Shown here one piece after another: positions 1 through 35,317 of a stretch of DNA of 35,317 nucleotides. The notes under the pieces were generated by a model that searched no databases, was not told the DNA's origin, and saw only the letters and a list, made by a program, of their open reading frames with translations. The stretch's first letter is position 1; every line of letters starts with the position of its first letter. Origin of the DNA: Planctomycetota bacterium. Its GTDB lineage: Bacteria; Planctomycetota; Phycisphaerae; Phycisphaerales; UBA1924. The stretch is from positions 1 through 35,317 of the forward strand of contig JANRJM010000015.1 of assembly GCA_033763975.1 (NCBI GenBank), given 5' to 3'. The position numbers and the translations under genes are program-made.

Positions 1-1
1 G

Positions 2-700
2 CCTCCCCCGCCGCCTCCGCCGCCGCCGCCCCCGCCGCCTCCGCCGCCGCCGCCTCCGCCGCCGCCGCCCCCGCCCCCGCCTCCGCCTCCGGCGGGCACG
101 GACGACGTGTCGGACGAACTCGCCGCGGCGACCGATTTCCCGCCGGAGTTCGAGGACACGGTGCAGGTGGAAGTGTTCGACCTGCGCCTGCTGTCGCGGC
201 TGGGGCTCACGCCTCGCGCCACGACGCCGGACGAAGGGCGCGCGGCGCTCACCGGCCCGCTGCTCTACAACGACCTGCCGCCGGCGCTCGCGCTGGCCGA
301 GGCCGAGCGTCCTTACGCCGCCACCCGCGCCGACATCGCCCTCGTGCAGCGCCTGGTCGATCGCTACGACGCGATCTTCGGCCCGCCGAGCGCCGACCGC
401 ACGGAGCAGATCGCAACGGACCTGCGCAGCGCCGCCGACCGCTGGATGTCGCTCGCCAACGCGGGCCGGTTCGACCCCGCCGCCTTCCGTCGGTACGTCG
501 AGACGACCCCCGCCGAGCAGACGCTCGCCCAGCAGATCGGCGCGCTCGAACGCCTGCTCGCCGACATGCGAAAGCTCGGCCTCACCGGCGTCGAGTACCG
601 CATGGCCCGCGCCCGCCTGCTCCGCGTCCTCTCGCCCGCCAGCGGCGTGAGCGTCGACGACCTCGGCGCCCTCGTGCAGCCCGCGCAGCCCGGCGCGTAA
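2..700 (+). CDS. C-terminal part of an unknown protein with a 30-proline tract
   Basis: The gene is cut by the left edge of the window. The frame is open from the first bases: thirty consecutive proline codons (positions 2-91) are followed by AGTDD and then about 198 residues of folded-looking sequence to a TAA stop. A GTG at 107 could serve as a start, but the open polyproline frame upstream argues that the gene begins outside the window and that the prolines are translated, as a linker between an unseen N-terminal part and this domain. The C-terminal part is mostly helical in appearance, rich in Ala, Arg and Leu, with no cysteines and no membrane segment. I do not recognise the family. A hairpin at 715-752 just after the stop may end the transcript. 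I am confident that it is coding and have no basis for a function. Confidence 0.7.
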   Translation, partial: PPPPPPPPPPPPPPPPPPPPPPPPPPPPPPAGTDDVSDELAAATDFPPEFEDTVQVEVFDLRLLSRLGLTPRATTPDEGRAALTGPLLYNDLPPALALAEAERPYAATRADIALVQRLVDRYDAIFGPPSADRTEQIATDLRSAADRWMSLANAGRFDPAAFRRYVETTPAEQTLAQQIGALERLLADMRKLGLTGVEYRMARARLLRVLSPASGVSVDDLGALVQPAQPGA

Positions 701-714
701 CGCTCGCCACCCAT

Positions 715-752
715 GCGACGCACCCGACCCCCCGTGGGCCGGGTGCCGTCGC
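715..752 (+). terminator. Hairpin after the polyproline gene, possible terminator
   Basis: The left arm GCGACGCACCCGACCC (715-730) pairs with 736-752 across a CCCGT loop, giving a 16-bp stem with one bulged base and one mismatch. It begins 15 bases after the stop codon of the upstream gene and ends 25 bases before the next start. No T-run follows, so it is not a classical intrinsic terminator. It could equally be a structure in the leader of the next gene. Confidence 0.45.
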
Positions 753-777
753 GCGCCCGTCCGGCTACGCTGGGTGC

Positions 778-1122
778 ATGGCCAAGGGGCAGCACCTTTC
801 GCCCTACCAGATGGGCATCGTCAAGCGCTTCTACGAGCATCGCTCCACGGTGCTCGTGGGGAGGCTCGCGGAACTCGTGAGCGACCTGTACGTCGCGGGC
901 GACGAGAAGACCCGCGAGCGCCTGTGGAAGGCGGCCCGCGACACGCTGCGAAAGGCCGGCGTCGACGAGGCCGACGCGCAGTCCATCTACGCCGAGCGCC
1001 GGTTGCAGGACCTCGCGGGCGTCGTCGCGGGGCTGCAGGCTTCGCCCGCGCCGCGGAGCCAGGGGCCGCGCGCCACGCCGGCCTCGCGCGGGAAGCCGGG
1101 CGCGGAGACCGACGATCTCTGA
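778..1122 (+). CDS. Small conserved-looking protein of unknown function
   Basis: A 114-residue soluble protein starting MAKGQHLSPYQMGIVKRFYEH. The first 80 residues look like a compact bundle of amphipathic helices with many charged residues (KTRERLWKAARDTLRKAG). The last 30 residues are a Pro/Gly/Arg-rich disordered tail. There is no signal peptide, membrane segment or cysteine. It lies between a hairpin and the SDR gene in the same direction. Codon use matches the neighbours (G/C at nearly every third position), which supports real coding. A second plus-strand frame overlaps it but is Arg/Ala/Gly-rich without structure, as expected of a shadow. I do not recognise the family and give no function. 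Confidence 0.7.
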   Translation: MAKGQHLSPYQMGIVKRFYEHRSTVLVGRLAELVSDLYVAGDEKTRERLWKAARDTLRKAGVDEADAQSIYAERRLQDLAGVVAGLQASPAPRSQGPRATPASRGKPGAETDDL

Positions 1123-1162
1123 TCGCTGTGCGCCGGGGCCTCGCGCGCTCCAACAATCGCCC

Positions 1163-1981
1163 ATGACGACGTCGCCCATCAACCTCGATCTCCGCACGGA
1201 CCTTCGCGGACGCGGCGCGCTCGTCTGCGGCGCGTCCTCGGGCATCGGGCGCGCCTGCGCCATGCACCTGGCGCGGCTGGGCGCTTCGTGCGTCCTGCTC
1301 TCGCGCGACGAACGCAAACTCGCGGGCGTCCGCGACGCTCTCCCCACCGACGCGGGGCAGGTGCACGACACGCTCGCGGCCGACATGACCGACTGGGCGG
1401 GCACGGGGGCGCGCGTGGGCGAGTACCTGTCGCGCACGATGCGCACGCTGCACGTTCTCGTGAACAACACCGGGGGCCCGCCCGCCGGGGCCGCCATCGA
1501 CGCGACGCCCGAGCAGCTCCTCGCGGCGGTCAATGCGCAGCTCATCGCCGGGCAGGTGCTCGTGCGTGCGCTGCTCCCGGGCATGAAGGCCGCGGGGTTC
1601 GGACGCATCATCAACATCACCTCGACCAGCGTGAAGCAGCCGATCGCGAACCTGGGCATCTCGAACATCGTCCGCCCCGCGGTCGCGGCGTGGGCGAAGT
1701 GCCTCGCGACCGAGCTCGGCCCCTTCGGCATCACGGCGAACAACGTGCTACCCGGCTACACCCGCACCGAACGCCTGCAGTCGCTCTTCAAGGGGCGCGC
1801 CGACCGCCAGGGCATCACGCCCGAGGAGATCGAACGCGAGATCGTCGCGTCCACGCCCGCCGGACGCCTGGGCGAACCCGACGAGGTCGCGGCGGCCGTC
1901 GCGTTCCTGGCATCACCCGCCGCATCGTACATCAACGGCATCAACCTCCCCGTCGACGGCGGGCGCCTCGGCACGCTGTAA
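1163..1981 (+). CDS. SDR-family oxidoreductase with atypical active site
   Basis: A 272-residue classical-length short-chain dehydrogenase/reductase. The cofactor motif GASSGIG is at residues 23-29 and the NNTGG stretch (the usual NNAG) follows strand 4. The Arg after strand 2 (LLSRDERKL) suggests NADP(H). The substrate/cofactor loop NNVLPGYTRTERL and the C-terminal INLPVDGG are intact. Aligning the IINITS segment on E. coli FabG puts Ser where the catalytic Tyr should be and Arg where the Lys should be, so Y-x3-K becomes S-x3-R (SNIVR). I recall a subgroup of bacterial SDRs with the same SN-x2-R pattern next to tryptophan-degradation genes, and the downstream aldehyde dehydrogenase and RidA genes fit that. 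It may catalyse an unusual step or only bind its ligand. The family is certain, the reaction is not. Confidence 0.9.
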   Translation: MTTSPINLDLRTDLRGRGALVCGASSGIGRACAMHLARLGASCVLLSRDERKLAGVRDALPTDAGQVHDTLAADMTDWAGTGARVGEYLSRTMRTLHVLVNNTGGPPAGAAIDATPEQLLAAVNAQLIAGQVLVRALLPGMKAAGFGRIINITSTSVKQPIANLGISNIVRPAVAAWAKCLATELGPFGITANNVLPGYTRTERLQSLFKGRADRQGITPEEIEREIVASTPAGRLGEPDEVAAAVAFLASPAASYINGINLPVDGGRLGTL

Positions 1982-2097
1982 CGACTCTCGCGGTTCCCTC
2001 GCCTGGTGCATGACGTGATGCCTTCGCCTCATGATGTTCCCTGATGCCCGATAACAGATGACGCATGCCCGACGGCCGCTGCCTGGTGCCATCTCTC

Positions 2098-2125
2098 GAA
2101 TGCCAAACGCCGAATGCCGAATGCC
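2098..2125 (+). repeat. Tandem heptamer repeat GAATGCC (x4)
   Basis: Four tandem heptamers: GAATGCC, AAACGCC (two changes), GAATGCC, GAATGCC. The tract lies in a TG-rich, less GC-rich spacer (1982-2120) that also holds related pieces such as CTGATGCCCGATAACAGATG and two near copies of GCCTGGTGC (2001 and 2081 regions). It overlaps the beginning of the aldehyde dehydrogenase gene: ATGs at 2100 and 2121 belong to repeat units 1 and 4 and lie in the same frame, because three heptamers make 21 bases. Confidence 0.75.
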
Positions 2126-3596
2126 CTCCCACCTCGCTAACTTCATCGCGAACGAGTTCGTCGAGCCGGCGTCGAGAGACTTCATGGATGTCGTGGAGCC
2201 CGCGACGGGCGAGGCGTTCGCGCGCGTGCCGCTGTCGGAAGCCGATGATGTCGACCGCGCCGTCGCCGCGGCCGAGCAGGCCTTCCCCGCGTGGAGCGCC
2301 CTGCCCGGCGCGGAGCGCGCCCGCCACTTGACGGCGCTCGCCGACCTCATCGACCGCGACCGCGAGCGCCTGGCGCAGGCCGAGTCGCGCGACACGGGCA
2401 AGCCCGTCGCCCTGGCGCGCCGCGTTGATATCCCGCGCTCCGCCGCGAACCTCCGCTACTTCGCCGGCGCCATCCTGCACACCACCGGCGAGATGCACGA
2501 GACCGACCAGCCCGCCGTGGGCGGCGCGGTCCGCGCGATCAACCTCGTGCGCCGCCGGCCCCGCGGCGTCGCCGGGCTCATCTCGCCCTGGAACCTCCCG
2601 CTCTACCTGCTCACGTGGAAGATCGCCCCCGCGATCGCCACCGGCAACACCTGCGTCGCCAAGCCCAGCGAGGTCACGCCCGTCACCGCCTCGCTCCTGT
2701 GCGAACTCGCCCGCGAGGCGAGCATGCCGCCCGGCGTGATCAACATCGTCCACGGCGACGGACGCTTCTGCGGCAGCGCCCTCGTCTCGCACCCGCGGGT
2801 TCCCACCCTCTCCTTCACCGGCTCCACCGGCGTCGGCCGCTGGATCGGCGAGACCGGCGGACGCATGCTCAAGCGCGTCAGCCTCGAACTGGGCGGCAAG
2901 AACCCGTTCATCATCTTCGACGACGCCGACCTCGACGACGCCGTCGAGACCGCCGTCCGCGCCGCGTTCACGAACCAGGGCCAGATCTGCCTGTGCGGCT
3001 CGCGCCTGCTCGTGCAGCGCACCGTGTACGACCGCGTCGTCTCGGGCGTGGTCGCCGGCGCGCGGCGTCTGGCCATCGGCGACCCCGCCGCCGACGACAC
3101 GACGTTCGGCGCGATCGTGAGCCGCGCCCACCTCGACAAAGTCGCCGGCATGGTGGACGAGGCCCGGCGCGACGGCGCCGAGATCCTCTGCGGCGGGCGC
3201 TCGCCCGACCCGGCGTCGCTCCCCGCACGCTGCCGGAACGGCTGCTTCTACGAGCCCACCGTCATCGGGGGCGTGCTCCCCACCTGCCGCATCGTGCGCG
3301 AGGAAGTCTTCGGCCCCGTGCTCACCGTGCAGGCCTTCGACGACGAGGACCAGGCGCTGGCGATGGCGAACGGCACGGACTACGGCCTGGCGGCGACCGT
3401 CTTCACCCGCGACCTCGCCCGCGCCCACCGCGTCTCGTCACGCCTCGACGCCGGCATCGTCTGGGTCAACTGCTGGATGGTCCGCGACCTCCGCACGCCC
3501 TTCGGGGGCGTCAAGGCCAGCGGCGTGGGACGCGAGGGCGGGCTCGACGCGCTGAAGTTCTTCACCGAGCCGACCAACGTGTGCGTGCGCGTGTAG
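2121..3596 (+). CDS. Aldehyde dehydrogenase, 2-aminomuconate semialdehyde dehydrogenase-like
   Basis: A NAD(P)-dependent aldehyde dehydrogenase of 491 residues. Seen: the cofactor region ISPWNLPLYLLTWKIAP and AKPSE, the general base in ELGGKN (Glu256), the nucleophile in GQICLCGSR (Cys290, 34 residues after the Glu as in ALDH2), and EEVFGPVL near the C-terminus. The wording around these motifs is very close to human ALDH8A1 (2-aminomuconic semialdehyde dehydrogenase) as I recall it. The next gene resembles 2-aminomuconate deaminase, so the likely reaction is 2-aminomuconate semialdehyde to 2-aminomuconate in tryptophan/kynurenine breakdown; 2-hydroxymuconic semialdehyde is an alternative substrate. 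I chose ATG 2121 because it gives the family's N-terminus (HLANFIANEFVEP). ATGs at 2058 and 2100 are in frame but add repeat-derived residues. No clear ribosome binding site precedes any of them. Confidence 0.92.
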   Translation: MPSHLANFIANEFVEPASRDFMDVVEPATGEAFARVPLSEADDVDRAVAAAEQAFPAWSALPGAERARHLTALADLIDRDRERLAQAESRDTGKPVALARRVDIPRSAANLRYFAGAILHTTGEMHETDQPAVGGAVRAINLVRRRPRGVAGLISPWNLPLYLLTWKIAPAIATGNTCVAKPSEVTPVTASLLCELAREASMPPGVINIVHGDGRFCGSALVSHPRVPTLSFTGSTGVGRWIGETGGRMLKRVSLELGGKNPFIIFDDADLDDAVETAVRAAFTNQGQICLCGSRLLVQRTVYDRVVSGVVAGARRLAIGDPAADDTTFGAIVSRAHLDKVAGMVDEARRDGAEILCGGRSPDPASLPARCRNGCFYEPTVIGGVLPTCRIVREEVFGPVLTVQAFDDEDQALAMANGTDYGLAATVFTRDLARAHRVSSRLDAGIVWVNCWMVRDLRTPFGGVKASGVGREGGLDALKFFTEPTNVCVRV

Positions 3597-3626
3597 ATCC
3601 CGGCCCGCGCTCGCAGGGGCCGGCGC

Positions 3627-4082
3627 ATGGAGAGCATCTGGATGAGCAGTCACCCGACCGTCCACGCCGCCGCCGCCGCCGAGCCCCTGGGCCCCTACCC
3701 GCACGCGCGCCGCGCGGGCAACCTGCTGTTCCTCTCGGGCATCGGCCCGCGCAAGCGCGGCACGAAGGACATCCCCGGCGCGATCGTCGGCCCCGACGGA
3801 CGCCTGACGGGCTACAGCCTCGAGGCCGAGATGCGCTCGTGCTTCGAGAACATCCGGAGCATCCTCGCCGAGGCCGACAGCCGCTGGGAGGACATCATCG
3901 ACGTGCAGGTCTTCCTCACCGACATGGCCCGCGACTGGGCGGAGTACAACCGCGTCTACGCGGAGTTCTTCCCGCCCGGTCCGCACCAGCCGACGCGAAC
4001 GACCGTCGAGGTCTCGGCCCTGCCCACCGGCGGGAACACGCCGATCCACGTCGAGATCAAGGTGATCGCCGCGATCTCGTGA
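3627..4082 (+). CDS. RidA-family protein, 2-aminomuconate deaminase-like
   Basis: A 151-residue RidA/YjgF/UK114-family protein, soluble and expected to form trimers with the active sites at subunit interfaces. Family marks are the N-terminal PLGPYPHARRAGNLLFLSG, the central helix ending in EDIIDVQVFLTDM, and RTTVEVSALP near the end. Its length and the IGPRKRGTK segment fit the 2-aminomuconate deaminase (AmnD-like) branch better than generic imine deaminases. It starts 30 bases after the aldehyde dehydrogenase and probably shares its mRNA, so the pair would oxidise 2-aminomuconate semialdehyde and then remove the amino group. ATG 3627 has AGGGG upstream. ATG 3642 (MSSHP) has GGAGA at a plausible distance and could be the true start. 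The family is certain and the specific substrate is inferred from context. Confidence 0.88.
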   Translation: MESIWMSSHPTVHAAAAAEPLGPYPHARRAGNLLFLSGIGPRKRGTKDIPGAIVGPDGRLTGYSLEAEMRSCFENIRSILAEADSRWEDIIDVQVFLTDMARDWAEYNRVYAEFFPPGPHQPTRTTVEVSALPTGGNTPIHVEIKVIAAIS

Positions 4083-4092
4083 CGCGCCGGCG

Positions 4093-4383
4093 CTAGTCCT
4101 TGCGCTTCTTCAGGCGGCGCGCCCGCTCGCCCCCGCCGTTCGACGACAGGTCCAGCATCACCGCCACCGCCATCACCGCCCACCACCAGCCGTGCACGCC
4201 CCCGCCCTCGTTCACCGAGGCCGCGTACGCCAGCGTCGTGTACGGCATGAACAGGAACCCCAGCAGGGGCCAGAACCACGTCTCGTACGCGCGACCGATG
4301 TAATCACCCGTGATCACCAGCAGGATGATCACGAAGCGCGGCAGAAAGAACGCGACGGCGGCGAGCAGGCATCCCATACCCAT
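4093..4383 (-). CDS. Small three-helix membrane protein, unknown
   Basis: A 96-residue integral membrane protein. Three hydrophobic stretches are visible: about residues 4-24 (LLAAVAFFLPRFVIILLVITG), 35-54 (TWFWPLLGFLFMPYTTLAYA) and 63-78 (GWWWAVMAVAVMLDL). The C-terminus is strongly basic (ERARRLKKRKD), which by the positive-inside rule would be cytoplasmic. It ends 10 bases from the converging RidA gene and is the last gene of a five-gene minus-strand run, 73 bases after pgpA. It resembles the many small, unnamed inner-membrane proteins of bacteria, and I give no function. Confidence 0.75.
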   Translation of the reverse strand: MGMGCLLAAVAFFLPRFVIILLVITGDYIGRAYETWFWPLLGFLFMPYTTLAYAASVNEGGGVHGWWWAVMAVAVMLDLSSNGGGERARRLKKRKD

Positions 4384-4456
4384 CTCCTTCCGATTGCCCG
4401 CCCCCGGCTTTCACCCCGGTGCATCGTTGGACGCCCCCGAACCTCGGCCCACTCCT

Positions 4457-4960
4457 TCAGCCCACCGTCGCCCGCGCACACACCTGCACCAAGACCATCG
4501 CCATCACGCCCGCCACGACGTCGTCGATCAGAATTCCCAGCCCCCCCGGCAATCGCTGCAGCCCGCGCGCCGGCCAGGGCTTCACGATGTCCAGCACGCG
4601 GAACGCCACGAACGCGAACCCGAGCGTGAACAGGTTCGCCTCGGGCGTCAGCGTCGCGCCCACCGGCAGGAACAGCAGCGGGATGCACTGCCCGCACGTC
4701 TCGTCGGCCACCGCGTTGGACGGGTCCTTCCCCCACTTCGCTTCCGCGCGGTCTCCCTGCAGCAGGCACGCGAGGCCGAAGAACACCGCCACGCCCAGCA
4801 GCACGCCGTTGTACACCCACGGCGCGGTGATCGCCCCCAGCCCCGCCGCCTCGAGGATCATCGCGAGGATGATCGGGGGCAGCGACCCCCACGTGCCCGA
4901 CGCGGGGCGCATGTACCCCAGCCCGAATGTCGTGATCGCCCACACGCCCTGTGTCCGCAT
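4457..4960 (-). CDS. pgpA: Phosphatidylglycerophosphatase A
   Basis: A 167-residue membrane enzyme that removes phosphate from phosphatidylglycerol phosphate to give phosphatidylglycerol. It shows the PgpA landmarks in order: GLGYMRPASGTWGSLPP near the N-terminus (residues 13-29), KDPSNAVADETCGQ in the middle with the acidic residues expected to hold the metal, FRVLDIVKPWPARGLQRLPGG, and GILIDDVVAGV near the end. Hydrophobic segments between these match the usual four-helix layout. The normal family length is about 160-175 residues, so it is complete. It lies in the minus-strand run between a lipoprotein gene and a small membrane protein. Family assignment is secure from the motifs. Confidence 0.92.
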   Translation of the reverse strand: MRTQGVWAITTFGLGYMRPASGTWGSLPPIILAMILEAAGLGAITAPWVYNGVLLGVAVFFGLACLLQGDRAEAKWGKDPSNAVADETCGQCIPLLFLPVGATLTPEANLFTLGFAFVAFRVLDIVKPWPARGLQRLPGGLGILIDDVVAGVMAMVLVQVCARATVG

Positions 4961-4980
4961 GGGCGCATGCTACCGCTGGT

Positions 4981-5679
4981 TCACTCGCCCTGCGAGCGCG
5001 TGAGTTCCACCGGCGGGTTGAACTCGAAGAGCGCCTTGTCGCCCTGCGCCACGAACCGCACGCTCCGCCCGAACGTCACGCGGTAGATGAGCCACAGGCG
5101 CTGGTCCGTCCGCGAGCGCGACGTCGCGGGCACTTGCGCCATCGCACTCACCGGCTCGCCCGGCTCGTACCGCACGTCCGCCCATTCGGCGTCGAGATAC
5201 GCCCAGCCCACCGGCATGTACCGCTCGCCGGCGGTGTCCACCAGCGTCGGGGCCGCTGTGCCCTCCGCCGCGCCCCGGTACTTCGACGCCGGCGACACGT
5301 CGACGAACACGATCGACACGTCCCGCGGCACGCGGATGTCCTCGACGCGGCGCACCCGATCGATGCCCGCGTCGGCCACCTGGTTCGCGGGCACCCGGGC
5401 CGCCCCGCGCACGATCCACGTGCGCGTCCGCTCCTCGACCACCTCGAGATCGCCGGTCTGCCCGCGCACGAGGGCGAAGGGCAGGCGGTTGACGACATCC
5501 ACGCCCTCGGGCGCCGGGGCCGAGCTGCGCCCGCCGCCCCCCACCACGCGCCGCTCTTCGGCGAAGGGCGACTGGCTGCCGACGCGCGCCCCGCCCGTGG
5601 GCGGGGCGGTGCTCGTGTCGCACGCGCCCAGCACGCCGACCACCCCGCCCGCCGCCAGCATTCCGAGCATCCAGCGCAT
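4981..5679 (-). CDS. Lipoprotein of unknown function
   Basis: A 232-residue protein with a classical lipoprotein signal: MRWMLGMLAAGGVVGVLGAC, lipobox LGAC, with Cys20 the expected lipidated residue. After a Ser/Gly/Pro-rich linker the mature part is a beta-rich domain of about 160 residues (VVNRLPFALV, RTWIVRGAARVP, VSIVFVDVSP, RLWLIYRVTFG). I recognise no catalytic motif. ATG 5679 was preferred over the longer open frame because GGAG precedes it by eight bases and because it gives a clean signal peptide. The gene is 20 bases from pgpA and 58 from comM, probably on one transcript. The function is unknown, and an envelope location is the only supported statement. Confidence 0.8.
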   Translation of the reverse strand: MRWMLGMLAAGGVVGVLGACDTSTAPPTGGARVGSQSPFAEERRVVGGGGRSSAPAPEGVDVVNRLPFALVRGQTGDLEVVEERTRTWIVRGAARVPANQVADAGIDRVRRVEDIRVPRDVSIVFVDVSPASKYRGAAEGTAAPTLVDTAGERYMPVGWAYLDAEWADVRYEPGEPVSAMAQVPATSRSRTDQRLWLIYRVTFGRSVRFVAQGDKALFEFNPPVELTRSQGE

Positions 5680-5737
5680 GGCCGATTCTCCTCGCCCGCC
5701 CCCGACACTGAACACCCGAGCACGCCCGCGGGTTGCA

Positions 5738-7387
5738 CTACGCCATCTTGCGGTCGAGCAATCGGTACCCGATCGCCTCCGAGACGTGCGCCATGCCGAT
5801 CACGTCCGCCTCGTCCATATCCGCGATCGTCCGCGAGACGCGCCGGATCTTGTCGTACGCCCGGGCCGAGAGCCCCAGGCTCGTCATCGCCTGGCCCAGC
5901 ACGCTGGTCGCGCCCTCGTCGAACGGGGCGAGTTCGTCCAGTTGTTTCCCGCTCAGGCGCGCGTTGGGCGTGAGCGGGCCCTGACGCCGCGTCTGCCGCT
6001 CGCGCGCCCGCGACACGCGCTCGCGCATCGCGGCGCTGCCCGTGCCCCGGCGTTCGCCCCCCGACAGTTCCTTCCACGCCACCGCCGGCGCCTCGACGTG
6101 GATGTCGATCCGGTCGAGCAAGGGCCCGCTCAACCGCTCGAGGTACCGCTCCATCGACCGCTTGCCCACCTCGCCCACCGGCACGTCGCCCTTGGGCGTG
6201 GGGTTCATCGCGGCGATGAGCATGAAACTCGCCGGGAACCGCACCGCGCTGTGCGCCCGCGCGATCGTCACGACGTGATCCTCCAGCGGCTGGCGCAGCG
6301 CCTCGAGCACGTCGCGCGGGAACTCGGGCAGTTCATCCAGGAACAGCACCCCCCGGTGCGCCAGGCTGATCTCGCCCGGGCGCGGGATCATGCCGCCCCC
6401 CACCACGCTGGGCGTGCTCGCCGTGTGGTGCGGGCTGCGCACCGGGCGCGACGTCACCAACCCCACGCCCGGGGGCAGGTGCCCCGCCGCCGAGTACACC
6501 CGCGTGATCTCCACCGCTTCTTCCGGCGTGAGCGGGGGCAGCACGCCCGGCAGCGCCTTGGCCATCATCGTCTTGCCCGACCCCGGGGGGCCCAGCATCA
6601 GCAGATTGTGCCCGCCCGCCGCGGCCACGGTGATCGCGCGCTTCACGCCCTCCTGCCCGCGCACCTCCGAAAAGTCGATCGGCGCGGTCGCACCGCCCAG
6701 CAGCGCCACCACGTCGGGCGGGGCGCACGCCGGGACGTCCAGCCGCCCCGTCAGCAGCCCCACCACCTCGGCCAGCGTCCGCACGCCGTACACCGCCAAC
6801 CCCTCCACCACCGCGGCCTCCGGCGCGTTGTCGGCCGGGACGATGACCCCAGCCGCACCGCGCTGGCGGGCGAGCGCGGCCAGCGCCAGCGCCCCGCGGA
6901 TAGGCCGCACGCGACCGTCGAGCGCCAGTTCGCCCCCGATCACCAGCCCGCGATAGTCCACGCCGTCGGCCACGTCCGCCCCGACGCCCGGGCCCGCCGG
7001 CGCGGCCGGGGAAGCATCACCCGGCGCGCTCGCGCGCCCGCCGCCCGCCCGGGCCGCCCCCGGCGCACGCGCCAGCCCCGTGCGCCCCACGACACCCATC
7101 GCCGCGAGCAACCCGACCGCGATCGGGAGGTCGTACAGCGGCCCTTCCTTGCGCACGTCGGCGGGCGCCAGGTTGATGACGATCTTGCCCTGCGGAAAGA
7201 AGTACCCGGTGTTCGCCATCGCGGCCCGCACCCGCTCGTGCGACTCGCGCACGCCCGCGTCGGGCAGCCCGACCGTCACGATCTTCGTGCCGTTCTCCGC
7301 CGGCGCGAGCTCGTCGACGTCGACCTCGACCTCGCACGGGAGCGCGTCGATGCCCTGCAGCAGGAATGACTGGACGCGGGCGAGCAT
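5738..7387 (-). CDS. comM: ComM/YifB-type AAA+ ATPase (Mg-chelatase-like)
   Basis: A 549-residue member of the YifB/ComM family. In naturally transformable bacteria ComM is a helicase that helps branch migration during uptake of homologous DNA; in other bacteria the role is less clear. Order of domains: N-terminal S5-like domain (MLARVQSFLLQGIDALPCEVEVD, VGLPDAGVRESHERVRAA), AAA+ Mg-chelatase domain with Walker A GPPGSGKTMMA and Walker B GVLFLDELPEF, and C-terminal helical domain ending GYRLLDRK. Between VGLLAAMG and DYRGLVIGGELALDGRVRP sits an Ala/Gly/Pro-rich insert of about 40 residues that E. coli ComM lacks. The start at 7387 is chosen because MLARVQS is the family N-terminus; the open frame runs ten codons further upstream. 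It is likely cotranscribed with the flanking minus-strand genes. Confidence 0.92.
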   Translation of the reverse strand: MLARVQSFLLQGIDALPCEVEVDVDELAPAENGTKIVTVGLPDAGVRESHERVRAAMANTGYFFPQGKIVINLAPADVRKEGPLYDLPIAVGLLAAMGVVGRTGLARAPGAARAGGGRASAPGDASPAAPAGPGVGADVADGVDYRGLVIGGELALDGRVRPIRGALALAALARQRGAAGVIVPADNAPEAAVVEGLAVYGVRTLAEVVGLLTGRLDVPACAPPDVVALLGGATAPIDFSEVRGQEGVKRAITVAAAGGHNLLMLGPPGSGKTMMAKALPGVLPPLTPEEAVEITRVYSAAGHLPPGVGLVTSRPVRSPHHTASTPSVVGGGMIPRPGEISLAHRGVLFLDELPEFPRDVLEALRQPLEDHVVTIARAHSAVRFPASFMLIAAMNPTPKGDVPVGEVGKRSMERYLERLSGPLLDRIDIHVEAPAVAWKELSGGERRGTGSAAMRERVSRARERQTRRQGPLTPNARLSGKQLDELAPFDEGATSVLGQAMTSLGLSARAYDKIRRVSRTIADMDEADVIGMAHVSEAIGYRLLDRKMA

Positions 7388-7465
7388 CGGGGCAGCATAC
7401 CCGCTGCCGGGCGACAAGCCGCCCGACGTTCCACCGGCCCGCGACCACCGCCGGTCGCTGGCCGG

Positions 7466-8809
7466 CTACGCCGCGTCCGCCGGGGGCGAGTCCTCGCTCT
7501 TGGGGGGCACGAACGTCGCGAGCACCTTGTCGACGCGCGTGCCGTCCATGTCGATCACCTCGAGCGTCCACCCCTGCCACGCGACCGACTCGCTCTCGGC
7601 GGGGATGTGCCCCAGCAGCGCCACCACCAGCCCGCCGACGGTGCTGACGTCGGGCAACTCCGCCTCGGCCTCCGGGGGCACCGCGCTCGCGACCACGAAC
7701 TCGTGCAGCGGAAGGCGCCCGTCGATCAGCCACGACCCGTCCGGACGCTTGATCATCGTCGGCGCGACCTCGCCCGACCGGCTGATGTCCCCCACGATCG
7801 CCCGCGTCACGTCGTTCAGCGTCACCAGCCCCAGCGTCGATCCGTACTCGTTCACCACGAACGCGATGTGCACCTTGCTCGACTGGAACTGGTCCAGCAT
7901 CCGCAGCGCGGGCATCGTCTCGGGCACGAACAGCGGCTGGCGCACCACCGACGTCACCTTGAAACTCGACCCCGACAGCAGCCCGTACGCGATCAGGTCG
8001 CGCACGTGCACCACCCCGACCAGTTTGTCCAGGTCGCCCGCGCACACCGGGAAGTGCGAGTACGGGCTCGTCCCCACCAGCACCCGCACCGCGTCGGTCG
8101 TCTCCCGCTCGTCGATCCACACGATGTCCGCGCGCGCCACCATCAGGTCCCGCACCGTCAGGTCCGCCACACGCATCGTCCGCTGGAACAGCGTCAGTTC
8201 CTGCGGCGTGAAGATCCCCGTGCTCGCCCCCCGCGCGATCAACGCCTTCACGTCGTCTTCCGACACGTCGTCGCCCGCCCGCACCTTCAGCCGCAACACC
8301 CGCAGCACCGCCTCCGTCGACCACGTCAGGATCCGCACCGGCCACGCCGTCACCGTCGACAGCACGCTCAAGGGTCTGGCGATGAGCGTCGCCACCCGCT
8401 CGGGGTAGGCCAGCGCGACGCGCTTGGGCACCAGTTCACCCACCACCAGCGACAGGTACGTAATCCCCAGCACCACCACGCCCAGCGCGATCACGTCCGC
8501 GTAGGGCTCCATCAGCCCCACCTGCGCCACCATCTTCTCCAACTTGCCCGACAGCGCGTTCTCCCCGAACGCGCCCGCCATGATCCCGATCAGCGTGATC
8601 CCCACCTGCACCGTCGACAGAAACCGCGTCGGCTCGCGCGCCAGCGCGATCGCCGCGGCCGCCCCCTTGCTCCCCGCCTTCGCATCGCGCGCCAGCCGGC
8701 TCTGGCGGCTGGTCATCACCGCCAGTTCCGACATCGCCAGCACGCCGTTCAGCACAATGAGAAAGCCCAGGATCGCCAGAGGGACCAGCATGGGTTCATT
8801 ATCGCCCAT
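7466..8809 (-). CDS. CNNM/CorC-family transporter-like membrane protein with CBS domains
   Basis: A 447-residue protein of the HlyC/CorC (CNNM, formerly DUF21) family, linked to Mg2+ or Co2+ efflux in its characterised members. The N-terminal CNNM transmembrane domain spans about residues 5-180 (LVPLAILGFLIVLNGVLAMSE, then SRQSRLARD and EPTRFLSTVQVGITLIGIMAG). Two CBS domains follow (DLMVARADIVWID; SSKVHIAFVVNEYGSTLGLVT), then a CorC_HlyC domain (DGRLPLHEF to VIDMDGTRVDKV). The start is 8809 (MGDNEP) or 8791 (MLVPLA), both close to the first helix. The frame stays open for another 800 bases upstream, but that part is antisense to ftsK. Its start diverges from ftsK across 136 bases that must hold promoters for both. 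Confidence 0.9.
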   Translation of the reverse strand: MGDNEPMLVPLAILGFLIVLNGVLAMSELAVMTSRQSRLARDAKAGSKGAAAAIALAREPTRFLSTVQVGITLIGIMAGAFGENALSGKLEKMVAQVGLMEPYADVIALGVVVLGITYLSLVVGELVPKRVALAYPERVATLIARPLSVLSTVTAWPVRILTWSTEAVLRVLRLKVRAGDDVSEDDVKALIARGASTGIFTPQELTLFQRTMRVADLTVRDLMVARADIVWIDERETTDAVRVLVGTSPYSHFPVCAGDLDKLVGVVHVRDLIAYGLLSGSSFKVTSVVRQPLFVPETMPALRMLDQFQSSKVHIAFVVNEYGSTLGLVTLNDVTRAIVGDISRSGEVAPTMIKRPDGSWLIDGRLPLHEFVVASAVPPEAEAELPDVSTVGGLVVALLGHIPAESESVAWQGWTLEVIDMDGTRVDKVLATFVPPKSEDSPPADAA

Positions 8810-8945
8810 CGGCGCAGCCGGCCACGCTCTCCCAGGTCCTTGGCGGGGTGCCGCACGCCGCGCTCCGCCCCCCCGTGCCCGCCGACGCCCGCCCCGGGGC
8901 GCTGTTTTCGCCTTCTCCGGCCCCGGTCGCCGATGAACCGGTGCC

Positions 8946-11792
8946 ATGGCTGATTCACCGCGCAAAGTCCGCGCGTCCGGCGGTCGCTCCGCCCTGACGC
9001 TGTTCACACTCATCCTCCTGCTCGGCGCGTGGGCCTTCACCGCCGCCAGCATGATCGGGTTCGATCCCAGCGACGCCCCCGGGCACGTCGTGTGGCCTTC
9101 GAACGACCCCACCGCCAACTGGTGCGGGCCATTCGGCGCCACCGTCGCGTACGCGCTGTTCAAACTGCTGGGCTCCGGCGCCTGGGTGCTGCTGATGCTC
9201 CTGGGCGTGGCGCTGACGGTCGCCGCGCTGGGCGTCCCGCTTCGCCAGGCGTTCATCCGGATGATCGGATTGATCATGCTCGCCGCGTCGGTGTCGGGGA
9301 TGCAGGCGCTGGCCTTCCCCGATTCGGGCTCGATGCCCGGGCTCGCGGGGGGGCTGGTGGGCACGGTGTCCGCCGCCGAACTGGGCGTCCGCTTCGGGCC
9401 GTTCGGCGCGGGGATCGTCCTGCTGGTGATGGGCCTGGTGGGCGCGGTCGTGGCGATGGACCATGTGGTGATCGCCGCACTCGGCTGGACGTGGGACCTG
9501 ACGCGCGAGCGCGGGGTGCCGGCGGCAAAGGTCGTGGGCGCCGCCGCGGGCGGCGCCGCGATGACCGCCGGCGAGGCAGTCGCCCGCGCCTCGGGCACCA
9601 TGATGTCGCGCCTGTGGGCCCGCGCGTTCCCGCCCAAGAAGAAGACCCGCGGCTACCGGCGCGACGACGTCTCCGACGACCCGCCCGCGTCTGGCCGCCG
9701 GACGCGCCAGCCCGCCGCCCCCGCGCCAGACCCGGCGGCCTTGGACATCGACGACCCCGACGCCGCCCCGATCCCGCTGGCCGACGCCGACGTCGAGGCC
9801 AAGCCGAGCGCCGCGAAGAGCGCGGCCAAGACGCCCCGCCCGGCGCCGAGCGATGACGACGCGGACGAACGCGAGGACGACGACGATCTGCCCGGGGCGG
9901 CCCAGGTGTACACCGAGGAGGCCCTGCGCGAGAAGATCGCCAAGCTGCCCGTCGTGTTCGGGCAGAAGGACAAGGTCGTTGCCACCGAGGCGGACCTGGT
10001 CGAGATGCGCGGGCTGGGCGCCGCGTCGGGCGCTGCGGGACCCGAGCCCGAGCAGCCCGTCAAGGAGTACGCCTTCCCGGGGCTCGACCTGCTGGAGAAC
10101 CCCGAAGAGAACTTCAACGTCAAGCTCGAGGAGTACGTGCGCGAGCAGGCGACGGCCCTGGAGTCGGCCCTGCGCCAGTACCGCATCGACGGCGAAGTCG
10201 TCGGCATCGAGTCCGGGCCGGTGATCACGCTCTTCGACGTGCGCTTGGCGCCGGGCACGAAGGTGGCGGCCCTGCAGGCGGTGAGCAGCGACATCGCGCG
10301 CTCGCTCAAGGCGGTGAACATCCGGATCGTGCCCAACCAGGCGGGGCGCGACACGGTGGGCGTGGAGGTTCCCAACTCAACGAAGGAGAAGGTGCGCCTC
10401 AAGGAACTGATGGGCAAGACGGAGAAGTTCTCGTCGATGAAGCTGCCCATGTTCCTGGGCAAGGACGCGAGCGGGGAGGCGCTGATCGAGGACCTGACGA
10501 AGATGCCGCACATGCTGATCGCCGGCACGACCGGGAGCGGCAAGAGCGTGTGCATGAACACGATCATCATGGGGTTCCTCTACACGAAGAAGCCCAGCGA
10601 ACTGAAGATGGTGCTCGTGGACCCCAAGATGGTGGAGATGAGCCAGTTCAAGGACATCCCGCATCTGATGTGCCCGGTGGTGACGGAGATGTCCAAGGCC
10701 GCCGCGATCCTGGAGTGGGCGTGCGTCAAGATGGACGAGCGGTACGAACTGCTGGCGGAGGCGGGCTGCCGCGACATCGCGTCGTACAACGACCTGGGGT
10801 GGGACGAGCTGAAGGACCGGATGCGTCCCAAGACGCCCGAGGAAGAGGCGCGCATCCCGCGCAAGCTGCCCTACATGGTGTTCATCATCGACGAGCTGGC
10901 CGACCTGATGATGACGAACAAGGAGGTCGAGGGGCACATCATCCGCATCGCGCAGAAGGCACGCGCGGTGGGCATCCACCTGATCCTGGCGACGCAGCGC
11001 CCGCAGGCGAACGTCGTGACCGGGCTCATCAAGAGCAACATGCCCTGCCGCATCACGTTCAAGGTGGCCAGCGGGATGGACTCGCGCATCGTGCTCGACC
11101 AGAAGGGGGGCGAGCTGCTGCTGGGGCACGGCGACATGCTCGTGCTCTCGCCCCGGTCGAGCAAGCTCACCCGCGCGCAGGGCACGCTGGTGGACGACCT
11201 CGAGATCCGCCGCGTCGTGCGCTTCATGCGCGACGTCGCCGGGCCCAGCTTCGAGCGCTCGCTCCTCCAGATCCGCTCGGGCGCGCCCGTCGAGGGCACC
11301 GGGCTGGGCAACCTCTCCGACGAAGAACGCCTGCTGCAGAGCAAGAACAACTCGTCGGCGTCGCTCGCGGCGGCCCAGGAAGACCCGCTCTTCCCCCGCG
11401 CGGTCGAGATCGTGCTCGAAACCCGGCGCGGGAGCGTCTCGCTCCTCCAGCGCCGCCTGGCGATCGGCTACACGCGCGCCAGCCGCCTGATCGACCTCAT
11501 GGGCATCGCGGGGATCATCTCCGACCACAAGGGCTCGGTCGCGCGCGACGTGCTCATCACGATCGAGGACTGGGACCGCATGAAGCAGCTCGCGGCCGAA
11601 GAGGCACGGGCCAAGGGCCTGGCGAGCGTCTTCACCGGCGACGCGCCCACGGGCGAACCCGGGGCCGAGGCGCCCGGGCCGCTCTTCACCGCTCCGGACG
11701 GCGGCGCGATGCCCGCGAGCATCACGAGCGAGGACGATCGGTTCGACGATGCGTTCCAGGAAGAGGCCGAGGACCCGCCGTTCCGGAACTAG
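8946..11792 (+). CDS. ftsK: DNA translocase FtsK/SpoIIIE
   Basis: A 948-residue membrane-anchored DNA pump that clears and aligns chromosome ends at the division site. N-terminal membrane segments lie within about residues 17-180, with a lone Cys/Trp-containing external loop. An acidic, Ala/Pro/Lys-rich linker runs from about 225 to 320. The motor follows: beta and alpha domains, Walker A GTTGSGKS (residues 527-534) and Walker B FIIDE (646-650), with LILATQRPQANVVTG and KSNMPCRITFKV typical of FtsK. The C-terminal winged-helix gamma domain (about 810-880) reads SVSLLQRRLAIGYTRASRLIDLMG and is expected to read polar DNA signals. It is a full-length protein with a moderate linker. Many planctomycetes lack FtsZ yet keep FtsK, so here the protein may serve segregation outside a normal divisome. 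Confidence 0.97.
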   Translation: MADSPRKVRASGGRSALTLFTLILLLGAWAFTAASMIGFDPSDAPGHVVWPSNDPTANWCGPFGATVAYALFKLLGSGAWVLLMLLGVALTVAALGVPLRQAFIRMIGLIMLAASVSGMQALAFPDSGSMPGLAGGLVGTVSAAELGVRFGPFGAGIVLLVMGLVGAVVAMDHVVIAALGWTWDLTRERGVPAAKVVGAAAGGAAMTAGEAVARASGTMMSRLWARAFPPKKKTRGYRRDDVSDDPPASGRRTRQPAAPAPDPAALDIDDPDAAPIPLADADVEAKPSAAKSAAKTPRPAPSDDDADEREDDDDLPGAAQVYTEEALREKIAKLPVVFGQKDKVVATEADLVEMRGLGAASGAAGPEPEQPVKEYAFPGLDLLENPEENFNVKLEEYVREQATALESALRQYRIDGEVVGIESGPVITLFDVRLAPGTKVAALQAVSSDIARSLKAVNIRIVPNQAGRDTVGVEVPNSTKEKVRLKELMGKTEKFSSMKLPMFLGKDASGEALIEDLTKMPHMLIAGTTGSGKSVCMNTIIMGFLYTKKPSELKMVLVDPKMVEMSQFKDIPHLMCPVVTEMSKAAAILEWACVKMDERYELLAEAGCRDIASYNDLGWDELKDRMRPKTPEEEARIPRKLPYMVFIIDELADLMMTNKEVEGHIIRIAQKARAVGIHLILATQRPQANVVTGLIKSNMPCRITFKVASGMDSRIVLDQKGGELLLGHGDMLVLSPRSSKLTRAQGTLVDDLEIRRVVRFMRDVAGPSFERSLLQIRSGAPVEGTGLGNLSDEERLLQSKNNSSASLAAAQEDPLFPRAVEIVLETRRGSVSLLQRRLAIGYTRASRLIDLMGIAGIISDHKGSVARDVLITIEDWDRMKQLAAEEARAKGLASVFTGDAPTGEPGAEAPGPLFTAPDGGAMPASITSEDDRFDDAFQEEAEDPPFRN

Positions 11793-11827
11793 CGGGACCG
11801 CCGGGGCGGCGCCCGGGCGGGCTCGTT

Positions 11828-11875
11828 GTGCCGGGCGGTGCGCATGGTGCCGGGCGGTACGCATGGTGCCGGGCC
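11828..11875 (+). repeat. 19-bp tandem repeat, two and a half copies
   Basis: GTGCCGGGCGGTGCGCATG (11828-11846) is repeated with one change (G to A) at 11847-11865, and the first nine bases recur at 11866. GTGCCGGG appears again about 45 bases further on. The repeat fills much of the 172-base spacer between ftsK and the next gene, which holds no other recognisable feature apart from a possible ribosome binding site (AAGGAA) before 11965. Confidence 0.8.
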
Positions 11876-11964
11876 GGGGGGCGGTGTAACCTTGCCCGGT
11901 CGCCGGTCGTACAACGTGCCGGGAGCGATGACTCTCCCGCCGCCCGACCACCCAAGGAACCACC

Positions 11965-13692
11965 ATGACCGCACTTTTCGCTCGTTCCCGCTCCGCCCGC
12001 GCCCTGCTGGCGCTGTCGATCGTCGCGCTGCCCGCGCTGGCCGCACCCCCCGCGATCCTGGACCGCGTTCCCGCGAACGCCCCGATGATCATGGTGACCC
12101 GCGACCTGCAGGAGATGACGGGCATGGCGGGGCAGGCGATGGAACTCGCCCAGAGCGCGGGCGAGGTGCCCGGGCTCGACCTGTACCGCTACGTGGACCG
12201 CCTGGGCAACGCGCCCGGCGTAGACGGCTCGGGCTCGATGGCGGTGGTGATGCTCACGCCGCCGGACCTCGACGACCCGGGCATGGCCCCCGACATCGTG
12301 GTGCTCGCGCCCGTCACGGACTACGCGGCCCTGGTCGCGCACTTCGGGGGCGACGCGGCTTCGCCCGTCACCCCGCTCAAGATGGGGCGACGCGAGATGT
12401 TCGCGCGCAAGATCGATGATCGCACCGCGCTGCTCGGCGGCACGCGCGCCGCGGTCGAAGCCTTCAAGGTCGCCGAGGGCGCCGCGTCGGGGCACCTCGC
12501 CCGCATGGGCCAGGCCGGTCGCACCGCGGCCGATACCGCCGACGTGCTGGTGGTGATCGACGTGGCGTCGTACCGCCCCCAGATGGAGCAGTTCGCGAAG
12601 GGGATGATGGTCGATCCCGACGCCGGCCAGATGGCGATGCAGTTGGGCGGGATGGGCGCGAGCTTCGGGCGCCTCGCCGAGGCGATGAGCCGCGACGGGA
12701 AGACGGGCGTGCTGAGCGTGACGAACTCGGAGGCGGGCCTGGCGATCGAGATGGTCGGCGTGTTCACGCCGGAGAGCCCGAGCGCGACGATGTTCGGCTC
12801 GGGCGGGGACTCGGGCGCGCTGCTCGACCGCCTGCCGGACCAGCCGTTCTACGTGGCGATGGCCGCGGACTTCAGCAACCCGGGCATCCGCGCGATGTTC
12901 GCCGGCGACGGGCAGAAGGCCGAGCCCGACGCCGACCCGCTCGCGAACCTGGGCGCGATGCTCGCCGACGCGACGGGCATGGGGATGGTGGTGGGCACGA
13001 ACCCGAACGGCCCGCTCGCGGGGCTGCTGGTGAACACCAGCGCGTTCATCCGCACGCCCGAGCCGGCGAAGTCGCTCGCGGCGTTCCGCGGGGCGGCGCA
13101 GGCGAACAAGGAGCGCGCCGTCGGCGGGACGACCGTGAAGACCGACTACAAGACCGATGTCGCGCAGATCAACGGCGTGAGCGTCGACGCCTGGTCCACG
13201 CAGGTCATCATGCCCAAGGACGACCCCAACGCGTTCATGGCCGGCATGGTGATGCAGACCCTGTTCGGGCAGAGCAAGGGCTTCTCGCAGATGGCCGCGG
13301 CGACCGACACCGGGCTGGTCATGACCATGAGCCAGAACACCCCGCTGGTGACGAAGTCGATCCAGGCGGCGAAGTCCGGCGAGGGGCTGGGGCGGCAGGC
13401 GGCGTTCGCCCAGATCCGCGATCAACTGCCCAAGAACCGCATGTTCGAGATGTACGTCGGCATGCCCGGCATCATGGAGTTCGTGCAGTCGACGCTGGAG
13501 GAAATGCTCGGCGAGGCCGTCGACCTGCCCAAGGACGTCCCGCTGATCGGGATGGGCGCCGGGGCGAGCAACGGCGAGGTCTCGATGCGGCTGTTCCTTC
13601 CGGCGAAGGCGATGGAAGCGATCGGGCAGGCGATGCAGCAGTGGGAAGGCGGGGACGACTTCGAGCCGGTCGATGCCCCGGCGATGAACTGA
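11965..13692 (+). CDS. Secreted protein of unknown function (DUF3352-like pattern)
   Basis: A 575-residue protein with a standard signal peptide (basic MTALFARSRSARA, hydrophobic LLALSIVALPALA, cleavage expected after ALA near residue 26). The mature part starts with PPAILDRVPANAPMIMVTRDL, a pattern (dxVPAnapmivvv) that I associate with large secreted planctomycete proteins related to DUF3352. It is rich in Met, Gly and Ala, has no cysteines of note and no catalytic motif I can name. Repeated blocks of the form 'fyvamaaD', 'glVMTMSQNTPLV' suggest a chain of alpha/beta repeats. AAGGAA lies eight bases before the ATG. A small hairpin follows the stop. It is certainly coding and probably periplasmic, with unknown function. 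Confidence 0.8.
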   Translation: MTALFARSRSARALLALSIVALPALAAPPAILDRVPANAPMIMVTRDLQEMTGMAGQAMELAQSAGEVPGLDLYRYVDRLGNAPGVDGSGSMAVVMLTPPDLDDPGMAPDIVVLAPVTDYAALVAHFGGDAASPVTPLKMGRREMFARKIDDRTALLGGTRAAVEAFKVAEGAASGHLARMGQAGRTAADTADVLVVIDVASYRPQMEQFAKGMMVDPDAGQMAMQLGGMGASFGRLAEAMSRDGKTGVLSVTNSEAGLAIEMVGVFTPESPSATMFGSGGDSGALLDRLPDQPFYVAMAADFSNPGIRAMFAGDGQKAEPDADPLANLGAMLADATGMGMVVGTNPNGPLAGLLVNTSAFIRTPEPAKSLAAFRGAAQANKERAVGGTTVKTDYKTDVAQINGVSVDAWSTQVIMPKDDPNAFMAGMVMQTLFGQSKGFSQMAAATDTGLVMTMSQNTPLVTKSIQAAKSGEGLGRQAAFAQIRDQLPKNRMFEMYVGMPGIMEFVQSTLEEMLGEAVDLPKDVPLIGMGAGASNGEVSMRLFLPAKAMEAIGQAMQQWEGGDDFEPVDAPAMN

Positions 13693-13695
13693 CGG

Positions 13696-13713
13696 GCCCG
13701 GGGTCGTCCGGGC
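13696..13713 (+). terminator. Small hairpin after the secreted-protein gene
   Basis: GCCCGG (13696-13701) pairs perfectly with CCGGGC (13708-13713) around a six-base loop, three bases after the stop codon. The stem is short and no T-run follows, so termination is only a possibility. Confidence 0.3.
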
Positions 13714-13847
13714 TGTGCCGAACCCGTCGTCGTGCCGATGCATATGACCTGTCGTGTGCGCGAGGGTGGGCCGCGGGCCCGTTCTCGGACGCGCGACGGC
13801 GCCCGCCTCGGTGCGATCTCGCAGGGGCATGAACGGAACCCAAACGC

Positions 13848-15689
13848 ATGTGCGGAATCGTCGCCTACGTGGGCAGCAAGCCCTGCCAGCAACTCCTGAT
13901 CGAGGGCCTCAAGCGACTGGAGTACCGCGGGTACGACTCGTCCGGGATCGCGACGCTTGAAGACGGGCGTATCCGGGTGGTCAAGACGGTCGGCCGGGTG
14001 GCCAATCTTGAAGACCGGCTGGAAGAGGTCGGCGCCCTGCGGGGCACGCAGGGCATGGCCCACACACGCTGGGCGACGCACGGCGGGGTGACGAACCCCA
14101 ACGCGCACCCGCACACCGACGACAAGTCGGGCATCTGCCTCATCCACAACGGGATCATCGAGAACTACGCGAGCCTGAAGACGCTGCTGGAGGAAAAGGG
14201 GCACACCTTCGTCAGCCAGACCGACACCGAGGTGCTCGCCATGCTGATCGGCGAGCTGTACGCGCCCGCCGAGGGCGTGGACTTGGAGGCGGCGGTGCAA
14301 GCGGCGCTCCGCGAGGTCACCGGCGCCTACGGGATCGTGGTGATGTGCGAGCGCGAGCCCGGCGTGCTGGTGGCGGCCCGCAAGGGCAGCCCGCTCATGG
14401 TGGGCGTGGGCGAGTCGGAGCATCTCGTGGCGTCGGACGGGTCGGCGCTCATCGCCCACACGTCGCAGGCGTTCGCGCTCGAGGACTACCAGGTCGTCAA
14501 GCTCACGCCGACCGGCTTCCGCACGAGCACGATCCACAACGTGCCCGTGACGCCCAAGGTGCAGCAGCTCGAGATCGAGCTCGAGGAGATCGAGCTGGGC
14601 GGCTACTCGCACTTCATGCAGAAGGAGATCTTCGAGCAGCCCAAGGCCCTGCGCAACACCTTCCGGGGCCGGTTCGTGGGCGACGAGGGCAAGGTCGTGC
14701 TCGGCGGGCTGGCCGACCACACCAAGGAGCTTCTGCGGGCCCGCCGCGTCGTGCTGCTGGGGCAGGGCACCGCGCTGCACGCCGCCATGATCGGGCGGTA
14801 CATGCTCGAGGACCTCGCGAAGATCCCCGCCTCCGCCGAGTACTCCAGCGAGTTCCGGTATCGCAGCCCGATCGTCGAGGAGAACACGGTCGCGATCGCG
14901 GTGAGCCAGAGCGGGGAGACCGCCGACACGCTCGCCGCGCTGCAGGAGGCCAAGGACCGCGGCGCGCTGGCCCTGGGCGTCATCAACGTGGTGGGCTCGA
15001 CCATCGCGCGCGAGACCGACGCGGGCGTGTACCTGCGCGTGGGCCCGGAGATCGGCGTCGCGAGCACGAAGGCGTTCGTGGGGCAGGTGGCGGCGTTGTC
15101 GATGATCGCGCTCTGGATGGGACGCCGCCGGTTCATGGGCGCCCACGACACCGGCGTGCTCCTGCGCGAGCTGGAGCGCGTGCCCGAGCGCATCGAGCGC
15201 ATCCTGGCCCAGGACGACATCATCCGGCGGGTGACGGAGAAGTACGTCGAACGCCAGAACTGGCTCTTCCTGGGGCGCGGGTACAACTACCCCACCGCGC
15301 TCGAGGGCGCCCTCAAGCTCAAGGAAATCTCGTACATCCACGCCGAGGGAATGCCCGCGGCCGAGATGAAGCACGGGCCGATCGCGCTCATCAACGAGGG
15401 CATGCCGGCGGTGTTCATCGCGAACCGCGGGCGCCAGTACGACAAGGTCATGAGCAACATCCAGGAAGTGCGGGCGCGGGGCGGGCACGTGATCGCGGTC
15501 GCGACCGAGGGCGACGACCAGATCAAGCGCTATGCCGAGGACGTGCTGTACGTGCCCGACATCCCCGAGCCCTTGAGCCCGCTGCTCACGGTGGTGCCCC
15601 TGCAGCTCATGGCGTACCACGCCGCGGTCATCCGCGGGCACGACGTCGACAAGCCCCGCAACCTCGCGAAGAGCGTGACCGTCGAGTGA
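13848..15689 (+). CDS. glmS: Glutamine-fructose-6-phosphate aminotransferase (isomerising)
   Basis: A 613-residue enzyme that makes glucosamine-6-phosphate from fructose-6-phosphate and glutamine, the entry step to peptidoglycan and lipopolysaccharide sugars. The start is fixed by chemistry: MCGIVAYVG puts the catalytic Cys at position 2, exposed once Met is removed. The glutaminase domain (1-240) has LEYRGYDSSGIA, HTRWATHGG and the oxyanion region HNGIIENY. Two SIS sugar-isomerase domains follow (GQGTALHAAMIGRYMLEDLA, SQSGETADTLAAL; LFLGRGYNYPTALEGALKLKEI, AAEMKHGPIAL), and the C-terminus DKPRNLAKSVTVE is the family's conserved tail. The 155 bases upstream show no glmS ribozyme-like element that I can recognise, but I could not fold the region. 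Complete and canonical. Confidence 0.98.
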   Translation: MCGIVAYVGSKPCQQLLIEGLKRLEYRGYDSSGIATLEDGRIRVVKTVGRVANLEDRLEEVGALRGTQGMAHTRWATHGGVTNPNAHPHTDDKSGICLIHNGIIENYASLKTLLEEKGHTFVSQTDTEVLAMLIGELYAPAEGVDLEAAVQAALREVTGAYGIVVMCEREPGVLVAARKGSPLMVGVGESEHLVASDGSALIAHTSQAFALEDYQVVKLTPTGFRTSTIHNVPVTPKVQQLEIELEEIELGGYSHFMQKEIFEQPKALRNTFRGRFVGDEGKVVLGGLADHTKELLRARRVVLLGQGTALHAAMIGRYMLEDLAKIPASAEYSSEFRYRSPIVEENTVAIAVSQSGETADTLAALQEAKDRGALALGVINVVGSTIARETDAGVYLRVGPEIGVASTKAFVGQVAALSMIALWMGRRRFMGAHDTGVLLRELERVPERIERILAQDDIIRRVTEKYVERQNWLFLGRGYNYPTALEGALKLKEISYIHAEGMPAAEMKHGPIALINEGMPAVFIANRGRQYDKVMSNIQEVRARGGHVIAVATEGDDQIKRYAEDVLYVPDIPEPLSPLLTVVPLQLMAYHAAVIRGHDVDKPRNLAKSVTVE

Positions 15690-15714
15690 GCCGACGGGGA
15701 AGGGGGCGGAACCG

Positions 15715-16119
15715 GTGCCCGACGGAGCAGAGCGCCCGCCCTCCGGCACACGCGCACCCCCGCGTCCGCGGATTCCGCCGTACCTCAAGCGCCGCGTCGT
15801 GATACTCATTCTGGCGTCGGTGGGCGCCGGGCTGCTGGCGCCGGTCGCATCGCTGGGCCTGAGCAACGGGACGATCCCGCGCTGGGCGTTCATCCTGGGC
15901 GTCACGATCCCGGGCGTCGCGAGCGGGCTGATCGGCGCGTTCCTGGGCGTCGCGGTGCAGCGCGAGCAGAAGAAGGCGGCTGGCGCGGGAGGCCGCCGGT
16001 GCTGGTCGTGCGGGTACGCGCTGCACGGGCTGGGCGACGCGGGCTCGTGCCCGGAGTGCGGGGTGCCGTTCCGCCTGGCGGACCTGCGCGAGAAGTGGGG
16101 CGTGCCGGACGGGGGCTGA
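15715..16119 (+). CDS. Small membrane protein with C-terminal zinc ribbon
   Basis: A 134-residue protein beginning at GTG (15715), 25 bases after glmS. A Pro/Arg-rich N-terminus (1-22) is followed by two hydrophobic segments, about 27-49 and 57-81, and then a zinc ribbon: CWSCGYALHGLGDAGSCPECG, with Cys96, Cys99, Cys112 and Cys115. The CxxCxYxLxGL...CPECG form recurs in many small planctomycete membrane proteins that I recall, though none has a known job. With both ends cytoplasmic in a two-helix layout, the ribbon would face the cytoplasm. The start is uncertain because no ATG lies upstream in frame. GGAACC before the GTG is a weak ribosome binding site. Confidence 0.75.
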   Translation: MPDGAERPPSGTRAPPRPRIPPYLKRRVVILILASVGAGLLAPVASLGLSNGTIPRWAFILGVTIPGVASGLIGAFLGVAVQREQKKAAGAGGRRCWSCGYALHGLGDAGSCPECGVPFRLADLREKWGVPDGG

Positions 16120-16145
16120 GGGGCCTGCGGGACCGCGCCGTCTGC

Positions 16146-16766
16146 TCAGGGCGCGACGATCTCGAACTCGTCGTGCACGACCCATCGCCCGCCGACGGGC
16201 ATGCGCTCCTGGCGTCCGGTGGGGCGCATGCCGCAGAGCGTCGCGACGCGGGCGCTCTCGACGTTGCCGGGCATGATGAACGCGCGCACGCGTCGGAGGC
16301 CGAGCCCGCGCGGGAGGTCGCGGAGCGCATGGGCGAGCAGGGCGTGCACGCCCTCGCTGGCGAAGCCCTGCCCGGTCTGATCGGCGGCGATCCACCAGTT
16401 GGCGTCGCACTCGAATCGCAGCCCGCGCTCGATGGAGTGCAGGTTGAAGCAGCCGACGAGTCGCCCGTCGTCGAGGAACCCGGCGCGGCGCCAGGCGGTG
16501 GCGCGGGTGTCGCCCTCGGTCGCGCGGGCGACCTGTCGCTCGAAGAGTTGCTCGTCGGTCTCGTGGGGGCGGTGCAGTTCGGAGTACGTCGCGAGATGCT
16601 CGCGGCTGATGCGGATGACGCGGAGGAACTCGGCGCGGTCCGAGGCGCGCAACGGACGCAGCACGAGCCGTTCGGTGCGTTCGAGCCCCGGCGCGGCGAC
16701 TTCGACGGGCTCGGCGCCGCGAACGGGGGCCATCACCGGCTTGCGTTGGTTCGTCCGCAGACCCAC
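16146..16766 (-). CDS. GNAT-family N-acetyltransferase (RimJ/RimL-like)
   Basis: A 206-residue acetyltransferase of the RimJ/RimL type, which moves an acetyl group from acetyl-CoA to an amine. Strand 1 reads ERTERLVLRPLRASDRAEF, the central strands include LVGCFNLHSIERGLRFECDANWWIA, and the acetyl-CoA loop is QTGQGFASEGVHALLAHAL (usual Q/RxxGxG/A pattern), followed by LGLRRVRAFIMPGNVESARVATLCGM (the N-x2-S-x4-L-x2-M/G signature). The first 20 residues are Arg/Pro-rich and may not be translated; a second ATG at 16733 gives MAPVRGAEP. It converges on the zinc-ribbon gene with a 26-base gap. The substrate (ribosomal protein, small amine or antibiotic) cannot be told from sequence. Confidence 0.88.
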   Translation of the reverse strand: MGLRTNQRKPVMAPVRGAEPVEVAAPGLERTERLVLRPLRASDRAEFLRVIRISREHLATYSELHRPHETDEQLFERQVARATEGDTRATAWRRAGFLDDGRLVGCFNLHSIERGLRFECDANWWIAADQTGQGFASEGVHALLAHALRDLPRGLGLRRVRAFIMPGNVESARVATLCGMRPTGRQERMPVGGRWVVHDEFEIVAP

Positions 16767-16834
16767 GGATCCTCCCGGGCGGTACGCCCGCCGCGGGTGG
16801 TATCGGACGTCGATGGCGGAGCGGTTGAGAACCG

Positions 16835-18571
16835 TCAGGGAGTTTCCGACGCGCTGGGCGGCACTAGCCCGGGCAGGGGATCCAGCAGCCCGTCGCGCGT
16901 CACGCGGAGCTGGTCGGTCTCGAGCAGGTAGTTCAGCACCGCGATCCGCAGGTTTGTGCGGGCACGATCGCGCTGGTTCTCTGCGGCGAGCAGGGCGTTC
17001 TCCGAATCGATGACGGCCTGCGCCCCGACGAGATCGGCGCGCAACTCCTGTCCACGCTTGCGCTTCCGGTTGATCTCCACCTGCTGCTCGGCGAGCGTCA
17101 GTTGGAACCGCGCCAGTTCGACATTGCGCAGCGACGACCGCACCCCCACCACCACCGTGTCGCGGAACTGCTGGTAGTCGCGGATCGCCTGCTCCAACTG
17201 GATGATCTCGGCCCGCACGCGCAGTCGCTCCTGCTCGCGGTCGAGCGGGAGGCCCAGCGTCGCGGAGACGTCGTAGCGGACGTCGTCGGGGCTGAAGGCC
17301 AGCGAGCCGACGTTCGCTTCGTCGTCGGTGGGCAGCGTGACGGTGCCCCGCAGGTTCAGGTCGGGGAGGAGGTCGTTGCGTGCGTTGGCGACCGCGCGCC
17401 GTTGATCGTCGAGGCGATCGCGGGCGTTCTGAAGGTCGAGGCGGAACTCGAGCGCGAGGCGCGACGCCTCGTCCAGGCCGATCTCGGGTTCGGGCAGGTT
17501 CAGCGTCTCGTCGCTCAGGGCGATGCGTTGGTCGGGGGGCAGGCCCAGGCGGATCTTGTATCGCTCGAGCGCGAGGACGAAGTTCTCGCGCAGCGACGCG
17601 AGCGACGCCTCGGCGGAGAGGACCTCGTTGTCGGCGATGCCCTTCTCGAAGGCCTCGACGCGCCCGGCCTCGACGCGGGCCGCCACGCGACGCGCATTGG
17701 CGCGCAGGCTCTCCAACTGGCGTTCCTGGTTGACGATGGTCGCGCGGATGTTCTGGAGTTCGAAGTAGTCGGAGGCGATGTCGAGCAGGTGGGCGCGCCG
17801 GAAGCGTTCGAACTCGCGGGCGGCGTACACCAGGTCGCGCTCGCGCTGGATGAGCGACTCACGCGCGACCTCGCCCGCGCCGCGGAGCAGGGGGATCTGC
17901 CCGCTCAGCACGATGGCCGACGACTGGGTGTAGCGCCCGCCGACGGTCTCGCGGAGTTGCTCGGTGGCGTCCCAGACCCAGGCCGCCTCGACCGAGCCGC
18001 CCGAGGGCAGGCGCTGGGTGGCGCGGAGCGAGTTGACGACGGAGAGGGCATGATCGAAGCGTCCGTCGTCGCCCGAGCCGTCGAGGCCCAGCGTGGTGTC
18101 GTTGAAGAAGCGCGGGCCCCAGAGGTGGCGTTCGACGAGGAGGGCGATCGCGGCGAGGATGTAGCGTTCCTGCTCGCCCAGGAACTGCGGGCCGCTGCGT
18201 TGCGCGGTGCGGAGCGCTTCGGACAGCGTGAGCACCTGGGCGTCGTCATGCTCGAGGCGCGAGTAGGCGTCGAGGCGGGCGCCGACATCGCGGGCTTCGT
18301 CGGCCGGGACGAACGAGAGTTCGGAGGCCGCCGGGTTGGAGGTCGGCGGATTCTTGGGGTTGGGCTGGCGAAGGTTGTCCAGGCGTGTGGAGATCGGGCG
18401 GGGATTTTCGGGTATTGTACGGACTGCATCGGACGTTCGCTGCGTGAGGCGAGCGATCTGATCGTCGACGGACATGGGGCCGGCGCGACAGCCGGCGAGC
18501 AGCACGAGGCCGAGAGCGGCGGATGTGCGGAGGACGTTCGATTTTTGCGAGGGGGAAATGTGGATGCTCAT
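16835..18571 (-). CDS. TolC-like outer membrane efflux lipoprotein
   Basis: A 578-residue outer-membrane channel component of the TolC/OprM family. The start at 18571 is supported by GAGG five bases upstream and by the lipoprotein signal ending in LAGC (Cys28), as in OprM/NodT. After a 70-residue Pro/Asn-rich stretch come two long helical repeats with the features of outer-membrane efflux proteins: LRAGAGEVARESL-type hairpin (LLRGAGEVARESLIQRERDL), coiled-coil arms such as LLDIASDYFELQNIRATIVN and LESLRANARRVAARVEAGRV, and the second repeat FQLTLAEQQVEINRKRKRGQEL to LLAAENQRDRARTNLRIAVLNYL. It is longer than E. coli TolC (about 470 residues). No membrane-fusion or RND pump gene is nearby, so its inner-membrane partner must be elsewhere. 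Confidence 0.9.
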   Translation of the reverse strand: MSIHISPSQKSNVLRTSAALGLVLLAGCRAGPMSVDDQIARLTQRTSDAVRTIPENPRPISTRLDNLRQPNPKNPPTSNPAASELSFVPADEARDVGARLDAYSRLEHDDAQVLTLSEALRTAQRSGPQFLGEQERYILAAIALLVERHLWGPRFFNDTTLGLDGSGDDGRFDHALSVVNSLRATQRLPSGGSVEAAWVWDATEQLRETVGGRYTQSSAIVLSGQIPLLRGAGEVARESLIQRERDLVYAAREFERFRRAHLLDIASDYFELQNIRATIVNQERQLESLRANARRVAARVEAGRVEAFEKGIADNEVLSAEASLASLRENFVLALERYKIRLGLPPDQRIALSDETLNLPEPEIGLDEASRLALEFRLDLQNARDRLDDQRRAVANARNDLLPDLNLRGTVTLPTDDEANVGSLAFSPDDVRYDVSATLGLPLDREQERLRVRAEIIQLEQAIRDYQQFRDTVVVGVRSSLRNVELARFQLTLAEQQVEINRKRKRGQELRADLVGAQAVIDSENALLAAENQRDRARTNLRIAVLNYLLETDQLRVTRDGLLDPLPGLVPPSASETP

Positions 18572-18741
18572 CAGCGCCTCTGCAAATTCCGGGCCTTCCC
18601 GACAGTGAGATACCGGACGGCACCCGATCTTTCGTTGCATCACGAACTTTGGCTTCCTATTGTTGCCCCCTTCACGGATGGAGGCTCCAGCCCTAGGTCG
18701 GGCGAATTTTAGTCGGAATCCGTTCGGGAGAAACCGGCCGC

Positions 18742-21474
18742 ATGCCTTCGATCACCCACGACGGGCGCAGCTTTCTCATTGAGGGACGCAGGATCTGGCT
18801 GGTGTCGGGTCGGGTTCCGTATGCCCGACTTCCGCGCGAGTCGTGGGCGGAGCGTATCCACGCCGCGAAGGCGATGGGGTTCAACACGGTCGAGGCGCCG
18901 GTGGTGTGGAGCCGGCACGAGCCGCGCCCGGGGAAGTTCACGTTCACGGGCGACGCGGACCTGCGGCATTTCGTGGACCTGGTGGGCAAGGCGGGGATGC
19001 ACTGCATCCTGGGCTTGGGGCCGTACATCGGGCCGACGTGGGACTTTGGTGGCTTTCCCGCGTGGCTGCGGGGCAACTACAACCTGCGGACGAACCACGC
19101 GCCGTTCCTCGAAGCGTGCTCGCGGTACATCACGGCGGTGTCGGACCAGGTGAAGGGCTGGCAGGTGACGGCCCCCGGCGGGGGCGGGCCCATCGTGCTA
19201 GTGCAGTGCGAGAGCGAGTGGACCTGCGGCAACGATCAGGCGGGCGCGGCGTACCTGGGCGAGTTGACGCGGTACATCCGCGAGGCGGGGATCAGCGTCC
19301 CCGTGATCAACTCGAACAACCTGTGGCTGAGCATCGAGGGCCAGGTCGACGGCTGGGCGGCGGAAGGGCCGATGCTGGGCACGATGCGTCAGCTCGCGTC
19401 GGTGCGCGCCGGGCAGCCCCGCGTCGTGATCGACTTCGCGACGGGGCGTCCGTCGTGCTGGGGGCGCGAGGAAGAGCGCGAGCCGGCGGCGTCGGTGCTC
19501 CGGCGCCTCGCGGAGATCTGCGTCGGCGGCGGGCAGTTCAACATCACGACGCTGTGCGCGGGCACGAACTTCGGCTTCGGGGGCGGGCGCCTGGCCGATG
19601 CGCCCGACGCGTTCGCCTCCGCGAGCGCGGCGGCGGGGTCGCTGCTGGACGAATCCGGGCGCCCTACCGGCGCGGCGCGCCACGTGCGCCGGCTGGCGCA
19701 CTTCGCGTCGCGGTTCGGGCGGGTGCTGTCGAATCTCGATCCGGCGTTCCTGCCGGTGTGCGCCGACCCGGGCGGGAGCACGAGCGGCGTGGTGCACGCG
19801 ACCGGGCCGCAGGGCGGCGTGGCGTTCGTGTTCGGCGATGAACCCGGGACGGCGAAGCCGCGCCAGCAGGAGGTGACGCTGCTGCTGGCGGACGGAACGA
19901 CGCTGCCGGTGCCGCTGATGTCGGACGGGGTGGCGTGGTGCCTGTTCGGCGTGAACGTGAGCCCGCGGGCGCGCCTGGACTATTCAAACTTGAGCGCGCT
20001 GGGCGGCGTGGGGCAGGTGCTCGTGCTGTTCGGGCCCGCGGGGTCGCGCGGGGCGATCTCGATCAACGGCTCGCCGCTGGAAGTGCCGGTGCCCGGCGAG
20101 GACGACGCGCCGACCATCGTGCAGCAGGACGGCCTGTGCCTGGTGGTGGTGAACGAGGAGCAGGTGGACGACACGCTCCTGCAGGACGACGGCGTGACGC
20201 TCCCGCGTCGCGCGGGCGGCGCGAAGGCGGCGGCGGGCAAGCCCGCCGCAAAGCAGGCGGGCGGACGCGAGCACATCGCGCCCGACGGGGTCCGTCGGAC
20301 GGTGCACCCGCCCGCGCCGGCGAGCGCGGGGCGGTCGGGGCGGGTCACGCTGTCGGCGTGGAGCGAACTGCGCCTGGACGACTACGTGGACGGATCGAGC
20401 GCGCGGTACGCCTCGATCCCGGCGCTGGGCGATCTGGGGAGCCTGGGCGCCCCCTACGGCTACGGGTGGTACCGCCTGACGTGGACGCAGGCGCGCGCGA
20501 CGCGGGTCACGGCGGCGTTCCCGCACGCGGGCGACCGGCTGCACCTGTTCTCGGAGGGACGGGCGCTGGGCGTGGCGGGCGTCGGCCCGGGCGCGAGCGG
20601 GCGGCTGGCGCTCTCGCTGGGGCGCGGGCAGCAGTCGCTGGTGGTGCTGGCCGACAACCTCGGGCGATTCTCGGAAGGCGCGCAGCTCGGCGAGGGGAAG
20701 GGGCTCATCGGGCCGGTGTACGCGGTGAGCCCGCTGCGCGTGCCGCCCCCGACGGTCGAGGCCGGCCCGCCGATCGACGTGCTGCGATACCGCTCGCCCC
20801 TGTGGGAAGTGAGCGAGGGGGACGTGACGAGCCCGGACCGCGTGACGTGGCGATTGACGCACCGGCGCAAGACGCCCGTGCTCATGACGATCGCGCACCC
20901 GCCGGCGGGCGCGCTGCTGCTCGCGGGGGGCGCGCCGATCGCGTACCTGGACCGCTCGGGCCCCACGCAGGTGGTCATCCAGCCCGAGGCCCTCGCGAAG
21001 AGCGCGACGGGCGTGCAGATCGCGCCGCTCGCGCACGGCCTGACCGACGCGCAGCGCCGCGAACTGACGTCGGGGGTGCGGTTCGAGGAGTGCGTGTCGA
21101 CGATCTTCGACGGCGCGGAGATCGCGTTCGCGAAGTGGGAGCCCGCGGACGGGGCGCTGTTCGCCCCCGCGAAGGAGCGGGCGGCGGGGCGCGGCTCGCC
21201 GGCGTGGGTGCGGGCGACCTTCAAGGCAGCCCCCGCGGACGGCGCGCTGGTGCTCGATCCCGTGGGCATGACCAAGGGGCAGGTGTACGTGAACGGGCGG
21301 CACCTCTCGCGGTACTTCGTGGGCGTGCCGGGCGGGAAGCGCGTGCCCGGGCAGGAGACGTACGTCATCCCCGCGTCGTGGCTCAAGGGCGACGGGCTGA
21401 ACGAACTGGTGCTGTTCGACGAGCACGGCTCGTCGCCGGCGAAGGTGCGGCTCGGCGCGGCCCGCGAAAGTTGA
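18742..21474 (+). CDS. Glycoside hydrolase family 35-like protein with altered catalytic residues
   Basis: A 910-residue beta-galactosidase-like protein. The N-terminal TIM barrel carries GH35 landmarks in order: WLVSGRVPYARLPRESW, FNTVEAPVVWSRHEPRPGKF, GLGPYIGPTWDFGGFPAWL, GPIVLVQCESEW and AGTNFGFGGGR. Two key spots differ. The acid/base motif ENE is E157-S158-E159, keeping the acid Glu. The nucleophile region, usually EFWxGWF, reads IDFATGRPSCWG with Asp231 at the Glu position. C-terminal jelly-roll domains (about 550-680 and 800-905; RLHLFSEGRALGVAG, GQVYVNGRHLSRYFVGVPGGK) match the sugar-binding parts of the family. No signal peptide is visible. GGGAG precedes the ATG by 11 bases. It may act slowly, on another linkage, or be a binding protein. 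Fold call strong, activity uncertain. Confidence 0.87.
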   Translation: MPSITHDGRSFLIEGRRIWLVSGRVPYARLPRESWAERIHAAKAMGFNTVEAPVVWSRHEPRPGKFTFTGDADLRHFVDLVGKAGMHCILGLGPYIGPTWDFGGFPAWLRGNYNLRTNHAPFLEACSRYITAVSDQVKGWQVTAPGGGGPIVLVQCESEWTCGNDQAGAAYLGELTRYIREAGISVPVINSNNLWLSIEGQVDGWAAEGPMLGTMRQLASVRAGQPRVVIDFATGRPSCWGREEEREPAASVLRRLAEICVGGGQFNITTLCAGTNFGFGGGRLADAPDAFASASAAAGSLLDESGRPTGAARHVRRLAHFASRFGRVLSNLDPAFLPVCADPGGSTSGVVHATGPQGGVAFVFGDEPGTAKPRQQEVTLLLADGTTLPVPLMSDGVAWCLFGVNVSPRARLDYSNLSALGGVGQVLVLFGPAGSRGAISINGSPLEVPVPGEDDAPTIVQQDGLCLVVVNEEQVDDTLLQDDGVTLPRRAGGAKAAAGKPAAKQAGGREHIAPDGVRRTVHPPAPASAGRSGRVTLSAWSELRLDDYVDGSSARYASIPALGDLGSLGAPYGYGWYRLTWTQARATRVTAAFPHAGDRLHLFSEGRALGVAGVGPGASGRLALSLGRGQQSLVVLADNLGRFSEGAQLGEGKGLIGPVYAVSPLRVPPPTVEAGPPIDVLRYRSPLWEVSEGDVTSPDRVTWRLTHRRKTPVLMTIAHPPAGALLLAGGAPIAYLDRSGPTQVVIQPEALAKSATGVQIAPLAHGLTDAQRRELTSGVRFEECVSTIFDGAEIAFAKWEPADGALFAPAKERAAGRGSPAWVRATFKAAPADGALVLDPVGMTKGQVYVNGRHLSRYFVGVPGGKRVPGQETYVIPASWLKGDGLNELVLFDEHGSSPAKVRLGAARES

Positions 21475-21512
21475 ACGCGGGCGCATGGGCCGGACCCCTC
21501 CTAGGGTGGGCC

Positions 21513-22064
21513 ATGGCCGACGCACCCAGAACAGTTTCGCCGCTGTGGCAGGAGGCTTCGCACTTCGCGCAGCGGGCGCACCGGCACCAGCTCCGCAAGG
21601 ACGGGCGCACGCCCTACGCCTCGCACGTCACGCGCGTGGCGCTCACCGTCGCGGTGGTCTTCGGGTGCACCGACGAGACGGTGCTGGCGGCGGCCCTGCT
21701 GCACGACACCATCGAGGACACCACGACCGACTTCGAGGACATCGAGGAGCGCTTCGGCGCCGAGGTCGCGAAGATCGTGGCGAACCTGACGAACCTCGCG
21801 ATGCTGCCCGAGGCGCAGCGCGAGGAGGAGTACTTCGGGCGCCTGCGCGCGTCGTGCTGGCGGACGAAGCTCGTCAAGCTGGCCGACGCGTACGACAACG
21901 TGTCGGACGTCGAGTCCTTCCCGCACGACGAGCAGGCGACGCGCCGGCACAAGACGCGCGAGAAGGCGCGCCGGGCGCTGGAGGTCGCGGAGCCCGAGGC
22001 GTCGGACCACGCGATCGTCTCGAAGGCGGCGGCGGTGCTGCGGGGCGCGCTGGGCGAGCGCTAG
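21513..22064 (+). CDS. Small alarmone hydrolase-like HD-domain protein
   Basis: A 183-residue HD-domain protein close in length and motif order to Mesh1-type ppGpp hydrolases, which remove the 3'-pyrophosphate from (p)ppGpp. Seen: RKDGRTPYASHVTRVA with His38, ALLHDTIEDTTT with His64-Asp65 and Glu68-Asp69, FGAEVAKIVANLTNL, and KLVKLADAYDNVSDV with Asp125 and Asn129. These are the metal- and substrate-binding residues of the SpoT hydrolase domain; there is no synthetase domain. In SpoT the last motif is ADRLHN, here ADAYDN. Upstream in frame the reading frame runs through antisense-like Arg/Ala/Gly-rich sequence, so ATG 21513 (38 bases after the GH35 gene) is the start. It overlaps the next gene tail-to-tail by a shared CTAG. 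A nucleotide pyrophosphatase of other specificity is possible. Confidence 0.85.
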   Translation: MADAPRTVSPLWQEASHFAQRAHRHQLRKDGRTPYASHVTRVALTVAVVFGCTDETVLAAALLHDTIEDTTTDFEDIEERFGAEVAKIVANLTNLAMLPEAQREEEYFGRLRASCWRTKLVKLADAYDNVSDVESFPHDEQATRRHKTREKARRALEVAEPEASDHAIVSKAAAVLRGALGER

Positions 22065-23104
22065 CGGACGATCTTGCGGCGTTGGCGCGCGAGTTCGTCG
22101 AGCTTGGCGCGCATCGCGTTCAGGGTGGCGCGCTCGTTCATGAGCACGCGGAGCAGCGCCTCACGCCGTGCGGGGTTGCGCTCGTTTGTCAGGGCCCGAT
22201 CGCGCTGGCGTACGTTGTTGTCCAACTGGAGGATCTGGGCGCGAAGGGCGTCGAGCTCCGGATCGCCCGTGCCGGAGCGCGGGATGAGGAACTCCTGCTC
22301 GGCGTGGCTGACGGGGCGGCCTGCCCCGCCGGGGGCGAGGCGGGCCGCGGGCGGCTGGACCGCGACGGGCGCCCGGTCGGCCCGGCGCGAGATGGCGGCG
22401 AACCGCTCCGGAGTCATGCCCGTGTCGAGCACCTCTGGCGCGGGCGGCGCGCGGCGGGCGGCGCGGATGGCCCACGCGGCGGCCAGCGTGTCGTCGTCGG
22501 GGCTCGCGGCGTTCTGCAGGTCGACGAAGCGTCCCAGGCGCAGCGTGACGGCCCGCACCTCGCCCTGTCGGGCGATCTCGACGGTCACTTCGTCGCCCGG
22601 GTCGTGGGACAGGATGATCGCGCGCGCGTCGTTGGTGACCCGCACGGGAAGCCCGTCCATCGCGCGGATGATGTCGCCCGCGCGGAGTTCACGCGCGGCG
22701 TCGAACCCGGCGACGGTGGCGGAGAGCTCCACCCCCTGCGGGCTCGAAAAGCCGGAGAACGACACGCCCATCGCGCCGCGGGGTTCCATCCGGAAGCGGG
22801 AGAACGCGAGCGCGTCCAGACGGGTGCGCTGCTCGGGCGAGAGATCGGCGCGGGCGAGGGCCCGCTCGATGAGGGGCAGGTCGGCCTCGACGATGATGTC
22901 GCGGGCGGCGGTGTCGCGGGTCGAGAGATCGTCGGCGTCGAGCGCGGCGACCCGCTCGGCCAGCCACTCGTCGGAGCGGTCGCCCTCCGAGGCCGACGAC
23001 GGCAGGGCGCGCGGGTTCAGCAGCACCGGCGGGATAGCGCCCGCGGCGGCGCCCGACAGGCACAGGGCGAGCACGGCGATCACCTGCGCGGGACGTCCCA
23101 GCAT
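22061..23104 (-). CDS. Secreted PDZ-domain protein
   Basis: A 347-residue exported protein. The start is ATG 23104, with GGGAGG six bases upstream. The signal peptide is MLGRPAQVIAVLALCLSGAAAGA (cleavage near residue 23). About residues 25-100 are helical. A PDZ domain follows at about 105-200: GAMGVSFSGFSSPQGVELSATVAG, ELRAGDIIRAMDGLPV, DEVTVEIARQGEVRAVTLRLG. The C-terminus (about 260-345) is a highly charged predicted coiled coil (DALRAQILQLDNNVRQRDRAL). No protease or other catalytic domain is attached, so it is likely a binding or scaffold protein of the envelope. It is third in a minus-strand row after secG and yicC (46 bases from yicC). Its stop overlaps that of the facing alarmone-hydrolase gene. 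Confidence 0.85.
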   Translation of the reverse strand: MLGRPAQVIAVLALCLSGAAAGAIPPVLLNPRALPSSASEGDRSDEWLAERVAALDADDLSTRDTAARDIIVEADLPLIERALARADLSPEQRTRLDALAFSRFRMEPRGAMGVSFSGFSSPQGVELSATVAGFDAARELRAGDIIRAMDGLPVRVTNDARAIILSHDPGDEVTVEIARQGEVRAVTLRLGRFVDLQNAASPDDDTLAAAWAIRAARRAPPAPEVLDTGMTPERFAAISRRADRAPVAVQPPAARLAPGGAGRPVSHAEQEFLIPRSGTGDPELDALRAQILQLDNNVRQRDRALTNERNPARREALLRVLMNERATLNAMRAKLDELARQRRKIVR

Positions 23105-23150
23105 GCAGCACCTCCCACCCGGCACCCGAGGCGACAGCGGGACTGTATCC

Positions 23151-24032
23151 CTACTCCAGGTTCTGCGACTGCTCCTTGATGCGGTCGATGGCGCCCTTGA
23201 TGTCGACGGTCGCCTTGGAGATGGCGGCGTCGGGGCTCTTGCTGGCGATGGTGTTCGCCTCGCGGAGCATCTCCTGGGCGAGGAAGTCCAGCGTGCGCCC
23301 GATGGGGCGGGCGTTGGAGCCCTGCAGGAGGTCGCGGAACTGGTCGAGGTGGGCCGAGAGACGCTTGATCTCCTCGGCGATGTCGGTCCGCTCGGCGTAG
23401 ACGGCGATCTCGCGGATGAGGTCGGCGGGCTGGAGGGACAGGCCGGCCTCCTTGATGAGCGCGTCGATCCGCTGGCGCAGGCGCGACTCGTAGTCGGCGA
23501 TGACGCCAGGGGCGCGGGCGCTCACGACGCCCAGGCGATCGGCGATGAAGTCCAGGTGCGCGCTGATGTCGGCGACCAGCACGCGCCCCTCGCGCTCGCG
23601 CATTTCCATCAGGCGATCGCAGGCGCGGTCGAGCAGGGGGAGGAAGGCGTCGCGCGCGCGGGCGAGCGTGTCTTCCTCGGACGCGGGGGGCTGGAGCACG
23701 CCGGGGAGGGTGAGGAGCGCCCCGATGTCGAACGCGGCGTTGTCGAGCGTGACGCCACGCAACTGCTCGACGTAGCGGGCGAGGGCCTTGGTGTTGATCT
23801 CGTAGGCGGCCTGCTCGGAGGCGTCGGCGCAGCGGGCGCTGACCGTCACCGTGCCGCGGGCGATGCGCTCGCGCAGGCGCGACTCGAACTCGGCCTCGAG
23901 GCCCTGGAAGGCCTCGGCGAGGCGGATGGTCGCCTTGAAGTACTTGTTGTTGAGGGAGCGGACTTCGAGGAAGTAATGGACGCCCTCGGCGGTGGTCGAG
24001 GCGTCCCCGTAGCCGGTCATGCTTCGGACCAC
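23151..24032 (-). CDS. yicC: YicC/YloC-family endoribonuclease
   Basis: A 293-residue YicC-family protein, now known in other bacteria as an endoribonuclease of mRNA turnover. The family N-terminus MxRSMTGYG, the SLNNKYF motif, and the conserved C-terminal block GRTLDFLAQEMLREANTIASKS with SKATVDIKGAIDRIKEQSQNLE at the end are all present. I chose GTG 24032 (giving MVRSMTGYG) over ATG 24020 because family members usually begin MIRSMTG and because GGAG sits six bases before the GTG. Only 16 bases separate it from the secG stop, with its ribosome binding site in that gap, so the two are cotranscribed. Length and motifs are normal for the family. Confidence 0.94.
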   Translation of the reverse strand: MVRSMTGYGDASTTAEGVHYFLEVRSLNNKYFKATIRLAEAFQGLEAEFESRLRERIARGTVTVSARCADASEQAAYEINTKALARYVEQLRGVTLDNAAFDIGALLTLPGVLQPPASEEDTLARARDAFLPLLDRACDRLMEMREREGRVLVADISAHLDFIADRLGVVSARAPGVIADYESRLRQRIDALIKEAGLSLQPADLIREIAVYAERTDIAEEIKRLSAHLDQFRDLLQGSNARPIGRTLDFLAQEMLREANTIASKSPDAAISKATVDIKGAIDRIKEQSQNLE

Positions 24033-24048
24033 GAGGTTCTCCGGAAGG

Positions 24049-24561
24049 TCAACGCCCGGGGGGCGTCTGCGGCGTGGGTGAAGGTGGTGTCGGGGTCGGC
24101 GCGGGAGCCTCGCCGGTGGCGGGGGCCGCGGGGGGCGTGTCCCCCGTGGCGGGCGGCGGCGCATCGCCCGCCGGGGGCGGGGTGGTCGCCGGCGTGCCGC
24201 CGGTGGCGGGGGCTTCGCCCGTGGCGGGCGCCGCGGCGCCGTCGGCGGAGCCCGCCTCGGACGTTGTCTCCTGCGGGCGCTGGGCCTGGATGAGCCCCTT
24301 GGAGGCGAAGTTCAGCGTGACCGCGAAGACGATGTACGCGATGAACATGATGAGCGTGAAGACGGTGAGCGCGTCGCCGGTCTTGGCGCCGAAGGCGGTC
24401 TGCCCGGAGCCGGCGCCCCCGCCGCCGAAGGCGCTGGCGAGCCCGCCTCCCTGGGGCTTCTGGATGAGCACCGTGAGGACGAGCATGACGCAAATGATGA
24501 GGAAGACGATCGCGAGGACCGCGAACGCCCACCACGACCAGCCCAGGGTGAGGATCGGCAT
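24049..24561 (-). CDS. secG: Protein translocase subunit SecG with long Pro/Ala/Thr tail
   Basis: A 170-residue SecG, the small SecYEG subunit that aids protein export. The first 80 residues are the family: helix 1 about residues 9-33 (SWWAFAVLAIVFLIICVMLVLTVL), the signature IQKPQGGGLASAFGGGG with a glycine-rich cytoplasmic loop, GAKTGDALTVFT, and helix 2 about 65-85. E. coli SecG ends near residue 110. Here an extra tail of about 80 residues (approximately 90-170) is nearly all Pro, Ala, Thr and Gly, made of repeats of PATGEAP and PATGDTPP. Such tails are low-complexity and probably disordered. It is the first gene of the secG-yicC-PDZ row. A 195-base spacer separates it from a divergent gene. 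Confidence 0.93.
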   Translation of the reverse strand: MPILTLGWSWWAFAVLAIVFLIICVMLVLTVLIQKPQGGGLASAFGGGGAGSGQTAFGAKTGDALTVFTLIMFIAYIVFAVTLNFASKGLIQAQRPQETTSEAGSADGAAAPATGEAPATGGTPATTPPPAGDAPPPATGDTPPAAPATGEAPAPTPTPPSPTPQTPPGR

Positions 24562-24756
24562 GGAACGGAAGACCTTTCGGGACAACGCCGCGGTGCGACG
24601 CGGGGGAGAAGGGTAGCGCGTCGGGCGGGGCGGCGTGTTCCCGGGCGTCGAGAAGATCGTGCGGGGTGCTTGCGGCGCTTGGCGTAAAGCGTGAATGGCA
24701 GCCGGGGCTTGTCTTTTGCGCGCGCGGGTGTAGTCTCCATGGCGAAGGAGCGCCAC

Positions 24757-25437
24757 ATGACGAAACTCTTTGCCGGCACGGCGTTTATGTGTGTGTTCAC
24801 AAGTCTCGCCTGCGGGAGCGTCACGTTCTCGGACGGTACCTTTGCGCCTTCCACGTGGGGTCAGGAACTCGTGACCGTGGGGCCGGGCGGCACCTCGGCG
24901 GCGTCGCAGGTCTCGACGGGGAACCCCGGGTTCGCACGCCGCGTGCAGAACACCGTGGAAGGCGGGGGGACGGTGTACGCCTTCAGCCGCTTCGGCACCG
25001 ACCAGGCGACGCGGTACAACGCGTCGACGCAGGGCGCGATCCTGACAGTGGATTTCTCGATCGATCACCGGTTTGTCGAGGGGGTCGGCGGGGACGGGCA
25101 GGCAGTGCGTCTGGGCGCCAAACAGGGGCAGACGGTGTACGCCGCGGGATATGAGGTGACCGGTTCGTCGGGCTTGTGGGGCACGACGACATTTACGGGG
25201 TTGACGGCGGCGGACTTCTCGGCGCCGGGAGGCGGCGGGACGATCGACTTCAGCGCCACGGGCGCGCCGATCCGGTTCGGGTTCATCGCGGTGAACAGTT
25301 CGACCGGTCCGACCTATCTCAACACGGTCGACTATGACAACTTTTTCGTGCGGGTGAACAGCGTGCCGGGGCCCGGGGTGGGTGTGTGCGGTCTGGCGGG
25401 GCTGGTGGCGGCGGGCGTGCGCCGGCGCCGGGCCTGA
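24757..25437 (+). CDS. Secreted protein with C-terminal PEP-CTERM-like sorting tail
   Basis: A 226-residue exported protein. ATG 24757 is chosen because AAGGAG lies six bases upstream and it gives a proper signal peptide (MTKLFAGTAFMCVFTSLACGS, cleavage near residue 20). The mature part is beta-rich with many Gly, Thr and Ser and aromatic patches (TYLNTVDYDNFFVRVNS). The C-terminus reads VPGPG, a short hydrophobic stretch (CGLAGLVAAGV) and an Arg cluster (RRRR). That tripartite tail matches exosortase/PEP-CTERM sorting signals, with PGP in place of PEP, as I recall being common in Phycisphaerae. No exosortase gene is in the window. The domain itself is not one I recognise. Expected fate: export, tail removal and release or attachment at the cell surface. 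Confidence 0.8.
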   Translation: MTKLFAGTAFMCVFTSLACGSVTFSDGTFAPSTWGQELVTVGPGGTSAASQVSTGNPGFARRVQNTVEGGGTVYAFSRFGTDQATRYNASTQGAILTVDFSIDHRFVEGVGGDGQAVRLGAKQGQTVYAAGYEVTGSSGLWGTTTFTGLTAADFSAPGGGGTIDFSATGAPIRFGFIAVNSSTGPTYLNTVDYDNFFVRVNSVPGPGVGVCGLAGLVAAGVRRRRA

Positions 25438-25441
25438 ATCT

Positions 25442-25453
25442 GTCACGGGTGAC
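25442..25453. promoter_or_regulatory. Palindrome 1 upstream of msrBA, candidate operator
   Basis: GTCACGGGTGAC is a perfect inverted repeat with a two-base centre, starting five bases after the stop codon of the upstream gene. Its core TCACGGGTGA differs by one base from the second palindrome at 25557. Both share TCAC-S-GGTGA, which suggests one DNA-binding protein. It could alternatively form a weak hairpin in the upstream mRNA. Confidence 0.4.
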
Positions 25454-25556
25454 GGCGGCGGGCATCGAACATGGGGATGGCGCAGGCCGTATGACGCCTG
25501 CCCGCTCCGCGCTCATCCGGCGCGGGAGTCGCGGCGAATGATCGGGAGCGGGTCGC

Positions 25557-25566
25557 TCACCGGTGA
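25557..25566. promoter_or_regulatory. Palindrome 2 upstream of msrBA, candidate operator
   Basis: TCACCGGTGA is a perfect 10-base palindrome whose centre is 114 bases from that of the first copy, about eleven helical turns, so both would face the same side of the DNA. It ends 20 bases before the msrBA start, just before its ribosome binding site, a suitable place for a repressor. No experimental support; inference from sequence symmetry. Confidence 0.4.
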
Positions 25567-25586
25567 CCGTCGCGGGAGGCGATCCC

Positions 25587-26705
25587 ATGAAGTCCGTGGC
25601 GTTGTTTGCCGTGATGGTGTTCGTGGCGGTGTGCACGGCGGCGTGGGTGCTGGCGGCGTCGCAGCCTGGAAAATCGGCCCAACCGGGAAACTCCACCATG
25701 AAGACGCAGACACCCGCGGGCCCCACCGGAGGCGTGCGGTACTCCAAGTCCGGGCATGACATCACGCGGCTGGACGCCAAGCAGGTCGAGGCGCTCGCGA
25801 CGACATTGACGGAGGAAGAGCGTCGGGTGCTGCTGCGCAAGGGCACGGAGCCGGCGTTCTGCGGGAACCTCCTGGACAACAAGTTGGACGGGACGTACGC
25901 ATGCCGCCTGTGCGGCCTGCCGCTGTTCAGTTCGGAGGCGAAGTTCAACAGCGGGACGGGGTGGCCCAGTTTCTTCAAGCCGTATGACCCGGCGCACGTG
26001 GGCGAAGTCCGCGACGAATCGCACGGGATGGTGCGGACGGAGATCGTGTGCGCGCGGTGCGACGGGCACCTGGGGCACGTCTTCGAGGACGGCCCGCGTC
26101 CGACGGGGCTGCGCTACTGCCTGAACAGCGCATCGCTGACGTTCCACGAGAAGGGCACGGCGATGCCCGAGGCGTCGATGCCGGTGAAGACGGCGACGGC
26201 GTACTTCGCGGGCGGGTGCTTCTGGGGCGTGGAAGACCGCTTCCAGCAGATTCCGGGCGTGATCGACGCGGTGAGCGGGTACATGGGCGGGCGGACCCCG
26301 AACCCGACGTACAAGCAGGTGTGCACCGAGGACACCGGGCACGCCGAGACGGTGCGGGTGACGTTCGATCCGGCGCGGGTGTCGTACCAGAAACTGCTCG
26401 AGGTGTTCTTCAAGATCCACGACGCGTCGCAGGTGAACCGCCAGGGCCCGGACATCGGCACGCAGTACCGCTCGGCGGTGTTCACGGCGGACGGCACGCA
26501 GCAGGACCAGGCGACGGCGTTCATCGAGGCGCAGCGCAAGACGACGCGGTACATGCTGCGGGGCATCGCGACGCAGGTGGTGCCGGTGAGCGAGGCGGGG
26601 GCGTTCTACGCCGCCGAGGAGTACCACCAGGACTACCACGTGAAGCACGGCGGGCACTGCGCGATGCCTGACTTCGGCGAGGACGAGGCGGACGAGAAGA
26701 AGTAG
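25587..26705 (+). CDS. Membrane-anchored or exported MsrB-MsrA methionine sulfoxide reductase fusion
   Basis: A 372-residue two-domain enzyme that reduces both isomers of methionine sulfoxide in proteins. ATG 25587 follows GGGAGG by seven bases; a GTG at 25563 in frame is less likely. Residues 1-24 (MKSVALFAVMVFVAVCTAAWVL) form a signal or membrane anchor. MsrB comes first (about 55-190): CGNLLDNKLDGTYACRLCGLPLF, SGTGWPSFF, CARCDGHLGHVFEDGP, with two CxxC pairs for zinc and catalytic Cys178 in RYCLNSASL. MsrA follows (about 200-360): YFAGGCFWGVEDRFQ with nucleophile Cys211, SGYMGGRTPNPTYKQVC, GHAETV and QDYH. The B-A order is the reverse of Neisseria PilB's A-B order. Location outside the cytoplasm implies envelope repair and an exported electron donor not seen here. 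Two palindromes upstream may regulate it. Confidence 0.95.
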   Translation: MKSVALFAVMVFVAVCTAAWVLAASQPGKSAQPGNSTMKTQTPAGPTGGVRYSKSGHDITRLDAKQVEALATTLTEEERRVLLRKGTEPAFCGNLLDNKLDGTYACRLCGLPLFSSEAKFNSGTGWPSFFKPYDPAHVGEVRDESHGMVRTEIVCARCDGHLGHVFEDGPRPTGLRYCLNSASLTFHEKGTAMPEASMPVKTATAYFAGGCFWGVEDRFQQIPGVIDAVSGYMGGRTPNPTYKQVCTEDTGHAETVRVTFDPARVSYQKLLEVFFKIHDASQVNRQGPDIGTQYRSAVFTADGTQQDQATAFIEAQRKTTRYMLRGIATQVVPVSEAGAFYAAEEYHQDYHVKHGGHCAMPDFGEDEADEKK

Positions 26706-26779
26706 CCGGCGCCGGCGGAGCGGACGCAAGCCGCGGCCATGGCCTCCCGCACCGGACGGAGGCTCCCAACGCACTAAGC

Positions 26780-26822
26780 ACCACGTAACAACTCCCCGCA
26801 ACCCGGCGGGGCGCCCCGTGGT
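26780..26822 (+). terminator. Nested hairpin between msrBA and the next gene
   Basis: Outer arms ACCACG (26780-26785) and CGTGGT (26817-26822) enclose an inner perfect stem CCCCGC (26794-26799) / GCGGGG (26806-26811) with loop AACCCG. It lies 75 bases after the msrBA stop and 25 before the next start, so it may be a terminator or a leader structure. No T-run follows. Confidence 0.35.
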
Positions 26823-26827
26823 AAAGT

Positions 26828-26846
26828 CGCGCACGGGAGGTGCGCG
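26828..26846 (+). promoter_or_regulatory. Hairpin presenting the ribosome binding site in its loop
   Basis: CGCGCAC (26828-26834) and GTGCGCG (26840-26846) are perfect 7-base inverted repeats. The loop is GGGAG, the core of the ribosome binding site, and the stem ends directly at ATG 26847. In RNA the site would be exposed in the loop or hindered by the stem at the start codon. The symmetry is exact, but its role is inferred. Confidence 0.45.
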
Positions 26847-28088
26847 ATGTTCCGAGCGGCGTGGGCGGGTGTTGGGGCGTGGGCGCGGGTGCTCGTCGCG
26901 CTGGTTGCGCTGGCGCTGGGCACACCCAGGGCGGGCGGGCAGGACCTGGCGGATCAACTCGGGCCGATGGGGCAGGTCGTGCCCCGGGCGAGCGTCGCGA
27001 AGTTTGCCGACATGCTGGGCCTGACGGCGGACCAGCGGGAGATCGTGCGGACGCTGCACGAGACGTACCGCCTGCAGTACGGCGCGGCGATGCGGGAGGG
27101 GCGGGCGAAGTTCAAGGCGGCGCACGAGAAGGCACGGGAGGCGGGCGATTGGAACGCCGTCCGGGCCGAGGGGCAGCGGATCGCCCTGGAAACGTCGAAG
27201 CAGATCGAGGTCGTGGAGCGCGAGTTCTTCGACAACCTGCGGGCGGTGCTGACGCCCGAGCAGGAGGCCAGGTTCGGAGGTGTCGAGCGGGCGCGCCGGC
27301 GCGAGGTGGGGATGCGGTTCGCGTTCGCGTCGGGGTCGCAGGTGGACCTGAACGCGCTGTGCGAGGAGCTCAAGGTCCCGCGGGAGGGCGAGGTCGGGGC
27401 GGCGCTGCTCCGGTGGGAAGAGGACATCGACCGCGTGCTGCGCGTCCGCGAGGCGACGCTGGCGAAGGTCTTCGAGAAGGCGATGTCGACACCCAACCTG
27501 GATGACAACATGAAGCTCGTCCAGGAGATCATCGCGGAGCTCTTTCAGGACGCGTTCCGCGTGCGCGACATGAACCGGCGGTACGCGCGGGAGATCGCGG
27601 GGCTGCTCGACGCGAATGCGGCGGCGGCGTTCGACCGCGCGTTCCGGGCGCGGAGCTTCCCGGGCGTGTACCAGAAGAACGGCGTCGCGAAACTCGCGGC
27701 GGCCGTGCGGAAGGCGGGCATCGACGCGGAGCGGGCGGGAGAACTGGACCGGCTCGAGGCGGCGTACCGGCGCGACGTGATGCCGCTGAACGATCGGCTG
27801 GCGCAGTTGATCGAAGAGCGCGAGCAGGAGGCGACCACGCGGTTCGGGGAGTTGATGGCCGAGCAGTGGAGCGGGGGATCGAAGGAGAGCCCGCTGGGGG
27901 AAGCGTGGAAGGCGCGGCGGGACCTGGACGACCGGACGGTGGCGCGGCTCCGCACGCTCGCGGGGGCGGACGCGCCGACGCTGGACGAGGGCGACCGGCT
28001 GGACTGGGGGTCGGTCGCCCGCGTGATGCCGGATTTCGACGACCGGCTGCCCGAAGACTCGGACGATGACGGCGCGCCCCCGCGCTGA
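26847..28088 (+). CDS. Secreted helical protein, Spy/LTxxQ-like, unknown role
   Basis: A 413-residue exported protein with a signal peptide (hydrophobic WARVLVALVALALG, cleavage expected near AGG at residue 30). The mature part is almost all helix and strongly charged. It carries two LTxxQ-type motifs, LGLTADQREIVRTLHE (about 58-73) and VLTPEQEARF (about 134-143), like those of periplasmic Spy/CpxP chaperones, but the protein is more than twice their length. Pairs such as LLDANAAAAFDRAFRARSF may be a further divergent copy. The C-terminus is acidic (LPEDSDDDGAPPR). GGGAGG precedes the ATG. Function is unknown; a periplasmic stress or scaffold role is a guess from the motif alone. Its coding character is clear from codon bias. 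Confidence 0.75.
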   Translation: MFRAAWAGVGAWARVLVALVALALGTPRAGGQDLADQLGPMGQVVPRASVAKFADMLGLTADQREIVRTLHETYRLQYGAAMREGRAKFKAAHEKAREAGDWNAVRAEGQRIALETSKQIEVVEREFFDNLRAVLTPEQEARFGGVERARRREVGMRFAFASGSQVDLNALCEELKVPREGEVGAALLRWEEDIDRVLRVREATLAKVFEKAMSTPNLDDNMKLVQEIIAELFQDAFRVRDMNRRYAREIAGLLDANAAAAFDRAFRARSFPGVYQKNGVAKLAAAVRKAGIDAERAGELDRLEAAYRRDVMPLNDRLAQLIEEREQEATTRFGELMAEQWSGGSKESPLGEAWKARRDLDDRTVARLRTLAGADAPTLDEGDRLDWGSVARVMPDFDDRLPEDSDDDGAPPR

Positions 28089-28128
28089 GCCCGCGGCGGT
28101 TCTACGCTGTTCCCGCCGGGCGGCACGC

Positions 28129-29208
28129 ATGCAGGACGACACCGGGGATATCGGGGGTGCGCTGGTCGGAGCGCTGCTGCGAGAAGCGGCGGCGGAGATC
28201 GCGCGCGACGCGGTGACGGCCCTCCTCCTGGCCGACGCGGACGTGGTGGCGCGCGCGGGCGCGCAGGGTGCCGACCGCTGGCGCGAGGCGATCGGCGCGC
28301 GGGTGGTCGACCTGTCGGACGCGTTGGCGGCGGGCCTGCCGGAGATGTTCCGTTCGCAGATGGGCTGGGCGCGGGTCGCGTACGCATCGCGCGGGGTGCG
28401 GGTAAGCGACCTGGCGGCGGCGCTCGACGCGCTCGCGGGGGTGCTTCCCCGCCACGTGCCGGAGGAGGACCGCGAACTGGTGCTGGCGTATCTCCGCCCG
28501 GCGAGGGCCGACCTGGCGGGCGACGCGCCCGAGCCGCCGGCGTTCCTGCGGGCGGGCCCGGGCCTGGAGCGTGCGGCGGGCGAGTACATGCTCGCGCTGC
28601 TGGAGGGCGAGCGGGTGCGGGCGTGGGAGGTGGTCGCGGCGCTCGCGGGGCGCGGGGTGGGGACGGCGGAGATCTACACGGGCGTGCTGACGCCGGTGCT
28701 GCAGGAGATCGGGCGGATGTGGCACATGGGCGAGGTGCACATCGCGGAAGAGCACTTCGCGACGGCGACCACGCTCATCGTGATGTCGCGCCTGGCGGGG
28801 ATGGCAACCCGAGCGCCCGCGCGCGGGAAGACGGCGGTGTGCGCGGGCGTGGCGGGGAACGCCCACGAGGTGGGCCCGCGGATGGCGAGCGACCTGCTGG
28901 AGCTCGACGGGTGGCGGGTGGTGTACCTGGGCGTGGACATGCCGCGCGAGGACCTGGCGCTCGGCTGCGCGGACTTCAAGGCGGACGTGCTGGTGCTGTC
29001 GGCGGCGATCCCGGCGCACGTGCGCGAGGCGGAGGACACGATCCGCGCCCTGCGCGGGACGCTGGGGCCCGCGATGCCTCGGGTGATCGTGGGTGGCCGC
29101 CCGTTCGACGCCTATCCCGGGCTGTGGCGACAGGTGGGGGCCGACGCGCTGGCGCGCGATCCGCTGGATTGCGTGCGGCTCGCGAACGAACTGACGCGCG
29201 GCGCCTAG
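28129..29208 (+). CDS. Cobalamin-binding sensor protein with W-x9-EH photoreceptor motif, no DNA-binding domain
   Basis: A 359-residue soluble protein. Residues 1-140 are a helical domain I do not recognise (RWREAIGARVVDLSDALAAG; RSQMGWARVAYASRGVRVSDL). Then a four-helix cap (about 145-225) includes TPVLQEIGRMW and HMGEVHIAEEHFATA: Trp198, nine residues, Glu208-His209. This is the W-x9-EH pattern that marks adenosylcobalamin photoreceptors such as CarH. A Rossmann B12-binding domain follows, with GNAHEVGPRM (His246, the expected cobalt ligand, with Asn where D-x-H-x-x-G has Asp), VVYLGVDMP and VIVGG. His246 lies 37 residues after His209, compared with 35 in Thermus CarH as I recall it. No MerR domain or other output is attached, so it would act through a partner. 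An in-frame ATG at 28066 overlaps the upstream gene; 28129 is preferred. Confidence 0.85.
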   Translation: MQDDTGDIGGALVGALLREAAAEIARDAVTALLLADADVVARAGAQGADRWREAIGARVVDLSDALAAGLPEMFRSQMGWARVAYASRGVRVSDLAAALDALAGVLPRHVPEEDRELVLAYLRPARADLAGDAPEPPAFLRAGPGLERAAGEYMLALLEGERVRAWEVVAALAGRGVGTAEIYTGVLTPVLQEIGRMWHMGEVHIAEEHFATATTLIVMSRLAGMATRAPARGKTAVCAGVAGNAHEVGPRMASDLLELDGWRVVYLGVDMPREDLALGCADFKADVLVLSAAIPAHVREAEDTIRALRGTLGPAMPRVIVGGRPFDAYPGLWRQVGADALARDPLDCVRLANELTRGA

Positions 29209-29213
29209 CCGAT

Positions 29214-29227
29214 TGCCGCGCGCGGCA
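29214..29227. terminator. Perfect 14-base palindrome between convergent genes
   Basis: TGCCGCGCGCGGCA lies five bases after the stop of the B12-sensor gene, in the 61-base gap to the converging zinc-ribbon gene. As RNA it gives a five-pair stem with a CGCG loop, readable in both directions. A bidirectional terminator is plausible but the stem is short and no T-run follows. Confidence 0.3.
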
Positions 29228-29269
29228 CCGGGGGCTGGGCGCGGGGCCGGACATCGATGCGGCGGCCCG

Positions 29270-29917
29270 CTAGATCTTGTTGCCGCACGTGCCGCAGAAC
29301 TTGGCGGTGGGCCCGGCCTCGGTCCCACAGTTGGTGCACATGCGTTTACCGCCGGGCGCGGGCGTGCCGCACTGCCCGCAGAACTTGCCGGTGACCTCGG
29401 CGCCGCAGTTGGTGCAGGAGGCACCCAGGGCCTTCCTGCCCCCGCCGTCCTTGGTGATGTCCATGTCGGCGATCATGTCGGTGGTGAAGGCCTTGCGCTG
29501 CATCCACTGCATGCGGCCCTGGTCCTGGGCGGCGGCGAGTTCTTCGTCGAGGTCCGGCGCGCACCGCTCGCACATGTTCCGCTTTTCGTTCCAGCAGGCG
29601 GCCTCGCAGACCCACTTCCCGCAGCGCCCGCACAGCTTGAACTGCTTCTTAGCCTCGATCACCGCGTCGCGCAGGGCTTCGTCGCGCTCCTTGCCGCGCA
29701 TCAGGTCCTTGCCCTGATCGGCGGCGCCGCTGACGGCCCCCGCGCCGCTGAAGAAGCTGCTGGCGGCCCGGAGCATCGAGCCGGCCATGCCGAACTTGCT
29801 CGGCTTGAAGGGCGACATGCACCCCGTGCCGCACCCGTCGCAGTAGAACTCGAACTGGTAGCCGGCGTCGGTCGAGCAGTCCCGGTAGTTGTTGGTGAAC
29901 TGGATCATGCTGGCCAT
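29270..29917 (-). CDS. Multi-zinc-ribbon protein of unknown function
   Basis: A 215-residue cysteine-rich soluble protein. ATG 29917 follows AGGAG by seven bases. Four metal-site clusters can be seen: N-terminal YCDGCGTGC (Cys26, Cys29, Cys33), a central LCGRCGKWVCEAACW...MCERC, and two C-terminal double-ribbon units, CTNCGAEVTGKFCGQCG and CTNCGTEAGPTAKFCGTCG. Between the first and second lies a Gly/Ala/Ser-rich helix (SMLRAASSFFSGAGAVSG). The C-terminal pair matches double zinc-ribbon domains found in many bacterial regulators and membrane proteins. There is no signal peptide, so it is cytoplasmic. A central DITKDGGGRKALG linker joins the halves. The family function is unknown; protein or nucleic-acid binding is a general guess. 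It converges on the B12-sensor gene. Confidence 0.8.
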   Translation of the reverse strand: MASMIQFTNNYRDCSTDAGYQFEFYCDGCGTGCMSPFKPSKFGMAGSMLRAASSFFSGAGAVSGAADQGKDLMRGKERDEALRDAVIEAKKQFKLCGRCGKWVCEAACWNEKRNMCERCAPDLDEELAAAQDQGRMQWMQRKAFTTDMIADMDITKDGGGRKALGASCTNCGAEVTGKFCGQCGTPAPGGKRMCTNCGTEAGPTAKFCGTCGNKI

Positions 29918-29985
29918 GGGCGGGCTCCTGGGCCATTCAGAATACACGGGGAGCGCGCACTTTCCAACCCCCCCCGAGTGCAAGC

Positions 29986-30588
29986 CTACCGCAGCGATCG
30001 GACGATCTTGGGCACGGCCTCCCGCAGCACCGCCTGCATGGCCCGCTCGTACGCGTCGCGACAGTTGATGAGCGGGCCTTGCGACCCCTTGGCGGTGCCC
30101 TCGGCCTGCGCGGCGAAGGTCTGCTTCGTGCCGCCCGGCGCGGTCACGACGAACTCCACGCCCAGCGTCGCGGTGACCTGGGCGGTCGAGAACGACAGGT
30201 CGGTCTTCGACTGCATCCGCGTGATGGTCGATTCGACCACGGGCGCCCCGGCGGGGAACGCGTCGGCTTCGCTCGCGTTGACGCCCGCGGCCCGCAGTTC
30301 GCCCGCGATGGCGTTGCGGGCCCACTCGTTGATGGGGAAGGCGGAGAGGATGTCGGCCTGCTTCTTCCCGTTGCGGTGGACGATCTCGCCGATGATGCGC
30401 TGGTTGTTGCGGTTGGACGGCAGGCCGTGGGCTTCTTTCGTGAGCAGGACGTACACGGGCGCGTCGGCGGGGTTGGCGGTGGACTTGGCGGGGACATATC
30501 GCAGGCCCATGGCCTTGTCCTGGCCCTTGCACCCTCCGACGAGCATGATCATCCCGAGCAGCGCGACGGCGAGCAGCGTGGAGCGCAT
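29986..30588 (-). CDS. Lipoprotein of unknown function
   Basis: A 200-residue envelope lipoprotein. ATG 30588 follows GGAGG by seven bases and yields the signal MRSTLLAVALLGMIMLVGGC, lipidated at Cys20. The mature part is an alpha/beta domain (YVLLTKEAHGLPSNRNNQRIIGEIVHRNG, ITRMQSKTDLSFSTAQVTATLGVEFVVTAPGG, ending ERAMQAVLREAVPKIVRSL). The strand-strand-helix pattern and the length recall the group of small lipoproteins related to YajG or LptE/CsgG-like binding folds, but I see no decisive motif. A longer open frame upstream reaches into the G-rich spacer and lacks coding character. It is 68 bases upstream of the zinc-ribbon gene and may share its transcript. Divergent to the aminotransferase gene. 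Confidence 0.8.
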   Translation of the reverse strand: MRSTLLAVALLGMIMLVGGCKGQDKAMGLRYVPAKSTANPADAPVYVLLTKEAHGLPSNRNNQRIIGEIVHRNGKKQADILSAFPINEWARNAIAGELRAAGVNASEADAFPAGAPVVESTITRMQSKTDLSFSTAQVTATLGVEFVVTAPGGTKQTFAAQAEGTAKGSQGPLINCRDAYERAMQAVLREAVPKIVRSLR

Positions 30589-30639
30589 GCGAGTTCCTCC
30601 CTGGTCGGCGCAGTGTACCGAACTGGGTGGGTCCGAATC

Positions 30640-30674
30640 GGGGCGGGTTACGGGCGGGTTACGGGCGGGGCGGG
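30640..30674 (+). other. G-quadruplex-type tract upstream of the aminotransferase gene
   Basis: Eight runs of three or four G are packed into 35 bases on the plus strand with loops of one to four bases (C or TTAC), including the tandem unit GCGGGTTACGG. This meets the usual G3+N1-7 pattern twice over. It sits in the 140-base spacer between two divergent genes, 55 bases before the aminotransferase start, on its coding strand. Confidence 0.6.
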
Positions 30675-30728
30675 TGCGACGGCGTGACGACCGGTGCGCC
30701 CGTGGGCGGCGTCGGCTACGCTGGCGGC

Positions 30729-31613
30729 GTGATCGTCCTTCTGCACGACGAGTTGATGCCGCTGGAGCGGGCGACGGTGAGCCCGCTCGACCGCGGGTTC
30801 CTGTTCGGCGACGGGGTGTACGAGGGGCTGCGCGCGTTCGGTGGGCGGGTCGTCGGGGCGGCACGGCACGTGGCGCGCCTGCGCGCGGGGCTGGACGCGG
30901 CACGGATCCCGTTCGACGCGTCCCGCCTGGACGGCGTGTGCGCGCGCCTGCTGGAGGCGAACGGGCTGCGCGACGCGTTCATCTACGTGCAGGTGACGCG
31001 GGGGACGCCCGGGCCGGGCCAGCCGGTGCGCACGCGGGTGCCCGCGGGGACGCTCACGCCGACGGTGTTCGCGTACGCGGTGCCCGCGCCGGGGCTGGAG
31101 GCCTATGCGACGCCCCCGACGAAGTCGTGCGTCACGGTGCGCGACACGCGCTGGCTGCGGGGGCGGCTGAAGTCCATCTCGCTCATGGGCAGCGTGCTGG
31201 GCGGGTTCGAGGCGCACGAGGCCGGCGCGGAGGACGCGATCTTCGTGCGCGATGGGTGCCCGGGCGGCGCGCTCGCGGCGGAATCGACCTCGGCGAACCT
31301 GGTGGCGGTGGTGTCGCGCGAGGGCCGGCCGGTGGCGATCACGCCCGCGCTCGACGACGTGCCGATCCTGGCGGGCGTAACGCGCGACCTGCTGCTCGAG
31401 GCGGCGTCGGGCGCGGGGATCGACCTCCGCGAGGGACGCCTCACGCCCCACGACCTGCGCGACGCGCGCGAGGTGATGCTGTGCGGCACGCTGACGATGG
31501 TGACGAGCGTCACCACGCTTGACGGGCGGCCTGTGGGCGATGGGACGCCCGGGCCGGTGGCCGGGCGATTGCTGGCGCTGCTGTGCCGCGTGATTCGGGA
31601 GGGGACGCCATGA
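30729..31613 (+). CDS. Class IV PLP aminotransferase (D-amino acid / branched-chain type)
   Basis: A 294-residue fold-type IV aminotransferase, a pyridoxal-phosphate enzyme. The start is GTG 30729 (MIVLLHDELMPLERATVSPLDRGFLFGDGVYEGLR), the family N-terminus; the open frame upstream is only G-rich spacer. PLP Lys148 lies in RGRLKSISLMGSVLG, the phosphate region in DARE-VMLCGTLTMVTSV, and EAGAEDAIFVRDG with AAESTSANLV matches the Glu that contacts the cofactor ring. Length and the LKS motif fit D-alanine aminotransferase better than 4-amino-4-deoxychorismate lyase, but branched-chain transaminases are close and I cannot choose. The stop overlaps the next start as ATGA, so the next gene is translationally coupled. 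No amino-acid pathway gene adjoins. Confidence 0.9.
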   Translation: MIVLLHDELMPLERATVSPLDRGFLFGDGVYEGLRAFGGRVVGAARHVARLRAGLDAARIPFDASRLDGVCARLLEANGLRDAFIYVQVTRGTPGPGQPVRTRVPAGTLTPTVFAYAVPAPGLEAYATPPTKSCVTVRDTRWLRGRLKSISLMGSVLGGFEAHEAGAEDAIFVRDGCPGGALAAESTSANLVAVVSREGRPVAITPALDDVPILAGVTRDLLLEAASGAGIDLREGRLTPHDLRDAREVMLCGTLTMVTSVTTLDGRPVGDGTPGPVAGRLLALLCRVIREGTP

Positions 31614-32314
31614 CCGGGCGAGCGCGACGGCGGGGCGTGGTGATGCTCGCGCGGCTGGTGCTGGGGTCGCTGGTGCTGGCGGGCGCGGGGCCGTACGGCT
31701 GCGCGACGTCGCCGCCGGTCGCGGAGCCGTTCGTCCGCGATCGGACGGGCGCCGCGACGCGGGCGATGAACACGGCGCTGCACCATCAGCGTGAGGCGGG
31801 GGACGGGCTGCTCGAGACGCTGGAAAGCCTGCGGTCGGTGGAGCTCGAGGCGTTGACGCCCGCGGCGGCGTACGACCGGGCCCGGCGCGGGCTGCTGCGC
31901 GCCGATTCTCGCATCAGCAGCGCGGAGGCCGCCATGCGGGCCGCGGACGCGCGGGCGGCGGACCTGGCGGAGCAGTGGAAGGCGGAGCTGCGCCTGTACA
32001 ACGACGCGGCGCTGCGGGAGAGCGCGTCGGCCCGGCTGGGGGCGCTGCGGGTAGCGCTCGACGAAGCGACGGCGTCGCTGCGCCGGTCGCTGGCGACGCT
32101 CGCGCCGGTGCGGCGGGAGTTGACGGACCGCGCGTTGTACCTGAAACACAGCCGCGACTCGGGGGAGTTCGTACCGGCGCCGATCTCGGACGAGGGGCTG
32201 GCGGCGTACGACGCGGCGCGAGAGAACCTGCGGACGACGATCGCGCAGAGCGAGGCGGCGGTCAGACACCTGGCTGAGGTGCTGCGGCGAGAGGGGCCGC
32301 CATCGACGCCGTGA
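31610..32314 (+). CDS. Divergent DUF2959-type exported protein, paralogue 1
   Basis: A 234-residue protein starting at ATG 31610, overlapping the aminotransferase stop (ATGA). The N-terminus has a basic stretch and a hydrophobic segment (RLVLGSLVLAGAG) ending in PYGC at Cys31; as a lipobox this is weak, so lipidation is uncertain. The mature part is helical and parallels the protein at 32901: EQWKAELRLYNDAALRESA here against KEWERELGEYNSEQLRRES there, and LAPVRRELTDRALYLKHS against MDPVLGALGDQVLYLKHK. I take it as a diverged DUF2959 paralogue that has lost the usual LNAxAI region after YLKH. Its last 53 bases overlap the opposing SRPBCC gene. Function of DUF2959 is unknown. Confidence 0.72.
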   Translation: MTGRARRRGVVMLARLVLGSLVLAGAGPYGCATSPPVAEPFVRDRTGAATRAMNTALHHQREAGDGLLETLESLRSVELEALTPAAAYDRARRGLLRADSRISSAEAAMRAADARAADLAEQWKAELRLYNDAALRESASARLGALRVALDEATASLRRSLATLAPVRRELTDRALYLKHSRDSGEFVPAPISDEGLAAYDAARENLRTTIAQSEAAVRHLAEVLRREGPPSTP

Positions 32315-32789
32315 GGGGCGCCGGGCCCAGCGTGATCGGGGGTGCCGCGAACCGGCGCGCGAGTGCGGCGTTTCGGAACGCGAAGATCCGCTCGATGTCC
32401 GGGCGCACGAGGAGCCGCTCGACGAGCGGGCCGCCGTGGTGCGCGTAGCGGACGACATCGCGGCATCGCGTTCCCGTCGGTGTGGGCTCGAACGTGTGCT
32501 CGTGCACCCAGAGGGCGTAGGGACCCCGGATCTGCTCGTCGACGAAGCGGTGCGGGGGATCCCACGCGCTGATGCGCGTGCGCCAGCCCATGGGCACGCC
32601 CCGCAGGCGGATCGAGTAGTCGATCAGCGTTCCGACCTGCATGCGGATGGGGGGCGGGGTGAGGATCCGGAACCGCAGGTGCGGGGGCGTGATGGCGTCA
32701 AGGTTCGCAGCGTCGGCGAAGAACGGGAAGACCTCGGCGGGCGGATAGGGCAGGTCGAGAGAGGTGATAAGAAGGCGTTCACGTGGCAT
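32262..32789 (-). CDS. SRPBCC-family (ligand-binding) protein
   Basis: A 175-residue START/SRPBCC-like protein. ATG 32789 begins MPRERLLITSLDLPYPPAEVF; the sequence PFFADAANLDAITPPHLRFRILTPPP is the usual opening of the group that COG4276 covers, and DYSIRLRGVPMGWRTRISAWDPPHRFVDEQIRGPYALWVHEHTFEP is its core, with the helix-grip strand FE-PTPTGTRCRDVVRYAH. Such proteins bind hydrophobic ligands in a cavity; the ligand is unknown. The last 17 codons (Ala/Pro-rich) run antisense through the end of the DUF2959-type gene. It is transcribed away from the second DUF2959 gene across 111 bases. No catalytic residues can be named. Confidence 0.87.
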   Translation of the reverse strand: MPRERLLITSLDLPYPPAEVFPFFADAANLDAITPPHLRFRILTPPPIRMQVGTLIDYSIRLRGVPMGWRTRISAWDPPHRFVDEQIRGPYALWVHEHTFEPTPTGTRCRDVVRYAHHGGPLVERLLVRPDIERIFAFRNAALARRFAAPPITLGPAPLTASMAAPLAAAPQPGV

Positions 32790-32900
32790 GCGGGAGGGGT
32801 TCGATCGCGCGCGGAGGGCGGATGCACGTCGGGGAACTCCCGGGGCGGTGCCCGCCCCCGGGAGCGCCGGTGCCCGTACCATCGCGCCGCGGAGGTGCAC

Positions 32901-33569
32901 ATGCGGCGTGTTCTCAGAGCAGGGCTGGCGTGCGTGCTGGCGGGTGCGTGCGTCGGAGTGGCGGGGTGTTCGAGCGCGAAGATCGCGCTGAAGGAGCAAC
33001 TGGGCTACGCGAAGCGCGAGCAGCTCGTGGACGCCGTGACGGACGCGCGGGACGAGCAGGAGAAGGCGAAGACGCAGTTCGCGAGCGCGCTCGACGAGTT
33101 CCTGGCGATCACCAAGGTGCCGGCGGGCGAGTGGGAGGGGCAGTACCGGGCGCTCTCGCGCCAGCACGAGCGCGCGAAGGACCAGGCCGACGCGGTGCGC
33201 TCGGAGATCCGCGAGGTGGACCGGGTGGCGGCGGCGCTGTTCAAGGAATGGGAGCGGGAACTGGGGGAGTACAACAGCGAGCAGCTGCGGCGCGAGTCGC
33301 AGCGCGACCTGGACGACACACGGCGCCAGTACGACCGGCTGTACGCGGCGATGCAGGCCGCGGAACGCAAGATGGACCCGGTGCTGGGCGCGCTGGGCGA
33401 CCAGGTGCTGTACCTGAAGCACAAGCTGAACGCGGCGGCGATCGCCGGGCTGCAGGGCAACGCGGCGCGGATCGAGACGGACGTGTCGGCGCTGCTGCGC
33501 GAGATGGAAGCGGCGATCGCGGAGAGCAACCGGTTCATCGAGCAGATGCGGGCGGGCGCGGGGGGCTGA
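32901..33569 (+). CDS. DUF2959-family lipoprotein, paralogue 2
   Basis: A 222-residue lipoprotein that follows the DUF2959 pattern closely. ATG 32901 has GGAGG five bases upstream. The signal ends in VAGC with Cys23 lipidated. Then GYAKREQLVDAVTDARDEQEKAKTQF, FKEWERELGEYNSEQLRRES, RQYDRLYAAMQAAERKMDPVLGALGDQVLYLKHKLNAAAIAGL and ESNRFIEQMR cover the family end to end. It is predicted to be helical with several coiled-coil stretches and lies in the periplasm. The family has no known function. It is separated from its diverged paralogue (31610-32314) by the opposite-strand SRPBCC gene, so the pair probably arose by duplication. The longer open frame upstream is not coding. Confidence 0.92.
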   Translation: MRRVLRAGLACVLAGACVGVAGCSSAKIALKEQLGYAKREQLVDAVTDARDEQEKAKTQFASALDEFLAITKVPAGEWEGQYRALSRQHERAKDQADAVRSEIREVDRVAAALFKEWERELGEYNSEQLRRESQRDLDDTRRQYDRLYAAMQAAERKMDPVLGALGDQVLYLKHKLNAAAIAGLQGNAARIETDVSALLREMEAAIAESNRFIEQMRAGAGG

Positions 33570-33600
33570 CGCTGCGGGCGCGGGGCGGGGCGAGTCGTGC

Positions 33601-34953
33601 TCACCGCTCGCCGGGCTTGAGGAGGCGTTCGAGGTAGTGGATGTCGACCCCGCCGCGGCGGAAGTCGGTGTTCTCGATCAGTCGCTGGTGGAGCGGGATG
33701 ACGGTCTTGATGGGCCCGACCTTGAACTCGCGCAGGGCGCGGGCGGCGCGGTCCAGGGCTTCCTGGCGCGTGTCGGCGTGGACGATGAGCTTGGCGATCA
33801 TCGAGTCGTAGTTGGGCGGGACGACATAGCCGGGGACGACGTGCGAATCGAGGCGCACGCCCGGCCCGCCGGGGGGCTGCCAGAGGTCGATGCGCCCGGC
33901 GCTGGGGCGGAAGTTCTTGTCGGGGTCTTCGGCGTTGATGCGGCACTCGATCGCGTGCCCGCGGATGGTGATGTCGCGCTGCGCGAAGGGGATCTTCTCG
34001 CCGGCGGCGATCCGGATCGACATCTTCACGATGTCGATGCCGGTGATGAGTTCCGTGACCGGGTGCTCGACCTGCACGCGGGTGTTGACCTCGAGCATGT
34101 AGAAGTCGCCCTTGCCGTCGAGCAGGAACTCGCACGTGGCGGCGCCGGCGTACTTGGCGTTCCTGATCATCTTGGCGGCGGCCTCGCACACCTTCTCGAG
34201 GCGCGCGCGGTCGACATGGGGCGCGGGGGCTTCCTCGATGACCTTCTGGTGCCGGCGCTGCATCGAGCAGTCGCGCTCCCAGAGGTACACGGCGTTGCCG
34301 TGCTTGTCGCCGAGCATCTGGATCTCGACGTGGCGCGCGAGCTCCAGGTACTTCTCGATGAACACGGCGCCGTTGCCGAAGGCGGCCTGGGCCTCCTGGC
34401 TCGCGACGCGGAGCATCGAGCGCAGCGTCGCCTCGTTGTGGCAGACCTTCATGCCGCGACCGCCGCCCCCGGCCGAGGCCTTGATGATGACGGGGTACCC
34501 GATCGACGCCGCGACCTTGACGGCCTCGTCCTCGTCCTCGATCGCGTCCTCGGACCCCGGGAAGACCGGCACGCCCGCGGCCCGGGCGGTCTTCTTGCAG
34601 TCCACCTTGTCGCCGAGCATCTGCATCGCCTCGGGCGAGGGGCCGATGAACTCGATCTTGCAGTCGCGGCAGGCGGCGGAGAAGTCCGGGCGCTCGGACA
34701 GGAACCCATAGCCGGGGTGGATGGCGTCGACGTCGGCGATCTCGGCGGCGGCGATGATCCGCGCGATGTTGAGGTACGACTCCTTCGCCGGGCCCGGGCC
34801 GATGCAGATGGCGCGGTCGGCGAGCTTCAGGTACGGGGCGTCCTTGTCGGCGGTGCTGTACACGCACACCGTCTCGATGCCCATCTCCTGGCAGGCGCGC
34901 ATGATGCGGAGAGCGATCTCGCCGCGGTTCGCTATCAAGACTCTCTTGAACAT
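33601..34953 (-). CDS. accC: Acetyl-CoA carboxylase, biotin carboxylase subunit
   Basis: A 450-residue biotin carboxylase that carboxylates biotin on AccB with bicarbonate and ATP, the first half of malonyl-CoA formation. The N-terminus FKRVLIANRGEIALRIMRACQEMG is canonical. ATP-grasp glycine loop ASAGGGGRGMK (about residues 161-171), the ATP/metal-binding ERDCSMQRRHQKVIEEAP, and EVNTRVQVEHPVTE near 285 are present, with CRINAEDPDKNFRPSAG and the C-terminal YDSMIAKLIV in order. It begins 95 bases after accB in the same direction, the usual accB-accC operon; no clear ribosome binding site is seen before the ATG. Full length, with no unusual residues. Confidence 0.97.
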   Translation of the reverse strand: MFKRVLIANRGEIALRIMRACQEMGIETVCVYSTADKDAPYLKLADRAICIGPGPAKESYLNIARIIAAAEIADVDAIHPGYGFLSERPDFSAACRDCKIEFIGPSPEAMQMLGDKVDCKKTARAAGVPVFPGSEDAIEDEDEAVKVAASIGYPVIIKASAGGGGRGMKVCHNEATLRSMLRVASQEAQAAFGNGAVFIEKYLELARHVEIQMLGDKHGNAVYLWERDCSMQRRHQKVIEEAPAPHVDRARLEKVCEAAAKMIRNAKYAGAATCEFLLDGKGDFYMLEVNTRVQVEHPVTELITGIDIVKMSIRIAAGEKIPFAQRDITIRGHAIECRINAEDPDKNFRPSAGRIDLWQPPGGPGVRLDSHVVPGYVVPPNYDSMIAKLIVHADTRQEALDRAARALREFKVGPIKTVIPLHQRLIENTDFRRGGVDIHYLERLLKPGER

Positions 34954-35048
34954 TCGGTACTCGCTGAGGAATCACACTGTGGGCACGACCGCCGTCGGGC
35001 GAGCGATGGGGCTCTATCTCACGGGAAGCTTCGCGGCGGACTCGCGTC

Positions 35049-35317
35049 CTAGGCGGGTCGGATCGCGAAGATGCGCTGCCCGAACTCGACGGCCTGGCCG
35101 TTCTTGACCAGAATCTGCTCGATCACGCCACCCTTCTCGGCCTTGATCTCGTTGAAGACCTTCATGGCCTCGATGAGGCAGACGACGGTGTCGGGCGTCA
35201 CGCTCTGGCCGACCTTGACGAACGGGGCGGCGTCGGGGTTGGGGGCCAGGTAGCAGGTGCCGACCATGGGGCTCTCGATCGCGGGTCCGCTGGCCGCGGG
35301 CGGGGCGGCGGGGGCTG
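35049..35317 (-). CDS. accB: Biotin carboxyl carrier protein of acetyl-CoA carboxylase, N-terminally truncated by window end
   Basis: The right edge cuts the gene: 88 codons of the C-terminus are visible, beginning in an Ala/Pro-rich linker ([16 protein letters not shown]). The biotinyl domain is complete: [43 protein letters not shown] with the biotinylated Lys in EAMK, and [14 protein letters not shown] at the end. The ATG at 35267 within ESPM is internal and not the start, because the preceding frame is open and reads as the typical linker. It carries the carboxyl group from AccC to the carboxyltransferase AccAD. Upstream gene of the accB-accC pair. Confidence 0.95.

Follow-up and report, generated by a model that had tools for sequence, protein, structure and literature searches.

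What is the task of a cobalamin-binding protein that carries the residues of a CarH-type light sensor and no DNA-binding domain? The question is raised by a gene of the window, the whole 35,317-nt stretch of planctomycetal DNA analysed here, whose product an earlier note, made from the letters alone, had described as a stand-alone B12 protein with an unrecognised helical front domain. The reading that we consider moderately probable is a soluble adenosylcobalamin (AdoCbl) light sensor, photocobilin-like with its globin in front, whose target, reached through protein contact, would be a photo-oxidative ECF sigma factor regulon. The features to which the argument refers are the following.

28129..29208, + strand: globin-first photocobilin-like B12 protein, 359 aa (open reading frame, Pfam, homologue alignment and AlphaFold2)
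28150..28518, + strand: photoglobin (phycobiliprotein-like globin) domain, residues 8-130 (profile, AlphaFold2 and fold match)
28279..28290, + strand: W51-R-E-A54, where some bilin-type members carry C-x-x-D; A54 aligns with SasPcob Asp270
28366..28368, + strand: W80, aligned with SasPcob Trp296; Trp in 69 of 70 members, with one gap
28564..28803, + strand: four-helix part of the cobalamin domain (PF02607), residues 146-225 (Pfam and AlphaFold2)
28720..28725, + strand: W198 and H199 (sequence and alignment; roles from PMC11796333 and PMC10979010)
28750..28755, + strand: E208-H209 of W-x9-EH (sequence and alignment)
28831..29196, + strand: Rossmann part of the cobalamin domain (PF02310), residues 235-356 (Pfam and AlphaFold2)
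28864..28866, + strand: H246, predicted cobalt ligand (sequence and alignment)
26847..28088, + strand: LTXXQ-family protein, 40 nt upstream of the B12 gene, a possible operon partner
25563..26705, + strand: MsrA-MsrB fusion, two genes upstream of the B12 gene

Besides the start at 28129, a second in-frame ATG is present at 28066, and scans of the window for Rfam families, tRNAs and tandem repeats gave nothing bearing on the B12 gene. The AlphaFold2 model of the whole protein is of high confidence (pLDDT 93.2, pTM 0.88).

The residues singled out by the earlier note are indeed where it had placed them. Trp198, Glu208, His209 and His246 occupy the claimed positions with spacings of 10 and 11, and Asn replaces the usual Asp or Glu of the ligand motif (N244-A-H246-E-V-G249); across 70 aligned members this position is N in 40, D in 19 and E in 10, with one gap. 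The lack of a MerR domain was likewise confirmed, as Pfam up to E 1 recovered the two cobalamin halves (B12-binding_2 at 155-222 and B12-binding at 236-340) and neither MerR nor any further domain, RskA_C included. Direct DNA binding is therefore not expected. The light-response signature described by Yu et al. (2024; PMC11796333), consisting of GxxW, EH, GxxH and GxxxP, is complete in G195-W198, E208-H209, G243-H246 and G268-P272, so that the CarH-type light signature of the photocobilin cobalamin domain is present, with the strict E/DxH form reading NxH. A whole-protein search of 61 genomes chosen by kinship, that of the window included, yielded 17 strong full-length copies in 16 genomes, counting the window's own. 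No substitution occurs at W198, E208, H209, H246, G195, G268 or P272 among the window protein and 15 homologues from this search, and for this reason the signature cannot be put down to chance. All eight signature residues are kept in 16 of these 17 pattern-free copies, the exception (L054) lacking G243. They are also kept in 58 of the 70 non-duplicate members, a figure that is partly a product of construction because 53 of the 70 stem from peptide patterns (57 loci in all) holding parts of WH and AEEH. His199, found in 14 of the 17 pattern-free copies and 54 of the 70 members, corresponds in position to H132 of TtCarH, which is the second His in the light state of that protein; the residue is Gln in SasPcob and Tyr in AbDPcob (PMC11796333). 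In relatives, the signature Trp stacks on the adenosine (PMC11796333; PMC10979010).

The front half is no unrecognised helical domain: both profile and fold identify it as a photoglobin. A profile built from residues 1-135 of the window protein and 15 homologues was searched against PDB sequences, and the best match was the SasPcob globin (E 1.2e-8), followed by AbDPcob (3.8e-4) and by allophycocyanin subunits (0.03 to 0.26), with a hemoglobin (0.73) and a kinase (0.77) next; a comparison with the single sequence gave a hint only (domain E 0.67). Since the VIA-align lists for the whole model were filled by the cobalamin domain, the globin domain was predicted (pLDDT 92.5, pTM 0.86) and searched alone. 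All 50 Foldseek matches listed were phycobiliproteins or their engineered relative smURFP, the best at E 1.9e-3 and none at E 0.001 or better, and VIA-align returned allophycocyanin at Z 17.9 (rmsd 1.9-2.1 over 131-132 residues), smURFP at 17.3 and the SasPcob globin at 15.8 (rmsd 3.6 over 125 residues), so that the photoglobin fold is placed at Z 15-18.

A photoglobin and a CarH-type cobalamin domain in the same chain, with no DNA-binding domain, are the parts of the photocobilins SasPcob (8J2W/8J2X) and AbDPcob (8J2Y) (Zhang et al., 2024), of which SasPcob is stand-alone like the window protein. The window protein has these parts in reverse order, with the globin in front rather than behind. 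This order is not the new architecture that had been suspected, as globin-B12 proteins with the cobalamin domain at either end have already been published, Zhang et al. sorting photocobilins by an N- or C-terminal cobalamin domain (PMC10979010).

What sets the window protein apart is its pigment site. In SasPcob, Asp270 contacts three pyrrole rings of the bilin and Trp296 touches ring D (PMC10979010), and in photoglobins the CXRD motif of phycobiliproteins takes the form CXQD (PMC10151467, 2023). With the index of the SasPcob PDB chain running 6 below the numbering of the paper, as shown by Trp61, His108 and Trp296, the alignment places Ala54 at Asp270 and Trp80 at Trp296. The window protein thus has neither Asp270 nor C-x-x-D, for which reason it is called photocobilin-like, although the Asp is also missing from AbDPcob, which its authors class as a photocobilin. 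Position 51 is W in 61 of the 70 members, C in four, S in two, and I, M or a gap in one each. The eight members with a residue other than W here all carry D54, and among the 61 W51 members D54 is present in two and E54 in four, with no acid at 54 in 55. A quick tree of 68 of the 70 rows (L098 and L115 left out), built without columns 47-64 and rooted at its midpoint, with 80% support not reached at 23 of 65 inner branches, sets the eight non-W51 members on one side of a branch (SH-aLRT 96). Beside them stand seven W51 members that hold all six W51 rows with an acid at 54, and the remaining 53 rows are W51 and never acidic at 54. Such a distribution has the appearance of a pigment site remodelled step by step, in a direction that is inferred. 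With Trp51 in place of Cys and no acid at 54, bilin binding is probably lost or weak in the W51 type. The W51 branch was not found in print in the literature searched.

The strongest competitor for this part of the argument is an ordinary photocobilin that binds AdoCbl and biliverdin and senses red light as well, with only the domain order swapped. The two domains are those of SasPcob, the Trp equivalent to its Trp296 is nearly universal in the family, the genome of the window has a heme oxygenase match (52.5 bits), and AbDPcob, with His for Asp, still responds to red light at low biliverdin occupancy (PMC10979010). The replacement of Asp270 by Ala and of the C-x-x-D Cys by Trp in most members counts against it, and on balance we regard this reading as unlikely. 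Heme oxygenase (PF01126) might seem to argue in the same direction, giving no match in seven of the 16 kin genomes that hold the protein and in 35 of 49 named-locus genomes of unstated completeness (14 with a match at E 1e-3, 13 of them over the cut-off). It is uninformative, since it was also not found in six of the seven named genomes with bilin-type members (L088, L099, L100, L108, L111, L112 and L113), L112 alone having a match. As a marker of bilin use, heme oxygenase was therefore rejected: it is found in nine of 16 kin genomes with the protein and 25 of 45 without it (p 1.0), and because its occurrence does not follow type, it fails to separate the bilin and non-bilin readings.

One family member, L055 (G015:C21), has a heme oxygenase frame nearby, the only such case within the flanks searched. 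Its C51-x-x-D54 globin-B12 copy (8146-9258, - strand) is directly followed by a divergent heme oxygenase frame (7594-8142, - strand; 29.5 bits). The same genome also holds a W51 copy, near which no heme oxygenase was found, and the two copies form a natural pair for comparing bilin use.

If the protein does not bind DNA, its gene neighbours may indicate where its signal goes. A gene for a SigK-like ECF sigma factor was found in the flanks of 20 of the 70 non-duplicate loci and not in those of the other 50 (up to 8 kb on each side, some contigs being short). It lies within 200 nt of the B12 gene in 12, always on the same strand, and at L079, L094, L096 and L105 there is a 4-nt overlap between the end of the sigma gene, at its stop, and a candidate start codon. 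In 13 genomes sigma and photosensor genes are same-strand neighbours at most 561 nt apart, with sigma first in 11 and the photosensor first in two. Next to the B12 gene of the window no sigma gene was found; this genome has the sigma gene on contig 17, flanked by fasciclin and RskA genes, and it is the target we would propose here. In 18 genomes, chosen because a sigma gene is nearby (those of the 20 loci except L044 and L115), the sigma within 2 kb of the B12 gene is the genome-best copy, at 136-453 bits, with any other copy at 104.1 or below.

Furthermore, the two genes tend to occur together in a set of genomes that was not selected for a nearby sigma gene. Among the 61 kin genomes, a sigma match of at least 125 bits, a threshold set after the list was seen at the gap between genome-best scores of 125.8 and 110.3, is present in all 16 with a W51-type copy and in 18 of the 45 others (Fisher p 1.4e-5), which amounts to 18 kin genomes having the sigma without a W51-type sensor. 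The contrast recurs within the window's own family (9/9 vs 16/28, p 0.018) and in the other families (7/7 vs 2/17, p 1e-4), and it narrows at a cut-off of E 1e-22 (16/16 vs 35/45, p 0.05); all these p-values are too small because the genomes are related. One further kin genome, G041, placed in these counts among those without a W51-type copy, encodes a divergent globin-first B12 protein (L025, match 1501-2439, + strand) with 25% identity, W-x9-EH and, by alignment, M51 and D54, a bilin-type member inside the same order that stands outside the 70 rows. G041 has no sigma match, so the tie to sigma is one of the W51 type; with G041 counted in, the figures become 16/17 vs 18/44 (p 1.3e-4). In G005 (L024), a weak match is confined to the cobalamin domain and does not reach the globin. 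Sigma linkage of a globin-B12 gene was not found in print in the literature searched.

A bolder form of this link concerns the anti-sigma factor. A search of 19 genomes with one Pfam model (PF10099, RskA_C), and hence for one anti-sigma family, gave matches in four, namely the genome of the window, G073, G075 and G104, always next to this sigma. None was found in the 13 genomes in which photosensor and sigma are neighbours, and four of the six others have one (Fisher p 0.004), a contrast that reflects few events because the 11 sigma-first genomes form one clade. Nothing else that recurs in at least four loci stood out next to sigma there, although small genes might have escaped notice. This absence beside photosensor-sigma pairs was not found in print in the literature searched. 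Because the RskA match is missing just where the photosensor adjoins sigma, the globin-B12 protein might itself be a light-operated anti-sigma factor in these 13 genomes (11 of them one clade): its dark AdoCbl form would hold sigma and light would release it, with the globin as sigma-binding or lid domain and Trp51 filling the old pigment site. We regard this version as tentative and rather doubtful, the functional replacement of RskA by the photosensor being suggested by gene order only.

The neighbourhoods further suggest a physiological setting for the sensor. Over the 70 loci, neighbours include fasciclin genes (16), RskA-type anti-sigma genes (6), cyclopropane fatty acid (CFA) synthase genes (6) and DUF1295 genes (6). 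From the neighbour lists antisense shadow frames had been set aside by eye, and the neighbours of L087 and L116 are partly annotated. MsrAB and DUF2959 genes accompany the homologue in L067, L068 and L069, as they do in the window. The earlier statement that no photolyase or carotenoid genes flank the gene holds for 20 reading frames of the window that were searched with Pfam, which are part of the open reading frames and include some shadow frames. It does not extend to the homologues, since photolyase-like genes or a piece of one occur near four relatives: L076 and L078 have photolyase-like proteins with FAD_binding_7 under its cut-off, L083 has a partial relative without a Pfam match, together with a DUF1365/amine-oxidase frame and a desaturase, and L096 has a DPRP protein. 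In the singlet-oxygen response of Rhodobacter sphaeroides, cfaS and phrA belong to the RpoE regulon, together with genes for a fasciclin protein and an SDR, and levels of Msr proteins increase (PMC7074977). Light also induces two fasciclin genes of Mycobacterium kansasii that have putative SigK sites (PMC9861118). The neighbours described above resemble the known singlet-oxygen response.

It may be asked whether such a system must sense light at all. Many ECF systems sense oxidants, not light, and a sensor of cobalamin, heme or redox state could use the same fold in the manner of SCHIC or AerR, to which the cobalamin domain is indeed similar (AppA SCHIC, Z 21.4; AerR, Z 20.3). Comparison of folds ranked photocobilin cobalamin domains first (AbPcob and SasPcob, both Z 27.5) and CtMerR next (24.5). 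By sequence, the nearest solved relatives are CtMerR (E 9e-20), SasPcob (2e-16) and CarH (5.7e-14). Against a sensor not driven by light stand the complete light signature in nearly all pattern-free copies, the light response of CtMerR and photocobilins that have this signature (PMC11796333), and the four neighbourhoods with photolyase-like genes or a piece of one, so that we hold such a sensor to be improbable, somewhat more so than the biliverdin photocobilin. A corrinoid carrier of a methyltransferase system is very improbable indeed: despite a fold score of Z 23.9 for the monomethylamine corrinoid protein 3ezx and 68.3 of 370 bits for the NCBIfam MtgC_2 model (MtbC 40.8 of 350, pyl_corrinoid 40.2 of 215.3), the CarH model scores higher (76.9 of 400 bits, like the others far under its cut-off), the carrier 1y80 (E 7.8e-11) falls behind CtMerR, SasPcob and CarH, W-x9-EH is kept, a globin domain is present, and no methyltransferase was seen among the 20 window frames scanned.

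For the AdoCbl light sensor acting by protein contact, the following course of events can be proposed. In the dark, AdoCbl would lie between the helix bundle and the Rossmann fold, with His246 below the cobalt and with Trp198 and Glu208/His209 around the adenosine and across a head-to-tail dimer. Light would break the Co-C bond and the dimer would open, with the upper site possibly taken by His199 in the way that H132 takes it in TtCarH. The role of the globin would be that of a scaffold or a surface for contacts, not that of a strong bilin antenna, and the output would be a direct contact that frees or restrains the SigK-like ECF sigma factor, whether or not RskA takes part, this sigma presumably controlling photo-oxidative defence. 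Domains, fold, signature, changed pigment-site residues and the link to sigma are results of the computation; the AdoCbl and light chemistry, the opening of the dimer, the contact with sigma or RskA and the sigma on contig 17 as target are the inferred part. The suggestion that the protein is light- or B12-responsive and works through a partner is supported, the cobalamin domain being of CarH type, probably light-responsive, free of a DNA-binding domain and expected to work through a partner, with CtMerR, SasPcob and CarH nearest. The comparison with AerR-type antirepressors is an analogy only; the partner to which gene order points is an ECF sigma / anti-sigma system.

Several known systems share parts of this arrangement. 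CarH/LitR and CtMerR, the latter the closest solved protein by sequence, have the light signature and the AdoCbl site in common with the window protein, but they carry a MerR domain where it has a globin. AerR/PpaA is likewise a B12-domain regulator that works through a partner; the window protein differs in its globin domain, and the recurrent neighbour found for the globin-B12 gene is an ECF sigma gene. The RpoE-ChrR (Rhodobacter) and SigK-RskA regulons share the ECF sigma, the RskA-type anti-sigma and the fasciclin, CFA synthase and photolyase-like neighbours; unlike them, the present clusters include a B12 photosensor gene, in 13 genomes directly beside sigma and with no RskA match. For photocobilins, Zhang et al. 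showed that the domain can act on a separate protein, and they suggest for SasPcob partners with STAS ('AntiSigma factor antagonist'), SpoIIE and PP2C domains and a role in the stress response (PMC10979010). A general link between photocobilins and sigma regulation has thereby already been proposed, whereas no ECF sigma or RskA neighbour was found named there. As far as the search extended, the W51 type with its changed bilin-site residues, the tie to an ECF sigma factor and the missing RskA match are new, and the globin-first order is already known.

If the proposed mechanism is correct, the link from light to an ECF sigma factor would be direct, with no DNA-binding photoreceptor in between, in a range that, judging from record titles, includes Phycisphaerales, Pirellulales and some Gammaproteobacteria. 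The W51 type would also exemplify a bilin-type globin that keeps its place in a photosensor after the residues of the pigment site have changed, and it could furnish a candidate green-light tool with a sigma factor as its output.

Other relatives and neighbours came to light in the course of the searches. L056 (5548-6495, - strand) and L057 (7882-9177, - strand) are MerR-type B12-domain regulators whose genes lie between a fasciclin gene and a heme oxygenase gene; both keep W-x9-EH, but where the D/E/N-x-H ligand motif would be expected none was seen. On contig 18 of the window's own genome, L058 (8146-8961, - strand) is a second stand-alone cobalamin-domain protein (271 aa), in which both W-x9-EH and the ligand motif are missing; an ECF sigma gene lies about 2 kb away, and many kin genomes have matches that are similar in extent. 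Spirochaete frames of 521-694 aa (L108, 6558-8639; L111, 6564-8639; L113, 3406-4968; all + strand) have a C51/D54 globin-B12 unit at their end, with no Pfam match to the front part of L108 and L113, and a gene similar to the CHASE kinase gene of L094 lies upstream. A D54-type globin-B12 protein (L100, 7794-8927, + strand) is found in a Methanoregula (archaeal) genome. Near the sigma-B12 pair of L090, an AhpC/TSA protein is fused to a SOUL heme-binding domain (4003-5541, + strand), and similar frames occur elsewhere. In the window itself, two neighbouring DUF2959 genes lie at 31583-33569, and an imperfect array of 29-base repeats (24086-24213) is contained within a SecG-like gene frame.
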